In this document: positions 1 to 64,000 of the stretch, piece by piece
Numbering within the stretch: position 1 is the first letter of the stretch
How the letters are laid out: the number at the start of each line of letters is the position of its first letter
The notes under the pieces: model-generated
Database searches by the model: none
Seen by the model: only the letters and a program-made list of their open reading frames with translations
What the model was told of the DNA's origin: nothing
Translations under genes and position numbers: made by a program
Assembly (NCBI GenBank): GCA_944359055.1
Contig: CALVSO010000006.1
Coordinates: 1 to 64,000 of the forward strand
DNA length: 64,000 bases
Direction: 5' to 3'
Source: an uncultured Bacilli bacterium
GTDB taxonomy: Bacteria; Bacillota_I; Bacilli_A; RF39; UBA660

Positions 1-491
1 ATGAAGCACCAAGTATGCCAGAAGCTGCTCCAGTACAACCAATGCCAACGTATGAAGCACCAAGTATGCCAGAAGCTACTCCAGTACAACCAATGCCAAC
101 GTATGAAGCACCAAGTATGCCAGAAGCTGCTCCAGTACAACCAATGCCAACATATGAAGCACCAAGTATGCCAGAAGCTGCTCCAGCACAACCAATGCCA
201 ACATATGAAGCACCAAGTATGCCAGAAGCTGCTCCAGTGCAATCAACTGTTGAACAAACAAATATTAATCCAATGGCAGCTGTTGAAAATTTAAATAAAG
301 AAGATGCAATGGAAGAAGCTTTATCACATACTAATCAATATAGTCCTTTTGAAGCACCAAAGCAAGAAGTAAATAAAGATGTAAAAAGAACAAGTAATAA
401 AGGTGCCTATATATTAATTGGGATAATCTTTGTTATAATGTTGTTATTTATTATTTTCTTGCCACAAATTTCAAAATTATTTGGATGGTAA
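1..491 (+). CDS. Repeat-rich tail-anchored membrane protein (5' end outside window)
   Basis: The reading frame is open from the first base, so the gene begins upstream of the window. The visible part is 4.7 copies of a 17-residue Pro/Met/Glu-rich repeat, then an acidic linker, a basic patch (KDVKRTSNK) and one C-terminal hydrophobic segment (AYILIGIIFVIMLLFIIFLP) ending a few residues before the stop. This is the layout of a C-tail-anchored protein with a disordered cytoplasmic domain. A similarly built protein, with Q-rich repeats and a single membrane span, lies at 56232-57635. I do not recognise a family. The gene ends in a hairpin terminator, and cdaA follows from its own promoter. Confidence 0.75.
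   Translation, partial: EAPSMPEAAPVQPMPTYEAPSMPEATPVQPMPTYEAPSMPEAAPVQPMPTYEAPSMPEAAPAQPMPTYEAPSMPEAAPVQSTVEQTNINPMAAVENLNKEDAMEEALSHTNQYSPFEAPKQEVNKDVKRTSNKGAYILIGIIFVIMLLFIIFLPQISKLFGW
3..241 (+). repeat. 51-bp in-frame tandem repeat, about 4.7 copies visible
   Basis: Copies start at 3, 54, 105, 156 and 207 (the last partial). Each encodes 17 residues of the type EAPSMPEAAPVQPMPTY. The copies differ by only a few point changes, so they arose recently and can expand or contract without shifting the frame. The array continues to the left of the window. Confidence 0.95.
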
Positions 492-492
492 T

Positions 493-514
493 AAGTGACG
501 AAAGTCACTTTTTT
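493..514 (+). terminator. Intrinsic terminator
   Basis: A 7-bp stem (AAGTGAC/GTCACTT) with a GAAA tetraloop is followed by a T-run, just after the stop of the repeat protein. Confidence 0.85.
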
Positions 515-525
515 CTACTAAAATG

Positions 526-545
526 TGATATAATTTAAAAGGAGG
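526..545 (+). promoter_or_regulatory. Extended -10 promoter and SD of cdaA
   Basis: TGATATAAT (TATAAT at 529-534) is an extended -10 box. The SD GGAGG starts only 7 nt after it, at 541-545, and ATG is at 551. The predicted transcript would therefore start about at the SD. The same compact layout recurs at many genes in this window. Confidence 0.6.
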
Positions 546-550
546 TAAAA

Positions 551-1363
551 ATGACTTTTGATGGAATAGTTGATTTATTAAAAAAAATAATTGATGTTCT
601 TATTGTTTGGATGGCACTTTATTATATCTTAAAAAGTGTAAGAAAAAATGTAAAAATGGTATTATTATTCAAAGGAATAATAATTATTATAGTATTAAAA
701 ATATTCAGTGATTTATTAGGGTTAGTTACAATTGGATTCTTATTAGATTATGTTATTGAGTGGGGACCACTTGCTTTAATAGTAATTTTTCAACCTGAAA
801 TACGAAGTGTTTTGGAACAATTGGGTAGAAGTCAATTGTTAGGTAGACATAAAGCTTTAACAGTTGATGAAAGAGAAAAAATGGTTTATGAAATAACTAC
901 TGCTTTAGATTATTTAAGAAAACAATCAATTGGAGCTTTAATTGTTTTAGAAAGAGATAATAGTTTAAATGATTATATTGAAAAATCTAAAAAAATATAT
1001 GCTGATATATCATCTGATTTATTAATTTCAATATTCTTTCCAAACAATCCATTGCATGATGGAGGAGTAATAATTCAAGGAGATAAAATAACTAGTGCAG
1101 GAGCTGTTTTCCCAACTAGTGATAGTCTAAAAATAAGTAAAAGACTTGGAACAAGACATAGAGCCGCTTTAGGTATTTCCGAAATTAGTGATTGTATTTC
1201 TATAATTGTTTCAGAAGAAACAGGTAGACTTTCTTTAGCTATTGATGGTGAATTAAATTATAATTTAACATTAGATGAAGTAAAATTACGTTTATTAGAA
1301 GAATTAAGACCTAAAAAAGAAGTTTATCTAGATGAGGAGGAAGAAAAAAATGAAAATAATTAA
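551..1363 (+). CDS. cdaA: Diadenylate cyclase CdaA
   Basis: This enzyme makes cyclic di-AMP from two ATP at the cytoplasmic membrane. The 270-aa protein has hydrophobic segments over about residues 1-75, then the DisA_N cyclase domain. Catalytic motifs are visible: H169-D170-G171-G172 at the place of the usual DGA motif, and T201-R202-H203-R204 (RHR). The third position of DGA is Gly rather than Ala, a mild deviation. The start has a good SD (GGAGG, 541-545). cdaR follows with a 14-nt overlap, the standard cdaA-cdaR pair; glmM, often third, is not here. Confidence 0.95.
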   Translation: MTFDGIVDLLKKIIDVLIVWMALYYILKSVRKNVKMVLLFKGIIIIIVLKIFSDLLGLVTIGFLLDYVIEWGPLALIVIFQPEIRSVLEQLGRSQLLGRHKALTVDEREKMVYEITTALDYLRKQSIGALIVLERDNSLNDYIEKSKKIYADISSDLLISIFFPNNPLHDGGVIIQGDKITSAGAVFPTSDSLKISKRLGTRHRAALGISEISDCISIIVSEETGRLSLAIDGELNYNLTLDEVKLRLLEELRPKKEVYLDEEEEKNENN

Positions 1364-2699
1364 AAGTATTTATTCTTTTTTCTCAAAATTAATAGATAAA
1401 ATTATAGTAGTACCAATCAGTAAATTGATTTTAATAATTAATAAAAAATTTGATACTCCAAGTAGAAAGTTTGAAAATTGGTTATCAAAATCAAATACTT
1501 TATTATTTATATCTTTAGCTATGGCTATTTTAACATTTATTGTTATCGATCAAAGAATATTAATATATTCAGAAAGTTCAGCAGAAGTTTTAACTGATCA
1601 AAAAGTTACAGTATTATATGATGAAGATAATTATGTTGTAGAAGGTGTTCCAGAAAATGTTGATATAACTTTAATAGGAAATAAAGCAGATTTATATATT
1701 GCTAAACAATCTCCTACTAATGAAGTTGTAGTTGATTTATGGGGATTAAAACCTGGTACTCATAAAGTTGATATAAAATATAATCAAATAAGTGGTGGAA
1801 TAAAATATAGCGTTAATCCATCTGTCGCAACAGTAATAATATATGAAAAAGTAGCAGCTAGTAAAACTTTATCTGTTGATTTATTAAATCAGGATGCATT
1901 AGATGAAAGATATATAATTGATGAAATAACAGCTAAAGAAGATTCTGTTACTATAAAAGGTGCTTCATATAAAGTTGATAGTGTTGCAACAGTAAAAGCA
2001 TTAGTAGATATAAAATCTTTACCTAAAATTGTTTTAGGAGAAAAAATTACTGTTTCGGCTCCATTAGTTGCTTATGATGAATTAGGTAACGTAGTTGATG
2101 CTGAAATAAGTCCAGCTAAAGTTGATGTTGAATTGTTAATTCAATCACCAAGCAAAGAAGTACCAATTCAAGTAATACCTACTGGAAATGTTATTTATAA
2201 TATGGGTATTAGCAATTTAATAGTTAATAATAATGAAAATACTACAGTTACTATTTATGGACCAACAGAGGTAATTTCTGCAATTGAATATTTACCTGTT
2301 TATGTAAATGTTGAGGGATTATCTGAAGATACTCAATTTAAAGTTGATTTACAAAAACCAACCGGCGTTAAATATATGAGCGTTAACAATGTTACTATTG
2401 ATGTAAAATTAAGTAGTGATATAAGTAATATTAATATTGAAAATGTTGGTATATCTCAAATTAATTTGGGTAGCAATTATGGTGTTACACCAGTAGATAT
2501 TGATAGTGTTACTGTAAAACTTAAAGGTGTTACTGATATCGTAAATGGTATTACGGCATCTGATATTAATGTTTATGTTGATTTAAAAGGACTTGGTGTT
2601 GGTACTCATGAAGTATCTATAATTGTTACTGGTAACGATTATAGAGTAGAGTATTTACCATCAGTTTTAAAAATGAAAGTAAAAATATATGAAAAATAA
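1350..2699 (+). CDS. cdaR: CdaR, YbbR-domain regulator of CdaA
   Basis: The protein has 449 residues: an N-terminal stretch with one membrane span at about residues 42-62 (LLFISLAMAILTFIVIDQRI), then a long extracytoplasmic part built of successive YbbR-type beta domains. In other Firmicutes CdaR binds CdaA and adjusts c-di-AMP output. I choose ATG 1350 because the SD (GAGGAGGA, about 1333-1340) lies just upstream. An ATG at 1332 in the same frame would sit in front of that SD. The gene overlaps cdaA by 14 nt, so translation is probably coupled. Confidence 0.92.
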   Translation: MKIIKSIYSFFSKLIDKIIVVPISKLILIINKKFDTPSRKFENWLSKSNTLLFISLAMAILTFIVIDQRILIYSESSAEVLTDQKVTVLYDEDNYVVEGVPENVDITLIGNKADLYIAKQSPTNEVVVDLWGLKPGTHKVDIKYNQISGGIKYSVNPSVATVIIYEKVAASKTLSVDLLNQDALDERYIIDEITAKEDSVTIKGASYKVDSVATVKALVDIKSLPKIVLGEKITVSAPLVAYDELGNVVDAEISPAKVDVELLIQSPSKEVPIQVIPTGNVIYNMGISNLIVNNNENTTVTIYGPTEVISAIEYLPVYVNVEGLSEDTQFKVDLQKPTGVKYMSVNNVTIDVKLSSDISNINIENVGISQINLGSNYGVTPVDIDSVTVKLKGVTDIVNGITASDINVYVDLKGLGVGTHEVSIIVTGNDYRVEYLPSVLKMKVKIYEK

Positions 2700-2722
2700 A
2701 CTTCGCTTTGAAGTTTATTTTT
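2698..2722. terminator. Bidirectional terminator between cdaR and the DUF378 gene
   Basis: A 7-bp stem AAACTTC/GAAGTTT with a GCTTT loop is followed by a T-rich tract on the + strand and an A-rich one upstream. It serves both convergent genes. Confidence 0.8.
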
Positions 2723-2921
2723 CTATATGGTCAAATAAAATACCAATATTTATTAAACCAGTAATTCCGACTAATGTATAAATAATTCTTGATAACATAG
2801 ATCCTTCACCAAAAATATAAGAAACTAAGTTAAAATCAAATATACCTATTAATCCCCAAACTACTGCTCCTATAATGGTAAGAACTAAACAAACTTTTTG
2901 TAAAGTTTCCAAAATAATCAT
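2715..2921 (-). CDS. DUF378 (YuzA-like) small membrane protein
   Basis: This 68-aa protein has two membrane spans (about residues 9-30 and 45-62) and the DUF378 pattern: VVWGLIGIF in the first span and RIIYTLVGITGL in the second. Function is unknown for the family. The usual length is about 65-75 aa, so it is complete. The SD (GGAATG) is weak to moderate. It stands alone on the minus strand between the cdaR operon and the lipoprotein gene. Confidence 0.85.
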   Translation of the reverse strand: MIILETLQKVCLVLTIIGAVVWGLIGIFDFNLVSYIFGEGSMLSRIIYTLVGITGLINIGILFDHIEK

Positions 2922-3018
2922 TCCTTTCTATATTCATAAATATTTTAAACAAAAAAATAAAAATTATACATTTTTCATAAATATATTCAATATAATTAAT
3001 TGAACAGGAGTGAAAAAA

Positions 3019-4011
3019 ATGAAAAAATTTTTATTATTTATTTTATTAGGATTATTTTGTTTAACAACAGTTGGATGTGGAAAATATGGTGAAAAAGATA
3101 TTTTAAAAGATTTAAATAAGAAAATAACTAAAACTGATAGTTATTATTTAACTGGTGAATTAGAAATAATAAATAATGAAGATAGTTATTTGTATAATGT
3201 TGAAGTTGCTTATCAAAAAGATAATAATTTTAAAGTTAGTTTAATAAATAAAACAAATAATCACGAACAAATAATTTTAAAAAATAGTGATGGAGTTTAT
3301 GTTTTAACCCCTTCTTTAAACAAAAGTTTTAAATTTCAAAGTGAATGGCCTTATAATAATTCACAAAGCTACATATTACAAACAATTTTAAAAGATATTG
3401 AAAGTGATAATGAAAAAATATTTGAAGAAGTTGATGGTAATTATGTGTTTACAACAAAAGTAAATTATACAAATAATAACGAATTAACTAAACAAAAAAT
3501 AACATTAGATAAAGATTTAAATTTAAAATCAGTTGTTGTTTTAAATGAAAAAGACGAAATTCAAATGAAAATGAACTTTAATGCAATTGATTATAAAGCA
3601 ACATACGATGAAACTTATTTCACATTACAAGGAAACATGAAAAATGTTGAAACTGAAACTACTAGTAAAACATTAGATAGTATAATATATCCAATGTATA
3701 TTCCAGAAAATACACAGTTATCTGGTCAAGAAAAAGTAACTACTGATACTGGTGAAAGAATAATTTTAACATTTAGTGGCGAAAATCCATTTACTATTGT
3801 TCAAGAAGCTGCATCAGTTGCTGAAGAAATGTTAACCATTCCAATGTATGGAGAACCATATATAATAACAGATACAGTTGGAGCTTTATCAGATAATTCT
3901 GTTTCTTGGGTAAGTAATGGTGTTGAATTTTATGTCGTATCTGATAAATTAAATAGTGAACAATTATTAGATGTTGCTAACTCAATAAATACTATGACAA
4001 TTGGAAAATAA
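3019..4011 (+). CDS. LolA-fold lipoprotein, YdcC/GerS-like
   Basis: This 330-aa lipoprotein has a short signal peptide and a lipobox ending TTVGC, with Cys at about residue 19. The body consists of beta-strand repeats typical of the LolA/RseB-like fold (LTGELEI, YNVEVAYQKDNNFKV, KQKITLDKDLNLKSV). In spore formers the YdcC/GerS proteins of this fold are made in the mother cell and GerS is needed for cortex hydrolysis. That role is an inference here, favoured by the many sporulation genes nearby. I choose ATG 3019 (SD CAGGAG at 3005-3010) over the upstream in-frame GTG at 3010. A terminator follows directly. Confidence 0.7.
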   Translation: MKKFLLFILLGLFCLTTVGCGKYGEKDILKDLNKKITKTDSYYLTGELEIINNEDSYLYNVEVAYQKDNNFKVSLINKTNNHEQIILKNSDGVYVLTPSLNKSFKFQSEWPYNNSQSYILQTILKDIESDNEKIFEEVDGNYVFTTKVNYTNNNELTKQKITLDKDLNLKSVVVLNEKDEIQMKMNFNAIDYKATYDETYFTLQGNMKNVETETTSKTLDSIIYPMYIPENTQLSGQEKVTTDTGERIILTFSGENPFTIVQEAASVAEEMLTIPMYGEPYIITDTVGALSDNSVSWVSNGVEFYVVSDKLNSEQLLDVANSINTMTIGK

Positions 4012-4012
4012 T

Positions 4013-4052
4013 GAAACATTTGTGAAAGAAAATAAAAATGTTTCTTTTTTTT
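4013..4052 (+). terminator. Intrinsic terminator
   Basis: A 9-bp stem GAAACATTT/AAATGTTTC with a 14-nt loop is followed by a run of T. Confidence 0.85.
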
Positions 4053-4087
4053 AATAATTATGTTATAATTACTTTAGGTGAAGAAAG

Positions 4088-4600
4088 ATGGCAAAAGAAA
4101 AAAATGTCAAAAAAGCAAATTATGAAGACAATGAGATTTCAAAATTAATAAAATTAATTGTAATAGTAACTATAATATTTTTGGCTTTTTATGCAATAAC
4201 ATACTTTGTAAATAAAAAGGATGAACCAAAAGAAGAAACAAGTACATCAACAATTCAATATGATGAAATATTGATTGGTAATTTGTTGACTCAACCAAAT
4301 GATGATTATTATGTTATGATTTATGATGAAGATGATTATAATAAAGTAGTTTATGATGCATATCTTAGTATGTATTCTAAAAAAGAGGATGCTTTAAGAT
4401 ATTATACTGCAACTTTAAATAATCCATTTAATGAAATATTTAAATCTGATAAATCAAATTTTGAAATAAGTAAAATAAATGATTTAAAATTAACTGGTTC
4501 TACATTAATAAAAGTTAGCGATAAAAAAATACAAAAATATTATGAAGGCGAAGATATTATAGAACATTTAAAAGAAATCTCTAAAGAAGAAGATGAATAG
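4088..4600 (+). CDS. Membrane-anchored thioredoxin-like protein without cysteines (tentative)
   Basis: This 170-aa protein has one N-terminal membrane span (about residues 21-42), a short Glu/Thr linker and a soluble outer domain. The outer domain starts YYVMIYDEDDYN and ends STLIKVSDKKIQKYYEG, reminiscent of the first strand and the last strand-turn of a thioredoxin fold. No Cys is present, so it would not be a redox enzyme. A TATAAT at 4064-4069 is followed 7 nt later by the SD AGGTG and then ATG. A terminator overlaps its end, and tRNA-Glu follows. The fold assignment is a guess from pattern. Confidence 0.55.
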   Translation: MAKEKNVKKANYEDNEISKLIKLIVIVTIIFLAFYAITYFVNKKDEPKEETSTSTIQYDEILIGNLLTQPNDDYYVMIYDEDDYNKVVYDAYLSMYSKKEDALRYYTATLNNPFNEIFKSDKSNFEISKINDLKLTGSTLIKVSDKKIQKYYEGEDIIEHLKEISKEEDE

Positions 4601-4618
4601 TTACATCTTCTTAATTTT
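4587..4618 (+). terminator. Terminator overlapping the end of the preceding gene
   Basis: A 9-bp stem AAGAAGATG/CATCTTCTT with an 8-nt loop that carries the stop codon is followed by AATTTT. It ends one base before the tRNA. Confidence 0.7.
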
Positions 4619-4695
4619 GGCCTGTTGGTGAAGTGGTTTAACACATAACCCTCTCAAGGTTACATTCATGGGTCCGAATCCCATACAGGTCACCA
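4619..4695 (+). tRNA. tRNA-Glu (CTC anticodon), CCA encoded
   Basis: The acceptor GGCCTGT pairs with ACAGGTC (one G-U). The D arm is GTG/CAC, with GG in the loop. The anticodon stem is TAACC/GGTTA with loop CTCTCAA, giving CTC (reads GAG). The T stem is ATGGG/CCCAT, and CCA is encoded at 4693-4695. The T loop reads TCCGAAT, so position 55, almost always U (pseudouridine), is C. Confidence 0.9.
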
Positions 4696-4707
4696 AAATG
4701 TAAACAA

Positions 4708-4735
4708 AATAATTTTTTATAGTAATTATTTTTTA
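4708..4735 (+). terminator. Terminator after tRNA-Glu
   Basis: A 7-bp AT-only stem AATAATT/AATTATT with a 9-nt loop and a T-run. The stem is weak but well placed. Confidence 0.5.
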
Positions 4736-4769
4736 AATATGATATTATATATAAGAGGATTGATTATTT

Positions 4770-6071
4770 ATGGAAGATAAAAAGAAAAAAGTAACTAAAA
4801 AAAATGTCAATATTGATGAAGTAACAAAAAAAATAAATAAAAAAACATCTGAGATTAAAAAAAATATTAAAGAAGATATTAAAGAAGAAAAAAAAGTTGA
4901 AACTAAAAACAATTTTGGTGTTTTTGAATATACAATTTTAATTGTTATTGTTGCTTTAATATTTTCTTTAGCTGGTTATTTTATAGGAAAACGAGCTAAT
5001 TTTGGCACTGAAGATTATTCTACAGCAACAAAAGAAATACAAAAATTTATCGAAGAATATAATTATGTCTTAGAAAATTATTATGGTGATATCGATAAAG
5101 ATGAATTAATTACTAATGCTATTAAAGGAATGTTAAGTTCATTAGATGAATATTCTGGTTTTGTTGGAGAAGAATCAAATAATTTTTCAATAACTTTAAA
5201 AGGAGAGTATGAAGGATTAGGTATTGGTGTAGTAAATAATTCAAATAACGATATTATTATATCAACTATTTACCCAAATAGTCCTGCTTCAAAAGCTGGG
5301 TTAAAAGAAAATGATAAAGTAATAAAATTTAATGATACTGATGTAAGTGGCATGTCTACTTCTGATTTGGTTGATAAAATATCAAATACAGAAAACATTA
5401 AATTAACTGTTTTAAGAGATGAAGAAGAATTAACTTTTGAATTAAAAAAAGATAAAATTGTTATTGAATCTGTTCATTCTGAAATGAAGGAAAATAATAT
5501 TGGTTATATTAAAGTTGACATATTTGCTGAAAATACATATTCACAATTTAAAGAAGCTTTAGAATCATTAGAAAATAATGGTATGAAAAGTTTAATAATT
5601 GATTTAAGAGGAAATAGTGGTGGACATTTAACTGCTGTTGAAGATATGTTAAGTTTATTTATGAATAATAAACATATTATATATCAAACCGAAGATAAAA
5701 ATGGTGTTGAAAAAGTATATTCTAGTGGTAATAAAGATAAAGAATATAAAATAGTTATTTTACAAGATTTAGGAAGTGCTTCTGCTAGTGAAATTATGGC
5801 AAGTTCATTAAAAGAACAATTAGGAGCTTACATAATAGGTAAAACTAGTTATGGAAAAGGAACAGTTCAAAGTTTACAAAATGTTACAGGTATTGGTCAA
5901 TATAAAGTAACAACTAAAAAATGGTTAACATCAAATGGTGAATGGATTAATGAAAAAGGTATTGTTCCTGATTTAGAAGTTTCATTGACTTCTGATTATA
6001 TTCAAAATCCTACCTTAGAAAATGATGCACAATATCAAGCGGCAATAAAATATTTAAATGAAAATGCTTAG
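4770..6071 (+). CDS. S41 C-terminal processing protease, CtpA/CtpB type
   Basis: This 433-aa serine protease is anchored by one span (about residues 53-74) after a Lys-rich cytoplasmic tail of about 50 residues. A PDZ domain follows (GEYEGLGIGVV to about residue 230), then the S41 catalytic domain. The catalytic Ser is S338 in SASASE and the general base Lys is K363 in YGKGTVQ, 25 residues apart as in Tsp/Prc. In Bacillus, CtpB processes SpoIVFA during sporulation, and vegetative CtpA has other roles. Which applies here cannot be told. The long Lys-rich cytoplasmic extension is unusual. Confidence 0.9.
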   Translation: MEDKKKKVTKKNVNIDEVTKKINKKTSEIKKNIKEDIKEEKKVETKNNFGVFEYTILIVIVALIFSLAGYFIGKRANFGTEDYSTATKEIQKFIEEYNYVLENYYGDIDKDELITNAIKGMLSSLDEYSGFVGEESNNFSITLKGEYEGLGIGVVNNSNNDIIISTIYPNSPASKAGLKENDKVIKFNDTDVSGMSTSDLVDKISNTENIKLTVLRDEEELTFELKKDKIVIESVHSEMKENNIGYIKVDIFAENTYSQFKEALESLENNGMKSLIIDLRGNSGGHLTAVEDMLSLFMNNKHIIYQTEDKNGVEKVYSSGNKDKEYKIVILQDLGSASASEIMASSLKEQLGAYIIGKTSYGKGTVQSLQNVTGIGQYKVTTKKWLTSNGEWINEKGIVPDLEVSLTSDYIQNPTLENDAQYQAAIKYLNENA

Positions 6072-6082
6072 GCATTTTTTTT
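6061..6082 (+). terminator. Terminator of the protease gene
   Basis: AAATGC/GCATTT stem with a TTAG loop that includes the stop codon, followed by eight T. Confidence 0.8.
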
Positions 6083-6141
6083 AATGTGTGAGTTTTTGTG
6101 ATTTTTTACGTGTAATAAGTGATTAAGAAAGGAGTGTTTTA

Positions 6142-6684
6142 ATGAATGGATCATATAATTATTATCGTTTTTTACAAGGTGATGAAGATGGCTTGGTAGA
6201 AATAATTAGAGAATATAAAGATGGATTGATATTTTATTTAAATACTTTTACTAATGATATTTTTGTTGCTGAAGAACTTGCTATGGACACTTTTGTAAAA
6301 ATTGGAATAAAAAAATTAAAAAATAAAAAATATGCGTCATTTAAAACTTGGTTATATACTATTGGAAAAAATATTGCTATTGATTATTTAAGAAAAAATT
6401 CTAAAAAAAATATTCCGCTTGATGACAAAAATATTTTTAGTGAATCAATTTTAGAAACTGTTCTAAAAGATGAAAGAAAAATTATCATTCACAAAGCTAT
6501 GAATAATTTAAAGATGGAATATAAGCAAGTATTATGGCTAGCTTACTTTGAAAAATTTAGTAATAAAGAAATATCTATAATTATGAAGAAAAAAGTACAT
6601 AATGTTGAGACACTTTTATATCGTGCTAAAAAATCATTAAAAAAAGAATTAGAAATGGAGGAATATTTTTATGAGAACTTATAA
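6142..6684 (+). CDS. ECF-type RNA polymerase sigma factor
   Basis: The 180-aa protein has sigma-70 region 2 at about residues 20-90 (ELAMDTFVKIG, FKTWLYTIGKNIAIDYLRK) and region 4 at about 115-170 (MEYKQVLWLAYFEKFSNKEISIIM, RAKKSLKKEL). Regions 1 and 3 are missing, as expected for the ECF group. It has a strong SD (GAAAGGAG) before ATG 6142. The next gene overlaps by 14 nt and looks like its membrane anti-sigma partner. The upstream stretch 6083-6130 holds several GTG-rich short repeats that may contain its own promoter, but no known ECF consensus can be assigned. Confidence 0.88.
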   Translation: MNGSYNYYRFLQGDEDGLVEIIREYKDGLIFYLNTFTNDIFVAEELAMDTFVKIGIKKLKNKKYASFKTWLYTIGKNIAIDYLRKNSKKNIPLDDKNIFSESILETVLKDERKIIIHKAMNNLKMEYKQVLWLAYFEKFSNKEISIIMKKKVHNVETLLYRAKKSLKKELEMEEYFYENL

Positions 6685-7291
6685 GGAAATGGCCGATGAA
6701 GTATTGTATCGAATAAAAAAAGAAAAAATAAAACGAAGAAAATATCTAATTGTTTCTTTGTCTATAATATTTATTTTACCAATATTTACATTTTTATTAG
6801 TTAATCAAAATTCATATATTAATGACAAATTTTTAGAAAATTCTGTGATAATAACCAATTATAAAACTGATTTAGATCAATCTTATACACCGCCTAAAAA
6901 TGGTGAATATTATTGTTTAACAGAAGTAAATGAAGCAAGAAAAAAGTATATAGATAAAAATGTTAGTTATTTATTGAATATTAATTTATTTAAAGAAAAC
7001 AATGGTGAATATGTTGACATTAAAGAAGAAGAATATATACAAGAATTAAAAAGATTATCAGATGAAGGTTATAAATTTTATAAAGTATATTATTGGTTAT
7101 ATAATGATTCTAAAACAGAAAAAATATATTATCCAATAATTATGATAAAATTAACAGAAGATCAATTACAAAAGTTTAAAGCAAGTGACAATTATGGTTA
7201 TACCTTTAGATTTATAACAAATGAAGATTATTCGTCAATAGAATTTAATGAAAACAATGTTATTAGTAGTTTTGATGCCTATTATGAATAA
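6671..7291 (+). CDS. Single-span membrane protein, probable anti-sigma factor
   Basis: This 206-aa protein has a short basic cytoplasmic N-terminus of about 23 residues (KKEKIKRRK), one span (YLIVSLSIIFILPIFTFLLV) and an outer domain of about 160 residues with no clear family match. Its start lies inside the sigma-factor gene (14-nt overlap, SD ATGGAGG). Sigma factor followed by a translationally coupled single-span protein is the usual sigma/anti-sigma pair. The cytoplasmic part is very short for a classical anti-sigma domain and has no visible zinc motif, so the role rests on context. Confidence 0.6.
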   Translation: MRTYKEMADEVLYRIKKEKIKRRKYLIVSLSIIFILPIFTFLLVNQNSYINDKFLENSVIITNYKTDLDQSYTPPKNGEYYCLTEVNEARKKYIDKNVSYLLNINLFKENNGEYVDIKEEEYIQELKRLSDEGYKFYKVYYWLYNDSKTEKIYYPIIMIKLTEDQLQKFKASDNYGYTFRFITNEDYSSIEFNENNVISSFDAYYE

Positions 7292-7319
7292 TTTAAATGC
7301 ATTTTGTTTTAAAAATATA

Positions 7320-7360
7320 TTGTAATAATTTATTTTATTTTATATAATATTAATGGTGAT
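7320..7360 (+). promoter_or_regulatory. SigA-type promoter of the tsa operon
   Basis: TTGTAA (7320-7325), 17-nt spacer, TATAAT (7343-7348). SD GGTGAT starts 7 nt later and ATG is at 7365. Confidence 0.7.
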
Positions 7361-7364
7361 ATAA

Positions 7365-7814
7365 ATGGAATATAAAGTTACAATGAAAGATGAATATGAT
7401 ACTATTGAATTAGCACAAAATTTAGAATCTGAAAAGTTTCCTAATATGATTATTTGTTTAAATGGTGAATTAGGAAGCGGGAAAACTTTATTTACAAAAG
7501 GATTCGCTAAAGCATTAGGAATTAAAGATAATATTACAAGCCCTACTTTTTCAATTATAAAAGAGTATTCTGGAGAATTACCACTTTATCATATGGATGT
7601 TTATAGATTAGATGGTAATACTAGTGGAGTTAATATTGAAGAGTATTACACTAAAGGTGGAGTAGTTATAATTGAATGGGCTGATACCATTAAAGATATT
7701 TTACCTAAAGAAAGATTAGATATTAAAATTAAAGTATTAGATGAAAATAAAAGAGTTTTAATTATTACTCCTTATGGTAAACAATATGAAGAATTATGTG
7801 AGGCAGTATTATGA
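7365..7814 (+). CDS. tsaE: tRNA t6A biosynthesis ATPase TsaE
   Basis: The 149-aa protein has a Walker A motif (GELGSGKT, about residues 31-38) and the TsaE signature SPTFSIIKEY followed by HMDVYRL. It is the ATPase that drives turnover of the TsaBD complex adding threonylcarbamoyl to A37 of ANN-decoding tRNAs. It heads a tight operon tsaE-tsaB-rimI-tsaD, with 4-nt to 20-nt overlaps between successive genes. Confidence 0.95.
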   Translation: MEYKVTMKDEYDTIELAQNLESEKFPNMIICLNGELGSGKTLFTKGFAKALGIKDNITSPTFSIIKEYSGELPLYHMDVYRLDGNTSGVNIEEYYTKGGVVIIEWADTIKDILPKERLDIKIKVLDENKRVLIITPYGKQYEELCEAVL

Positions 7815-8392
7815 AATATCTTTTTATAGATACTTGTTCAAATTGTTTAATTATAAGTACAATTATTAATAATAAACTTGATTATTTTTTTATTGATAAA
7901 AATAATAATGATACATCTTCTAAAGTCATGAAAGTTTTAAAAGAAGCAGTTTGTGATATAAATACTGTGGATAAAATATTTGTTGTTAACGGTCCAGGTT
8001 CTTTTACTGGTATTAGAGTAGGTGTAACAATTGCAAAAACAATTGGTTTTTGTTTAAATATACCAATTATTAAATTAAGTGAATTAGAATTATTAGCTAC
8101 TACTAAAACAGATACTAAATATAATGTTTCGTTAATTGATGCTAGACGTGGATATGTTTATTCAGGAATTTATGATAAAGATTTAAATTGTTATTTAGAA
8201 GATCAACATATTTTATTAAATGATATAAAATATCCTGATAGTTATACAGTAATTGATAATTATGATAATATTGATTTACTTAAAATAATTAAAAAGCATG
8301 AATTTGATGAACCAATAAATCCACATGATTTAAAACCTAATTATTTAAAAAGAACTGAAGCTGAAGAAAAATTAGATGATAAAAGAAGTTAA
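7811..8392 (+). CDS. tsaB: t6A complex subunit TsaB
   Basis: The 193-aa protein is an ASKHA-fold pseudo-enzyme that scaffolds TsaD. The family motif GPGSFTGIRVGV is at about residues 59-70 and LIDARRGYVYSG at about 107-118. Its start overlaps the tsaE stop by 4 nt (ATGA). The length, slightly under the usual 215-230 aa, reflects a short C-terminus. Confidence 0.93.
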   Translation: MKYLFIDTCSNCLIISTIINNKLDYFFIDKNNNDTSSKVMKVLKEAVCDINTVDKIFVVNGPGSFTGIRVGVTIAKTIGFCLNIPIIKLSELELLATTKTDTKYNVSLIDARRGYVYSGIYDKDLNCYLEDQHILLNDIKYPDSYTVIDNYDNIDLLKIIKKHEFDEPINPHDLKPNYLKRTEAEEKLDDKRS

Positions 8393-8765
8393 TGATATAA
8401 ATTATTTAAATAATTTAAGTGATTATAAAATAACTTTAAATCCTTTCAATAAAATAATAGGATATTATATCGATAATAAAATAGTTGGATTTTTAGATTA
8501 TAGTGTGATGTATGAAAAAATAGAAATAAATTATATATTTGTTATTAACGAATATAGAAGAAGAAATATTGCCTATAATTTAATAAAGTATGTAATAGAT
8601 AACTATGAATTTGATAATATCACATTAGAAGTAAATATAAATAATATAGGAGCAATTAATTTATATAAAAAATTAGGATTTAAAGTTATTAGTATTAGGA
8701 AAAATTATTATGATGGAGTAGATGGATATTTGATGGAGGTGAAACATGACTATTTTAGCAATTGA
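8376..8765 (+). CDS. rimI: RimI-type GNAT N-acetyltransferase
   Basis: This 129-aa GNAT protein has the acetyl-CoA binding region [18 protein letters not shown] (variant of R/QxxGxA) and the C-terminal motif [17 protein letters not shown]. RimI acetylates the N-terminus of ribosomal protein S18 in E. coli; other members act on EF-Tu or tsa partners. It overlaps tsaB by 17 nt and tsaD by 20 nt, so it is translated as part of the t6A operon. The SD is weak. Confidence 0.85.
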
Positions 8766-9750
8766 ATCATCTTGTGATGAAACAAGTATGAGTATAATTA
8801 AAGATGGTACTATTGATTTAGGAACTGTTATATTATCACAAATTGATATTCATAAATTATATGGGGGAGTAGTTCCTGAAATAGCAAGTCGTTCTCATGT
8901 TGAAAGTATAACTATTGTTTTAGAAGAAGTATTAAATAAAGCTAACATGAAAATTGAGGATATTGATGCAATTGCTGTAACTTATGGTCCAGGATTGATT
9001 GGTTCTTTATTAGTAGGCTTATTAGCAGCTAAAACAATTTCTTATATTTACAATAAACCATTAATCCCAGTTCATCATATTGCTGGGCATATATATGCTA
9101 ATAACTTAGTTAATAGGCTAGAATTTCCTCTTATTGCTTTAGTTGTTAGCGGAGGTCATACTGAATTAATATATATGGAAGAAGATTATTCTTTTAAAAG
9201 AATTGGTGGCACATTAGATGATGCTGTTGGTGAATGTTATGATAAAGTAGCTAGAGTATTAGATATTCCTTATCCAGGTGGACCTAGTATTGATAAAATG
9301 GCTAAATTAGGTAAAGATACTTATAAATTACCACTTCCTTTAAATGATGATTCATATGATTTTAGTTTTAGTGGTATCAAATCTGCTGTTATTAATTTAA
9401 ATCACAATGAATTACAAAAAGGAAATACTATTAGAAAAGAAGATTTAGCTTGTTCATTTCAAAATAGAGTAGTTGAAATATTAACTAAAAAAACAATGAA
9501 AGCATTAAAAGAATATAATGTTAAAAATTTGATTGTTGCTGGTGGTGTCGCAGCTAATAGTGGAATTAGATCTTCTTTAGAACAAGAATGTAATAAAAAT
9601 AATATAAAATTAACTGTACCACCAATTTTATATTGTACAGATAATGCGGCAATGATTGGAGCAGCAGGATATTATGCTTGTCAAAAAGGAATAACTGCTG
9701 ATATAAATTTAAATGCCAAAGCAAATTGTGAGTTAGGAGAGAATATATGA
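8746..9750 (+). CDS. tsaD: t6A threonylcarbamoyltransferase TsaD
   Basis: The 334-aa catalytic subunit has the N-terminal ESSCDETS motif, the metal-binding [11 protein letters not shown] motif (two His four apart, about residues 109-113), SGGHTEL and a C-terminal DNAAMIG. It transfers threonylcarbamoyl from TC-AMP to A37. An SD (GGAGGTGAAAC) lies just before ATG 8746 inside rimI. The stop TGA overlaps the start of the CofE-like gene (ATGA). Confidence 0.97.
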
Positions 9751-10919
9751 GAAATGTAGGAACAATTGTAAGAGGTATTAGAACCCCTATTATTAAAGAA
9801 AATGATGATTTAGCTAGTATTGTAGTAGATTCAGTTATGAATGCTAGTATAAGTGAAAATTTTGAAATATTAGATAAAGATGTTATAGCTGTAACTGAAG
9901 CAGTAGTTGGTATTGCTCAAGGTAATTATTGTACAGTTGATGATATTGCTACAGATATTAAGAAAAAATTTAAAACTAATCATATTGGAATTGTTTTTCC
10001 TATTTTAAGTAGAAATAGATTTTCAATGATTTTAAAAGGTATAGCACGAGGATGTAATAAAATAACTATGTTATTAAGTTATCCAGCAGATGAAGTTGGT
10101 AACCATTTATTTGATGAAAAATTTTTAAGACAATATGATATAAATCCTTATGTAGATGTATTGTCATATGAAAAATATAATGAATTATTTAAAAATGAAG
10201 TTCATACATTTACAGGAATTAATTATGTAGACTTTTATAAAGAATTAGTTGAAAGTGAAAATTGTGAAATTGATTTTGTTTTTGCTAATGATCCAAAAGT
10301 TATATACAATTATGTTGATGAAGCATTAGCTTGTGATATTCATACTAGATTTGAAACAAAAAGATTATTAAATTGTTTAGGTCTAGATGATATTTTAAAT
10401 GAATCAGTAAACGGTTCAGGCTTTAATAGTAAATATGGATTATTAGGTTCTAATAAATCAACTGATGAAAAATTAAAATTATTTCCTAATAACTGTGAAC
10501 AATTGGTTTTAGATATTCAAAAAATGATTAAAGAGAAAACTAATAAAAATGTTGAAGTTATGATATATGGTGATGGTGCATTTAAAGATCCAGTAGGTAA
10601 AATTTGGGAATTAGCTGATCCTGTTGTTTCACCATTTTATACTGATGGATTAAAAGGAACTCCTAATGAAATTAAATTAAAATATGTATCTGATAATAAA
10701 TTTGCTAATTTAAGAGGTAGTGAATTACAAGAAGCAATGCGAAACGAAATTAAAAATAAAGAAAAGGATTTAAAAGGAAAAAACATCACTTTAGGTACAA
10801 CACCAAGACAAATAACTGATTTATTAGGTTCACTTTGTGATTTAACAAGCGGATCAGGAGATAAAGGAACACCTGTTGTCTTAGTTCAAAGATATTTTAG
10901 TAATTATGCTGATGAATAA
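9747..10919 (+). CDS. CofE-like (F420-0:gamma-glutamyl ligase family) protein
   Basis: The 390-aa protein has the CofE/F420 ligase fold: VRGIRTPII near the start, [17 protein letters not shown], and late [22 protein letters not shown]. The true F420-0 ligase adds glutamate to coenzyme F420. Relatives in anaerobic Firmicutes occur without any F420 pathway and their substrate is unknown. No other F420 gene is in the window. It overlaps tsaD by 4 nt and is the last gene of the t6A operon, with a terminator after it. The family is sure; the reaction is not. Confidence 0.8.
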
Positions 10920-10950
10920 AATAATTAGTTATATTTCTAATTATTTTTTT
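10920..10950 (+). terminator. Terminator of the tsa operon
   Basis: AATAATTAG/CTAATTATT stem, 8-nt loop, T-run. Confidence 0.8.
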
Positions 10951-11023
10951 ACATATGTTAAACATTTTTATTTGCTTTAAAGTAGTTTAATTGATATAAT
11001 ATTTTTAGAAAGTAGATGATTAT

Positions 11024-12529
11024 ATGGATATGATAAAATATGAATTACAATATTATGATAATTTATTGAATTCAAAACATCAATTAAATGCAGAATTAAA
11101 AGATGTTCAATCTTTATTAAACAAAGTAACTAATTCTATAACAGAGCTTCAAAAAAGTAGTTTAACAGAAGAAGAAGTTGTACAATTAGCTGAATATGAA
11201 AAACAAAAAATAGAACTTTTGACAAGATTAAATGAAATTGCTCAAAGTTTTAATTCTATAAATCAAGAAATAGGAGCATATAATGTAGAAAAAATTGAAG
11301 AAGCTAAAGAACTTATTAGTACAGTAGTTGAATTTTCAAAAATATCTGAAGAAATAAAAACTGCAGAAAAATTATCTAAAAAATCTAATAGTCCTAAAAT
11401 TATATTAGAAAATGCAGAAGGTAGAAAAAAAGAAATAGCTGAAGAATTAGTAGATGACTATAAAATATTAATAACAAAGAAAAAAGAATTAATGAATGAG
11501 CAAAGGTTAGCTTATAAAAAATTAAATGATATGCCTTCTTTAAAAGAACAAAAAGAAGTTTTACAACAAATAGAAAAATCAGAACAAGTTGTTTCCTCAA
11601 CTGAATCAGTAGAAGAAGTTGATTATTTTGAAAAACTTTCTTTAGAAGAACAAATAGATGAAACTAAAAAAAGAATTGATAGAATAATAAAAACTGGAGA
11701 ATTACCAAATCAAGGTAAGAAAAAAATTATAAATTACAATGGTCAAAAATATAGCATTCCAAAAGTTTATTGTGGTAAATTTAGTGAAACAATTGGATTA
11801 TTAAGAAAATTAGAACAACAACAATTAGAGAAAAACAATCAACAAGAAGTAGAAACTGTATCTTCATTGTCAGATATGTTGGAAGTGAAAAATGAATCTC
11901 AGCCTACAGTTTCTGAACAACATCCGGTAGAAAAATCTGAAGAATTGTCCGCAATTATTACTAAAAAAAGAAAAGTTCCTAATATTAAAGAAATTATAAA
12001 GCAACGTTGGAAGCCTGTAATTGCTGCTGCTTTAGCTCTTACAATGTCTGCAACAATGTTTGTTGCATGTTTATCAAAAAAAGGAGCAGAACAAATCAAT
12101 AATTATAATAATGTTCAAACAGTTGTTGAAACTAATGATATAGATGAATTTATTAATGAAAATACACTAGAAGATAAATTGAATATTTCTTTAGATAATG
12201 AAACTTCAGTCGATAATTTTATTAATATAGGTACTATAGTTTCTGTAAATGAGAATGCTCCAATATATAATAATATGTATGATGCCACTAATGGATCAAA
12301 TCAACTTAACCAAATGTATCCTGGAAACAATATGAGTGTTTTAGGAATTGTATTTAACGTTAATAATAACTTAGTATTTGTAACTGATGCAAATCAAATT
12401 GATGAATTAAAAAATATGGGGTGCGAGATTACATCTTATGCAGTAAGTCTTGATGGGAATAATATTACAGGATTTTATAATGCTGATGATATTAATGTTA
12501 ATACTTTAGAAGGAGAAAAAACTTTATGA
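11024..12529 (+). CDS. Coiled-coil single-span membrane protein, unknown function
   Basis: This 501-aa protein is not recognised. Residues 1-230 are mostly coiled coil (ELKDVQSLLNKVTNSITELQ, EEIKTAEKLSKK). A short KIINYNGQKYSIPKVYCG motif follows. After a Gln/Glu-rich linker a basic stretch precedes one span at about residues 330-347 (VIAAALALTMSATMFVACLS). The outer C-terminal 150 residues are Asn-rich with a small beta-type domain (IGTIVSVNENAPIYNNMYDA to the end). FVAC at the end of the span resembles a lipobox but sits far from the N-terminus. The next small DUF1292 gene overlaps by 4 nt. Confidence 0.7.
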   Translation: MDMIKYELQYYDNLLNSKHQLNAELKDVQSLLNKVTNSITELQKSSLTEEEVVQLAEYEKQKIELLTRLNEIAQSFNSINQEIGAYNVEKIEEAKELISTVVEFSKISEEIKTAEKLSKKSNSPKIILENAEGRKKEIAEELVDDYKILITKKKELMNEQRLAYKKLNDMPSLKEQKEVLQQIEKSEQVVSSTESVEEVDYFEKLSLEEQIDETKKRIDRIIKTGELPNQGKKKIINYNGQKYSIPKVYCGKFSETIGLLRKLEQQQLEKNNQQEVETVSSLSDMLEVKNESQPTVSEQHPVEKSEELSAIITKKRKVPNIKEIIKQRWKPVIAAALALTMSATMFVACLSKKGAEQINNYNNVQTVVETNDIDEFINENTLEDKLNISLDNETSVDNFINIGTIVSVNENAPIYNNMYDATNGSNQLNQMYPGNNMSVLGIVFNVNNNLVFVTDANQIDELKNMGCEITSYAVSLDGNNITGFYNADDINVNTLEGEKTL

Positions 12530-12795
12530 TGGGTTGTGTAAAGAACGATATAATAACTTTAAAGGATAAATTTGAAGAAAAAGAATATATTATTGCTGAA
12601 ATATTAGAAATAGATGATAAAAAGTATTTTTATTTAATAGAAACTAATGAAAATAATGAAATACTAGAAGATCATCAAATTGTTGAATATATTGAAAAAC
12701 AATCAGGTATAAAAAAAATAGATGACATTAATTTATTTAATGAATTAAAAGAATTATTCATTCCTATGTTGGAACAAGATTATGTTAATGAATAG
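12526..12795 (+). CDS. DUF1292 (YrzB-like) small protein
   Basis: The 89-aa acidic protein follows the DUF1292 pattern: an early strand DIITLKDKFEEKEYIIAEILEIDDKKYFYLIE, then EILEDHQIVEY. DUF1292 proteins are small, widespread in Firmicutes and of unknown role. Its ATG overlaps the stop of the coiled-coil membrane protein (ATGA), indicating co-translation. A second ATG directly follows the first. A terminator overlaps the stop. Confidence 0.65.
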   Translation: MMGCVKNDIITLKDKFEEKEYIIAEILEIDDKKYFYLIETNENNEILEDHQIVEYIEKQSGIKKIDDINLFNELKELFIPMLEQDYVNE

Positions 12796-12811
12796 ACTAT
12801 GTCTATTTTTT
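12791..12811 (+). terminator. Terminator
   Basis: AATAGAC/GTCTATT stem, 3-nt loop, then T-run. Confidence 0.75.
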
Positions 12812-12859
12812 AATTTGCTATTACAAATAAAATATTAATTAAATTCTATATATAAGAAT

Positions 12860-12888
12860 GAGATATTATTAATTGATAAAAATATCTC
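12860..12888 (+). repeat. 8-bp inverted repeat upstream of the 12928 gene
   Basis: GAGATATT (12860-12867) and AATATCTC (12881-12888) are separated by 13 nt in the leader region of the next gene. It could be an operator or an RNA hairpin; there is no T-run, so it is not a terminator. Confidence 0.4.
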
Positions 12889-12927
12889 AAAACAATGAGT
12901 ATAATATTTATTATTTAGGAGGTTTGT

Positions 12928-13371
12928 ATGACAAAAATAAATAAGATATATGAATTTGAATTAGAAAGTGGTAAAGTAATAAAAAGTGATAATCAACAAT
13001 ATTTATTACTACTACCAGAATTATTAGATAAAAATTTTAGTACAATAACTAATTATTATAAAAATATATATTATAATGGTTATTGTATACTTTTAGAACG
13101 TTTGTCAAAATTAAAAGATAATAATAATTTTTATTATAGTATTAAATTGGGTAAAACATATTTAAAAAATATTGTAACAAATAAATTAAATGAAAGCACA
13201 AAAAAAATAAAAGAGTTTACAAATATGAATTATTTTTTTGCTTATGATATAATATCTGGGAAAATATTTAAAGTAAAAAAAATTAAAAAATTATATCAAA
13301 TAAGAAAAGATAATAAAACTATATTATTAGATACATCTGAAATAGAAGATGTTAAAAAATTTGTAAAGTAA
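12928..13371 (+). CDS. Hypothetical basic protein
   Basis: This 147-aa, Lys/Asn/Tyr-rich protein has no signal peptide or membrane span. It has a good SD (AGGAGG) before ATG and a terminator right after the stop, so it is a real monocistronic gene. The final part (SGKIFKVKKIKKLYQIRKDN, TILLDTSEIEDVKKF) looks like a small beta domain. No family is recognised. Confidence 0.6.
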   Translation: MTKINKIYEFELESGKVIKSDNQQYLLLLPELLDKNFSTITNYYKNIYYNGYCILLERLSKLKDNNNFYYSIKLGKTYLKNIVTNKLNESTKKIKEFTNMNYFFAYDIISGKIFKVKKIKKLYQIRKDNKTILLDTSEIEDVKKFVK

Positions 13372-13397
13372 AAGGTTATTAAAACAATAACTTTTTT
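13371..13397 (+). terminator. Terminator
   Basis: GTTATT/AATAAC stem, AAAAC loop, with flanking A/T pairs and a T-run. Confidence 0.7.
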
Positions 13398-13474
13398 GTT
13401 TGTCTATATTGTAATAAAATATGATTAAATAATTGAAAAATGTGATAAAATATTAAATGTTAGAGGTGTTTTTT

Positions 13475-16291
13475 ATGAATAAAATTATTATTAAGGGTGC
13501 AAGAGAAAATAATTTAAAAAATATAGATATTGAATTACCTAAAAATAAATTGATTGTTATGACTGGTGTTTCAGGAAGTGGTAAAAGTAGTTTAGCTTTT
13601 GATACTATTTATGCGGAAGGTCAAAGAAGATATGTTGAAAGTCTATCAGCTTATGCTAGACAGTTTTTAGGTGGAACTGAAAAACCGGATGTTGATAGTA
13701 TTGAAGGATTAAGTCCTGCTATTAGTATTGATCAAAAGACGACTAATAAAAATCCAAGAAGTACAGTTGGAACAATAACTGAAATATATGATTATTTAAG
13801 ATTATTATATGCAAGAATTGGTATACCTTATTGTCCTATTCATAAAAAACCAATCACTAGTCAAAGTATTGAAGAAATGACTAACCAAATAATGGAATTG
13901 GAATTAAATACAAAAATAAAAGTTTTAAGTCCTGTTGTTTATGGTGAAAAAGGTACTCATAAAGATTTATTAGAAAATTTAGTTAAAGATGGTTATGTAA
14001 GAGCTATAATTGATAATGAAGAGCATGAATTAAGTGAAGAAATAAATTTAGAAAAAAATAAAAAACATTTTATTGAAGTTATAATTGATAGATTAATTAT
14101 AAAAGAAGATATAAGAAGTAGATTATATGAGTCTATTGAACTTGCTTCTAAATTAAGTAAAGGTAAAGTTGTCATTGATGTTGTTGGTGGAGACAAAATA
14201 ATTATGAGTGAAAATTATGCTTGTCCTGAATGTGATTTCTCATTACCTGAACTAGAACCGAGAATGTTTAGTTTTAATTCACCATATGGTGCATGTGATG
14301 AATGTAAAGGATTAGGTATAAAATTAAAAATTGATGAAGATTTAATTATACCTAATAAAGATTTAAGTATCAATGAAGGTGCTATTGTATCTTTGAATTT
14401 AGATGATGAAAATAGTATTTATTCTACACAAATGAATACTTTAGCTAAATTTTATGATATAGATTTAAATGTTCCAGTTAAAGATTTAGACAGAAAAAAA
14501 TTAGATATTATTTTATATGGATCTAAAGATATGTTAGAGTTTAAATATACTTCTAAGAATGGTAATACAAGAAATAGTAAAGATTATTTTGAAGGTATTA
14601 TTACTAATTTGGAAAGAAGATATGTGGAAACTAAAAGTAATTGGATAAGAGAATGGATAGAAAATTATATGACCGAATCAGTTTGTCCAAAATGTAAAGG
14701 TGCTAGATTATCTGATTCAGTATTATCAGTATTAATAAATAAAAAGAATATTTATGAATTAACTAAATTAAGTATTAAAGATTTAAAAGAATTTTTATCT
14801 AATTTAAAATTAAATAAAGAACAAACTAAAATATCAGAATTAATTATTAAAGAGATATTATCTAGATTGACATTTTTAATTAATGTTGGATTAGAGTATT
14901 TAACTTTAAATAGATCAGCTGGTACATTATCTGGTGGTGAAGCAGGAAGAATTAGATTAGCCACCCAAATTGGTTCAAGATTAACAGGTGTTTTATATGT
15001 TTTAGATGAACCAAGTATCGGATTACATCAAAGAGATAATACAAGATTAATTAATTCATTATTAGAAATGCGTGATTTGGGTAATACTTTAATTGTTGTT
15101 GAACACGATACAGATACTATGTTAGCAAGTGATTATTTAGTTGATATAGGTCCTTTAGCTGGATTACATGGTGGAGAAGTAGTCGCTTGTGGAACACCTA
15201 AAGAAGTTATGGCAAATCCTAATAGTATTACAGGTAGATTTTTATCTGGAAAAGAAAAAATAGAAGTACCTTCTAAGAGAAGAAAAGGTAATAAAAAATA
15301 TTTAGAGATTAAAGGTGCTAAAGAAAATAATTTAAAAAATATCAATGTTAAAATACCTTTAAACACATTTACTTGCGTAACTGGTGTTTCAGGAAGTGGT
15401 AAATCAACTTTAATAAATGAGATATTATATAAAGCTGTTGCAAGTAATTTATATAAATTTAAAGAAAAACCAGGACAATATAAAGAAATAAAAGGATTAG
15501 AAAATATTGATAAAGTAATTGATATATCACAAGCACCTATTGGTAGAACGCCAAGAAGTAATCCTGCAACATATACTGGCGTATTTGATGATATAAGAGA
15601 TGTATTTACGCAAACTAAAGAAGCTAAAATAAGAGGTTATGATAAAGGAAGATTTTCATTTAATGTTAAAGGTGGAAGATGTGAAGCTTGTTGGGGCGAT
15701 GGTGTTAAAAAGATAGAAATGCATTTCTTACCAGATGTTTATGTACCATGTGAAGTATGTCACGGAACAAGATATAATAAAGAAACTTTGGATATTAAAT
15801 ATAAAGGTAAAAGTATTTATGATGTTTTAGAGATGCGAGTAGAAGAAGCTTATGAATTTTTTGAAAATGTTCCTAAAGTAAAAGCTAAACTACAAATGTT
15901 AATGGATGTAGGATTATCTTATGTTAAATTAGGTCAAAGTGCACCTACTTTATCAGGTGGTGAAGCAGCTAGAGTAAAATTAGCTAAAGAATTACAAAAG
16001 AAACCTACTGGCAAAAGTTTATTTATTTTAGATGAACCAAGTACAGGTTTACATAGTTATGATATCAAAAAATTGTTAACTATTTTACAAAAGATAGTTG
16101 ATAATGGTGATACAGTATTAGTAATAGAACATAACTTAGATATTATTAAAGTAGCAGATTATATCATAGATTTAGGTCCTGAAGGTGGAGATATGGGTGG
16201 TAATGTAGTAGCCTGTGGTACTCCTGAAGAAATTGTTAAAGTTAAAGAAAGTTATACTGGACAATTTTTAAAACCATATTTGGAGAAATAA
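13475..16291 (+). CDS. uvrA: Excinuclease ABC subunit A
   Basis: The 938-aa DNA damage sensor of nucleotide excision repair has two ABC ATPase modules with Walker A GVSGSGKSS (near the N-terminus) and GVSGSGKST (about residue 630). The signatures are LSGGEAGRIRLA and LSGGEAARVKLA. Zinc-finger cysteine pairs are CPEC...CDEC and CEAC...CEVC. I choose ATG 13475 (SD AGAGGTG 13462-13468); the in-frame ATG at 13457 lies before that SD. A TGATAAAAT -10 box is at about 13443-13451. uvrB is not in the window, and uvrC starts at 63190. Confidence 0.98.
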   Translation: MNKIIIKGARENNLKNIDIELPKNKLIVMTGVSGSGKSSLAFDTIYAEGQRRYVESLSAYARQFLGGTEKPDVDSIEGLSPAISIDQKTTNKNPRSTVGTITEIYDYLRLLYARIGIPYCPIHKKPITSQSIEEMTNQIMELELNTKIKVLSPVVYGEKGTHKDLLENLVKDGYVRAIIDNEEHELSEEINLEKNKKHFIEVIIDRLIIKEDIRSRLYESIELASKLSKGKVVIDVVGGDKIIMSENYACPECDFSLPELEPRMFSFNSPYGACDECKGLGIKLKIDEDLIIPNKDLSINEGAIVSLNLDDENSIYSTQMNTLAKFYDIDLNVPVKDLDRKKLDIILYGSKDMLEFKYTSKNGNTRNSKDYFEGIITNLERRYVETKSNWIREWIENYMTESVCPKCKGARLSDSVLSVLINKKNIYELTKLSIKDLKEFLSNLKLNKEQTKISELIIKEILSRLTFLINVGLEYLTLNRSAGTLSGGEAGRIRLATQIGSRLTGVLYVLDEPSIGLHQRDNTRLINSLLEMRDLGNTLIVVEHDTDTMLASDYLVDIGPLAGLHGGEVVACGTPKEVMANPNSITGRFLSGKEKIEVPSKRRKGNKKYLEIKGAKENNLKNINVKIPLNTFTCVTGVSGSGKSTLINEILYKAVASNLYKFKEKPGQYKEIKGLENIDKVIDISQAPIGRTPRSNPATYTGVFDDIRDVFTQTKEAKIRGYDKGRFSFNVKGGRCEACWGDGVKKIEMHFLPDVYVPCEVCHGTRYNKETLDIKYKGKSIYDVLEMRVEEAYEFFENVPKVKAKLQMLMDVGLSYVKLGQSAPTLSGGEAARVKLAKELQKKPTGKSLFILDEPSTGLHSYDIKKLLTILQKIVDNGDTVLVIEHNLDIIKVADYIIDLGPEGGDMGGNVVACGTPEEIVKVKESYTGQFLKPYLEK

Positions 16292-16292
16292 T

Positions 16293-16688
16293 ATGATAAA
16301 AGAAAAATCTTGTGGAACAATAATTATCGATGATGATAAAGTATTAATAATAAAACAAAAACAAGGATTTTATGGTTTTCCTAAAGGACATATGGAAAAA
16401 AATGAAACGGAAGTAGAAACTGCTATAAGAGAAACAAAAGAAGAAACTAATATAGATGTTTTAATTGATGAAACAAAAAGATATTCATTGAATTATGTTA
16501 TTGATAATAAAATAGATAAAGAAGTAGTTTATTATTTAGCTAAACCACTTAATAAAAATATTATAAAGCAAGAATCAGAAATAAATGATATATTATGGGT
16601 GGATATTGATAAAGTAATAGATATATTAACATTTGATAATTTGAAAGAATTATGGAAAAAAGTTTTGAAAGAAATAAAGAAATTTTAA
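16293..16688 (+). CDS. Nudix hydrolase (Ap4A-hydrolase type)
   Basis: The 131-aa protein has a Nudix box at about residues 31-53 (GHMEKNETEVETAIRETKEE; T replaces the usual Gly after EE). N-terminal SCGTIIIDDDKVLIIKQ and FPKGHME resemble bis(5'-nucleosyl)-tetraphosphatases that hydrolyse Ap4A. It begins 1 nt after the uvrA stop, so it is co-transcribed with uvrA. Substrate not proven. Confidence 0.85.
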   Translation: MIKEKSCGTIIIDDDKVLIIKQKQGFYGFPKGHMEKNETEVETAIRETKEETNIDVLIDETKRYSLNYVIDNKIDKEVVYYLAKPLNKNIIKQESEINDILWVDIDKVIDILTFDNLKELWKKVLKEIKKF

Positions 16689-16714
16689 TTTTTTAAAACT
16701 TTTTTCTTTTTTTT

Positions 16715-16742
16715 GCAGGAATTTGTTCTACTTTTGTCGTAT
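16715..16742 (+). promoter_or_regulatory. SigH-like promoter ahead of the coiled-coil surface protein
   Basis: GCAGGAATT (16715-16723) fits the Bacillus SigH -35 consensus (RnAGGAwWW). After a 12-nt spacer, GTCGTAT (16736-16742) fits the -10 (RnnGAAT) with one mismatch. The SD TAGGAGGTGA follows at about 16751-16760. SigH is the stationary-phase/early-sporulation sigma factor. Confidence 0.5.
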
Positions 16743-16764
16743 ATAACTAGTAGGAGGTGATAAA

Positions 16765-18414
16765 ATGAAAAAGATTTTATGGTTAATATTTTTATGTTTG
16801 ATTATTAATAAAGTAGATGCTAAGGTATATTATTCTGAATATTCAAAATTTAGTCCGTTTCAAGAAGAAGAAGTAACTTCATCTGATACTATTGATGTAA
16901 TTAAAGAAGAAAGATATTTATGGTATAAAAATGTTGAAACTATAGGAGATTATAAGTTATACAATGATACTGATAATTTTAGTGATGATTGTTATTTAAC
17001 TGAATTTACTGATTGGGATAATAAAAAAATAGATAATGTTGGTTATATCTATGAAGAAAGAAATACTTACAACTATACAATGGCAAAAGGAGTTCGTTAT
17101 ATTCATTTATATAATCTACAAGGTAGTTATGGTTCTTTTAGAATCCCAGAATTAGATATTAAATATAAGGATAAATCAATAAATTATACTTATACATGTG
17201 AAGGTTGTTTGGAAGGATTTGATGATTATATCCATAATGGAATATATGAAGAAAATAAATCTTATATTGCTAATGGTGGATCTTTAATAATTGATCTAGG
17301 AAAAGAATATCCAATTCATTTAATTGATGTTGTATTTTATATTTTTGATTTAGGAAATAGTGATAAATTATATACTATAGGCTATTCTACTGATAAAAAC
17401 AATTTATTATATTCTAAACAATATAATTTACAATTTGCTGATGAATATTGGAAGAATGCAGTTAAAAGAGTACATAATACTGATGAAATAAGTACTAGCG
17501 TTTGGCAATATAATGAAATTTATTCAGGATTAAGAAATAATGATTTTGTAATTAATAAGGAAAGTATCAAACAATATAGATATCAAGAAAAATGGTGTAA
17601 AGTTTATGAAATATCTAAAGAATATTCTGATTACTCTAAAGACCCAATTGGTGATTATAATAATAAATTAGAAGATAGTTTAAAATATTTTTATAGTTAT
17701 CGAACCAGGGATAAATTAGATTTAGATATAAAAGAAATAACAGAAATAAATTTTGATTTAAATAATTTTATTATATCTAGTAGCGATGAAGTTAAAATAA
17801 ATAGTAATATTAATTGGAATAAAAATGGTATTTATGATATTTCGTTTCAAGTAAATGGCTTAATAGTAAATGAAAAAGTAAAATTAAATATAGAAGCTAA
17901 TACTATTGAAGAATTAAAAGAACTAATAGATAAACTAAAAAAAGATTATGAAAATAAAATCAAAGAATTAGAAGAACAATTAAATAATTGTAAGTTAGAT
18001 AAAGAATGCTTAAATAAAAAAATAATTGAATTAAATAATTTAGTTAAGCAATATGAAGAAGAGATATCTAATTTAAATAATATAATTTTAAATTATCAAA
18101 ATAAAATTAATAGTTTAGAAAATTTAAATAATATATATTTAGATAAAATAAAAGAATTAGAAGATGATATTAAAAATTTAAATAGTGGTATTGGAAATAT
18201 AACAAAAGAAAAAGAAGAACAATTAAATAATTTATCTTCTGAACTAAATAATTATAAAGAAGTTAATAATGATTTAAAGAATGAACTAGCAAATACTAAA
18301 ATGCCTAAATTTATGCTTAAAATAGGATCATTAGATAATAAAGTTATTATAATTATTTTTTTACTTCTTATTTATATAGCATATTTAATCGGAAAAAAGT
18401 CGAATAAAAAATAG
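16765..18414 (+). CDS. Surface protein: signal peptide, beta-rich region, long coiled coil, C-terminal membrane anchor
   Basis: This 549-aa protein is of unknown family. A cleavable signal peptide (about residues 1-19, ending VDA) precedes an outer beta-rich region with many Tyr/Trp, including a sugar-binding-like stretch (YIANGGSLIIDLGKEYPIHL) that resembles discoidin/F5_8-type domains. Residues about 385-515 form a long heptad-rich coiled coil. One span (IIIIFLLLIYIAYLIG) and a short basic tail end the protein. The strong SD AGGAGGTGA fixes the start. It lies directly upstream of the spoIIAA-sigF locus and has a SigH-like promoter, so expression at entry to sporulation is plausible but unproven. 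Confidence 0.7.
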   Translation: MKKILWLIFLCLIINKVDAKVYYSEYSKFSPFQEEEVTSSDTIDVIKEERYLWYKNVETIGDYKLYNDTDNFSDDCYLTEFTDWDNKKIDNVGYIYEERNTYNYTMAKGVRYIHLYNLQGSYGSFRIPELDIKYKDKSINYTYTCEGCLEGFDDYIHNGIYEENKSYIANGGSLIIDLGKEYPIHLIDVVFYIFDLGNSDKLYTIGYSTDKNNLLYSKQYNLQFADEYWKNAVKRVHNTDEISTSVWQYNEIYSGLRNNDFVINKESIKQYRYQEKWCKVYEISKEYSDYSKDPIGDYNNKLEDSLKYFYSYRTRDKLDLDIKEITEINFDLNNFIISSSDEVKINSNINWNKNGIYDISFQVNGLIVNEKVKLNIEANTIEELKELIDKLKKDYENKIKELEEQLNNCKLDKECLNKKIIELNNLVKQYEEEISNLNNIILNYQNKINSLENLNNIYLDKIKELEDDIKNLNSGIGNITKEKEEQLNNLSSELNNYKEVNNDLKNELANTKMPKFMLKIGSLDNKVIIIIFLLLIYIAYLIGKKSNKK

Positions 18415-18423
18415 GTCTAGTTT

Positions 18424-18463
18424 TGTCGAATATGTATAATTTTAAAAAAAGTTGTGCTAAATT
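18424..18463 (+). promoter_or_regulatory. Spo0A box / SigH -10 candidate and -10 of the spoIIAA operon
   Basis: TGTCGAA (18424-18430) is a perfect Spo0A box. The overlapping GTCGAAT (18425-18431) also fits the SigH -10, though no good SigH -35 lies 11-12 nt upstream. An extended TGCTAAATT box ends at 18463, 18 nt before the TTG start; relative to it the 0A box sits near -45, where Spo0A activates promoters. TATAAT at 18435-18440 is a further option. Confidence 0.5.
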
Positions 18464-18481
18464 ATTATGGAAGGTGATAGC

Positions 18482-18829
18482 TTGTTAGATATTAATTTAG
18501 AATTTTGTAAAGGAATTTTATTTATTAGATTAAAAGGTGTTCTTAATAAAAATACTGTAGATAAATTAAAAGAAGAAGTTAACAATTTAGTAAAAGAAAA
18601 TGGTATTAGAAATTTAGTTTTTAATATAAGTGAATTAGAATCTATTGATTGTTATGGCATTAATGCTTTACTTAATAATTATGAATTATGTAAAATAAAT
18701 CATGGTCAAAGTTTAGTTTGTGGCATAAATAATAATTTGGTAAAACATAGAATAAACAACAGTAGATTATTAAAATATATGTATGAGACGTCTGATGAAT
18801 TAAGTGCGGTGAATGTAATTAATTTATAG
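18482..18829 (+). CDS. spoIIAA: SpoIIAA-like anti-anti-sigma factor (STAS) lacking the phosphorylation serine
   Basis: A STAS-domain protein of about 115 aa. In Bacillus, SpoIIAA frees SigF from SpoIIAB and is itself inactivated when SpoIIAB phosphorylates Ser58 in a DSSG motif. Here the motif reads I-D-C-Y-G, with Cys at the phospho-site (residue 57 counting from TTG). I prefer the TTG start at 18482 because the SD GGAAGGTGA (18469-18477) lies just in front of it; an ATG at 18467 would put the SD inside the gene. The sigma factor follows 9 nt later with no spoIIAB between. Function as a SigF regulator is therefore uncertain. Confidence 0.85.
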   Translation: MLDINLEFCKGILFIRLKGVLNKNTVDKLKEEVNNLVKENGIRNLVFNISELESIDCYGINALLNNYELCKINHGQSLVCGINNNLVKHRINNSRLLKYMYETSDELSAVNVINL

Positions 18830-18838
18830 GAGGACTAA

Positions 18839-19486
18839 ATGGAAGAGCTAATATTAGAAAATAAGAATTTAATTTATTCAATAACAAGATATTTTGAAAA
18901 GTATTCAAACAAAGAAGATTTGTTTCAAGCAGGTTGTATTGGTATAATTATGGCTTATAAAAATTATAACCCAGATATGAATGTTAAATTTACAACTTAT
19001 GCTTATCCTTATATTTTAGGTGAAATGAAGAAATTAGTTAGAGAGGATAAAACAGTAAAAGTTAGTAGAAGTATTCAATTACTCAATTTAAAAATTGAGA
19101 AAGCTAATATTTTATTAACTCAAAAGTTAATGAGAACTCCAACTATTTTAGAATTATCTGATTTTTTAGAAATACCTATTCATATGATAGAAGAAGCTAT
19201 AAATAGTAGTAAACCTATTTATAGTATTGATGAACCATTAAATGATGAAGGTAAAGAATTAACTTTACAAGATACGATAGGAAAAATGGATAATATTGAT
19301 GATTTATTACTTTTAAAAGAAGAATTATCTAAACTTAATCCTTTTGAGCAAGAATTAATTAGTAAACGTTATATGGATGATTTAACACAACAGCAAACAG
19401 CTTATGAACTTGGAATAAGTCAAGTTCAAGTATCTCGAGGAGAACAAAAAATATTAACCAAATTAAAATCGAAACTAGTTGCTTAA
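18839..19486 (+). CDS. sigF: Sporulation sigma factor, SigF (or SigG) type
   Basis: The 215-aa sigma-70 protein has region 2 (EDLFQAGCIGIIMAYKNYNP, FTTYAYPYILGEMKKLVRED), region 3 and region 4 (LNPFEQELISKRYMDDLTQQQTAYELGISQVQVSRGEQKIL). It is shorter than typical SigF (about 250 aa) at the N-terminus. It starts 9 nt after spoIIAA (SD GGAGGAC). spoIIAA before and spoVAC after favour SigF over SigG. Canonically SpoIIAB holds SigF inactive, but no spoIIAB is present at this locus. A terminator overlaps the stop. Confidence 0.88.
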   Translation: MEELILENKNLIYSITRYFEKYSNKEDLFQAGCIGIIMAYKNYNPDMNVKFTTYAYPYILGEMKKLVREDKTVKVSRSIQLLNLKIEKANILLTQKLMRTPTILELSDFLEIPIHMIEEAINSSKPIYSIDEPLNDEGKELTLQDTIGKMDNIDDLLLLKEELSKLNPFEQELISKRYMDDLTQQQTAYELGISQVQVSRGEQKILTKLKSKLVA

Positions 19487-19498
19487 ACTAGTTTTTTT
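19473..19498 (+). terminator. Terminator between sigF and spoVAC
   Basis: ACTAGTT/AACTAGT stem, GCTTA loop carrying the sigF stop, then seven T. It separates the sigF transcript from spoVA. Confidence 0.85.
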
Positions 19499-19527
19499 GT
19501 ATAAAAAAAATATATTTCTACATAATA
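19498..19527 (+). promoter_or_regulatory. SigG/SigF-type promoter of spoVAC
   Basis: TGTATA (19498-19503), 17-nt spacer, CATAATA (19521-19527) fits the Bacillus SigG consensus (GYATR, 17-18, CATnHTA). The SD GGAGGAA starts 7 nt downstream and ATG is at 19545. Forespore expression of spoVA by SigG is the known pattern. Confidence 0.65.
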
Positions 19528-19544
19528 ACCTTAGGAGGAATTTT

Positions 19545-19982
19545 ATGGAAGAAAATAAATACAAAAGATTAGTAGCAAAGCATACACCTAAGGAAAATGT
19601 TTTAAATAATGCATTAATTGCTTTTATAATAGGTGGATTTATGGGATTATTAGGTCAATTTTTAACAGATATTTATTCTTATATTTTTAATATTTCTACT
19701 AGTGATGGAACTATGTTAATGATTGTTACTTTAGTGTTTTTAGGTTGTTTATTTACTTGTTTTGGTTTTTTTGATAAGTTAGTTCATTTTGCTAGATGTG
19801 GATTGATTATACCAATTACTGGTTTTGCACACGCAATGATGAGTGCTTCTTTAGAATATCGTAAAGAAGGATTTGTAACAGGTATAGGAGCAAACATGTT
19901 TAAATTGGCTGGTTCGGTAATTGTATTTGGAGTTGTTAGTGCATATGTATTTGGATTTTTAAGATTAATAATTGGAGGTTAA
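19545..19982 (+). CDS. spoVAC: SpoVAC, dipicolinic acid channel protein
   Basis: The 145-aa inner spore membrane protein has about four spans and the SpoVAC pattern (LVAKHTPKENVLNNALIAFI, then GGFMGLLGQ, FARCGLIIPITGFAHAM). SpoVAC is the mechanosensitive DPA-release component. ATG 19545 is chosen from the strong SD TAGGAGGAA at 19532-19540. It is the first gene of spoVAC-spoVAD-spoVAE and is followed 2 nt later by spoVAD. Confidence 0.95.
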   Translation: MEENKYKRLVAKHTPKENVLNNALIAFIIGGFMGLLGQFLTDIYSYIFNISTSDGTMLMIVTLVFLGCLFTCFGFFDKLVHFARCGLIIPITGFAHAMMSASLEYRKEGFVTGIGANMFKLAGSVIVFGVVSAYVFGFLRLIIGG

Positions 19983-19984
19983 AT

Positions 19985-20974
19985 ATGACTTTTAAATATA
20001 ATAATGTTTATATAAACGATACTGCTACAATAACTGGACCTTATGAAGCTAATGGCCCATTATCCAAATATTTTGATAAAAGTTATAATGATTTATATTT
20101 TAATACAAAATCATGGGAACTAGCAGAAATAAAATTAATAGAAGAGTCAATTGATATTTTGTTAAATAAAATAGGTAAAACTAAATTTGATGTTGATGTA
20201 TTAGTATCAGGTGATTTATTAAATCAGATTGTTGCTACTAATTATGCAGCTTCTAGTTTAGATATTCCTTTAATTGGAATATATGGTGCTTGTTCGACTA
20301 GTGTTTTAGGATTAATTATTGCTTCTAATATGATTGAAGCTAAACAAATTAAAAATGCAATAACATCAACTTCTTCACATAATAATGCAGCTGAGAAACA
20401 ATTTAGATATCCCGTTGAATATGGTGGACCAAAAAGAAAAACAACTACATTTACCTCTACTGGTGGGGCTTCAGCTTATCTATCGAGTAATAAAAAAGGA
20501 ATTAGAGTTGAAAGTGCTACCCTAGGAACAGTAGTTGATTTAGGGGTAACAGATGTGTATCATATGGGAGCAGTAATGGCACCAGCAGCAGCTAAAGTAA
20601 TATATGATCATTTAAGAGAAACAAAAAGAGAAATAGGTTATTATGATTTGATTTTAACTGGTGATTTAGGTAGATATGGTAAAGATATTCTAAAAGATTA
20701 TATGTTGACTGAATATAATATAGAATTAAAAAATTACGATGATTGTGGTTCAATGATTTATGATATAGAAAAACAACCAGTTTATGCAGGAGCGAGTGGA
20801 CCTGCTTGTGCTCCTTTAGTTACATATGGATATGTATTTGATAAAATGTATAAAAAAGAAATAAAAAGAGTTTTATTAGTTGCTACTGGAGCTTTAATGA
20901 ATACAACGATGGTCAATAATAAAAGTACGATACCAAGTATTGCTCATGCAATAAGTATGGAGGTGGTAGAATGA
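19985..20974 (+). CDS. spoVAD: SpoVAD, thiolase-fold DPA-binding protein
   Basis: The 329-aa protein has a thiolase-like fold: YINDTATITGPYEANGPLS near the start, IGIYGACSTSVLGLI at the thiolase Cys region, and CGSMIYD. SpoVAD binds dipicolinic acid in Bacillus and is essential for loading it into spores. SD GGAGG is 2-9 nt upstream of ATG. It overlaps spoVAE by 4 nt. Confidence 0.97.
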   Translation: MTFKYNNVYINDTATITGPYEANGPLSKYFDKSYNDLYFNTKSWELAEIKLIEESIDILLNKIGKTKFDVDVLVSGDLLNQIVATNYAASSLDIPLIGIYGACSTSVLGLIIASNMIEAKQIKNAITSTSSHNNAAEKQFRYPVEYGGPKRKTTTFTSTGGASAYLSSNKKGIRVESATLGTVVDLGVTDVYHMGAVMAPAAAKVIYDHLRETKREIGYYDLILTGDLGRYGKDILKDYMLTEYNIELKNYDDCGSMIYDIEKQPVYAGASGPACAPLVTYGYVFDKMYKKEIKRVLLVATGALMNTTMVNNKSTIPSIAHAISMEVVE

Positions 20975-21321
20975 TTTATTTAAATTCATTTTTATTCTGT
21001 GGAATTGTTTGTTTAATAGGACAATTAATATTAGACAATACCAAATTAACGCCAGGACATATAACTACTATATTTGTTGTATTAGGATGCTTTTTAGATG
21101 TATTTAATATATATGATAAAATTATATTATGGGCTGGAGCTGGTGCTTGTGTACCTATTACTAGTTTTGGTCATTTATTAATTCATGGAGCAATGGTATC
21201 TAGTGTAGATTTAGGTTATATGGGATTAATGAGTGGTATGTTTAATTTAACTGCATCTGGTATTACAGCTGCAATTGTATTTTCATTTATATTTTCTTTA
21301 ATATTTAAACCAAAAGATTAA
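20971..21321 (+). CDS. spoVAE: SpoVAE (SpoVAEB), DPA channel membrane protein
   Basis: The 116-aa protein has three to four spans and the SpoVAE pattern (GLIxQ-like CLIGQLILDNTKLTPGHI, WAGAGACVPITSFGHLLIHG). It is the third member of the minimal spoVAC-D-E set found in Clostridia and small Bacilli; spoVAA, AB and AF are absent. The start overlaps the spoVAD stop (SD GGAGGTGG). Confidence 0.95.
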   Translation: MIYLNSFLFCGIVCLIGQLILDNTKLTPGHITTIFVVLGCFLDVFNIYDKIILWAGAGACVPITSFGHLLIHGAMVSSVDLGYMGLMSGMFNLTASGITAAIVFSFIFSLIFKPKD

Positions 21322-21322
21322 A

Positions 21323-21352
21323 AAAACAACTTATCTGTTGTTTTCTTTTTTT
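21323..21352. terminator. Bidirectional terminator after spoVAE
   Basis: AAAACAAC/GTTGTTTT stem, 6-nt loop, T-run on the + strand and A-run on the other side. It also covers the end of the convergent gene. Confidence 0.85.
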
Positions 21353-21744
21353 AATCTTAAACTTTTACAATAATTAATGTAACCATTGTAATCTGGATTA
21401 TTGCTATCTAATAAAAGCAAATCATAAATAGCTTTTAATTTTTCTTTATCATTAATACCTAAATCAAATGCATTAATGATTAAATTTATAAAAATTCTTT
21501 TTTCTATATCAGTAGTCTGATTTCCTACTATAGCATAAGTTTTTACTAAATTTTTTAATGCTGGTTCTTCGGTAAATTCCCCAACTATCTGCATACCTTC
21601 ACATTCAATAGGTGCTGTAATTATATAGCATTTATAATTTGATGAATAAAATACAATAGTTTTTTTGTTTTCTAATTTAATAAATTTCTTCTTTTCTTCT
21701 TCTAATAATTTTTTAATTTCTGGTTTAATATCAATATATTTCAT
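21331..21744 (-). CDS. Hypothetical acidic/basic soluble protein
   Basis: The 137-aa protein has no signal or membrane span. It starts with a charged helix (KPEIKKLLEEEKKKFIKLE), followed by beta-type stretches (KTIVFYSSNYKCYIITAPIE). I choose the ATG at 21744 because an SD (GAAGGAA) precedes it; an in-frame upstream start at 21780 has none. A TATAAT-type -10 on the minus strand lies at 21770-21775. Not recognised. Confidence 0.6.
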   Translation of the reverse strand: MKYIDIKPEIKKLLEEEKKKFIKLENKKTIVFYSSNYKCYIITAPIECEGMQIVGEFTEEPALKNLVKTYAIVGNQTTDIEKRIFINLIINAFDLGINDKEKLKAIYDLLLLDSNNPDYNGYINYCKSLRLKKENNR

Positions 21745-21824
21745 ATTTATTCCTTCTTTCAGGTTAAATATTATACACAATTTATTAAATTAATCAATAT
21801 ATTTAAAAAATTTTAAAGAAAAAC

Positions 21825-21853
21825 TTGCTTTATTAATAAAAATATAGTACAAT
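21825..21853 (+). promoter_or_regulatory. SigA promoter of tRNA-Ser
   Basis: TTGCTT (21825-21830), 17-nt spacer, TACAAT (21848-21853). The tRNA starts 18 nt after the -10. Confidence 0.7.
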
Positions 21854-21870
21854 CTATATGTAGCGTTTTT

Positions 21871-21961
21871 GGAGTAGTACTCAAGAGGCTGAAGAGGCGC
21901 CCCTGCTAAGGGTGTAGGTCGGGTAACCGGCGCGAAGGTTCAAATCCTTTCTACTCCGCCA
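21871..21961 (+). tRNA. tRNA-Ser (GCT anticodon), CCA encoded
   Basis: Acceptor GGAGTAG/CTACTCC, discriminator G, encoded CCA at 21959-21961. Anticodon loop CTGCTAA gives GCT. A long variable arm (about TAGGTCGGGTAACCGGCGC) is typical of class II tRNA-Ser. The T loop TTCAAAT is normal. Confidence 0.97.
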
Positions 21962-21974
21962 TTTAAAAAATTGA

Positions 21975-22001
21975 ACATTGATAACTTATCAATGTTTTTT
22001 T
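21975..22001 (+). terminator. Terminator of tRNA-Ser
   Basis: ACATTGATA/TATCAATGT stem with a 3-nt loop and seven T. Confidence 0.85.
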
Positions 22002-22027
22002 GTGTTATAATATTTATAGGTGGTAGA

Positions 22028-23944
22028 ATGAAAAAAGTTTTTTTGTTAATTCCAATTGTAATATTAATATTTTTAAGTATAGTTTATTACTATTCTATAA
22101 AATGTGATGAATTAGTAGTTGTTGAAGATAGTTTAGTTATGGAACAAAAGGAAATAGAAAAAGAATTTGAAAGTAATGGTTATACTATTGATAATCCAAA
22201 TGTTATTTTAAATCTTTATGAAATTTCACCTTTGACTGCTTTGGTTATTTTTGAAACTGATGAAGAAGTGGAGCCTACAGTTATTATTAATGGTAAAGAT
22301 GAAAATACAACTTTTACTAATACTTTTGAATCTAATACAGTTCATTATTTGCCTATATATGGATTATATCCAGATTATAATAATGAAATAATTATAAAGT
22401 ATGGTGATATATCAAAAACAATATATATAAAAACAGATAAGTTACCTGATGATTTTATTTTGCCTACTAATGTAGTATCTAATAAATCTAAATTAGATAA
22501 TGAATTATATTTCTTTTCACCATCTAGTAAGGGTTATGTATGTGCTTATGATGTTAATGGTGATGTAAGATGGTATTTGACTGAAAATTTTACATGGAAC
22601 ATTAATAGACTAGAAAATGGTAATTTATTAATAAGTACTGAAAGATTAGTTAATCCACCATATTACACGACTGGTTTATATGAAATGAATTTATTAGGTA
22701 AAATATATACTGAATTTAAATTAGAAGGTGGATATCACCATGATTATTTTGAATTAGAAAATGGTAATTTATTAGTTGCATCTGATAATTTTGTTGATGG
22801 TACAGTAGAAGATTATATTGTAGAATTGGATAGAAATACCGGTAATATAGTTAAAAAATTTAATTTAAAAGATATATTGAATGTTAATGATGGTAAATCT
22901 GAAAATTGGACAGATTATGATTGGTTTCATAATAATTCTGTTTGGTATGATAAAAATACTAATTCAATTACACTATCAGGTAGACATCAAGATGCTGTAA
23001 TAAATATCGATTATGATAGTGGAAAGTTAAATTGGATAATAGGTGATCCAACTAATTGGAGTAGTGAATATCAACAATATTTCTTTAAACCAATCGGTGA
23101 TTTTGAGTGGCAATGGAGTCAACATGCTGCTATGATAACTCCTGAAGGATATGTGTTTATTTTTGATAATGGTAATAATAAATCAAAAATAAAAGAAGAA
23201 TATGTACCTGCTACTGATAGTTATTCAAGAGGGGTTATGTATAAAATAGATACTACTAATATGACTATTGAACAAGTATGGCAATATGGTAAAGAAAGAG
23301 GAAGTTCTTATTATTCACCTTATATATCAGATGTTGATTATATTGATACTAATCATTATATAGTACATTCTGGTGGTATATCATATAAAGATGGTATTGT
23401 TCAAAATCAACCTGCTGGATTAGCTGGTTCTGATACATTAAAAAGCATAACAACCGAACTATTAAATGATGAAGTTATATTTGAAATAGAATTACCAACC
23501 AATAATTATCGTGTTGAAAAAATGCCATTATATAGTGGTAGTTATGAGATAAAAGATGCTGAAGTTTTAGGTAGTTTAGGAGAAACTGAAGTAGATAAAA
23601 CTTTAGCGCTAATATTTAATGCAAAAGAAATAGATGCTGAATATAAATCTCATAATATAACGTTTACAAAAGAATCCGATAGATTAGTTGTTAATGGAAC
23701 GTTTAAAAAAGGAACTAATGTTGAAATAATTTTATATCAAAATTTAGTTGCTTATAAATATGAATGGCGTATAAGTAAAACACCTTATACAGCAATGTGT
23801 GTGGATATCTTTAATCAAAAAGAAGATGAATCTGGTTTAAATACTAATAGATATATCAATAGTGAAGGATTAAAAGGTAGATATAATATATTTATTAAAA
23901 TAGATGATAAATTATATAAGACAAATAATTATGTAGAATTTTAG
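22028..23944 (+). CDS. Arylsulfate sulfotransferase (ASST family), membrane-anchored
   Basis: This 638-aa protein has an N-terminal signal anchor (about residues 1-23), an Ig-like arylsulfotransferase N domain and a beta-propeller. The propeller His/Arg pattern of ASST is visible: YHHDYF, WFHNNSV, SGRHQDAV, WSQHAAM. In E. coli AssT these positions carry the sulfate-accepting His and the substrate-binding His/Arg. The enzyme moves sulfate between phenolic compounds without PAPS, outside the cell. ATG 22028 is set by the SD AGGTGG; TATAAT at 22006-22011 is 16 nt upstream of the start. A CxxC lipoprotein gene follows after 8 nt. Confidence 0.88.
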   Translation: MKKVFLLIPIVILIFLSIVYYYSIKCDELVVVEDSLVMEQKEIEKEFESNGYTIDNPNVILNLYEISPLTALVIFETDEEVEPTVIINGKDENTTFTNTFESNTVHYLPIYGLYPDYNNEIIIKYGDISKTIYIKTDKLPDDFILPTNVVSNKSKLDNELYFFSPSSKGYVCAYDVNGDVRWYLTENFTWNINRLENGNLLISTERLVNPPYYTTGLYEMNLLGKIYTEFKLEGGYHHDYFELENGNLLVASDNFVDGTVEDYIVELDRNTGNIVKKFNLKDILNVNDGKSENWTDYDWFHNNSVWYDKNTNSITLSGRHQDAVINIDYDSGKLNWIIGDPTNWSSEYQQYFFKPIGDFEWQWSQHAAMITPEGYVFIFDNGNNKSKIKEEYVPATDSYSRGVMYKIDTTNMTIEQVWQYGKERGSSYYSPYISDVDYIDTNHYIVHSGGISYKDGIVQNQPAGLAGSDTLKSITTELLNDEVIFEIELPTNNYRVEKMPLYSGSYEIKDAEVLGSLGETEVDKTLALIFNAKEIDAEYKSHNITFTKESDRLVVNGTFKKGTNVEIILYQNLVAYKYEWRISKTPYTAMCVDIFNQKEDESGLNTNRYINSEGLKGRYNIFIKIDDKLYKTNNYVEF

Positions 23945-23952
23945 GTGAGAAA

Positions 23953-24417
23953 ATGAAAAAAATATTTATTATTTTATTGTTACTTATTTCAGTTGGATGC
24001 AGCAAACAAGAAAACATAAATAATGAAAACAATGATCAATTAGAAAACAATGAAATAATTGAAAATGAAAATAATGATTCACAAATAAGTGAAGGGCCAA
24101 TTAATGTTTATTTATTTTGGGGTGATGGTTGTAGTGCTTGTGCAAATTTAAAAGAATATTTTAATAATTTAGATAGTAGTTATGATAAATATTTTAATTT
24201 AGTACAATATGAAGTATGGAATAATAAAGAAAATAGTGAATTGATGTATGAAGTAGGCGATTTTTTAAATCAAACTTATTATGCTGTTCCATTTTTGGTA
24301 GTAGGTGATGAAGTAATAGTTGGTTTTAGTGAATCAAAACAAGAATATATTTTAGATAGGATAATTGAAGAATATAATAATAATAGATATGATGTAATGA
24401 AAAACTTCAAAGATTAA
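23953..24417 (+). CDS. Thioredoxin-fold lipoprotein (CSAC)
   Basis: The 154-aa protein has a signal peptide with lipobox ISVGC (Cys about residue 17), an Asn/Glu linker and a thioredoxin domain. The active site is WGDGCSACANLKEYF (C-S-A-C) and the cis-Pro loop is YAVPFLVVGD. It is an extracytoplasmic thiol oxidoreductase. It sits 8 nt behind the arylsulfotransferase, recalling the assT-dsbL-dsbI arrangement of uropathogenic E. coli, though there is no DsbI here. Transcription ends at a strong hairpin. Confidence 0.88.
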   Translation: MKKIFIILLLLISVGCSKQENINNENNDQLENNEIIENENNDSQISEGPINVYLFWGDGCSACANLKEYFNNLDSSYDKYFNLVQYEVWNNKENSELMYEVGDFLNQTYYAVPFLVVGDEVIVGFSESKQEYILDRIIEEYNNNRYDVMKNFKD

Positions 24418-24432
24418 ACTTTGAAGTTTTAT
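24401..24432. terminator. Strong bidirectional terminator
   Basis: A 12-bp perfect stem AAAACTTCAAAG/CTTTGAAGTTTT with a 6-nt loop, shared by convergent genes. Confidence 0.92.
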
Positions 24433-25694
24433 TCATATTTAAATGTAAATGATACATCAACTTTAATTGATTTATCTTTACTAATTTCTTCATATGATTT
24501 ACCTAATTTATTTTCTAATTCTTCTAAAGAAATATAATTATCTAATACAGGAAGTGAGTAAATATCATATTTTATCAAATATCTTGAATATATATCAGTT
24601 TGTTCTTCACGATAACTTTTATTAGAATCATCAACATAACTTACATCTTTAAATACTGTCCAATTGGTGTATGATAGAGTATCAGTATCTTTATAATTAT
24701 AACCAATTGGTTTAGTAGAACTATAACCACTATAAATTCTTTTAGTATTTCCATTATACCATTTCCATACATCATCATAATATGTATACATAGTAGCAGA
24801 ACTTTCAAATTCTTTTTCATATTCACTACCAGGTGAATTAGGCGTATATTCACCATTGTTCCAATAAACTTTAGTTTCACCATCTAAATAATACCAACGA
24901 TATCCTGTAGTTGATCTAATATGACGATAATCAAAAGTTTCAGGATAATCTAGACTCCATGGTGTTTCTTCTGTTTTTGATTTTGTGGCTTCGTCTTTAT
25001 AAGTATATCCACTAGGTTTTGTTGAACTATAATCACTATATTTTATATTGTTTTTATACCATTTCCATCTTTTATCACGATAGCTATAATAAGTTTTTGT
25101 TTCTCTTACATATTCTGTTATAACTGCATTTTTAGGTATAACAGGTAATTTTTTACTATCTAGTGGTAATAAAACACCATTAGTTTCTTCAGTACTTATA
25201 TCTTCACTTGGATACCAATTAGACCATTTTGAATTATAAGAATCTACTTCAAAATAATTAAATAAAGTTGTTACTTCGACATTTTTAGAACTATCGAATT
25301 CTCCTTCTTTAGTAAAATCTTTAGTTGTACAATATGAAGCATCATCTAATTTAACTGTTTTGACATATTCATCATTGTATTTGGTATAGGTAATAGAACC
25401 AGTTAAAGCATAATCTTTAAATACAATTGGTTCGTTTAAATCTGATAATTTAATAGTTATACTATCACCATTTAAAATTGGTAATAAATTATTATCACTT
25501 AAATAGCTATCAGATTTTGATAAAATATCATTTCTTAAATTATTACATGTTCTAGTTCTAGAACCATTAATTATACTAGTAATAATAAAGTATAATACTA
25601 ATATAACAAATATTATAATTAAGAAACCTTTAATATTTTTTTTAGCTAAATTACCAATTTTGATTTTGGAAAGTAATTCCTTTACTTTTTCCAT
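24429..25694 (-). CDS. Membrane-anchored protein with Trp/Tyr-rich repeats
   Basis: This 421-aa protein has one N-terminal span (about residues 21-41, FLIIIFVILVLYFIITSI) and an outer region. The outer part carries at least two copies of a module with YxYxDxxWKWYxxN, then YSSTKPxGYxYKD and a conserved Trp (about residues 200-245 and 295-345). Many Trp/Tyr suggest binding to a glycan or the cell wall, but no family is recognised. SD GGTGGAG precedes ATG, and a minus-strand TATAAT is at 25712-25717. The end overlaps the bidirectional terminator. Confidence 0.65.
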   Translation of the reverse strand: MEKVKELLSKIKIGNLAKKNIKGFLIIIFVILVLYFIITSIINGSRTRTCNNLRNDILSKSDSYLSDNNLLPILNGDSITIKLSDLNEPIVFKDYALTGSITYTKYNDEYVKTVKLDDASYCTTKDFTKEGEFDSSKNVEVTTLFNYFEVDSYNSKWSNWYPSEDISTEETNGVLLPLDSKKLPVIPKNAVITEYVRETKTYYSYRDKRWKWYKNNIKYSDYSSTKPSGYTYKDEATKSKTEETPWSLDYPETFDYRHIRSTTGYRWYYLDGETKVYWNNGEYTPNSPGSEYEKEFESSATMYTYYDDVWKWYNGNTKRIYSGYSSTKPIGYNYKDTDTLSYTNWTVFKDVSYVDDSNKSYREEQTDIYSRYLIKYDIYSLPVLDNYISLEELENKLGKSYEEISKDKSIKVDVSFTFKYE

Positions 25695-25741
25695 AACTCC
25701 ACCTCTACAATATTATAGCATAATTATTAATTATAAATAAA

Positions 25742-25770
25742 GTGTATTTTTAAAAATAAAAGCATAAAAT
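25742..25770 (+). promoter_or_regulatory. Weak SigE-like promoter candidate of ylbD
   Basis: GTGTATT (25742-25748), 14-nt spacer, CATAAAAT (25763-25770) resembles the SigE consensus (KMATATT-14-CATACAnT) with three mismatches in total. The -10 ends 16 nt before ATG, matching other promoters here. Confidence 0.3.
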
Positions 25771-25786
25771 GAAGTAGGTGGTAGTT

Positions 25787-26131
25787 ATGTCAAAAAAAGA
25801 AGAATTTAAAGAATTTGTAAAAAAAAATCCTAAATTAGTAAAATATGTTAGAAGTGGTGAAAGTAATTGGCAAAAATTTTATGAAATTTACGATTTATAT
25901 GGTGAAGATAATGAAGCATGGAAAGAATATTTAGGAGTTGCTACTGCAGCTACAACAGTGGGGGCATTAGATGCTTTAAGCTGGTTAAAAAATATTAATT
26001 TAGATAGTGTGCAATCTGGGGTTGCTAATATTCAAAAAATGTTAGGAATGGTTCAAGAATTAACAACTAAAGAAGAAAAACCAAATCAAGAATACAAGCC
26101 TAGACCAATTTATAAACATTTTGAGGATTAA
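25787..26131 (+). CDS. ylbD: YlbD-type spore coat protein (putative)
   Basis: The 114-aa protein has the YlbD_coat pattern: EEFKEFVKKNPKLVKYVRSGESNWQKFYEIYDLYGEDNEAWKEY in spirit, with NPKLV, the WQ and the DxxWKEY positions clear, then a Gly/Ala/Leu-rich middle. YlbD is a predicted coat protein in Bacillus, neighboured there by ylbE as here. ATG 25787 is set by SD AGGTGG; an in-frame upstream start at 25778 would overlap the SD. The stop and the ylbE start share a base (TAATG). Confidence 0.85.
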   Translation: MSKKEEFKEFVKKNPKLVKYVRSGESNWQKFYEIYDLYGEDNEAWKEYLGVATAATTVGALDALSWLKNINLDSVQSGVANIQKMLGMVQELTTKEEKPNQEYKPRPIYKHFED

Positions 26132-26346
26132 TGAGTATAGATATTCAATTTAAAATAAAAAACAATAAAAATTATATTAGATTTTTAAGAGAAAATTCTA
26201 ATTGGTATAAATATTTAAATAGGGATTCTAATAATTTTAAATATTTTGAAGAAGAAGTAAAAACAGTTTATCGATTAAGACCAAGTGACAAAATAAGTAG
26301 AGTAGTTGATACTGTTTCAATGATTCAAACTTTATTAACAAAATAA
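26131..26346 (+). CDS. ylbE: YlbE-like protein
   Basis: The 71-aa protein matches the YlbE pattern: YIRFLRENSNWYKYLNRDSNNFKYF (R-x-x-x-x-WYxxLxRxxxxxxxFE) and a C-terminal helix (IQTLLT). Function unknown. Adjacent to ylbD as in Bacillus, with overlapping stop/start TAATG and no separate SD other than the end of ylbD (GAGGAT). Confidence 0.8.
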   Translation: MSIDIQFKIKNNKNYIRFLRENSNWYKYLNRDSNNFKYFEEEVKTVYRLRPSDKISRVVDTVSMIQTLLTK

Positions 26347-26368
26347 AAAAATGCTTAAAAAGCATTTT
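26347..26368. terminator. Bidirectional terminator after ylbE
   Basis: AAAATGCTT/AAGCATTTT stem with a 3-nt loop between convergent genes. Confidence 0.8.
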
Positions 26369-26522
26369 AATAATTGATTTCGTTGATACGAATGATAGGA
26401 TTTTCTAAATAAAAAACATCCTCTTCTTCTTTTTCTTCTTCAACTTCGTCATTTAATTTGATATTAGCTAGTATAACAGCTGAATCAACATCTAAATTAT
26501 ATTGAAATTCATAATTACTCAT
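26367..26522 (-). CDS. Small acidic protein, 51 aa, unknown
   Basis: A short minus-strand gene. ATG at 26522 is preceded by SD GGGGGAA and a SigA promoter (26547-26575), and it ends at the ylbE terminator. The translation begins MSNYEFQYNLDVDS and has an acidic middle (NDEVEEEKEEEDV), ending NPIIRINEINY. All the signals of a real gene are present, but I recognise no family. Confidence 0.65.
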   Translation of the reverse strand: MSNYEFQYNLDVDSAVILANIKLNDEVEEEKEEEDVFYLENPIIRINEINY

Positions 26523-26546
26523 AATAATTCCCCCTGAGTGCGTTAT

Positions 26547-26575
26547 ATACTAACACATCTTTTTTATTTTGTCAA
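26547..26575 (-). promoter_or_regulatory. SigA promoter on the minus strand
   Basis: Read on the minus strand, TTGACA (26575-26570), 17-nt spacer, TAGTAT (26552-26547), 25 nt before the ATG of the 51-aa gene. Confidence 0.75.
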
Positions 26576-26615
26576 ATTTATGATTTAAAATAATAAAATT
26601 AAATAGGTGAGATTA

Positions 26616-26843
26616 ATGAATTTAAGAAATTATATACTAGAAAGTGATTTTAAAATAATTTATTTAACTAATAAATTAAATATAGTAAATTATAATGATA
26701 TATCTCATTTTGATAGTAATAAAATAATAATTAATTATAATGATGGCAGTGTTTTAATAAGTGGTAAAAGTTTAGTTGTTTCTAAATTATTAAAAGATGA
26801 ATTATTGATTGAAGGAAGTATTAATAAAATAGAATTTAGGTGA
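26616..26843 (+). CDS. yqfC: YabP/YqfC-family sporulation protein YqfC
   Basis: The 75-aa protein has the YabP/YqfC beta-repeat pattern: LNIVNYNDISHFDSNKIIIN, GSVLISGKSLVVSKLLKDEL, LIEGSINKIEF. YqfC is a mother-cell SigE-regulon protein of unknown mechanism. ATG 26616 is chosen (SD AGGTGA 26605-26610) over an in-frame GTG at 26607 that lies inside the SD. yqfD follows after 4 nt, as in most spore formers. Confidence 0.9.
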   Translation: MNLRNYILESDFKIIYLTNKLNIVNYNDISHFDSNKIIINYNDGSVLISGKSLVVSKLLKDELLIEGSINKIEFR

Positions 26844-26847
26844 TTGC

Positions 26848-28002
26848 ATGACAAGTAAAATTAAATTAAATGTAAAAGGAAAAAATATCGAAAGATTTAT
26901 AAAAAGATTAAAATCTAACAATATTGATTTATTAAAAATAGAATATATAAAATATAATAAAATTAACATAATTATTTATAAAAAAGATTATGAAAAATTA
27001 TTAGAATTAAAAACTATTTATGATGTTAATATAAAAGATATTTATGGTATAATTAAAATTAGAGAAGTTATTAACATATATAAATATTTAATTCTTTTTA
27101 TTGCTATAGGTATTGTGCTTCTAATATTTTTAAGTAATGTTATATTTAATGTTGAAGTTATTCATAATGATAAAGATTTAAGAAATTTAATTTTAAATGA
27201 ATTAGAAAATTATAATATAAAAAAGTATAAGTTAAAAAAAAATTATGATGAAATTCAAGCAATTAAAAATGATATATTAACTAAATATCAAGACAAAATA
27301 GAATGGTTAGAAATTGAAGAACAAGGTACTAGTTATATAATTAGAGTTGAACCTAGAATTATACCAAATAACGAAGTAAGTTATGAAAAACAAAATGTTG
27401 TAGCTGGCAAAAGTGCAGTTATAAAAAAAATAATTGCTAAAAGTGGCGAAGTTGTAAAAGAACTTAATACTTATGTTAATAAAGGCGATATTATAATATC
27501 TGGTAATATTTATTTAAATGAAGAAGTAAAAGATATAGTTAAAGCTGATGGTATAGTTTATGGTGAAGTTTGGTATAATGTTAAAGTAGAGTATCCTTAC
27601 ATTTATAGTGAAATAAAAGAAAAAAACAATTATCAAGATGTTTATGTGTTAAAAATATTTGATAAAGAATTTGAATTTACTTTTAATAAATTTAAGGATA
27701 AAAAAATTGAAGAAAATATTATATTACAAAATAATATATTACCTATATATTTAGTTAAACAAAGACAACAAGAATTAGAAACAATTTCTTTACTTTTAAC
27801 TAGCGATGAAGCTAAAGATAAAGCTATAGAAGAAGCAATAAAAAAAATGAATGAAAAATTAGATGGTGATGAAAAAATAATCGATTATAAAGTATTAAAT
27901 TTTAATGTAGAAGAAGATAAAGTAATATTAGATGTATTTTTTACAGTTTATGAAAATATTACAGGTTATAGTAAAATTGAAGAAAAGATAGAAGGTGAAT
28001 GA
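26848..28002 (+). CDS. yqfD: Sporulation protein YqfD
   Basis: The 384-aa protein has an N-terminal cytoplasmic domain with the YqfD start (KGKNIERFIKRLKSNNIDLL), one span at about residues 75-97 (YLILFIAIGIVLLIFLSNVIF) and a large outer domain (EWLEIEEQGTSYIIRVEPRI, VNKGDIIISGNI). YqfD is required for efficient sporulation at the engulfment stage in Bacillus. It is coupled to yqfC and to a VanZ-like gene downstream, where phoH would normally stand. Confidence 0.95.
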   Translation: MTSKIKLNVKGKNIERFIKRLKSNNIDLLKIEYIKYNKINIIIYKKDYEKLLELKTIYDVNIKDIYGIIKIREVINIYKYLILFIAIGIVLLIFLSNVIFNVEVIHNDKDLRNLILNELENYNIKKYKLKKNYDEIQAIKNDILTKYQDKIEWLEIEEQGTSYIIRVEPRIIPNNEVSYEKQNVVAGKSAVIKKIIAKSGEVVKELNTYVNKGDIIISGNIYLNEEVKDIVKADGIVYGEVWYNVKVEYPYIYSEIKEKNNYQDVYVLKIFDKEFEFTFNKFKDKKIEENIILQNNILPIYLVKQRQQELETISLLLTSDEAKDKAIEEAIKKMNEKLDGDEKIIDYKVLNFNVEEDKVILDVFFTVYENITGYSKIEEKIEGE

Positions 28003-28592
28003 TGTTTTCTAATAGTATAAAAGAAATTTTATTAGATATATGGCCAAGTTTAATTATTTGTTTTATAATTATAACATCTTTAAGGATAACTTATTTAATA
28101 AAATATAAAGTTAAATTTATATTTTATAAAGAAATATTAATGTTAGGCTTTATTATGTATGTAATAGCTTTATTTGAAGTTGTAACTTTTCAAGATGTTA
28201 GTTGGTCTAGTTCTAATTTTATACCATTTAAAGAAATGTTAAGATATGAATTTGGAACCAAATTATTTTTTAAAAATGTTGTTGGTAATATGATCATGTT
28301 TATACCTTTTGGATTTTTTATATCATATTTTTTAAAGTTAAAAAAAATATATTCAGTATTTATATTAACTTTATTAACATCTATTACCATTGAAACAACG
28401 CAATTATTAATTGGACGAGTATTTGATATAGATGATATATTTTTGAATATAATTGGAGGATTATTTGGATATTTTATATTTAAAATTATTTACAAGATTA
28501 AATTCTTGAAAAAAGAGTCTATTTATAATATAATTATTAGTGTTATATTAATATTAATTATATTATATTTGTTAGGGGTGTTTTATGTTTGA
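28002..28592 (+). CDS. VanZ-family membrane protein
   Basis: The 196-aa protein has about five spans and the VanZ pattern: SNFIPFKEML, VGNMIMFIPFGFFISYF, ETTQLLIGRVFDIDDIFLNIIGG. VanZ proteins affect teicoplanin resistance in some enterococci, and most have no known role. I choose ATG 28002 (TGATG overlap with yqfD, SD AAGGTGA); an ATG 3 nt earlier is possible. It occupies the usual phoH position between yqfD and ybeY. Confidence 0.88.
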   Translation: MFSNSIKEILLDIWPSLIICFIIITSLRITYLIKYKVKFIFYKEILMLGFIMYVIALFEVVTFQDVSWSSSNFIPFKEMLRYEFGTKLFFKNVVGNMIMFIPFGFFISYFLKLKKIYSVFILTLLTSITIETTQLLIGRVFDIDDIFLNIIGGLFGYFIFKIIYKIKFLKKESIYNIIISVILILIILYLLGVFYV

Positions 28593-29025
28593 AATTATTA
28601 ATGAAACAAATGAAGATATTAAAGAAATAGAAAATATTAATGAATTGTTAAATTTTGTAATTAAAAAAGAAAATTTAGAAAATTGTTTATTTAATGTTAT
28701 TATTGTGGATAATGATTATATCCACAAATTAAATAAAGAATATCGTGGTATTGATAGACCAACAGATGTTATTAGTTTTGCTTTAGAAGATGAAGTAGAT
28801 GATGTTAAATTAGACTTTAGAGTTTTAGGAGATATTTATATTTCATTAGATAAAACATATGAACAAGCTAAATTATATAACCATTCTTTTTTAAGAGAAT
28901 TATCTTTTTTAACTATTCATGGATTATTACATTTATTAGGTTATGATCATATGGTCAAAGAAGATGAAGAGGCAATGTTTAAAAAACAAGATGAATTATT
29001 AAATGAATTTGGAATTGTGAGGTAA
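28585..29025 (+). CDS. ybeY: Endoribonuclease YbeY
   Basis: The 146-aa protein has the zinc site HGLLHLLGYDH (residues about 112-122) and PTDVISFALED. YbeY matures 16S rRNA 3' ends and takes part in ribosome quality control. It overlaps the VanZ gene by 8 nt, and era starts 3 nt after its stop. Confidence 0.96.
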   Translation: MFEIINETNEDIKEIENINELLNFVIKKENLENCLFNVIIVDNDYIHKLNKEYRGIDRPTDVISFALEDEVDDVKLDFRVLGDIYISLDKTYEQAKLYNHSFLRELSFLTIHGLLHLLGYDHMVKEDEEAMFKKQDELLNEFGIVR

Positions 29026-29028
29026 GAT

Positions 29029-29916
29029 ATGAAAAGTGGGTTTGTAAGTTTAATAGGACGACCAAATGTTGGAAAAAGTACTTTATTAAATAGTATAATT
29101 GGCAAAAAAGTTGCAATCACATCGGATAAACCTCAAACAACAAGAAATATCATTGAAGGAATATACAATGATTCTGATACACAAATAGTATTTGTTGATA
29201 CACCAGGAATTCATAAACCTAAATATAAACTAGGTAAATATTTAAATAAGCAAGCTTATTATAGTATTGATGATGTTGATGTAGTAGTTTTTTTAGTTGA
29301 TGCAAGTGATAAATTAGGTAAAGGAGATTTATATATAATTGAAAAATTAAAAGAGATAGATAAACCTGTCATCTTAATTTTAAATAAAATAGATAAAATA
29401 AAAAAAGAACAAATTTTATTAAAAATAGATGAATATAAAGATTTATATCATTTTAAAGAAATAATACCTTTATCAGCTTTGAAAAAAGATAATATTAAAA
29501 CTTTATTAGAAGTTTTAAATAAATATTTGCCAGATAATATTAAATATTTTGATGATGATGTATATACTAATAAAAAATTAGAATTTTTAATATCAGAAAT
29601 AGTAAGAGAAAAAGTATTTAATTTAACAAATGAAGAAGTTCCACATTCAGTTACATGTATAGTTGAACAAATAAAAAAAGAAAAAAATAATTATAGTATT
29701 AATGTTGCAATTATAGTTGACCGAGATTCTCTTAAAAAAATTATAATAGGTAAACAAGGATCTATGATTAAAGAAATAGGAATAGAAGCAAGAAAAGATT
29801 TAGAAGAATTATTAGATAAAAAAGTTTATTTAGAGTTGTTTGTTAAAACAATTAAAAATTGGCGTGATAAAGAAAAATATTTACAAGAATTTGGATTTAA
29901 AGATTTTTTAGAATAA
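29029..29916 (+). CDS. era: GTPase Era
   Basis: The 295-aa protein has G1 GRPNVGKST, G3 DTPGI, G4 NKID and G5 SALKK in the GTPase domain, then the C-terminal KH domain with IIIGKQGSMIKEIG. It binds the 3' end of 16S rRNA in 30S assembly, working with YbeY just upstream. Confidence 0.98.
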   Translation: MKSGFVSLIGRPNVGKSTLLNSIIGKKVAITSDKPQTTRNIIEGIYNDSDTQIVFVDTPGIHKPKYKLGKYLNKQAYYSIDDVDVVVFLVDASDKLGKGDLYIIEKLKEIDKPVILILNKIDKIKKEQILLKIDEYKDLYHFKEIIPLSALKKDNIKTLLEVLNKYLPDNIKYFDDDVYTNKKLEFLISEIVREKVFNLTNEEVPHSVTCIVEQIKKEKNNYSINVAIIVDRDSLKKIIIGKQGSMIKEIGIEARKDLEELLDKKVYLELFVKTIKNWRDKEKYLQEFGFKDFLE

Positions 29917-29966
29917 TTGAATAAAATTTAAATTAGATAAACACAATATTAATGGAGATGATAAAT

Positions 29967-30050
29967 ATGAAAAAAGAAATATTGTGGCAACTATTTAAAA
30001 AAACGGGGAAAATTGAATATTACTTAAAATACAAAAAAGAAGGTGACTAG
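29967..30050 (+). CDS. yqzL: YqzL-family micro-protein, 27 aa
   Basis: ATG 29967 with SD GGAGATGAT encodes a 27-residue peptide with WQLFKKTGKIEYYLKYKK. This matches the YqzL family pattern (W-x-L-F-x-x-T-G-x-I-x-x-Y-L-x-Y-K). In Bacillus, yqzL also lies between era and recO, so context supports the call strongly. The function of the family is unknown. The stop is 1 nt before the next start. Confidence 0.85.
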   Translation: MKKEILWQLFKKTGKIEYYLKYKKEGD

Positions 30051-30051
30051 T

Positions 30052-30297
30052 TTGGAAGTTGTAGTAGGTGGTATATATAAACATTTTAAAGGCAAATTAT
30101 ATAAAGTAATTAATATTGGTTATGATAGTGAAACAAATAATGATAAATTTCCTAAAAAGTTAGTAATATATGAAGCATTATATGATGATCATAAAATTTG
30201 GGTAAGACCATATGATATGTTTATATCTAAAGTAGATAAAGACAAATATCCTGATGTTTTACAAGAATATCGTTTTGAGTTGATCGATAATGACTGA
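30052..30297 (+). CDS. DUF1653 protein
   Basis: About 81 aa with the DUF1653 pattern GGIYKHFKGKLYKVI and KLVIYEALYDDHKIWVRPYDMF. The likely start is TTG 30052, with SD AAGGTGA at 30040-30046 inside the end of yqzL; a GTG at 30043 would overlap that SD. Role unknown. It overlaps recO by 8 nt. Confidence 0.82.
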   Translation: MEVVVGGIYKHFKGKLYKVINIGYDSETNNDKFPKKLVIYEALYDDHKIWVRPYDMFISKVDKDKYPDVLQEYRFELIDND

Positions 30298-31015
30298 AGT
30301 AGAAGGTATAATATTAAGTACTCAGGATTATGGAGAAACAAGTAAAATATTAAATGTTATAACTAAGCAATATGGAATAATTGGTGTTATTGCTAAAGGA
30401 TGCAAAAGTTTAAAAAGTAATTTAAGAAGTGTAACTGATAAACTAACTTATGGAAAATTTTATATTTATTATAAAAAAGATAAATTATCAACTTTATCTA
30501 GTTTTGATATAATAGATAATTTTAAAAATATAAAAAAGGATATATCCAAAATAAGTTATGCAACATACTTATTAGAATTAACTGGACAAGTTATTAAACA
30601 TAGTATGAAATTTGAAGTATATGATTTATTAATTAATGGTTTAATAAAAATAAATGAAGGTTATGATTCTTTAGTTATTATGAATATTTTAGAACTTAAA
30701 TATCTAGATTATTTAGGCGTTATGCCAATATTGGATAGATGTTGTAAGTGTGGAAGTACCTTAATTAAGACCTTATCTAATGATGGTTATATTTGTAATA
30801 AATGTTATACTAATGAAAGAATAGTATCAGAAAAAACAATTAAATTATTAAGAATGTATTATTATGTTGATATATCTAAAATAACTAAATTAGAAGTAAG
30901 TAAACAAGCTAAAAATGAGATAAATATATTTTTAGATGAGTATTATGAAAGATATACAGGATTATATCTAAAAAGCAAAAAATTTATTAAGAACCTGGGT
31001 AAAATAACATGTTAG
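30290..31015 (+). CDS. recO: DNA repair protein RecO
   Basis: The 241-aa protein has an N-terminal OB fold (EGIILSTQDYGETSKILNVI) and a zinc site CCKCGS...CNKC at about residues 150-178. RecO loads RecA onto SSB-coated ssDNA in the RecFOR pathway. era-recO order is the usual Bacilli order. Confidence 0.96.
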   Translation: MTEVEGIILSTQDYGETSKILNVITKQYGIIGVIAKGCKSLKSNLRSVTDKLTYGKFYIYYKKDKLSTLSSFDIIDNFKNIKKDISKISYATYLLELTGQVIKHSMKFEVYDLLINGLIKINEGYDSLVIMNILELKYLDYLGVMPILDRCCKCGSTLIKTLSNDGYICNKCYTNERIVSEKTIKLLRMYYYVDISKITKLEVSKQAKNEINIFLDEYYERYTGLYLKSKKFIKNLGKITC

Positions 31016-31476
31016 GGTATAAAGCATTTGATGAAAATTTAATTAATAGATATGGCACAAAATTAGAACTAGAAAAAGAGTATACAATAGATGGTGATAT
31101 AAAATTTGGAAGCAATGGCTTTCATTTTTGTACTTATTTAGAAGATACTCTAAGATATGTTGATGGTACAAATGCTGTTATAGCAATAGTTGAATCATTA
31201 GGTGATTTACAAAAATATGATGATGAATATAATGGATACTATGATATGTTTGTAACTAACAAAATTAAAATTATAAAAGTTTTAACTAAAGAAGATATTT
31301 TCAATTATATGTTTAAGCTACCTGAATTTAGAATTATTAGATTAATAAGTTCTTATTTTCAATTTAGTGAAGAAGATTTACAATTGTTAGAAATGTTATA
31401 TCTAAATAATGATAATATAATTAAAGCTATAAAATATTATCAAAGAAATGATATGGATGCTTATAAAATATTATAA
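31009..31476 (+). CDS. DUF7666-like protein
   Basis: The 155-aa soluble protein starts MLGYKAFDENL and has IKFGSNGFHFCTYLEDTLRYV. This is the GYKAF...GFHFC pattern of a small domain seen in phage and bacterial hypothetical proteins (DUF7666). It overlaps recO by 7 nt, so it is the last gene of the era operon. Function unknown. Confidence 0.65.
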   Translation: MLGYKAFDENLINRYGTKLELEKEYTIDGDIKFGSNGFHFCTYLEDTLRYVDGTNAVIAIVESLGDLQKYDDEYNGYYDMFVTNKIKIIKVLTKEDIFNYMFKLPEFRIIRLISSYFQFSEEDLQLLEMLYLNNDNIIKAIKYYQRNDMDAYKIL

Positions 31477-31551
31477 TTAATATTATATAATTATTTTTGT
31501 GTTAATTTAAATAATAAATCAACTACAAAAATAAAAAGTTTTATTTAAATA

Positions 31552-31580
31552 TTGTTTAAATTTATAAAGTATGTTATTAT
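31552..31580 (+). promoter_or_regulatory. SigA promoter of the T-box operon
   Basis: TTGTTT (31552-31557), 17-nt spacer, TATTAT (31575-31580). The preceding stretch 31477-31551 holds no gene. Confidence 0.65.
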
Positions 31581-31586
31581 ATTAAC

Positions 31587-31767
31587 AGCGTTGATGAAGA
31601 AGGAGTAATTAAAGTAGTTATTTATAGAGAGAATGTGGTTGGTGAAAACATTTAATAATCTTTAATGAAGTAGTCTTTGGAGCTAAAGGTGACGCGTTAT
31701 AGTCTTTGAGTATAAATTAAGGTGGTACCACGTTCAATCACGTCCTTATCAGGAGGTGATTTTTTAA
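31587..31767 (+). ncRNA. T-box riboswitch (tRNA-Val sensing, by context)
   Basis: A T-box leader lies upstream of an HD hydrolase and valS. It has a stem I start (GCGTTGATGAAGAAGGAGTA), a candidate Val specifier GTT at 31617-31619 (or GTA at 31614-31616), and the AGAGAG element followed by a GGTTGGTGAAAAC hairpin. The highly conserved T-box AAGGTGGTACCACG is at 31719-31732. The terminator AATCACGTCCT/AGGAGGTGATT with six T is at 31736-31766. The variable T-box base (T) fits a discriminator A, as in tRNA-Val. Uncharged tRNA would stabilise the antiterminator. Confidence 0.93.
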
Positions 31768-31779
31768 TGGAGTGATTAT

Positions 31780-32520
31780 ATGAATATAGAAAAAGCAAAA
31801 AATATATTTAAGAAATATGTTGATAATTATAATTTTGATAATGAAAAAATTAAATTAAAGTATTATCATTCATTACGAGTCTCAAAATTGTGCAAAGATA
31901 TAGCAGTTTCTTTAAATTTAAATGAAGAAGGTATAAAAGTAGCTGAACTATTAGGATTATTACACGATTTTGGACGTTTTGAACAAATTAAAATATATAA
32001 TACATTTGATGATCAAAAAAGTGTTGATCATGCCGTATTAGGTGTTGAAGAATTAGAAAAATTTGGTTTTAATAAATTTGTTGATGATAAAGATATTCAA
32101 AATTTAATTAAAAAAGCAATCTTAAATCATAATAAAACATTTATAGAAAAAGGTTTAAGTGATAAAGAAATATTGTTTTGTCAAATTATAAGAGACGCTG
32201 ATAAAATCGATATATTTTATATTTATCAAGATAAAAATTATGTTTCGACTGATGAATATATAAATGATAAAATATTTAATCGAATAATAAATTGTAAAGT
32301 AGATTTTGAAACTTGCAGTAATCTTTTAGAAAAATATGTTATCGAAGTTGCTATGATTTATGATATTAATTTTTTATGGTCATATAAATATTTATACGAT
32401 AAAAACTATATTTTAAATATAATTGATAAAATAATAAGCACAAACAAACAAGAAGGAAGATTATTATTAATAAAAGATAAAATTATAAATTATTTAAAAA
32501 TTAAGGAGGAATTATGTTAG
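31780..32520 (+). CDS. HD-domain phosphohydrolase
   Basis: The 246-aa protein has the HD motif in [14 protein letters not shown], an upstream His ([11 protein letters not shown]) and a distal [11 protein letters not shown], the H...HD...D pattern of metal-dependent HD hydrolases. The substrate is unknown; HD proteins act on nucleotides, ppGpp, tRNA ends or cyclic nucleotides. It is the first gene behind the T-box and overlaps valS by 7 nt, so it is expressed with ValRS under tRNA-Val control. Confidence 0.88.
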
Positions 32521-35027
32521 ATACAAAATATAATCATTTAGAAGTAGAAAATAAATATGAAGATTGGAAAAATAAAGGATATTTTAGTAGTGGTGATTTA
32601 TCAAAAAAACCATATTGTATAGTTATTCCACCACCTAATGTAACAGGTAAATTGCATTTAGGTCATGCTTGGAATACTACTTTACAAGATATTATAATTA
32701 GATATAAAAGAATGCAAGGTTATGATGCTTTATGGTTACCTGGTATGGATCATGCTGGTATTGCTACTCAAGCAAAAGTAGATAATAAATTAAAAGAAAT
32801 GGGCATTAATCCAAGAAGTTTAGATAGAGATGAATGGCTTAAATATGCTTGGGAATGGAAAGAAGAATATGCAGATAATATTCATAAACAATGGGCTAAA
32901 TTAGGTTTGTCATTGGATTATAATAAAGAAAGATTTACTTTGGATGAAGGATTATCTCATGCTGTAAAAAAAGTATTTATTGATTTATATAATGAAGGTT
33001 TAATTTATAGAGGAGAAAGAATTATAAATTGGGATCCTAAAGCAATGACGGCATTATCTAATGAGGAAGTTATTTATAAGGAAGTAGAAGGTGCATTTTA
33101 TCATATAAAATATTTTATTGAAAATAGTGATGAATATTTAGAAGTAGCAACAACAAGACCAGAAACTTTATTTGGCGATACAGCTGTTGCAGTTAATCCT
33201 AATGATGAAAGATATAAAAAATATATTGGTAAAAATGTAGTACTTCCTATTGTTAATAAATTAATTCCTATCGTTGGTGATGAACATGCTGATCCAGAAT
33301 TCGGAACTGGTGTAGTTAAAATAACTCCTGCTCATGATCCTAATGATTTTGAAGTTGGTAATAGACATAATTTAGAAAGAATTGTTGTTATGAATAAAGA
33401 TGCAACAATGAATGAAAATGCTATAGGATATACAGGTTTAGATAGATTTGAATGTCGAAATAAATTAGTAGAAGATTTAAAAGAAAAAGATTTATTAATA
33501 AAAATAGAAAAGATGAAACATTCAGTAGGTCATTCTGAAAGAACTGATGTTATGGTAGAACCTTATTTATCAAAACAATGGTTTGTTAAGATGCGTCCTT
33601 TAGCAGATAGAGTGTTAGATAATCAAAAAAACAAAGATACTAAAGTTAATTTTGTACCTGCTAGATTTGAAAAAATTATGAATCACTGGATGGAAATAAC
33701 TTATGATTGGTGTATTTCAAGACAATTATGGTGGGGACATCAAATACCAGCTTATTATAAAGGTGATGAAGTATATGTAGGTTATGAAGCACCTAGTGAT
33801 GAATGGGTACAAGATTCAGATGTGTTAGATACTTGGTTTTCATCAGCTTTGTGGCCTTTTAGTACATTAGGTTGGCCAGATACAGATATATCAAGATATT
33901 ATCCAAATAATTGTTTAGTAACAGGTTATGATATTATTCCATTCTGGGTTAATAGAATGACTTTCCAAGGATTACATTTTACTGATAAAAGGCCATTTAA
34001 AGATTGCTTGATTCATGGCTTAATTAGAGATAAACAAGGTAGAAAAATGAGTAAATCTTTAGGTAATGGTGTCGATCCTATGGATGTTATTGCAGAATAT
34101 GGATGTGATTCATTAAGATTTTATTTATCAACATCTACTGCTAATGGTACTGATTTAAGATATGATACAGAAAAAGTTAAATCAACTTGGAATTTTATTA
34201 ATAAATTATGGAATGCATCTCGATTTGTTTTAATGAATATTGAAGATTTTAATTACAATTTAGATAATTTATCAGTAAGTGATAAATGGATATTAAATAA
34301 AATGAATAATTTAATTAATAAAGTGACAAAATATATGGACAAATATGAATTTAATACTGTTGGATCATTATTATATAGTTTCGTTTGGGATGATTTTTGT
34401 GATTGGTATATTGAATTATCAAAAGCTTCTATGAATGATACAACAAAAACAGTATTATTAATAGTTTTAACTAATATATTAAAATTATTACATCCATTTA
34501 TGCCATTTGTAACAGAAGAAATATATTTGAAATTACCAATTCATGATGAATCAATTATGATAAGTGATTATCCAAAATATGATAAAAAATTTAAATTTGA
34601 TAGTAATTTAGATTTGTTAATTGAATTAATTAAAAAAATAAGAAAAGTTAAATTAGATAATAATTTAGGTAAAGATTATTTAATTGTAAGTAATAATGAA
34701 TTTATATTAGAAAATAAAAATTTATTAAGTAAAATGCTTAAAAATGAAAATATTTTAACTAATTATAATGGAGATTATAATAAAATAGATATTAATTTTG
34801 ATAATGATATTGTTTCTATTTATTATGATGGTAGTTTAACTGAAGAAGAAAAACAATTATTAATTAAAGAAAAAGATAGATTAATTAACTCTATTGAAAG
34901 AAGAAAAAAATTATTATCTAATCAAGGATATATTAATAAAGCACCTAAACAAATAGTTGAAAATGAAAAAAATAGTTTACTTAAAGATGAAAAAGATTTA
35001 GAATTGATAATTGAAAAACTAAAATAA
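32514..35027 (+). CDS. valS: Valyl-tRNA synthetase
   Basis: The 837-aa class I synthetase has HIGH in [20 protein letters not shown] in [11 protein letters not shown], the CP1 editing domain ([14 protein letters not shown]) and a C-terminal coiled-coil arm. The start overlaps the HD gene (SD AGGAGGA). The last 82 codons (34782-35027) are repeated at 36503-36748 with four silent differences, so the current 3' end may have been brought in by the inserted segment downstream. Confidence 0.98.
34782..35027 (+). repeat. Left copy of the 246-bp valS 3'-end direct repeat
   Basis: Identical to 36503-36748 except at four positions: Thr ACT/ACC, Lys AAA/AAG, Leu CTA/TTA and stop TAA/TAG. This copy is fused in frame to the full-length valS. 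Confidence 0.97.
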
Positions 35028-35054
35028 CTTATAAGGAAACACTTATAAGTTTTT
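35027..35054 (+). terminator. Terminator after valS
   Basis: ACTTATAAG/CTTATAAGT stem, GAAACA loop, TTTT. Almost identical to the terminator after the YfhO-like gene (40091-40119). Confidence 0.8.
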
Positions 35055-35098
35055 ATAGTGACATTTATAGTGACATTTATAGTGACATATGTTATAAT
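35052..35098 (+). promoter_or_regulatory. Three perfect 12-bp direct repeats over the promoter of the AlbA_2 gene
   Basis: TTTATAGTGACA occurs at 35052-35063, 35064-35075 and 35076-35087. GTGACA of the second copy (35070-35075) serves as -35 with a 17-nt spacer to TATAAT (35093-35098). The arrangement looks like an operator, perhaps for the HTH protein encoded just downstream. Confidence 0.8.
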
Positions 35099-35119
35099 TT
35101 ATATGGAGGTTAAAACATT

Positions 35120-36442
35120 ATGATAGGATTATTAGAGGACAAAAGAACAGAGTTTAAAGTGAAGATTACAGATAGTCTTGAAAGAGAAGTTATTGCATTT
35201 TTAAATACGGATGGTGGTAATATATTTATTGGTGTTGATGATAAAGGAAATATTCAGGGAAATTTAGGAAATATAGATTTATTGCAAAGAACAATAAAGG
35301 ATAGATTAAAGGATAATATTATGCCTTCAACATTAGGACTATTTGATGTTGTTGTAAATGAAAAAGATGGAAAAAAGTATATACAAATTGTTATAGCAAA
35401 AGGAAATGAAAGACCATATTATTTAAGAGGTATGGGTATGAATCCAGATAGTTGTTTTATTAGAATTGGGTCTTCAGTTGAAAGTATGAATAGCGAAACA
35501 ATTCTTAGTTTATTTTCTAAAAGAACAAGAAATTCGTTAAAAAACATCAAATCGCCTAAACAAGATTTAGAATTTAAAACATTGAAAATTTATTACCAAG
35601 AAAGTGGTTATGAGATAAATGACAACTTTTTAAAAAAATTAGATTTATATGATGATAATAATGAATTTAATTATATAGCATATTTACTTTCAGACAACAA
35701 TAATATTTCTGTTCAATTTGCAAAATATGAAGGAGATGATGTTTATAATTTAATAGAAAATGAAGATTTTGGTTTTTGTTCATTAATAAAAATAACAGAT
35801 AATATTTTGAACAAAATTATGTTAGAAAATAAAACTTATACCAAAATTGAAACTCCAACTAGAAAAGAAATAAAGATGTATGATTATAGTGCTGTAAAGG
35901 AACTAATAACAAATGCTTTAGTTCATAATGATTGGTGTAATGGATATTCTCCAAAGTTTGAAATGTTCAGTAATAAATTAGTTATTTCATCTAACGGTGG
36001 AATTCAAGAAGGAATATCACAAGAAGAATTTTTAGAAGGTTTTTCTAATCCTAGAAATCCCGAATTGATGAGAATTTTTAGAGATTTAAATTTTGTTGAG
36101 CAACTTGGCACAGGAATACAAAGAGTTTTAAAAACATATAATAAAAATATATTTGAATTTTTTCCTAATCATATACGTGTGACAGTACCATTTAATAAAA
36201 ATGAATTTAAAGAAAATTTAGTTTCTTCAACTAATATCATAACGCAAAATCTTAATAATCTTCAAAAGTCTATTATAAAACTTATTATGGATAAGCCTGA
36301 TATTACACAAGAAGAACTAGCAAGATTATTAGATGTAAATAAAAGAACAATAATAAGAAATTTTAAAGTTTTACTTGATGAAAAATATATAGAAAGAGTT
36401 GGAGCAAACAAGAATGGATATTGGAAAATAAACAATTTATAA
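35120..36442 (+). CDS. AlbA_2 / HATPase_c_4 / winged-helix protein
   Basis: The 440-aa protein has an N-terminal Schlafen-type AlbA_2 domain (TEFKVKI, EVIAFLNTDGGNIFIGVDD, CFIRIGSS; residues about 8-130). A HATPase_c_4-like part follows at about 255-350 (VKELITNALVHNDW, NPELMRIFRDLNFVEQLGTG), then a C-terminal winged helix (TQEELARLLDVNKRTIIRNF). Such proteins are annotated as ATP-binding transcriptional regulators; targets are mostly unknown. It is the only gene between two copies of the valS 3' end, so it is probably acquired cargo. SD GGAGG is 10 nt before ATG. Confidence 0.85.
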   Translation: MIGLLEDKRTEFKVKITDSLEREVIAFLNTDGGNIFIGVDDKGNIQGNLGNIDLLQRTIKDRLKDNIMPSTLGLFDVVVNEKDGKKYIQIVIAKGNERPYYLRGMGMNPDSCFIRIGSSVESMNSETILSLFSKRTRNSLKNIKSPKQDLEFKTLKIYYQESGYEINDNFLKKLDLYDDNNEFNYIAYLLSDNNNISVQFAKYEGDDVYNLIENEDFGFCSLIKITDNILNKIMLENKTYTKIETPTRKEIKMYDYSAVKELITNALVHNDWCNGYSPKFEMFSNKLVISSNGGIQEGISQEEFLEGFSNPRNPELMRIFRDLNFVEQLGTGIQRVLKTYNKNIFEFFPNHIRVTVPFNKNEFKENLVSSTNIITQNLNNLQKSIIKLIMDKPDITQEELARLLDVNKRTIIRNFKVLLDEKYIERVGANKNGYWKINNL

Positions 36443-36502
36443 AAAATATAAATTTATTAAAAATGTAAGTATAGAATTTTTGGCGTGTAGTAAAATTTTA
36501 TA

Positions 36503-36748
36503 AAAATAGATATTAATTTTGATAATGATATTGTTTCTATTTATTATGATGGTAGTTTAACCGAAGAAGAAAAACAATTATTAATTAAAGAAAAAGATAG
36601 ATTAATTAACTCTATTGAAAGAAGAAAAAAATTATTATCTAATCAAGGATATATTAATAAAGCACCTAAACAAATAGTTGAAAATGAAAAGAATAGTTTA
36701 CTTAAAGATGAAAAAGATTTAGAATTGATAATTGAAAAATTAAAATAG
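36503..36748 (+). pseudogene. Detached valS 3' end (82 codons)
   Basis: Right copy of the 246-bp repeat: the last 81 codons plus stop of valS without a start codon or SD. It differs from 34782-35027 at four positions, all synonymous (including TAA to TAG). The 5' boundary of homology is sharp at 36503, and homology ends at the stop codon. The flanking 36443-36502 and 36749-36785 hold no gene; TTTTACCTA and TAGGTAAAA around 36760-36790 form an inverted repeat. Confidence 0.95.
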
Positions 36749-36802
36749 TTCACATATTTTACCTAATTTTGCTCAAAATATAGGTAAAAGGTGGTGAAAT
36801 TG

Positions 36803-37192
36803 ATGAAAAAAGGTTTTACATTAATCGAGTTGTTAGCTGTAATTGTTATTTTAGCAATTGTAGCTTTAATTGCAACACCAATTATATTAGATGTTGTAGA
36901 AGATGCTCGTAAAAGTGCTGCTGCATCTGAAGCTAATATGATTGTAAGTGGAATTAATACTTTTTGTGCTACTGCTGAAATGAAAGCTCAAATTGATGAT
37001 GAGTATACTGATATATGTGCCGATGGTGTAACAACAAGTGAAGTACCAAATATGGTAAGTATGGGTAATGCTACATTAGAAGGAAATCCTACATATGAAG
37101 GCGGAAGAGTAACTGCAATTACTGTTATAAGTAATAATTATAAAGTTGTTATGACTGGAGGAGTATGGGCAGATCCAACAAAGTCAGAATAA
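36803..37192 (+). CDS. Prepilin-like protein (type IV pilin/pseudopilin)
   Basis: The 129-aa protein has the class III signal MKKG/FTLIELLAVIVILAI with the processing Gly and Glu5, then the N-terminal pilin helix and a small Cys-containing outer domain (CATAEM, DICADG). ATG 36803 is set by SD GGTGGTGA; the ORF can be extended 4 codons upstream to a GTG inside the SD. A close paralogue follows at 37290. No pilus assembly or prepilin peptidase gene is in the window. Confidence 0.88.
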   Translation: MKKGFTLIELLAVIVILAIVALIATPIILDVVEDARKSAAASEANMIVSGINTFCATAEMKAQIDDEYTDICADGVTTSEVPNMVSMGNATLEGNPTYEGGRVTAITVISNNYKVVMTGGVWADPTKSE

Positions 37193-37227
37193 TATTTTGA
37201 CTTTTTTCATTTAATTTACATAATTAA

Positions 37228-37256
37228 TTGACTTAAATAAAAAAACAAGGTATAAT
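37228..37256 (+). promoter_or_regulatory. SigA promoter of the second prepilin gene
   Basis: TTGACT (37228-37233), 17-nt spacer, TATAAT (37251-37256). Strong consensus match. Confidence 0.85.
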
Positions 37257-37289
37257 GTAAATAGTTAGAAAAGTAAGGTGGTGAGATTA

Positions 37290-37694
37290 ATGAAAAAAGG
37301 TTTTACTTTAATCGAATTGTTAGCAGTTATTATCATTTTAGCAATCGTAGCTTTAATCGCAACACCTATTATTTTAGATGTTGTAGAAGATGCTAGAAAA
37401 TCAGCTGCTAAATCAGAAACTAGTATGATTTTAAGTGGTATTCAAAGTTACTGTGCTACTGAAGAAATGAAAGTTCAAATGAATACTTTAGAAGGACAAC
37501 CTAAATGTTCTGGTAAATCTACAATTACTAAAGCAGATGTAGCAAAAATGGTAAATTTAGGAAATGCTGATGTAACTGATGTAACTGTGTCAGATGGAAA
37601 ATATTCTTTCTCTGTACTTTCAAATGGTTACAAATATGTTGTTTCAGGTAGTGTAATTCCAGAATCTGGAACTAAAACTACTGCACTTCAATAG
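37290..37694 (+). CDS. Prepilin-like protein, paralogue of the preceding gene
   Basis: The 134-aa protein shares the first 35 or so residues with its neighbour almost exactly (TLIELLAVIIILAIVALIAT, ILDVVEDARKSAA). The outer domain has again two Cys (YCATEEM, KCSGK). It diverges towards the C-terminus. It has its own strong promoter and a terminator, and SD AGGTGG before ATG 37290. A duplicate-and-diverge pair of major or minor pilins. Confidence 0.88.
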   Translation: MKKGFTLIELLAVIIILAIVALIATPIILDVVEDARKSAAKSETSMILSGIQSYCATEEMKVQMNTLEGQPKCSGKSTITKADVAKMVNLGNADVTDVTVSDGKYSFSVLSNGYKYVVSGSVIPESGTKTTALQ

Positions 37695-37707
37695 TAAAAA
37701 TAAAATT

Positions 37708-37732
37708 GCTTCACAATTTGTGAAGCTTTTTT
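37708..37732 (+). terminator. Terminator of the prepilin gene
   Basis: GCTTCAC/GTGAAGC stem, 5-nt loop, seven T. Confidence 0.9.
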
Positions 37733-37751
37733 AATATAAAGGAGTTTTATT

Positions 37752-40112
37752 ATGAAAAAACAGTTGTTAGCTTTCTTATTACCTTTTGGTTGCTTATTTA
37801 TTTTATTTATAATAAATGGTTTTATATTTGGTGAAAACTCTATTTTATATAGCGATTCACAATATCAGTATTATCAAACATTTATTTATTTAAAACAATT
37901 ATTAAATAATCATTCATTGTATTCTTTTCAAATTGGATTAGGTAGTTCAATGATAGCAACCATTGCTTATTATTTAAGTTCAATAACTAATTTATTTGTT
38001 TGTTTTTTTGATAATATTGAATTATTTTTAATCATAACAGTGTTAATTAAAATAAGTTTATGTGGATTAACTATGTATAACTATTTAAAATATAATTATA
38101 AAAGTAAATATATATTTATTTTTTCTACTGCATATGCTTTATCTTTTTATAGTTTAGCAAATTATTTTCAATTTATGTGGTTAGATGCGTATTTTTTAAG
38201 TCCGTTGTTATTATTAGGTATTGATAAAATAATTAAAGAAAAAAAATATTTATTATATGGAGTTACTTTATTTTTAATTATATTGTCTAATTATTATATG
38301 GGATATATGTGTTGTTTATTTGCTTTATTATATTTTATATATAAATATTTATTAAGTAATAAAGATAAAAGAAGTATTAAAATATTTATAATAGTTTCCA
38401 TCTTATTTGGTTTAATGACTATGTTTATACATATACCTAATTTATTAGAATTATTTAAAATAGAAAGAGATAGTGCTAAAGACTATTTGTTTAATACAGA
38501 TATACTGGGCATATTATCTAAATTATTTGTTGGTTCTAATGTTGAAGGTGGTATACTAAACTATCATCACCCATATCTTTATATTGGAATATTTAATATA
38601 ATTTTATTATTATTTTACTTTGTTAATAAAAAAATAAATAAAAAAGAAAAAATATTATCAAGTATATTTATTTTAATCTTAATTTTAAATATAGTTTTTG
38701 TACCTTTTGATAATTTTTGGCATGCACTTTCATCTCCAATTGGTTACAACTTTAGGTACGTATATTTATTTAATATATTTATAATTAGTATTTGTTTTAA
38801 GTCATTTATTAATATAAAAGATATAGATAAAATTTGGTATTATATATCATTTTTAATATTTTTATTGATAAGTGAATTAGTAATTTTAAGAGATATAATG
38901 AATTATATTAATATTTATATCAGTGTTATATTATTTTTAATATATTTGATTATTTTTAAAAGTAATAATAAAGATATAAAAATATTATTTATTATTTTAG
39001 CTATATCTGAATTATTTTTTAATGGATATACAATATTTGAAAGGTATGAATTTTCAACAAAAACCTATTTAAATAATATTTATTTAGAAAAAGAAAATAT
39101 TTTAGATGATATTAATGATAATTCCTTTTATCGTTTAGAATTTTTTAATAGGTTTGGTTTTAATGATCCGTTGACTTATGGTTATTATGGCGCTAGTGGA
39201 TGGTTTTCTAGTGCGTATTTAAATAAAGATTTTTATGATAAAATAGTATATAATACAAATAATAATATGCTTGGTTATAATAATTATTTAGTATTAGATA
39301 GTTTATTTAATATTAAATATGTTGTTTCGTTAAATGAACTAAAACATTATGATTTAATTAGTACTAACAAAATATCAGCTTATTCAGAATCTTTTTATGG
39401 AATGGATTATTATGATAGCTATTTGTATAAAAATCAATACAGTTTAAGCTTAGGTTATATGGTATCTAATAAAATAAAAGAAAATTTTGAATGTAATAAT
39501 CCTTTTGATTGTCAAAATAAAATAATTAATAATATGACAAATACAAATAATAAAGTTTATTATGAACAAATTTTAGATGAAGATTTTAAATTAAAAAATC
39601 AAGATTTTTATTTGTTGCCAAATATAAATAATTTTAACAACAATCAAAATTATCAACTTTGTGTAAATTTTAAATGTTTTAAATTAGAAGATAATGTTAA
39701 TCGCAGTTTATTTTTTGAAAATAATTTTGATAGTATTGAAATAACAAAAGAAAATATTAATGATATTTATTTAGCGTACTTCAATTTTGATGAATTTATA
39801 AATAAATATAATATTTTAAAAAATAATCAATTAAATATAACTAGTTTTAAAGAAAATTATATTAAAGGTAATATTAATGTTGATGATAATAATGTCTTAT
39901 TTTTAAGCATTCCTTATGATAATGGATTTAAAATATTAGTTGATAACAAAGAAGTTGATTATTATAAAGTTATTGATAATTTTATTGGACTAGATTTGGA
40001 AAAAGGTTATCACGATATAGAAATTATTTATGAAGTAAAAGGATTTAAGTTAGGATTATTTGTAAGTTTATTATCATTAATTACATTTATACTTATAAGA
40101 AAACACTTATAA
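37752..40112 (+). CDS. YfhO-family multi-span membrane protein
   Basis: The 786-aa protein has about 12 spans in the first 430 residues and a large outer C-terminal domain, ending in a last span. The first loop SDSQYQYYQTFIYLK and later SLGYMVS, with NGFKILVDNKEVDYYKV near the end, match YfhO proteins. These are GT-C-fold relatives linked to glycosylation of lipoteichoic acid or lipoproteins in Bacillus and Listeria. The SD (AAAGGAG) is strong. The acceptor here is unknown. Confidence 0.85.
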   Translation: MKKQLLAFLLPFGCLFILFIINGFIFGENSILYSDSQYQYYQTFIYLKQLLNNHSLYSFQIGLGSSMIATIAYYLSSITNLFVCFFDNIELFLIITVLIKISLCGLTMYNYLKYNYKSKYIFIFSTAYALSFYSLANYFQFMWLDAYFLSPLLLLGIDKIIKEKKYLLYGVTLFLIILSNYYMGYMCCLFALLYFIYKYLLSNKDKRSIKIFIIVSILFGLMTMFIHIPNLLELFKIERDSAKDYLFNTDILGILSKLFVGSNVEGGILNYHHPYLYIGIFNIILLLFYFVNKKINKKEKILSSIFILILILNIVFVPFDNFWHALSSPIGYNFRYVYLFNIFIISICFKSFINIKDIDKIWYYISFLIFLLISELVILRDIMNYINIYISVILFLIYLIIFKSNNKDIKILFIILAISELFFNGYTIFERYEFSTKTYLNNIYLEKENILDDINDNSFYRLEFFNRFGFNDPLTYGYYGASGWFSSAYLNKDFYDKIVYNTNNNMLGYNNYLVLDSLFNIKYVVSLNELKHYDLISTNKISAYSESFYGMDYYDSYLYKNQYSLSLGYMVSNKIKENFECNNPFDCQNKIINNMTNTNNKVYYEQILDEDFKLKNQDFYLLPNINNFNNNQNYQLCVNFKCFKLEDNVNRSLFFENNFDSIEITKENINDIYLAYFNFDEFINKYNILKNNQLNITSFKENYIKGNINVDDNNVLFLSIPYDNGFKILVDNKEVDYYKVIDNFIGLDLEKGYHDIEIIYEVKGFKLGLFVSLLSLITFILIRKHL

Positions 40113-40119
40113 GTTTTTT
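40091..40119 (+). terminator. Terminator of the YfhO-like gene
   Basis: ACTTATAAG/CTTATAAGT stem, AAAACA loop and T-run. It overlaps the last codons of the gene. Same stem as the valS terminator. Confidence 0.85.
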
Positions 40120-40120
40120 C

Positions 40121-40149
40121 TTGTAAATATATATTTTTTAATATATAAT
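40121..40149 (+). promoter_or_regulatory. SigA promoter of lepA
   Basis: TTGTAA (40121-40126), 17-nt spacer, TATAAT (40144-40149). The SD GGTGAT begins 7 nt later and ATG is at 40167. Confidence 0.7.
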
Positions 40150-40166
40150 ATTATTGGTGATTAGAC

Positions 40167-41954
40167 ATGAAACAAGAAAACATCCGAAATTTTTCTATTA
40201 TTGCTCATATAGATCATGGTAAAAGTACTTTAGCTGATAGAATATTAGAAGTAACTGGTGCGATTACTGATAGAGAAAAACAAGATCAATTATTAGATAA
40301 CATGGATTTAGAAAGAGAAAGAGGAATAACAATTAAGTTAAATGCGGTTCAATTAAAATATAAAGATTATGTGTTGCATTTAATTGATACACCTGGGCAT
40401 GTTGATTTTAATTATGAAGTATCAAGATCATTAGCTGCTTGTGAAGGCGCTATATTAGTCGTTGATGCTGCTCAAGGAATTGAAGCTCAAACTTTAGCTA
40501 ATCTTTATTTAGCTTTAGATTCTAATTTAACTATTATTCCAGTTATCAATAAAATAGATTTACCTAATGCTGATATAGAAAAAGTAACTAAAGAATTAGA
40601 AGAAACATTAGGTTTTAATAAAAATGAAATTATTTTAACTTCTGCAAAAAATGGAATTGGTATAAAAGAATTAGTTGAAGAGATAGTAAATAAAGTACCA
40701 AGTCCAAAAGGAGATATAAATAAACCATTACAAGCATTAATATTTGATAGTTTTTATGATGCATATCGTGGTGTTGTAGTATTAATTAGAATAGTAAATG
40801 GTAAAGTAAAAGTAGGAGATAGAATAAAATTAATGGCTACTAATAAGATAGAAGAAGTAGTTGAATTAGGTGTTAATACTCCTAAAGAAGTTAAAAAAAC
40901 AGAGTTAGTAGCTGGTGAAGTTGGGTATTTATGTGCTTCAATTAAAGATATATCTGATATAAAAGTAGGAGATACAATTACTTTAGAAAGTAATCCTGCT
41001 AGTGATATATTACCTGGTTATAAGCCAATGAAGCCGATGGTATTTTCAGGAATATATCCAATTGAAACATCAAAATATCCTGATTTAAGAGAAGCATTAG
41101 AAAAATTAAAATTAAATGATGCATCACTTGAATTTACGCCAGAAACATCTAAAGCATTAGGTTTTGGATTTAGATGTGGCTTTTTAGGATTATTACATTT
41201 AGAAATAATTAAAGAAAGAATTGAAAGAGAGTTTAATATCAACTTAATTGTTACTAGTCCATCAGTTATATATGAAGTAGAATTAACTGATAATACAATT
41301 ATTAATATAGATAGTCCAAGTAAAATGCCTGATAAAGTTAGAATTAAAGATATAAAAGAACCTTATATTAGAACTTCCATTTTCGTGCCTTCTAATTACA
41401 TTGGACCTATAATGGAATTGTGTCAAGATAAAAGAGGTAATTATATATCAATGGAATATATTGATAAAACAAGAGTTAATATTCATTATGAAATACCATT
41501 ATCAGAAATAGTTTATGATTTTTTTGATAGGTTAAAAAGTATTTCTAAAGGTTATGCTTCATTTGATTATGAATTGATAGGCTATAAATCAAGTGATTTA
41601 GTTAAGATGGATATATTATTAAATGGTGAAGTAGTAGATGCTTTAAGTGTCATAGTTCATAAAGATTTTGCTTATAAACGAGGTAAAAATATTGTTGAAA
41701 CATTAAGAAAAATGATTCCAAGACAACAATTTGAGGTTCCTGTTCAAGCAAGTATTAGTAATAAAGTAATAGCAAGAGAAACTATTAAGGCTGTAAGAAA
41801 AGATGTTTTAGCTAAGTGTTATGGTGGAGATGTTTCAAGAAAAAGAAAATTATTAGAAAAACAAAAAGAAGGTAAAAAAAGAATGAAAATGGTGGGTAGA
41901 GTAGAAATTCCTGAAGAAGCCTTCTTAGCTGTTTTAAAAGTTGATGAAGATTGA
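40167..41954 (+). CDS. lepA: Elongation factor 4 (LepA)
   Basis: The 595-aa translational GTPase has G1 [10 protein letters not shown]2 RGIT, G3 DTPGH, G4 NKID and the LepA-specific C-terminal domain ([23 protein letters not shown]). It promotes ribosome back-translocation or 30S maturation. Followed by spoIIID and hemW; lepA-hemW neighbourhood is typical of Firmicutes. Confidence 0.98.
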
Positions 41955-41978
41955 CAAATATAAAAATAAGCGTATAAT
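41951..41978 (+). promoter_or_regulatory. SigA-like promoter of spoIIID
   Basis: TTGACA (41951-41956), 16-nt spacer, TATAAT (41973-41978), overlapping the lepA stop. It is nearly perfect for the vegetative sigma factor, which is unexpected for spoIIID (SigE-dependent in Bacillus). Confidence 0.65.
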
Positions 41979-42003
41979 ATCGTTTTCAAGGGGGGAAACA
42001 AAT

Positions 42004-42258
42004 ATGATTAAACATATTGAAGTTTATGCTCGAACATTAAGAGAGGCGAATTATATACTTGAAACAAGATCAACGCTTAGACAAACCGCTAAAATGTTTG
42101 GTGTAAGTAAAAGTGTTGTTCATAGAGATATTAAAATTATATTAGCAGAGTGTGATAAAATTTTATATGATCAAGTTCAATTAATATTAAAAGAAAATAT
42201 AAACTTGGGCCAAATTAAAGGTGGCGAAAGTACTAAACAAAAACACTTAAAAAAATAA
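42004..42258 (+). CDS. spoIIID: Sporulation transcription regulator SpoIIID
   Basis: The 84-aa DNA-binding protein has a helix-turn-helix (LRQTAKMFGVSKSVVHRDIK) and the basic C-terminal motif IKGGESTKQKHLKK, which matches GGEATK...K of Bacillus SpoIIID. SpoIIID switches mother-cell transcription between SigE and SigK. ATG 42004 is set by a G-rich SD (AAGGGGGGA); the frame extends upstream into lepA without an SD. Located between lepA and hemW. Confidence 0.92.
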   Translation: MIKHIEVYARTLREANYILETRSTLRQTAKMFGVSKSVVHRDIKIILAECDKILYDQVQLILKENINLGQIKGGESTKQKHLKK

Positions 42259-42267
42259 GTGTTTTTT
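42241..42267 (+). terminator. Terminator of spoIIID
   Basis: AAACACTTA/TAAGTGTTT stem, AAAAAA loop, T-run; overlaps the end of the gene. Confidence 0.85.
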
Positions 42268-42290
42268 GTTATAATAAATGTGGTGATTTT

Positions 42291-43364
42291 ATGTCAATTT
42301 ATATTCATATTCCATTTTGTAGTAATATTTGTTCTTATTGTGATTTTGCTAAATTTTATTATAATTCTAATTGGGTAGATAATTATTTATTATCTTTGGA
42401 AACAGAAATCAAACTAAATTATAAAGGAGAAGTAGTTGATACTATTTATATAGGTGGTGGAACACCAACAGTATTAAATTTAAATCAATTAGAAAAATTA
42501 TTAAAATTAACTAATTTATTTAAAAAAAATAATGTTGAATTTACTGTAGAAACTAATGTCGATTTGTCATTAGACAAAATAAAATTATTAAAACAATATG
42601 GCGTTAATAGAATAAGTATTGGTGTACAAACAGTAAATCCTAAATATTTAAAATTCTTAAATAGAAATCATACTAAAGAAGAAGTTATAAATTTAATCAA
42701 TTTATTAAAGCAATACAATTTCAATATTAATGTTGATTTAATATATGCAATACCAAATCAAACATTGGAAGAATTAAATGAAGATTTAGATTTTATTTTA
42801 AGTTTAGATGTTAATCATATATCAACTTATTCATTAATAATTGAACCTCATACAAAATTATATATTGATAATGTTTCTAATATTGATGAAGATTTAGATT
42901 ATGAAATGTATAAATTAATTAATAAAAAGTTAAATAAATATCATCATTATGAAATAAGTAATTTTGCTAAAAAAAATTATGAATCAAAACATAATTTAGT
43001 TTATTGGAATAACTTAAATTATTATGGCTTTGGTTTAGGTGCTTCTGGTTATATAGATAATATTAGATATGATAATACAAGATCATATAATAATTATATA
43101 AATGGCGATTATGTATTAGAAAAACATGAATTAGATTTAAATGAAACTATATCTAATGAATTTATTTTAGGCTTAAGAAAAGTAGATGGTATTGATATTA
43201 ATGAATTTTATAAGAAATATAATATAGAAATTACAAGCATAGATATTGTAAAACAATTGTTAAAAGAAAATAAATTGATTTTAACTGATAAATTAAAAAT
43301 AAATCCTAAATATATTTATATTTCTAACACTATTTTAGTTAATTTTATTGACTTAAAAATATAA
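42291..43364 (+). CDS. hemW: HemW-type radical SAM heme chaperone
   Basis: The 357-aa radical SAM protein has CSNICSYCDF (CX3CX2C, about residues 9-18), GGGTPT (SAM-binding) and TIEPHTKL-like IIEPHTKLY. HemW inserts heme into respiratory proteins and is often misnamed coproporphyrinogen oxidase. TATAAT at 42270-42275 lies 15 nt before ATG with SD GGTGAT between. Confidence 0.9.
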   Translation: MSIYIHIPFCSNICSYCDFAKFYYNSNWVDNYLLSLETEIKLNYKGEVVDTIYIGGGTPTVLNLNQLEKLLKLTNLFKKNNVEFTVETNVDLSLDKIKLLKQYGVNRISIGVQTVNPKYLKFLNRNHTKEEVINLINLLKQYNFNINVDLIYAIPNQTLEELNEDLDFILSLDVNHISTYSLIIEPHTKLYIDNVSNIDEDLDYEMYKLINKKLNKYHHYEISNFAKKNYESKHNLVYWNNLNYYGFGLGASGYIDNIRYDNTRSYNNYINGDYVLEKHELDLNETISNEFILGLRKVDGIDINEFYKKYNIEITSIDIVKQLLKENKLILTDKLKINPKYIYISNTILVNFIDLKI

Positions 43365-43393
43365 TTAATATAATATTTAATATAGGTGGTAGT

Positions 43394-44791
43394 ATGAAAG
43401 TAGAATTATTAGGAATTAATGATAAAAATAAATTAGAAGAAAGAATAAAAGTTGTTTCGGCAGCTGGCAGATTATCTAGATATAATGGAACCGCTTTTGA
43501 AATTTTAGAAAAATTTAATGATTATGAAAAAAATTTAAGTTTAATTAAGAGAATAATTAGTATGGGACATGAATCAATAACTGATCATGATTATTTAGTA
43601 TTTGGTATTGAAAATGTTAGTCCAATTGTTGAACAAACAATTATTGAAGAAAGATTTTCTTCTTTTACCATAAAATCAAGAAGAGAAGTTAATTTTAGTC
43701 AAGTAGGTTATTATGTACCAACATTTAAAAATAAAAATGGAAACGTTCTTCAAAATCAAGATGAAATAAAAGAAAAATATCAAAGACATATGCAATTTTT
43801 ATTTGATTCATATCAAAAATTGGTTGATTTGGGAATTCCTATGGAAGATGCAAGATTTGTTTTACCATATTCTTATCATAGTAATATTATAATGGGTGTT
43901 GATGCTCATACTTTAAAGAAAATGATTTTAGAATATACAAAAGGTACTAAAAGTAATATTCCAGAAATAAAAGAATTTGGTGAAAAATTATATGAAGTAG
44001 TAAAGGAAAATGTTCCATATTATAAAGAAATTATTGATTTATCAGTTCCTACTACTGATAAAATAAAAGAGAAATTAGATTCTATAGTAGATAAGTCATA
44101 CGAAATTATTGATAAACCTATCTTAATTAATAGTTTTGAAAATATTGATCAAAATATAATAATAGCAGTACTTATAAGAAGATATCAATATTCATACGAC
44201 CAAGCTTTAAAAATATACGAAGAAAAATTAAAGGATAATGTTGAATTATGTCAAGAAATAATGTATGAAATTTATAATGGTGATCAAAAAGAATTGTCAC
44301 AAATTTCTTTTCAATTTCAAATTCCTATTTCTTTAGCTATTTTAACGCATATTACTAGACATAGAACTTATAATCCAATTATTCCAGATTTTGTACCAAT
44401 TCATGATTTATCTAAATATAAAACACCTAAAACAGTAAATAATAAATGTTTAGAATTATATAATGAAATATTTAATAAGAATTTGGAAGTTTATCAAGAA
44501 TTTAAAGAAATGGGAGTAAGAGAAGAGGATTTAGTGTATTTCCATTTAAGTGGCAATATGGTTAATATTTTAGTTAATATGGATGGTAAAACATTAGCTT
44601 GGATAACGCATTTAAGAACTTGTAATAAGGCACAATGGGAAATAAGAGATATTTTTAATGAAATAAGAAAACAAGTAAAAGATAAGTATCCTATTTATGG
44701 AACTATTTTAGGTCCTGATTGTGAAGTAAGAAAAATATGTAATGAAGGAAAAGAGTCTTGTGGAAAGATTAATGTATTGGTGAGAAAATGA
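43394..44791 (+). CDS. thyX: Long-form flavin-dependent thymidylate synthase ThyX
   Basis: The 465-aa protein is about twice the usual ThyX length and looks like two fused ThyX-type domains. The first half has SMGHESITDHDYLVF and SSFTIKSRREVNFSQ. The second has LTHITRHRTYNP (RHR of the ThyX motif, about residues 320-325), LSGNMVNIL and WITHLRTCNKAQWEIR. Chlamydial ThyX is also long. ThyX methylates dUMP using FAD and methylene-THF. It overlaps tmk by 4 nt, giving a dUMP to dTDP module. Promoter TATAAT at 43369-43374. Confidence 0.88.
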   Translation: MKVELLGINDKNKLEERIKVVSAAGRLSRYNGTAFEILEKFNDYEKNLSLIKRIISMGHESITDHDYLVFGIENVSPIVEQTIIEERFSSFTIKSRREVNFSQVGYYVPTFKNKNGNVLQNQDEIKEKYQRHMQFLFDSYQKLVDLGIPMEDARFVLPYSYHSNIIMGVDAHTLKKMILEYTKGTKSNIPEIKEFGEKLYEVVKENVPYYKEIIDLSVPTTDKIKEKLDSIVDKSYEIIDKPILINSFENIDQNIIIAVLIRRYQYSYDQALKIYEEKLKDNVELCQEIMYEIYNGDQKELSQISFQFQIPISLAILTHITRHRTYNPIIPDFVPIHDLSKYKTPKTVNNKCLELYNEIFNKNLEVYQEFKEMGVREEDLVYFHLSGNMVNILVNMDGKTLAWITHLRTCNKAQWEIRDIFNEIRKQVKDKYPIYGTILGPDCEVRKICNEGKESCGKINVLVRK

Positions 44792-45459
44792 GAGGTAAAA
44801 TAATTGTTATTGAAGGAACTGATTGTTCAGGAAAAGAAACACAAAGTAAAAGGTTAATTGAAAGAATACCAAATTTAAAATATTTTTCATTTCCTAATTA
44901 CGATTCTCCAACTGGTAAGATTGTAGGCGGCCCTTATTTAGGAAAATCTTATATATGTGATGGTTGGTTTAAAGAAGGTGCTGATGCGGTTAATCCTAAA
45001 ATAGCATCTCTTTATTACGCAGCTGATAGAAAATATAATATTGATAAAATTAATCAAATGTTAGATGACGGGTACAATGTTATATTAGATAGATATGTAT
45101 ATTCTAATATGGCTCATCAAGGCGGCAAAATAAAAGACGCTAATGAAAGACATAAAATGTATAAATGGTTAGAACAATTAGAATTTGAATTATTAGAACT
45201 ACCACAACCAGATATTAAAATATTTTTATATGTTCCATTAGAAGTCTCTATGGAAATAAGAAAAAATAGAACTGAATCTTTTGATCAACATGAATCTAAT
45301 TTAGAACATTTAAAACATGCCGAAAATGCTTATTTGGAAATAGCACAGTTATATAATTTTATTAAAATAGATTGTACATTTGATAATAAAATGTTATCTA
45401 TAGAAGAAATAAATGAAATTATATATCAACATATTGTAGGAAAACAAAAGACTTTGTAA
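44788..45459 (+). CDS. tmk: Thymidylate kinase
   Basis: The 223-aa protein has a P-loop EGTDCSGKETQ, DRYVYSNMAHQGG (the DRY/S motif) and an LID-like region RKNRTESFDQHE. It phosphorylates dTMP, the product of the upstream ThyX, whose stop it overlaps (ATGA). Segments around residues 50-75 are longer than in the E. coli enzyme. Confidence 0.92.
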   Translation: MRGKIIVIEGTDCSGKETQSKRLIERIPNLKYFSFPNYDSPTGKIVGGPYLGKSYICDGWFKEGADAVNPKIASLYYAADRKYNIDKINQMLDDGYNVILDRYVYSNMAHQGGKIKDANERHKMYKWLEQLEFELLELPQPDIKIFLYVPLEVSMEIRKNRTESFDQHESNLEHLKHAENAYLEIAQLYNFIKIDCTFDNKMLSIEEINEIIYQHIVGKQKTL

Positions 45460-45476
45460 AATTCAAAGTTTTTTTC
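45451..45476 (+). terminator. Terminator of thyX-tmk
   Basis: ACTTTG/CAAAGT stem, 7-nt loop, eight T. Confidence 0.75.
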
Positions 45477-45499
45477 ATATTATTTAAATAGGTGATATC

Positions 45500-46141
45500 T
45501 TGAATATAATTTCTCATAGGGGATCAAATGTAAGTAAATATAAAAAAAATACGAAACAAGCATTACTAACAGCAATCAATTTAGACTTTATCGATGGAAT
45601 TGAATTTGATGTAAGAATAACTAAAGATAAGAAAATAGTAATAGTTCATGATCCTATTATTAATTTAGTTAGTAATGGCAGTGGATTAGTTAAAAAATTA
45701 AAATATAAAAAATTATTAAAATATAATTTTGGTACAAAAGAAAATCCTAGTAAAATATGTTTATTAAAAGAATTACTAGACAATATAAAAAATAATAAAA
45801 AAATATTAATTGAATTAAAAGAAGAAAGCAATAATTTTAAAGAATTTGTTGATATTGTTTATAATATTATAAAAAAATATAAATTAAATATTTATATAGC
45901 AAGTTTTAATTATGAACTAATCAAATATTTTAGTAACAAATATAATAAATGTGGATTAATAATAGGTAATGGTATAAATTTAGAAAGAAAATATAATAAT
46001 TTTGACTACAATATTTTAAGTTATAAACATAGGAAAATATATAATAAAAAAGAAACATTTCTATGGACAATTAATGAATATAAAGATGATTTAAATAATT
46101 ATAATATTATTACTGATAACCCTTATTTATTTAAAAACTAA
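45500..46141 (+). CDS. Glycerophosphodiester phosphodiesterase
   Basis: The 213-aa GDPD has the catalytic ISHRG near the start, GIEFDVRITKDKKIVIVHDP (E-x-D and H of the TIM barrel) and LIELKEE. It hydrolyses glycerophosphodiesters to glycerol-3-phosphate. The start is TTG 45500 with SD AGGTGAT; no ATG is nearby. The HRG-x-x-x-x-x-EN motif is degenerate at EN (KKNT). It converges with, and overlaps by 15 nt, the UPF0316 gene. Confidence 0.87.
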   Translation: MNIISHRGSNVSKYKKNTKQALLTAINLDFIDGIEFDVRITKDKKIVIVHDPIINLVSNGSGLVKKLKYKKLLKYNFGTKENPSKICLLKELLDNIKNNKKILIELKEESNNFKEFVDIVYNIIKKYKLNIYIASFNYELIKYFSNKYNKCGLIIGNGINLERKYNNFDYNILSYKHRKIYNKKETFLWTINEYKDDLNNYNIITDNPYLFKN

Positions 46142-46570
46142 TTGTTTGGCCGATTCAGATATTATTATAGCTTTATTATCAATAGTTAATATTTTATCGA
46201 TTATTTCTTTTCTTTTTTTTCTTTTAACCATAATCATTAAAATATCTTTATTTATTAAATAAGTATTTTCTAATTTACTTATTTTTTTATATTTTTTACT
46301 TACTACAAACAACATGTTATTTCCTAACGCAATTTTTTCTTCTAATATAGATCCTATATAACTACCAATTAAAGAACCAATCGCAAATATTAATATTTTA
46401 TATATATTATTATTTAGTACAACTAAACTAGTTGATATGATCCAAATAAAAGATAAGATAAAATTTAATATTGCACCTTCTATTTTTTTTCCATTTGAAA
46501 CAATTATCATTCTTAAAGTTCCAATACTATTTTCTAATATTTTGCAAATAAATATATATAAATATATCAT
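46127..46570 (-). CDS. UPF0316 (DUF5698) membrane protein
   Basis: The 147-aa protein has about three spans and the family start ENSIGTLRMIIVSNGKK, then SLIGSYIGSILEEKIALG and a C-terminal DUF2179-like domain. Function unknown. I prefer ATG 46570 (GGTGA 5 nt upstream on the minus strand) to the in-frame ATG at 46582. Its end overlaps the GDPD gene tail-to-tail. Confidence 0.85.
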   Translation of the reverse strand: MIYLYIFICKILENSIGTLRMIIVSNGKKIEGAILNFILSFIWIISTSLVVLNNNIYKILIFAIGSLIGSYIGSILEEKIALGNNMLFVVSKKYKKISKLENTYLINKDILMIMVKRKKRKEIIDKILTIDNKAIIISESAKQLVFK

Positions 46571-46612
46571 ATAATTCACCATTATTAGTATGATTATTTT
46601 AAATTAAATTAT

Positions 46613-46640
46613 TGCATTAAAATTATTTATAGTTTATAAT
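46613..46640 (+). promoter_or_regulatory. SigA promoter of the large prepilin-type gene
   Basis: TTGCAT (46613-46618), 16-nt spacer, TATAAT (46635-46640). SD AGGTGATG begins 7 nt later and ATG is at 46657. Confidence 0.7.
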
Positions 46641-46656
46641 TATCATAGGTGATGAT

Positions 46657-48318
46657 ATGAAAAAAGGTTTTACATTAGTAGAATTGATTGCTGTTATAAT
46701 TATAATAGGTATTATAGCTATGATAACTTTTCCTATTGTTAACAATTCGATTCAAAAAAGCAAAGAAAAAGCTTTAGAAAGAACAATAGATAATATTATT
46801 TCTGCTTCATATAATTATAGTATTAAAAATGATTTGGGAGAATATCATTATGATAAACCATTAGATATTAAAACTTTAATAGATAGTGGATATTTGGAAG
46901 ATAAAGCTATAAATCCTGTGAATAATGAAGAATTGGAGGGCTGTGTTTTATATCGATGGGATGAATCTAATAATCAGTATGAATTTAAATATGATATAGA
47001 ATGTAAGTATGATACAGATCCAACAATAACTTTGTCATATGATAGTAGTTTAATTAATTCATATGGATTAGTAAAAGAAAATATGCCTGTAACATTATCA
47101 GGTAATGGAACTATAAAATATTGTATAAGTGATAAAGAATGTGAGCCAAATGAAATTGCTGGAGAAAATATGTATACTAAGTTTTTAACTAATGATGGTA
47201 TAAATTATATATGTGCTTTAACTTCAAATAGTATAGGTGATAGTGAAACAAAATGTGCTAATTTTAAGATAGATAAAACTATTCCGATAATAAATAGTGT
47301 TGTAAAGACGAGCGATGAAAATACAAGTATTAGTATACAGGTTACGGCAAGCGACGCAAATGGAATACAAAAATATTATTATAGTATAAATAATGGAGAA
47401 TATGTATCTACGACAAAAAATAATTATATATTTACAGGATTAGCCAAAGGAACAAATTATGTAATAAAAGTTTATGTAGAAGATAAAGCAGGAAACGTTT
47501 CTTCAATATCGCAAAACACATATAAGACAAAAAATACATTAGGAATAGCAGGAGAATATCTATTAGCAAATCCAACAACTGGATTAAATAAAACAATGCA
47601 AGGGGGATTATATAGATATCAAGGAACAACCGTTAATAATTATATTTGTTTTGGGACAAGTGATAAATCAACCTGCACAGGAAATACAGACAGATATATG
47701 TATAGAATAATTGGTATAAATTCTAACAAACAGTTAAAACTTTTAAAAAAAGAAGCATTGAATAGTGCAATGCCATGGTATGGTAATGCAACATATAACA
47801 CAATATGGCCAAATTCAACAATATACTCAAATATTAATGGAAGTAGTTTTTTAAATAGTTCTACATATGTACCATCAGGTTGGAGCAGTAAAATAGCAAC
47901 AACAATATGGAAATATGGAGATCATGGAAACGTAAATTTAACAGCTTCAGCATTATATTCGGTAGAAAACAGTTGGGGTAGTACAGTATCAGCAAAAATT
48001 GGACTAATGTACGCACATGATTTTTATTATGGTATGAGTGGAAATAATAATTGTTATACAAATAGAAGTGCTTGTAAATCAAGTTGGATAAACTTATCCA
48101 AAAATGACAGTGGAGCACCAAATAATGGGGAGAGAACTATGTCTAGGGCAGGATATGCTGGTGATGCTTATGCTGCATGGTATATATTGTATGACGGATG
48201 GGTTTATTGGCATGATATTAATATTTATCTTTCGATTCGTCCTGTTTTTTACTTAATATATGATGTTGAGATTATTTCTGGAACTGGAACAGCTAGTGAT
48301 CCGTTTATTATTGAATAA
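46657..48318 (+). CDS. Large prepilin-type surface protein with C-terminal lectin-like domain
   Basis: The 553-aa protein has a class III signal MKKG/FTLVELIAVIIIIGI, then a pilin-like domain to about residue 125 with Cys pairs. Ig/fibronectin-type III-like beta domains span about 128-295 (SIQVTASDANGIQKYYYSIN, KVYVEDKAGNVSS). The C-terminal domain of about 250 residues is rich in Tyr/Trp/Asn (NTDRYMYRIIGINSNKQLKL, ending YLSIRPVFYLIYDV). That last part recalls the FGE/C-type-lectin-like domains of gut Firmicutes surface proteins. Codon use shifts between about 47290 and 48120, suggesting a mosaic gene. It has its own promoter and terminator. Confidence 0.8.
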   Translation: MKKGFTLVELIAVIIIIGIIAMITFPIVNNSIQKSKEKALERTIDNIISASYNYSIKNDLGEYHYDKPLDIKTLIDSGYLEDKAINPVNNEELEGCVLYRWDESNNQYEFKYDIECKYDTDPTITLSYDSSLINSYGLVKENMPVTLSGNGTIKYCISDKECEPNEIAGENMYTKFLTNDGINYICALTSNSIGDSETKCANFKIDKTIPIINSVVKTSDENTSISIQVTASDANGIQKYYYSINNGEYVSTTKNNYIFTGLAKGTNYVIKVYVEDKAGNVSSISQNTYKTKNTLGIAGEYLLANPTTGLNKTMQGGLYRYQGTTVNNYICFGTSDKSTCTGNTDRYMYRIIGINSNKQLKLLKKEALNSAMPWYGNATYNTIWPNSTIYSNINGSSFLNSSTYVPSGWSSKIATTIWKYGDHGNVNLTASALYSVENSWGSTVSAKIGLMYAHDFYYGMSGNNNCYTNRSACKSSWINLSKNDSGAPNNGERTMSRAGYAGDAYAAWYILYDGWVYWHDINIYLSIRPVFYLIYDVEIISGTGTASDPFIIE

Positions 48319-48331
48319 TAATTAATTAAAG

Positions 48332-48360
48332 TGCATATTTATATGGATATGCATTTTTTT
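48332..48360 (+). terminator. Terminator of the large prepilin-type gene
   Basis: TGCATAT/ATATGCA stem, 8-nt loop, seven T. Confidence 0.88.
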
Positions 48361-48382
48361 GATAAAAATATTGAAATGTAAG

Positions 48383-48417
48383 ACTTATTTCTGAAAAATG
48401 TAATAAAAAGCGGAAAT
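48383..48417 (+). repeat. Solo IS-end relic resembling the right end of the adjacent IS30
   Basis: ACTTATTTC, then an A/T-rich block, then TAATAAAAAGCGGAAAT, in the same orientation as the right end of the IS at 49706-49738 (ACTTATTTCAG...ATTAAAAACGGAAAT). It suggests a decayed earlier element beside the present one. Confidence 0.5.
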
Positions 48418-48520
48418 ACGTCTTTAAAGTTATATAAGTATAATTAAATTATTGCATGCCAAAATTACGGAGGTTATTTCCGTTTTTAAAACTTATTGCA
48501 GTTTTATATGTTTCCTTGCC

Positions 48521-48558
48521 ATAAACTATTTTAACAGGTACCTGTTAAAATAGTTTAT
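48521..48558. repeat. 38-bp perfect palindrome at the transposase 3' end
   Basis: Two 19-bp arms centred on GGTACC (48537-48542) with no loop. It covers the last codons and stop of the transposase. No T-run follows on either strand, so it is not a typical terminator. Confidence 0.9.
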
Positions 48559-49657
48559 TAAATAAATCTTCATCAAATACTTTTATAAAAGCATCTTTTG
48601 GTGTATTACCATCTAATGAACGTAATGGTTTATTAAGAATAATTTTATTAATAATTACTATATCGTTATTTGAATATTTATCTATAGATTTTCCTTTTGG
48701 AAAAAATAATCTTAGTTGTTTGTTCATATTTTCAACATTAGGTTTTTGATTAGATACATATGGATCACAAAAGAACAGTTTACATCTTTCTTCTTTTGTC
48801 TTTTTAGAAAAGCAAATACCATTAATATCGGAAAAATTAGGGTCTCTATCTGTTAATATAACAGGTATTAATTTTTTAAATGCATCTATTCCTATTTTAT
48901 CCTCTAAACTATCAAAAAAGTTAACAACTTTTTCAGAATTAGTATTTTTAATAATATTTAATAAAGAGAATTGCAAAATAGGTAATAAAAATGTTAAAAT
49001 ATTATTGTTATCTGACCTAATAGCTCCAAGAAAGTCTAGCTGCCAAACATAGATTTCTGGATGTTGATAAATATAGGCAAGATAATCAAGATAAGTATGA
49101 TCAGTTCTGTCAATTTTGTTATTTTCAGAATATTCATACTTTTTATTATGTTTTCTTTTTTTATATGTAACAGCATAAGGCAAATCGATTCTTTTAGTAG
49201 TTAAATAGCCTTTATTGATATATCCATATAAAGTAGAAATAGATTTTTTAATCGTTTCATTATTTTCTACTTTAATTTGATAAATAGATTTACTATCTTC
49301 AACACCCTTTTTAATAATAGTATCTAACTGTTTAAATTCATCAGAATCAATATCAATACCTCGTCTAGAATTAATTAAATTATAATTAGCTTTTTGTTGA
49401 GCACTAGAAGCGTCATATCTATATTTAGTAAATGGACAATTATTGTATCTTTTGTTACATCCAGTACATACATAAGGCCATCTTTGAGTTCTTTTACAAG
49501 TATTTTTTAATCCAATAGAAGTTTCTATTCTATTTCTTTTAACTTCTTTTGATACACTAGTAGGATCAATTTGTAAATTTTCACCAATTATCTTCAATTT
49601 ATAATTATTAGTAATTCCAGATGAAATAACTTTTCTTTGATGTTTCCATTGTTTCAT
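48545..49657 (-). CDS. IS30-family transposase
   Basis: The 370-aa protein has an N-terminal HTH, a Cys-rich stretch typical of IS30 (CKRTQRWPYVCTGC then NCPF) and the DDE catalytic core: WQLDFLG, VILTDRDPNF and PNVENMNKQLRLFFPKG. The start at 49657 (ATG, SD GGAGAA) gives normal IS30 length; the frame stays open 36 codons upstream without an SD. It appears intact. Confidence 0.88.
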   Translation of the reverse strand: MKQWKHQRKVISSGITNNYKLKIIGENLQIDPTSVSKEVKRNRIETSIGLKNTCKRTQRWPYVCTGCNKRYNNCPFTKYRYDASSAQQKANYNLINSRRGIDIDSDEFKQLDTIIKKGVEDSKSIYQIKVENNETIKKSISTLYGYINKGYLTTKRIDLPYAVTYKKRKHNKKYEYSENNKIDRTDHTYLDYLAYIYQHPEIYVWQLDFLGAIRSDNNNILTFLLPILQFSLLNIIKNTNSEKVVNFFDSLEDKIGIDAFKKLIPVILTDRDPNFSDINGICFSKKTKEERCKLFFCDPYVSNQKPNVENMNKQLRLFFPKGKSIDKYSNNDIVIINKIILNKPLRSLDGNTPKDAFIKVFDEDLFNKLF

Positions 49658-49768
49658 TTTTTTATTCTCCTTTCCTGCAAGGAAACATAAATATATTATA
49701 ACAAAACTTATTTCAGTTTTTTTATTAAAAACGGAAATCCAAATTAAATTTAACAAAAGTTTCATTTT

Positions 49769-49795
49769 TTAGCACTCATATATTGACAATGCTAA
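49769..49795 (+). promoter_or_regulatory. CIRCE operator 1 of the hrcA operon
   Basis: TTAGCACTC, 9-nt spacer, CAATGCTAA. The left half is perfect and the right half has two mismatches to GAGTGCTAA. It overlaps the -35 box. Confidence 0.85.
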
Positions 49796-49811
49796 CATAT
49801 AATAGTATAAT
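49783..49811 (+). promoter_or_regulatory. SigA promoter of hrcA
   Basis: TTGACA (49783-49788), 17-nt spacer, TATAAT (49806-49811): a perfect consensus promoter between two CIRCE sites. Confidence 0.92.
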
Positions 49812-49814
49812 GAA

Positions 49815-49841
49815 ATAGCAGTTAAGAAAATAGACTGCTAA
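49815..49841 (+). promoter_or_regulatory. CIRCE-like operator 2
   Basis: ATAGCAGTT, 9-nt spacer, GACTGCTAA has exactly the 9-9-9 geometry of CIRCE, with three and one mismatches in the halves but 7-bp internal dyad symmetry (TAGCAGT/ACTGCTA). It lies at the predicted transcription start. Confidence 0.6.
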
Positions 49842-49854
49842 AAGGTGGTGATTT

Positions 49855-50847
49855 ATGTTAAATGATAGACAAACTAAATTACTAAAAATAATTGTAGAAG
49901 ATTATGTTAAAACTGCTAGGCCAGTAAGTTCTAAAGCGATATGTGATATTTTAAATTGTTCAAGTGCAACAATAAGAAATGAAATGAGTTATTTAGAAGA
50001 AACTGGATTGTTAGAAAAAACACATATATCTTCAGGTAGAGTACCTAGTGAAAAAGGATATAGATATTATGTTGATCATATTTTAGAACCTAGAGAGTTA
50101 AATGGTGAAGATATGCTAAGATTACAAACAATTGTTAACAATTCATCATTAATGTTAGATGATTATATATCTAAAAGTATGGAAATAGTATCGGAGATGA
50201 CTAATTTAACAGCAATAGTCCTAGGTAAATCTTCTAAAGATAATTGTGTTAGTAAAGTAGAAGTTGTCCCTATTAATGAACATAATTTAATTGCTATTGT
50301 TATAACAGATAAAGGTCATGTTGAACATAAAAATTTAACTATTAAAGAAAATGTATCAATGAATGATATTAAACAGACCGTAGATTTGATTAATAAAATG
50401 ATTATTGGTACACAATTAAATGAAGTAGGTAAAATATTAGAGTATGAAGTAAAACCTATTATTGCTAGATATGTTAAACAACATGAAGTATTATATAATG
50501 CTTTTTATACAGCATTTACCGATTTTGCTAAAGAATCTGTTACAATGACTGGTAGAAAAAATATGTTAATGCAACCTGAATTTAATAATGCCGATAAAAT
50601 AAGAGATATTATTAGTAAATTTGAAGATAAAGAAATAGTTGACAAAATTGAAGAAAACGATAATGGTATTAATATATATATTGGTAGTGAAACAGAATTT
50701 GATGATGATGTAACAATAGTTAAAATGAAATATGAAGCAAATGGTGAAGAAGGAACTATTGCTTTGGTAGGACCAAAAAGAATGGAATATGATAAAGTTG
50801 TTGCTTTATTAGAATATATTAAAGAAAATATGAAAGAAGGTAAATAA
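49855..50847 (+). CDS. hrcA: Heat-shock repressor HrcA
   Basis: The 330-aa protein has an N-terminal winged helix (LLKIIVEDYVKTARPVSSKAI, SSATIRNEMSYLEETGLLEKTHISSGRVPSEKGYRYYVD in spirit), a GAF-like middle and the typical C-terminus (VALLEYIKENM). It represses its own operon at CIRCE. grpE starts 1 nt after its stop. Confidence 0.97.
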   Translation: MLNDRQTKLLKIIVEDYVKTARPVSSKAICDILNCSSATIRNEMSYLEETGLLEKTHISSGRVPSEKGYRYYVDHILEPRELNGEDMLRLQTIVNNSSLMLDDYISKSMEIVSEMTNLTAIVLGKSSKDNCVSKVEVVPINEHNLIAIVITDKGHVEHKNLTIKENVSMNDIKQTVDLINKMIIGTQLNEVGKILEYEVKPIIARYVKQHEVLYNAFYTAFTDFAKESVTMTGRKNMLMQPEFNNADKIRDIISKFEDKEIVDKIEENDNGINIYIGSETEFDDDVTIVKMKYEANGEEGTIALVGPKRMEYDKVVALLEYIKENMKEGK

Positions 50848-50848
50848 A

Positions 50849-51460
50849 ATGGAAGAAGAAAAAAAACATCCAGAACATGAAAATCATAAACATCATGAAC
50901 ATAAACATGAAGAATGTAAATGTCATGAACATCATGAACACAAACATGAAGAATGCAAATGTCATGAACCTCATGAACACAAACATGAAGAATGCAAATG
51001 CCATGATCATCCAGAACCACCTCATGAAAAAAGAATTAAAGAATTAGAAGATAGTTTATTAAGAAGTAAAGCTGAATTTATAAATTATCGTAAAAGATTA
51101 GAAGAAGAACAATCAAGATTATTAAAATATTGTAATGAAGATTTAATAAAAGAAACATTACCTATTTTAGATAATTTTGAAAGAGCTATTAAAATGGATG
51201 ATAAAAATCTAGATGATGAAGTATCTAAATTCTTATCAGGATTTAAAATGATTTATTGTAATTTAGTAAACATTTTAAAAAATTATGGTGTCATTGAAAT
51301 AGATGGCAACAATAAACCTTTTGATCCAACATATCATGAAGCTATTATGACTGAGAAACGTGATGGTGTTGAATCAGGTATGGTACTTGAAGTACTACAA
51401 AAAGGTTATATTTTAAAAGATAGAGTTATTAGACCAGCAATGGTTAAAGTTAGTGAATAA
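50849..51460 (+). CDS. grpE: GrpE nucleotide exchange factor with His/Cys-rich N-terminal tail
   Basis: The 203-aa protein has an unusual N-terminus: residues 7-59 hold 19 His and 6 Cys, including three 13-residue repeats of the type HEHKHEECKCHEP (residues 16-54). The normal GrpE follows: coiled coil (KRIKELEDSLLRSKAEFINYRKRL) and C-terminal beta domain (FDPTYHEAIMTEK, GYILKDRVIRPAMVKVSE). GrpE releases ADP from DnaK. The tail looks like a metal-binding extension; normal GrpE tails are acidic and disordered. It is 1 nt behind hrcA and 16 nt before dnaK. Confidence 0.95.
   Translation: MEEEKKHPEHENHKHHEHKHEECKCHEHHEHKHEECKCHEPHEHKHEECKCHDHPEPPHEKRIKELEDSLLRSKAEFINYRKRLEEEQSRLLKYCNEDLIKETLPILDNFERAIKMDDKNLDDEVSKFLSGFKMIYCNLVNILKNYGVIEIDGNNKPFDPTYHEAIMTEKRDGVESGMVLEVLQKGYILKDRVIRPAMVKVSE
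50894..51010 (+). repeat. 39-bp tandem repeat encoding the His/Cys tail of GrpE
   Basis: Three in-frame copies starting at 50894, 50933 and 50972, nearly identical at DNA level, each encoding H-E-H-K-H-E-E-C-K-C-H plus two residues. Confidence 0.9.
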
Positions 51461-51470
51461 GGAAAGGTGA

Positions 51471-53291
<1,821 letters not shown>

Positions 53292-53293
53292 GG

Positions 53294-53316
53294 AAGTTCT
53301 AGGTCATCTAGAACTT
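53294..53316 (+). promoter_or_regulatory. mRNA hairpin between dnaK and pepF
   Basis: AAGTTCTAG/CTAGAACTT stem, 5-nt loop, without a T-run. More likely an RNA-stability or processing hairpin or a partial attenuator than a full terminator. Confidence 0.55.
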
Positions 53317-53336
53317 TCTAGTGTAAAGGAGAATAT

Positions 53337-55130
53337 ATGGGAAAATTACAAAAAACAAGAGATGAAATAGAAACTAAGTATACATGGGATTTAACATTAA
53401 TCTATAAGACAGATAAGGATTTTGAAAAAGATTATGAAAAAGTAAGTAAAGAAATAAATGATATAACTAAATATCAAGGAATTTTAGTTAAAAGTGCTAG
53501 TAATTTATTAGGTTATTTAAAATTATCTAATGAATTAGAAAGAAAATTATATAAATTATATTACTACGCTTATTTAAAAAATGATCAAGATACTACTAAT
53601 ACTAAATATCAAGCAATGTTAGGTAAAGTTAAAAATTTATTAACTAAGTTTGAAGAACTAGATGCTTATGCAGAGCCAGAATTAATGAGTATTGATTATA
53701 GTATAATTGAAAAATATTATGAAGAAGAAAAAGAATTAAAAGAATATGAATTTGTTTTAAGTAATTTATTTAGATTTAAAAAGCATATTTTATCTAAAGA
53801 AGTTGAAGAAGTTTTATCATCTTTAAGTAATTCATTAAATAATAGTAGTGAAACTTATGAATTATTAACTGATTCAGATATGAAATTTGGATTAATAAAA
53901 GATGAAAATAATGAAGAAGTAGAACTAACAGAAAGTAATTATAGTGTATTTTTACATTCTAAAGATAGAAGAGTAAGAAAAGAATCTTTTAATAAGATAT
54001 TAACTACTTATGGTGAATATAAAAATACTATTAGTTCAACTTTTGCTGGTAATGTTGATACATTAACAACTTTAGCTAAATTAAAAAAATATGATTCTAG
54101 TCTAGAAGCTGCTTTATTTAGTGATAATGTAGATAAAGAAGTATATAATAATTTAATTAAAACTGTTAAAGATAATTTAAATGTGTTATATAAATATTTT
54201 AAGTTAAAAAAAGATTTCTTAAAATTAGATGAGTTTCATCTATATGATCAATATGTTGATTTAGTAGAAGAAAATACTAAAAAATATACATTTGAAGAAG
54301 CAAAAGAATTAGTAATCGAAGCTTTAAGTGTATTAGGTGAAGATTATATTAAAAATTTAAATAAAGCATTTGATGAAAGATGGATTGATGTATATAATAA
54401 TAAAGGTAAAAGGGGAGGCGCTTATTCTAGTGGCTTTTATGATACTAAACCTTATGTTTTATTAAATTATGAAGGTACTATTAATGATGTATCTACTTTA
54501 GCTCATGAATTAGGTCATTCTATGCATACTTATTACTCTTGTTTAAATAATCCTTACCAATATTCTTCTTACAAAATATTTGTTGCTGAAGTAGCATCAA
54601 CTGTAAATGAATTATTATTAAATTTTCATTTATTAAATAAAGGAAGTAAAGAAGATAAAAAATATATTTTAAGTAATTTAATGAATTTATTTAAAGCTAC
54701 TATTTATAGACAAACTATGTTTGCAGAATTTGAACGAGATATGCACAATTTAAAAGAACAAGGTGGCGTATTAACTAACGAAGTGTTATGTGATAATTAT
54801 TACAAATTAAATTTAGATTATTTCGGATCTGATGTAGTAGTTGATGATGAAATAAAATATGAATGGGAAAGAATACCACATTTCTATTATAATTTTTATG
54901 TTTATAAATATGCTATAGGTTTATCTTGTGCATGTTATATTGTGGATAACATATTAAATAAAAAAGAGAATGCTTTAGAAAATTATTTAAAATTCTTAAG
55001 TAGTGGTGGATCTGATTATCCAATTAATGAACTTAAAATAGCTGGTATTGATGTTACTAAAAAAGATGTTATCGAATCAGCAATCAAAATGTTTGATAGC
55101 TTTATTGAACAATTTAAAGAACTTATGTAA
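53337..55130 (+). CDS. pepF: Oligoendopeptidase F (M3B family)
   Basis: The 597-aa zinc metallopeptidase has HELGHSMHTYYS (HEXXH, about residues 390-394) and the M3B pattern GAYSSGFYDTKPYVLLNY and MFAEFERDMH (third ligand Glu). It cleaves peptides of about 7-17 residues in the cytoplasm. SD AAAGGAG precedes ATG 53337. It is inserted between dnaK and dnaJ, 13 nt before dnaJ, so it may be heat-inducible here. Confidence 0.93.
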   Translation: MGKLQKTRDEIETKYTWDLTLIYKTDKDFEKDYEKVSKEINDITKYQGILVKSASNLLGYLKLSNELERKLYKLYYYAYLKNDQDTTNTKYQAMLGKVKNLLTKFEELDAYAEPELMSIDYSIIEKYYEEEKELKEYEFVLSNLFRFKKHILSKEVEEVLSSLSNSLNNSSETYELLTDSDMKFGLIKDENNEEVELTESNYSVFLHSKDRRVRKESFNKILTTYGEYKNTISSTFAGNVDTLTTLAKLKKYDSSLEAALFSDNVDKEVYNNLIKTVKDNLNVLYKYFKLKKDFLKLDEFHLYDQYVDLVEENTKKYTFEEAKELVIEALSVLGEDYIKNLNKAFDERWIDVYNNKGKRGGAYSSGFYDTKPYVLLNYEGTINDVSTLAHELGHSMHTYYSCLNNPYQYSSYKIFVAEVASTVNELLLNFHLLNKGSKEDKKYILSNLMNLFKATIYRQTMFAEFERDMHNLKEQGGVLTNEVLCDNYYKLNLDYFGSDVVVDDEIKYEWERIPHFYYNFYVYKYAIGLSCACYIVDNILNKKENALENYLKFLSSGGSDYPINELKIAGIDVTKKDVIESAIKMFDSFIEQFKELM

Positions 55131-55142
55131 GAAGGTGTTGTT

Positions 55143-56228
55143 ATGAAAAAAGATTATTATGAAATATTAGGTGTTAGTAAGTCTGCTAGTCAAGATGAAA
55201 TAAAATCAGCTTTTAGAAAACTAGCTAAGAAATACCACCCAGATGTTTCTAAAGAAGAAAATGCTGCTGAAAAATTTAAAGAATGTCAAGAAGCATATGC
55301 TGTATTATCTGATGAAACAAAAAGAAAACAATACGATCAATTTGGTCATGCTGCATTTGAAAATAATGGTGCTGGTGGATATGATTTCTCTGGCTTTGAT
55401 TTTTCAGATATATTTGGAGATATATTTGGTTCAGGATTTGGTTTTAACTTTGGAGGTGGTTCTAGAGGTAGATCCAAAGGTCGAGATAAAGTTATGCGTG
55501 TTGACTTAACTTTTGAAGAAGCAGCTTTTGGTACCAAAAAAACAATTAATTTAGATACATATACTGATTGTAGTGAATGTCATGGTAAAGGTGGCTTTGA
55601 TGAAGAAGTTTGTTCAACTTGTCATGGTACAGGTACAGTAGCTGCTGAACAAAGAACTTTATTTGGTACATTTATGACAAAAACAACTTGTCCTAAATGC
55701 AAAGGTAAAGGTAGATCTTATAAAAAATCTTGCAGTAAATGTTCAGGCACTGGTAAAATAAAAGTAAATAAAGACATTGAAGTTAAAGTGCCAGCTGGAG
55801 TTGACACTGGCAATCAACAAAGAGTATCTGGTTATGGAGAATATAGCGAATATGGCAATGGTGATTTATATTTAGAATATCGTGTATTACCTCATGAATT
55901 ATTTGAAAGAGATGGCAATGATATTTATTTAGAAGTACCTTTAACTATTACTGAAGCTGTTTTAGGTTGTAAAAAAGAAATACCTACTATAAGTGGTACT
56001 GTTAAATTAACTATTGAACCAGGAAGTAATACAGGCGATAAATTGAGATTAAAAGGAAAAGGAATAGAAGATGTACACAGTTATCGTAAAGGTGATATGT
56101 ATGTTGTCTTAAATGTAGTTGTTCCAGATAAACTATCACGTGATCAAAAGAAATTGTTTGAACAATTAGCTAAAACCGATTTAGAGACAAAAGAATTTAA
56201 TAAATTTAATAAATATATGAAAAAATAA
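55143..56228 (+). CDS. dnaJ: Co-chaperone DnaJ
   Basis: The 361-aa protein has a J domain with HPD (KKYHPDVSK), a G/F-rich linker, four CxxCxGxG zinc motifs ([32 protein letters not shown]) and C-terminal domains. It stimulates DnaK ATPase. Last gene of the heat-shock operon; a strong bidirectional terminator follows. Confidence 0.98.
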
Positions 56229-56256
56229 GAGCTATATGCTCTTATTTATTTTTATT
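56224..56256. terminator. Bidirectional terminator after dnaJ
   Basis: AATAAGAGC/GCTCTTATT stem, TATAT loop, T-rich on both strands; between convergent genes. Confidence 0.88.
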
Positions 56257-57635
56257 TCTATAAATTTATAATCATTTTTATATTGTTCAAAATATGTTTG
56301 AAATTCTCCTGATAAAATAGGATTCTCTGTAATTATATAACGATCAAATGATATAGTAGTTATACTTGGATAATTAGTTTTAAACATTTCTAATTCATTT
56401 GGATATAAAAATTCTATAATTGACAATATACTATTGTAAGTTAATGAAGACAAATTATCTTTTTCAGCAATAATGATAGTTGATGTTTTAGTGTCACCTT
56501 GTTTATATAATTTTAAATTTCCTTTTTCAATAATAGCAGTTCCAGAATCTTTGATAAAACTAGATTGTTTTTTTAAATCATTAGTTTCAATATAAATTGT
56601 TTTTAAACTTGAAGTATCTATTTTTGTATCAATATTTACAGTGATTTCAGTTCCGTTTGCTGTTTGTATTGAAGTTATTCCATCAATACTAGTTATAGTC
56701 AAATCAACAGAATTTAATAATGACATTACTTCATTTTCTTCTAGTCCATGTACCATTCCTATACTATCAACTATTGTTAAAAATAATTTACTATATATAG
56801 CATCATTAGTATTATCTAAAAATTTTATATTTCTATTTTCTAATGTAAATACATATTGTTTAGCATTTGTTTCTTCAGAATTTTCTGTGGCTAGTTCAAT
56901 AACATTTACTATAATTTTATTATTTTCTGCTATAGCTTCACAATTATATCCTAAATCTTTTAAATTTTGTAAATTGCTATGACTATTAAATTTGTCTACA
57001 ATATCATTTAATGTGATTTTTACTTCTGGTTCTTCAATAGGTGTATTAGGTTTAGTATCAGGTTCTGGTGTTGGTTTATTAAAGAAATTAAAATAAATCA
57101 AAGCTAATAAACCAATAACCAAAATTAACAATAATAAAATAATAATTAATTTGTTAGATTTTTTCTTTTGTTTAGTATGATTAGTATTATTATTTGAGTC
57201 ATTGTTTTGTTGTTCTTCTTTAGCAGTTAATTCTTCAATTTTTAATATTTCATCTGGATTTAATGGATTAACTATTTCAAGTTTATTGTTAGGTTGAGCT
57301 TGTTGAACAGGTTGAACTTGTTGAACAGGTTGAACTTGTTGAACAGGTTGAGCTTGTTGAACAGGTTGAGCTTGTTGAGTAGGTTGAACTTGTTGAACAG
57401 GTTGAGCTTGTTGAGTAGGTTGAGCTTGTTGAGTAGGTTGAGCTTGTTGAACAGGTTGAGCTTGTTGAGTAGGTTGAGCTTGTTGAGTAGGTTGAACTTG
57501 TTGAACTTGTTGAACAGGTTGAGCTTGTTGAACAGGTTGAGCTTGTTGAGTATGTTGAGCTTGTTGAGTAGGTTGAACTTGTTGAGAAATATCATTATTG
57601 TTTTGATTTAAATTATTAAATGAATTTTCATTCAT
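56232..57635 (-). CDS. Gln-rich repeat membrane protein
   Basis: The 467-aa protein has residues about 18-117 made of 6-residue units of the type QPVQQA or QPTQQA. A charged linker (KQKKKSNK), one span at about residues 167-188 (LIIILLLLILVIGLLALIYF) and a Pro/Glu linker follow. An outer domain of about 250 residues (ITLNDIVDKFNSHSNLQNLKDLGYNCEAI and several beta/alpha units) has no known match. An SD (GAGGAT) and a promoter (-35 at 57691-57686, 18-nt spacer, TATAAT at 57667-57662) are present on the minus strand. Confidence 0.7.
   Translation of the reverse strand: MNENSFNNLNQNNNDISQQVQPTQQAQHTQQAQPVQQAQPVQQVQQVQPTQQAQPTQQAQPVQQAQPTQQAQPTQQAQPVQQVQPTQQAQPVQQAQPVQQVQPVQQVQPVQQAQPNNKLEIVNPLNPDEILKIEELTAKEEQQNNDSNNNTNHTKQKKKSNKLIIILLLLILVIGLLALIYFNFFNKPTPEPDTKPNTPIEEPEVKITLNDIVDKFNSHSNLQNLKDLGYNCEAIAENNKIIVNVIELATENSEETNAKQYVFTLENRNIKFLDNTNDAIYSKLFLTIVDSIGMVHGLEENEVMSLLNSVDLTITSIDGITSIQTANGTEITVNIDTKIDTSSLKTIYIETNDLKKQSSFIKDSGTAIIEKGNLKLYKQGDTKTSTIIIAEKDNLSSLTYNSILSIIEFLYPNELEMFKTNYPSITTISFDRYIITENPILSGEFQTYFEQYKNDYKFIEIKINKSI
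57290..57582 (-). repeat. 18-bp Gln-rich coding repeat
   Basis: About 16 degenerate copies of an 18-bp unit (coding strand CAACCTGTTCAACAAGCT type) with a few 9-bp and 12-bp irregularities. Long open frames on the opposite strand and in other frames here are by-products of the repeat. Confidence 0.9.
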
Positions 57636-57722
57636 ATTTATCTATCCTCTTTTCTCATATCATTATATCATTAATAATAAAAATGATACAAGAGTTATTA
57701 CAAAATATTATAATTTTTTACA

Positions 57723-59660
57723 TTATTCTTCATATTTTATTGTAGGAACGGCATCATCTAAATTATCAACACTAGATGGTTCTGTACCTTTTAAATAATA
57801 TTGAATAACGCTTTTTTTATCTTCTTTACTAGCTAACTTTCCTGTTTGAGGATTAACTAAAACACCAACAACATTATTTGGCATTGTGTACCAATTATCT
57901 TCTTTATCTTTTAAATAATATTCTATAATATCGGCCCATAAATTTTTATTTGTTGTAGAGTCGCCGTAAGCTAATTCTCTATTATCATCATATCCTCCCC
58001 AAACACCAACAACAACATCTTTATTATATCCAAATACTAAGTGGTCATATTCAGTGGTTCCTGTTTTAATAGCGTATTTTTTAGTTAATTTATTTGATAT
58101 TACGTAAGAAGTAGGGTAAGTATAACCAATAAAATTAGGATTAGATGTATTCGCTAATAACTCGCTTAAAATGAAAGTTATACTTTTATTTAAAACTGCT
58201 TCTTTGGTTGATTTGTGCTCATATAAAACATTTCCATTTATATCTTCAACTCTTTTAATAAAATAAGGTTCTACTTTATATCCTTCATTAGCTAGAATAG
58301 CATAAGCATTAGTCATTTCTAATAAACTAATCGGTTGACTACCTAAGGCAAGTGATGGAATACTATCTAAATTAGTTTTTACACCAACTCTTTTCATTGT
58401 GTCAACTAAAACATCACTTCCTAAGAATAAATGTGTTTTAACAGCGTATATATTATCTGAATAGGCAATAGCAGCAGCTAAAGAAATTTTTTTGTTTGGA
58501 TATTGATCACCATAGTTGGTTGGACTATATGTTTGATTTTCTGAAAAAACAAATGTTGTTTTTTCACTAGTAAAAGTAGTTGAAGCTGTAAAATTATTTT
58601 CTAAAGCTGCATAATATAAAAATGGTTTAATAGTAGAACCAACACTTCTATTACTTGATGTTGCTCTATTGTATTGACTTTTACTATAATCAACACCTCC
58701 AACTAAACCTAAGACTGCACCATCAGATGGATTCATTATAACACTCGCAACTTGAATATCTGTATCAATATTATTTTTTATTGAGTTTTCAATTGCTTCT
58801 TGAGCTAAAGAATCAAAATTAGTATATATTTTTAAACCGCCGGTTTCAATTAAAGAACTTGGTATTGAAGGTATTGACTTTAATTCTTCGATTACAACAT
58901 CTTGATAGTACATAATTGAATTTAATTCTTCTGGATCATCTTTATCATCGAAGATTAATTGTTCATTATAAGCATTATTTAATTCTTCTTCTGTTATGTA
59001 TCCATCTCTTAACATAGAATTTAAAACAACTTTTTGTCTTTTTTTAGATGAATCTAAGCTTACAAAAGGTGAGTACTCACTTGGACGATTAGGAATTCCT
59101 GCTAACATAGATGCTTCTGCTAAAGATAAATCAGATGCACTTTTACCAAAATAATATTTACTAGCATTTTCTATACCAAAAACGCCACCATAATTAATGG
59201 TATTAAGATATCCTTCTATTATTTCTTCTTTAGAATAATGTGTTTCTAATCTTATTGTTAGCCAAGCTTCATTAATTTTTCTTTCCCAAGTTTTATCAAA
59301 GTCTAGGTATAAGTTTTTAGCGTATTGTTGAGTTATAGTAGAGGCTCCTTCATTATTTGATTTACTTTTGAAGTTGTTATATAAAGATTTAATAATTCTT
59401 AAATAATCAAAGCCTTTATGATCAAAAAAATGTCTATCTTCAATAGCAATGGTTGCATTGATAATATCTTGATCTAAGGATTCATAACTAATCCATTCAT
59501 CAGTGCCTGTAATTAAATCTTCATTTTTATCATAAAAATAATAACTTTTTGCACTGTTGACAGCTAATTTAGGGCTCATCCATGCATATAAATATAATCC
59601 AACATAAAATAATAATCCTATACTAGCTATTATTATAAATATTTTAATTATTTTTTTCAC
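57723..59660 (-). CDS. Class A penicillin-binding protein (PBP1A-like)
   Basis: The 645-aa protein has one N-terminal span, then a GT51 glycosyltransferase domain (EDRHFFDHKGFD, STITQQYAKNLYL) and a transpeptidase domain with SVGSTIKPF (SxxK), YSDN (SxN) and KTGTTEYD (KTG). It polymerises and cross-links peptidoglycan. I choose GTG 59660 (SD AGGTGA 5 nt upstream) over the GTG at 59669 that lies inside the SD. It is a compact class A PBP with a short C-terminal tail. Confidence 0.95.
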   Translation of the reverse strand: MKKIIKIFIIIASIGLLFYVGLYLYAWMSPKLAVNSAKSYYFYDKNEDLITGTDEWISYESLDQDIINATIAIEDRHFFDHKGFDYLRIIKSLYNNFKSKSNNEGASTITQQYAKNLYLDFDKTWERKINEAWLTIRLETHYSKEEIIEGYLNTINYGGVFGIENASKYYFGKSASDLSLAEASMLAGIPNRPSEYSPFVSLDSSKKRQKVVLNSMLRDGYITEEELNNAYNEQLIFDDKDDPEELNSIMYYQDVVIEELKSIPSIPSSLIETGGLKIYTNFDSLAQEAIENSIKNNIDTDIQVASVIMNPSDGAVLGLVGGVDYSKSQYNRATSSNRSVGSTIKPFLYYAALENNFTASTTFTSEKTTFVFSENQTYSPTNYGDQYPNKKISLAAAIAYSDNIYAVKTHLFLGSDVLVDTMKRVGVKTNLDSIPSLALGSQPISLLEMTNAYAILANEGYKVEPYFIKRVEDINGNVLYEHKSTKEAVLNKSITFILSELLANTSNPNFIGYTYPTSYVISNKLTKKYAIKTGTTEYDHLVFGYNKDVVVGVWGGYDDNRELAYGDSTTNKNLWADIIEYYLKDKEDNWYTMPNNVVGVLVNPQTGKLASKEDKKSVIQYYLKGTEPSSVDNLDDAVPTIKYEE

Positions 59661-59732
59661 AATAATCACCTATATTTATTATTGATAAAAATAAAAAAAA
59701 TATGATATAATTACCGAAAGAGTGTGATTAAT

Positions 59733-60080
59733 ATGAGTAAAATAAATATAAATGTAATAATAAAAAGTAATGGTGAAAAAGTAGAAGAAAATTATTTAGC
59801 TTTAAAAAATAATAATAAAATAATTTATCAAGAAAAAAATTGTAAAACTACAATAGATTTGGATGAATTTAAAATAAAAAGAGAAAATGAAGAATCTTTA
59901 TTAGAAATGAATTTTATTCCTAACAAAGAAACAAATGGTAGGTATTTGTTAAAAAAAGAAAATAGTTTAATAAATTTAACTATTTTAACTTATTATTTAA
60001 TAATTGAAGATAATTTAATAATTTTAAAGTATAAAGTAATAACTACTAATCAAGATGTAATTTTTAAATTAAAAATGTAA
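59733..60080 (+). CDS. DUF1934 (YwiB-like) calycin-fold protein
   Basis: The 115-aa beta-rich protein matches the DUF1934 outline (INVIIKSNGEKVEENYLALKNN, ETNGRYLLKKENSLINLTILTYYL). In Bacillus ywiB lies close to rpoE, as here (argS would be between them but is missing). ATG 59733 is chosen with SD GAGTGTGA; an in-frame GTG at 59724 is inside it. -10 TATAAT at about 59705-59710. Function unknown. Confidence 0.7.
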   Translation: MSKININVIIKSNGEKVEENYLALKNNNKIIYQEKNCKTTIDLDEFKIKRENEESLLEMNFIPNKETNGRYLLKKENSLINLTILTYYLIIEDNLIILKYKVITTNQDVIFKLKM

Positions 60081-60128
60081 AATTTTTAGTATATTTTATG
60101 AAAGTTACAACATATTATAAAAATAGTA

Positions 60129-60156
60129 TTGACACATTTTGAAAATATGCTAAAAT
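60129..60156 (+). promoter_or_regulatory. SigA promoter of rpoE
   Basis: TTGACA (60129-60134), 16-nt spacer, TGCTAAAAT (-10 TAAAAT 60151-60156). Confidence 0.85.
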
Positions 60157-60188
60157 GGGTATGATATTTTATCAAGGAGGTAATTATA

Positions 60189-60626
60189 TTGATTAAAAAT
60201 ATGCCAAAGGAAGAATTAGAAATTTTATCTTATTCTGATTTAACAGAATTGATTTTAAAAGAAGAAAATAAACCTTTAAATACACCAACAATTTTTAGAA
60301 AAATATGCGATATTTTAGGTTATGATTATGAAGAATATACTAATAAAATAGGTGATTATTATACTTCATTAACTACTGATAAAAGATTTGTCTTTTTAGA
60401 TACAAATGAATGGGATTTAAGAGAAAAAACTCCTGTTGATATTGTGATGGATGAAGACGAAGATGAAGAAGAAGTTGATGATGAAGAAATGAATGAAGAA
60501 AATCAAGAAGAAACTTCAGAATATGAAGATGATGTGGATACAATGATAGAAGATGAAGATATAGTTGACGATGAAGAGTTAGATGACTTATCTATTTTAT
60601 CCGATGAGGAATTAGAAGAACACTAA
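60189..60626 (+). CDS. rpoE: RNA polymerase delta subunit
   Basis: The 145-aa protein has an N-terminal HARE-HTH domain (ELEILSYSDLTELILKEENK, FRKICDILGYDYEEY, RFVFLDTNEWDLRE) and a disordered acidic tail from about residue 88 (DEDEDEEEVDDEEM). Delta increases RNAP recycling and promoter selectivity in Firmicutes. The start is TTG 60189 with a perfect SD (AAGGAGG). The last 35 nt overlap the convergent carboxypeptidase gene. Confidence 0.95.
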   Translation: MIKNMPKEELEILSYSDLTELILKEENKPLNTPTIFRKICDILGYDYEEYTNKIGDYYTSLTTDKRFVFLDTNEWDLREKTPVDIVMDEDEDEEEVDDEEMNEENQEETSEYEDDVDTMIEDEDIVDDEELDDLSILSDEELEEH

Positions 60627-61791
60627 TTCCTTTTATTATTATAAATAATATTAAACATGTAATAGGAATAGATATTATAAGGTTATCAAGATATAAACTA
60701 ATAAACGAAAATGTTAATCCACCGCTATAAATAATTGGAATAGTTTCAATTATTTCGTTATCCAATTTTATATTTAAAGTTCCAATTTGGCCTTTATCGG
60801 TAAAATAATCTACTTCTTTTAATCCATTATAATCAAATGTAAAATCATCTTCAGTAATTTCATTATTTAAATATTTTGAAATTGTTTCATTAGCTTTTAT
60901 TTCTAATTTGTCTTCTTTACTATTTTTAGTATCTAATGCTATTAATGTATCACTTTTATTTATAATGTTTAAATAATGATAGTTACTTGTATAATAATCA
61001 TATATCATTTGGGCATCCATGATATGTAAAGGATAATTACTTGTTCCATCAGCATTAGTTGTTATTAACATATATTCTACGCCATCATAATTTGCTATTG
61101 TTGATAAACAATAACCTGCTAAAGTGGTATATCCAGTTTTTGAACCATAAACATATTTATTTTCTAAACTATATCTATTTAAATAATTAGAATAAACACT
61201 TTTAAAAGTTAAAGAGTTGTCACTTGTAGTATATTTGTTAGTTGTATAAATTTCTTTAAACGTTTCATTTTGTAAGGCATATTTTAAAACAATACTCATT
61301 TCTCTTACTGTTGAATAATGATTATCAGTATCTAATCCTGATGTGTTAGCGAAATGAGTATTAGTTAAACCTAATTCTTCAGCTTTTTTATTCATTAAAT
61401 CAACAAAATTATCTTCACTACCAGCTATATAATAAGCTACTGTCTTAGTAGCATCAGCTCCTGATGGAAGTAAGATTCCATATAGTAAATCTTTATAGGT
61501 TACTTTTTGACCTAATCTAAATCCAGCAACAGAAGCATTAGCTTCAATTAATCCTTCTAACCCTTCATAAGGAATAGTAACATATTCATTTATATCATCG
61601 ATATTTTCAATTGCTACTATGGTAGTCATAATTTTAGTTAAACTAGCTATATAAGTTCTAGTATCTGCATCTTTTTCATATAAAACCATATCTTCATTCA
61701 TGTTATATAAAATTGCATGTTCAGAATTTATTTCTAAAGCATTAATATTAATTGGTATTAACAAAAATAAAAAAATTATTAAATATTTCAT
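60592..61791 (-). CDS. D-alanyl-D-alanine carboxypeptidase (DacF/DacA type)
   Basis: The 399-aa S11 peptidase has a signal peptide (residues 1-18), the active-site ASLTKIMT (SxxK), SGAD in place of SxN (SGN/SGA type) and GSKTGYT (KTG). A C-terminal beta domain and one last span with IIIKG follow. It trims pentapeptides of peptidoglycan; in spore formers DacF acts on the spore cortex. SD GGAGGAG. It overlaps yigZ by 4 nt upstream and rpoE tail-to-tail by 35 nt. Confidence 0.92.
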   Translation of the reverse strand: MKYLIIFLFLLIPININALEINSEHAILYNMNEDMVLYEKDADTRTYIASLTKIMTTIVAIENIDDINEYVTIPYEGLEGLIEANASVAGFRLGQKVTYKDLLYGILLPSGADATKTVAYYIAGSEDNFVDLMNKKAEELGLTNTHFANTSGLDTDNHYSTVREMSIVLKYALQNETFKEIYTTNKYTTSDNSLTFKSVYSNYLNRYSLENKYVYGSKTGYTTLAGYCLSTIANYDGVEYMLITTNADGTSNYPLHIMDAQMIYDYYTSNYHYLNIINKSDTLIALDTKNSKEDKLEIKANETISKYLNNEITEDDFTFDYNGLKEVDYFTDKGQIGTLNIKLDNEIIETIPIIYSGGLTFSFISLYLDNLIISIPITCLILFIIIKGISVLLIPHRIK

Positions 61792-62348
61792 AACTCCTCC
61801 ACATATACTTCTTTAATTATATTGTATTTTATTTTTAATTTATTTAATTCTTCTTTAGTTATTTTAACAATATAATAAGGATTTTCATTAAAGTTTTTTT
61901 CAATTATAATACTATTATTTAATTGATATTCAATTTGTTTAATATTGTTATATTCAATATCAACTTTAATTAGATAACCTTTATTATATTTTTTTGTAAT
62001 TATAGCTTCTTTAGTGGCATTAGAATAAGCTCTTATTAAGCCCCCAGCACCTAATTTAACACCTCCAAAATATCTTACAACAACACATAATACATGATTT
62101 AAATTTTCTTTTTTTAAAACATTTAAGATAGGAAGACCAGCTGTACCGGATGGTTCACCATTGTCATTAGCTTTTTCAAAATTATCTATGATGTAAGCAT
62201 AACAATAATGAGTAGCGTCTTTATATTTTTTTTTAATTTCTTCTATTTTTTCGTTTATTTCATCCATATTATCAATGTGATAAGTTAAAGCAATAAATTT
62301 AGATTTATTAATAATAATTGTATTTATATTATCTACTACTGAAATCAT
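61788..62348 (-). CDS. YigZ/IMPACT-family protein
   Basis: The 186-aa protein has the UPF0029/Impact N domain with DNGEPSGTAGLPIL and VVRYFGGVKLGAGGLIRAYS, then a short DUF1949-like C domain. Role unclear; linked to translation or ribosome stress in related proteins. SD GGTGAT; a minus-strand TATAAT at 62370-62365 is 16 nt before the ATG. It heads the two-gene operon with the carboxypeptidase. Confidence 0.9.
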   Translation of the reverse strand: MISVVDNINTIIINKSKFIALTYHIDNMDEINEKIEEIKKKYKDATHYCYAYIIDNFEKANDNGEPSGTAGLPILNVLKKENLNHVLCVVVRYFGGVKLGAGGLIRAYSNATKEAIITKKYNKGYLIKVDIEYNNIKQIEYQLNNSIIIEKNFNENPYYIVKITKEELNKLKIKYNIIKEVYVEEL

Positions 62349-62414
62349 TTAATCACCATATTTAATTATATCTTATTATTTAAAATAAGTCTAGAATGTG
62401 ATAAAATAGTAAAT

Positions 62415-63185
62415 ATGAAAAAGTTTAAAAAGATTTATATTGAAATAACTAATATTTGTAATTTAAATTGTCCTTTTTGTTCTAAGGATAATAGAAAAAA
62501 ACAAGAGATGAATTTAGATAACTTTGAGCATATTTTAAAACAAATAAATGATTATACTGATTATTTGTATTTACACATTAAAGGTGAACCATTAATTCAT
62601 TCTAAAATAGAAGATATTTTAAATTTATGTTTTTAATATAATAAACAAGTTAATATTACCACTAATGGAACTTTATTAAGTAAAAAATACAAATTATTAG
62701 ATAAGGTTAGACAAATTAATATTTCACTCCATAGTTTAAGCGAAGATAAACTTTTAGATGTTTTAAAATGTGGGGATTATTTAAGTAGTAAAGGAGTACA
62801 AATAGTTTACAGATTCTGGACAAATGATAATTTATTGAATCAAGTTTTACAATATTATGATTATAAAGATGAAATAACTAATAATTTCAAATTAAAAAAT
62901 AATATTTATTTAAATAGAGATAAAGAATTTACTTGGCCAAGTTTAAATAATAAATTTATATCCGATAGAGGAACTTGTTATGGCTTAAAAACTCATTTGG
63001 GGATATTAGTTGATGGAACAGTAGTTCCTTGTTGTTTAGATACAGGTGTAATTAATTTAGGTAATGTATTAAAAGAAGAATTTGTTGATATTTTAAATAA
63101 AGAAAGAACTAGAAATATTATAATCAATTTTAACAATAATAAATTAGTAGAAGAGTTATGTCAAAAATGTGATTTTAGGAAGTGA
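62415..63185 (+). pseudogene. Radical SAM/SPASM protein interrupted by an in-frame TAA
   Basis: Residues 1-73 have CNLNCPFC (CX3CX2C). The same frame continues after a single TAA at 62634-62636 with VNITTNGTLLSKKY, INISLHSL and the SPASM-type C-terminus (CYGLKTHLGILVDGTVVPCC, CQKCDF). Without the stop it would be a normal protein of about 256 aa. There is no frameshift, and TAA is not a recoding codon for Sec. Either a recent pseudogene, a strain-level mutation or an assembly error. TAAAAT at 62402-62407 is 7 nt before ATG and no SD is seen, so the mRNA may be leaderless. Confidence 0.85.
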
Positions 63186-63189
63186 TAGA

Positions 63190-64000
63190 ATGATTAAAGA
63201 AAAATTATCTTTAGTACCGCAAAAACCAGGGTGCTATTTAATGAAAAATAAAGATAATAATATTATTTATGTTGGTAAAGCTAAGAAATTAAAAAATAGA
63301 TTAAGTTCTTATTTTAGAGGGACTCACTTCGGTAAAACAGCTAAATTAGTAAGTGAAATAAAAGATTTTGATTATGTCGTTGTCAATAGTGAAATGGAAG
63401 CTTTAATTTTAGAAAACAATTTAATTAAACAATATAATCCTAAATATAATATATTATTACGTGATGATAAAAGTTATCCTTATATTGAATTAACTGATGA
63501 AAGAGTTCCTAGATTATCAATTGTAAGAACAATTAATAGAAAGAAAAATACTAATCATTTATATGGCCCTTATCCTAATGTTACTGCAGCTAGAAATACC
63601 GTTAATTTATTAAATAGAATTTATCCTTTAAGAAAATGCACTACTTATAACAAGAAACCTTGCTTATATTATCACATTAATCAATGTTTAGGTTATTGTA
63701 CAAATAATGTTGATGTCAATAAAATAAATGAAATGAAAAATGAAATAGTTAAATTTTTAAAGGGAGATCATAGTATTGTATCTAATAAAATTAAAGAAGA
63801 AATGTTAAAAGAAAGTGAATTAATGCATTATGAAAAAGCTAAAGAATTAAAAGAACTGTTAGATTATATTGAACTAGTTTTAACTAAACAACAAGTTGAA
63901 ATGGGTGACAACGTTGATCGAGATGTCTTTGGATATTATACTGAGAAAGGATATTTATCAATTGAAGTATTTTTTATAAGAGGATCTAAATTAATTGGGA
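63190..64000 (+). CDS. uvrC: Excinuclease ABC subunit C (3' end outside window)
   Basis: The first 270 residues of UvrC are visible: the GIY-YIG nuclease (PGCYLMKN, NIIYVGKAKKLKNRLSSYF), LILENNLIKQYNPKYNILLRDDKSYPYI, KPCLYYHINQCLGYC and the UVR segment. It makes the 3' incision in excision repair. ATG 63190 is 4 nt behind the radical-SAM stop with SD AGGAAGTGA, so the two genes are probably co-transcribed. The frame is still open at the window end. Confidence 0.97.
   Translation, partial: MIKEKLSLVPQKPGCYLMKNKDNNIIYVGKAKKLKNRLSSYFRGTHFGKTAKLVSEIKDFDYVVVNSEMEALILENNLIKQYNPKYNILLRDDKSYPYIELTDERVPRLSIVRTINRKKNTNHLYGPYPNVTAARNTVNLLNRIYPLRKCTTYNKKPCLYYHINQCLGYCTNNVDVNKINEMKNEIVKFLKGDHSIVSNKIKEEMLKESELMHYEKAKELKELLDYIELVLTKQQVEMGDNVDRDVFGYYTEKGYLSIEVFFIRGSKLIG

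Follow-up and report, generated by a model that had tools for sequence, protein, structure and literature searches.

The locus lies within the window, by which we mean the whole 64,000-nucleotide stretch of DNA that was analysed. It carries a gene for a SpoIIAA-like STAS-domain protein followed by one for a SigF-type sigma factor, with a Spo0A box upstream and spoVA genes downstream. Sigma-F is the first spore-specific gene regulator and is normally turned on by a kinase/phosphatase switch, the textbook case of one daughter cell gaining its own gene programme. The features are as follows.

18424..18430, + strand: Spo0A box TGTCGAA, an exact match, upstream of the STAS-sigF operon
18435..18463, + strand: putative promoter, with TATAAT at the -35 position (18435-18440), a 17-nt spacer and an extended -10, TGC-TAAATT (18455-18463), at fixed spacing from the Spo0A box
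18482..18829 (annotated ATG at 18467), + strand: STAS-domain protein, SpoIIAA-like (TIGR02886, E 2.2e-14; Pfam STAS above cut-off; Foldseek match to 1tid)
18647..18658, + strand: D-C-Y-G, aligned with the DSSG phospho-site of SpoIIAA; the Cys codon (18650-18652) takes the place of the phospho-serine
18839..19486, + strand: SigF-type sporulation sigma factor (TIGR02980, E 1e-54; TIGR02885, E 5e-52; Sigma70 regions 2, 3 and 4)
19548..19982, + strand: spoVAC, conserved downstream neighbour (TIGR02838, 167.3 bits, above cut-off)
19985..20974, + strand: spoVAD, conserved downstream neighbour (NF006160, 417 bits, above cut-off; Pfam SpoVAD, E 4.5e-123)
20971..21321, + strand: spoVAE, conserved downstream neighbour (TIGR02839, 136.3 bits, above cut-off)

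The source genome is a 92% complete MAG of 1.34 Mb in 48 contigs, in which profile searches found Spo0A, SpoIIGA, SpoIIR and SigG. The nearest named relatives are uncultured Bacilli/Tenericutes MAGs and Candidatus Faecisoma merdavium (STAS 86% identical), with UBA660 among the more distant family members; the family genomes sampled are mostly MAGs or unnamed records. Going by these names and by gene content, the genome probably belongs to GTDB order RF39.

The sigma factor scored 185.7 bits against TIGR02980 (SigB/F/G) and 177 bits against TIGR02885 (SigF), both below the curated cut-offs (321 bits for the SigF model), while its Sigma70 regions 2, 3 and 4 all exceeded the Pfam cut-offs. A separate, near-canonical SigG (365 bits) is encoded elsewhere in the source genome (contig C21, 3918-4691). 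Because this SigG outscores the window's SigF on the SigF model itself (273 versus 177 bits), SigF is the faster-diverging member of the pair. Its N-terminus, described as short in a preliminary description of the locus, is ordinary: SigF proteins of the family span 202-234 aa, and some from SpoIIAB-bearing relatives are equally short. From gene content, we infer that the window's sigma-F is used in sporulation.

Gene order and the search for SpoIIAB and SpoIIE

The STAS gene ends at 18829 and the sigma gene starts at 18839 on the same (+) strand, leaving a gap of 9 bp. Across RF39 family loci the order spoIIAA-sigF-spoVA is retained without spoIIAB, and the gap between STAS and sigF ranges from -28 to +69 nt, as against 339-506 nt in Bacilli that carry spoIIAB. 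The preliminary description had argued that spoIIAB could not fit between the two genes, and these distances bear it out. Given the synteny with spoVA, we identify the locus as a spoIIA locus rather than an RsbV-SigB locus. In one family genome (G001, contig C28) STAS and sigF are separated by metK, and so the pair does not form a single transcription unit everywhere. Another genome (G122) carries, besides its STAS-sigF locus, a further STAS paralogue on contig C12 that is not next to sigF.

Directly upstream, at 16765-18414 on the + strand, is a gene for an exported protein that has a coiled coil and is anchored in the membrane at its C-terminus, and a homologue occupies the same position in many family loci. 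We considered this protein as a substitute for SpoIIE and ruled it out, since it evolves fast, begins with what resembles a signal peptide and has a short tail in the cytoplasm. The - strand encodes a distant homologue at 24429-25694.

In the source genome, the SpoIIAB model gave only six weak GHKL matches. All six are within proteins carrying HisKA domains and are therefore histidine kinases, and we rejected them as SpoIIAB substitutes. SpoIIAB was found above the model cut-off in none of 145 family genomes, and at E<=1e-12 in none of 117 order genomes, all of them at least 90% complete. In a class-level control it was detected in 64 of 296 genomes at E<=1e-12 and in 57 of 296 above the cut-off. 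With a second profile, built from Bacilli SpoIIABs, the order yielded only long frames of kinase length (at least 259 aa; best E 2.8e-11). Short GHKL frames in two genomes (G117 and G028) were set aside as bare HATPase_c domains of 140-141 aa, similar to the C-terminus of a histidine kinase and with no STAS or sigF adjacent.

The SpoIIE model (TIGR02865) matched 76 of 296 class genomes, with none from the window's order among the matches listed, and had no match in the source genome. The single PP2C of that genome (C2:16248) is of Stp1/PrpC type and was rejected as SpoIIE; no other phosphatase was found that has the membrane and regulatory domains of SpoIIE. The genome-wide search for both proteins that the preliminary description had proposed thus recovered neither from the genome, the sampled family or the order, and its alternative of a SpoIIAB encoded elsewhere is not borne out by the genome, the 145 family genomes or the 117 order genomes. 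The main text of a 2024 Microb Genom survey (PMC10868615) reports that RF39 retains many other spo genes while spoIIAB and spoIIE are reduced in presence or absent. The present searches confirm this loss, which was already known from that survey.

Divergence of the STAS protein

The STAS gene is likelier to start at TTG 18482 than at the annotated ATG 18467, because a Shine-Dalgarno-like GGAAGGTGAT precedes the TTG and the ATG is only 4 nt past the conserved -10; the TTG start also agrees with the family start MLDI. The fold is closest to that of SpoIIAA. TIGR02886 matched with 53.3 bits (E 2.2e-14), below the curated SpoIIAA equivalog cut-off of 114.75 bits, which no family genome passes. The best phmmer matches in the PDB were the SpoIIAA entries 1tid and 1th8 (E 5e-14), and Foldseek aligned the STAS protein to 1tid with a TM of 0.90 and an rmsd of 2.0.

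In B. subtilis SpoIIAA the phosphorylated residue is Ser58, the first Ser after the Asp (PMC3517971). The 1tid chain is an alanine variant at this residue and reads MDASG. In our alignment the Ser58 column holds Cys in the window's STAS protein, and both the published assignment and the 1tid chain agree with the preliminary reading of the phospho-site as D-C-Y-G, with Cys in place of the phospho-serine. The column is Ser in all 28 STAS proteins from SpoIIAB-bearing Bacilli. Among 69 RF39-family STAS proteins it is Ile in 10, Met in 10, Leu in 10, Glu in 8, Asn in 7, Ser in 6 and Gln in 4, with Lys and others besides, and Cys in one. Cys is a genus-level state: most members of the window's genus keep it, and one sister species has Tyr (D-Y-Y-G). 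The consensus of the window's clade is D-[I/M/L]-K-G, with Lys following the phospho position in 26 of 35 sequences.

Changes extend beyond the phospho-site. Residues that are invariant or nearly so in SpoIIAB-associated proteins have been lost in the window's clade at D27, F59, S62, G66, R71, G100 and I104 (window numbering). Position 71 aligns with R67 of B. subtilis SpoIIAA, a residue that contributes to both the SpoIIAB and the SpoIIE interfaces (PMC11418112); it is Arg in all 28 proteins that occur with SpoIIAB and Asn in 21 of 35 from the window's clade. The clade also has new conserved residues, not conserved in the proteins that occur with SpoIIAB, namely E12, R14, K15, G16, K28, K63, E73 and Y104. 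The proposal that loss of the kinase and loss of its target residue go together is therefore supported, with both the phospho-serine and the docking surface lost where SpoIIAB is missing. Without spoIIAB the Ser is mostly lost; Cys itself occurs in one of 69 sequences and is confined to the window's genus. These coupled changes in phospho-site and docking residues appear to be new; no discussion of what became of SpoIIAA and its phospho-site, of the promoter or of the repeated loss of STAS was found in the main text of PMC10868615.

Promoter conservation and STAS retention across the family

An exact Spo0A box is present upstream of STAS in 59 of 69 RF39 family loci, compared with 0.44 expected from shuffles. 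In the 57 loci that we aligned on the box, the -10 (TAAATT) is at a constant distance, with its T, A and T conserved at 93-95%, and a weaker TATAAA occupies the -35 position. The arrangement of these elements fits a putative Spo0A-activated promoter. With its 17-nt spacer and extended -10, this putative promoter looks like a sigma-A type with the Spo0A box beside the -35, rather than a sigma-H type. Another 0A-like match in the window, at 33453, falls inside valS and was dismissed as chance. The box is also found upstream of spoIIA in 17 of 28 SpoIIAB-bearing relatives; being common to these loci, it is ancestral, and by itself it does not demonstrate that expression is the sole present control.

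Among close relatives, dN/dS is 0.124 for STAS, 0.139 for SigF, 0.10 for SpoVAC and 0.08 for SpoVAD, and 0.455 for the upstream coiled-coil neighbour. STAS is under purifying selection, similar to sigF. When 91 family rows were placed in a SigF tree, the window fell in a clade of 36 rows (SH-aLRT 96), every one of which has STAS. In the other 55 rows, STAS is lost or eroded in 22, comprising 15 with sigF and no STAS and 7 with a STAS that has no recognisable D-x-x-G. On this tree the presence and absence of STAS needs 13 changes, at least 3 of which are forced by well-supported branches; the count of losses is approximate because most inner branches have weak support. Upstream of sigF, the 15 STAS-less loci have ddl- or truB-like genes, others, or no clear ORF instead. 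We infer that STAS has been repurposed in the window's clade and is decaying in others. Since it is decaying or gone in sister clades, STAS is not strictly needed for sigF to be retained.

Control of sigma-F and comparison with known switches

We consider it probable that the partner switch has been dismantled in this lineage, with sigma-F placed mainly under Spo0A-driven synthesis and STAS kept as a non-phosphorylated accessory. The RF39 lineage has lost the SpoIIAB anti-sigma kinase and the SpoIIE phosphatase, as the searches show, and the remaining SpoIIAA-like STAS protein has lost its phospho-serine and invariant residues of the docking face, including the R67 equivalent, as seen in the alignment. 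In the proposed mechanism Spo0A~P would activate the STAS-sigF promoter via the conserved 0A box. Sigma-F would be limited mainly by the timing of its synthesis and be active once made. The STAS protein of the window's clade has probably taken on a new role as a binding protein that is not phosphorylated, and compartment specificity, if any, would depend on a different step, such as the retained SpoIIR-SpoIIGA-sigma-E relay. Control of SigF by expression only had been among the alternatives of the preliminary description; the conserved box and the lineages with sigF and no STAS speak for it, but the ancestral origin of the box weakens it. Improper activation of sigma-F is lethal in B. subtilis (PMC11418112), and control by expression alone may therefore not be tight enough.

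The main rival reading, which we regard as unlikely, is that STAS regulates sigma-F directly, binding sigma-F or RNA polymerase as a one-component anti-sigma factor or chaperone and releasing it upon some signal. The tight adjacency of STAS and sigF, whose frames often overlap, would suit such a role, as would the presence of STAS in all 36 rows of the window's clade, its new conserved residues and a dN/dS like that of SigF. Against it are the 15 sampled sigF loci that have no STAS. An AlphaFold2 model of a STAS-SigF read-through fusion (pLDDT 93.5, pTM 0.52), in which both domains fold confidently but their relative placement is not confident, speaks neither for nor against it; sigma factors are themselves flexible multi-domain proteins. 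Rather improbable is the replacement of SpoIIAB by a non-homologous anti-sigma factor or kinase, with STAS still its antagonist through a new, phosphorylation-free interface. The STAS surface in the window's clade has indeed shifted rather than vanished, and is under purifying selection, but the operon offers no candidate, its upstream neighbour is exported and evolves fast (dN/dS 0.455), and the secondary losses of STAS oppose a universal new switch.

The remaining explanations fare worse. If the locus were a relic, with sporulation being lost and STAS-sigF persisting by chance, the small genomes, the several family genomes with a single, RpoD-like sigma match and the erosion of STAS in some lineages would all be expected; we judge this very unlikely in view of dN/dS values of 0.08-0.14 for STAS, SigF, SpoVAC and SpoVAD, the retention of Spo0A, SpoIIGA, SpoIIR and SigG, and the conserved promoter. 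Cysteine-based (redox) control in place of serine phosphorylation, put forward in the preliminary description, could draw on the Cys kept in most of the window's genus. It is hardly credible when a single Cys occurs among 69 family sequences, Ile, Met and Leu dominate the same clade, Glu, Asn, Gln or Lys stand there in other relatives, and a sister species has Tyr. What stands of that interpretation as a whole is the coupled loss of kinase and target serine; the control by cysteine does not. That a SpoIIAB is present but was missed, through an assembly gap or extreme divergence, could draw on the source genome being 92% complete in 48 contigs. We give this a negligible chance, as two profiles failed to find SpoIIAB in 117 order genomes that are at least 90% complete while the positive controls were detected, and at essentially every locus its usual slot ahead of sigF is undisturbed and vacant.

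RF39 bacteria, if spore-forming, must start the spore programme differently from the known switch. No cultured RF39 member or documented RF39 spores were found in the records and open-licence literature searched, and that literature yielded no RF39 spore or expression data. We hold it possible, though doubtful, that these bacteria make endospores by a functional pathway whose sigma-F is controlled with no partner-switching kinase; one large clade would then have given the former SpoIIAA a new regulatory function, independent of phosphorylation and exerted through a new binding face, while other clades discarded the protein. With sigma-F, sigma-G, Spo0A, SpoIIGA, SpoIIR and SpoVA retained but the switch gone, the lineage is a natural test of whether cell-specific control of sigma-F needs that switch. 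RF39 is a large order of uncultured gut bacteria, and the loss is not confined to one genome. Galperin et al. 2012 (PMC3533761) list spoIIAA, spoIIAB and spoIIE for all the spore-forming bacilli and clostridia they analysed, which makes the loss in RF39 notable to specialists. A 2025 classifier (PMC12536801) gives RF39 MAGs a 0% sporulation probability; as every spore-former that it predicts has spoIIAB, the prediction of sporulation from genomes may be biased.

The locus resembles the SpoIIAA-SpoIIAB-sigma-F/SpoIIE switch of Bacillus and Clostridium in having a SpoIIAA-fold STAS protein before sigF, spoVA after it, a Spo0A box upstream and a sigma factor of the SigB/F/G family. It differs in lacking SpoIIAB, SpoIIE, the phosphorylatable Ser, the R67 docking arginine and other SpoIIAA invariants. 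The RsbV-RsbW-SigB switch likewise has a STAS protein and a sigma factor of related families, but neither a standalone kinase of SpoIIAB/RsbW type nor a phosphatase of SpoIIE/RsbU type was found in the source genome. Compared with the RF39 gene set in the main text of PMC10868615, we find the same loss of spoIIAB and spoIIE, and add what became of SpoIIAA and its phospho-site, the promoter and the repeated loss of STAS.
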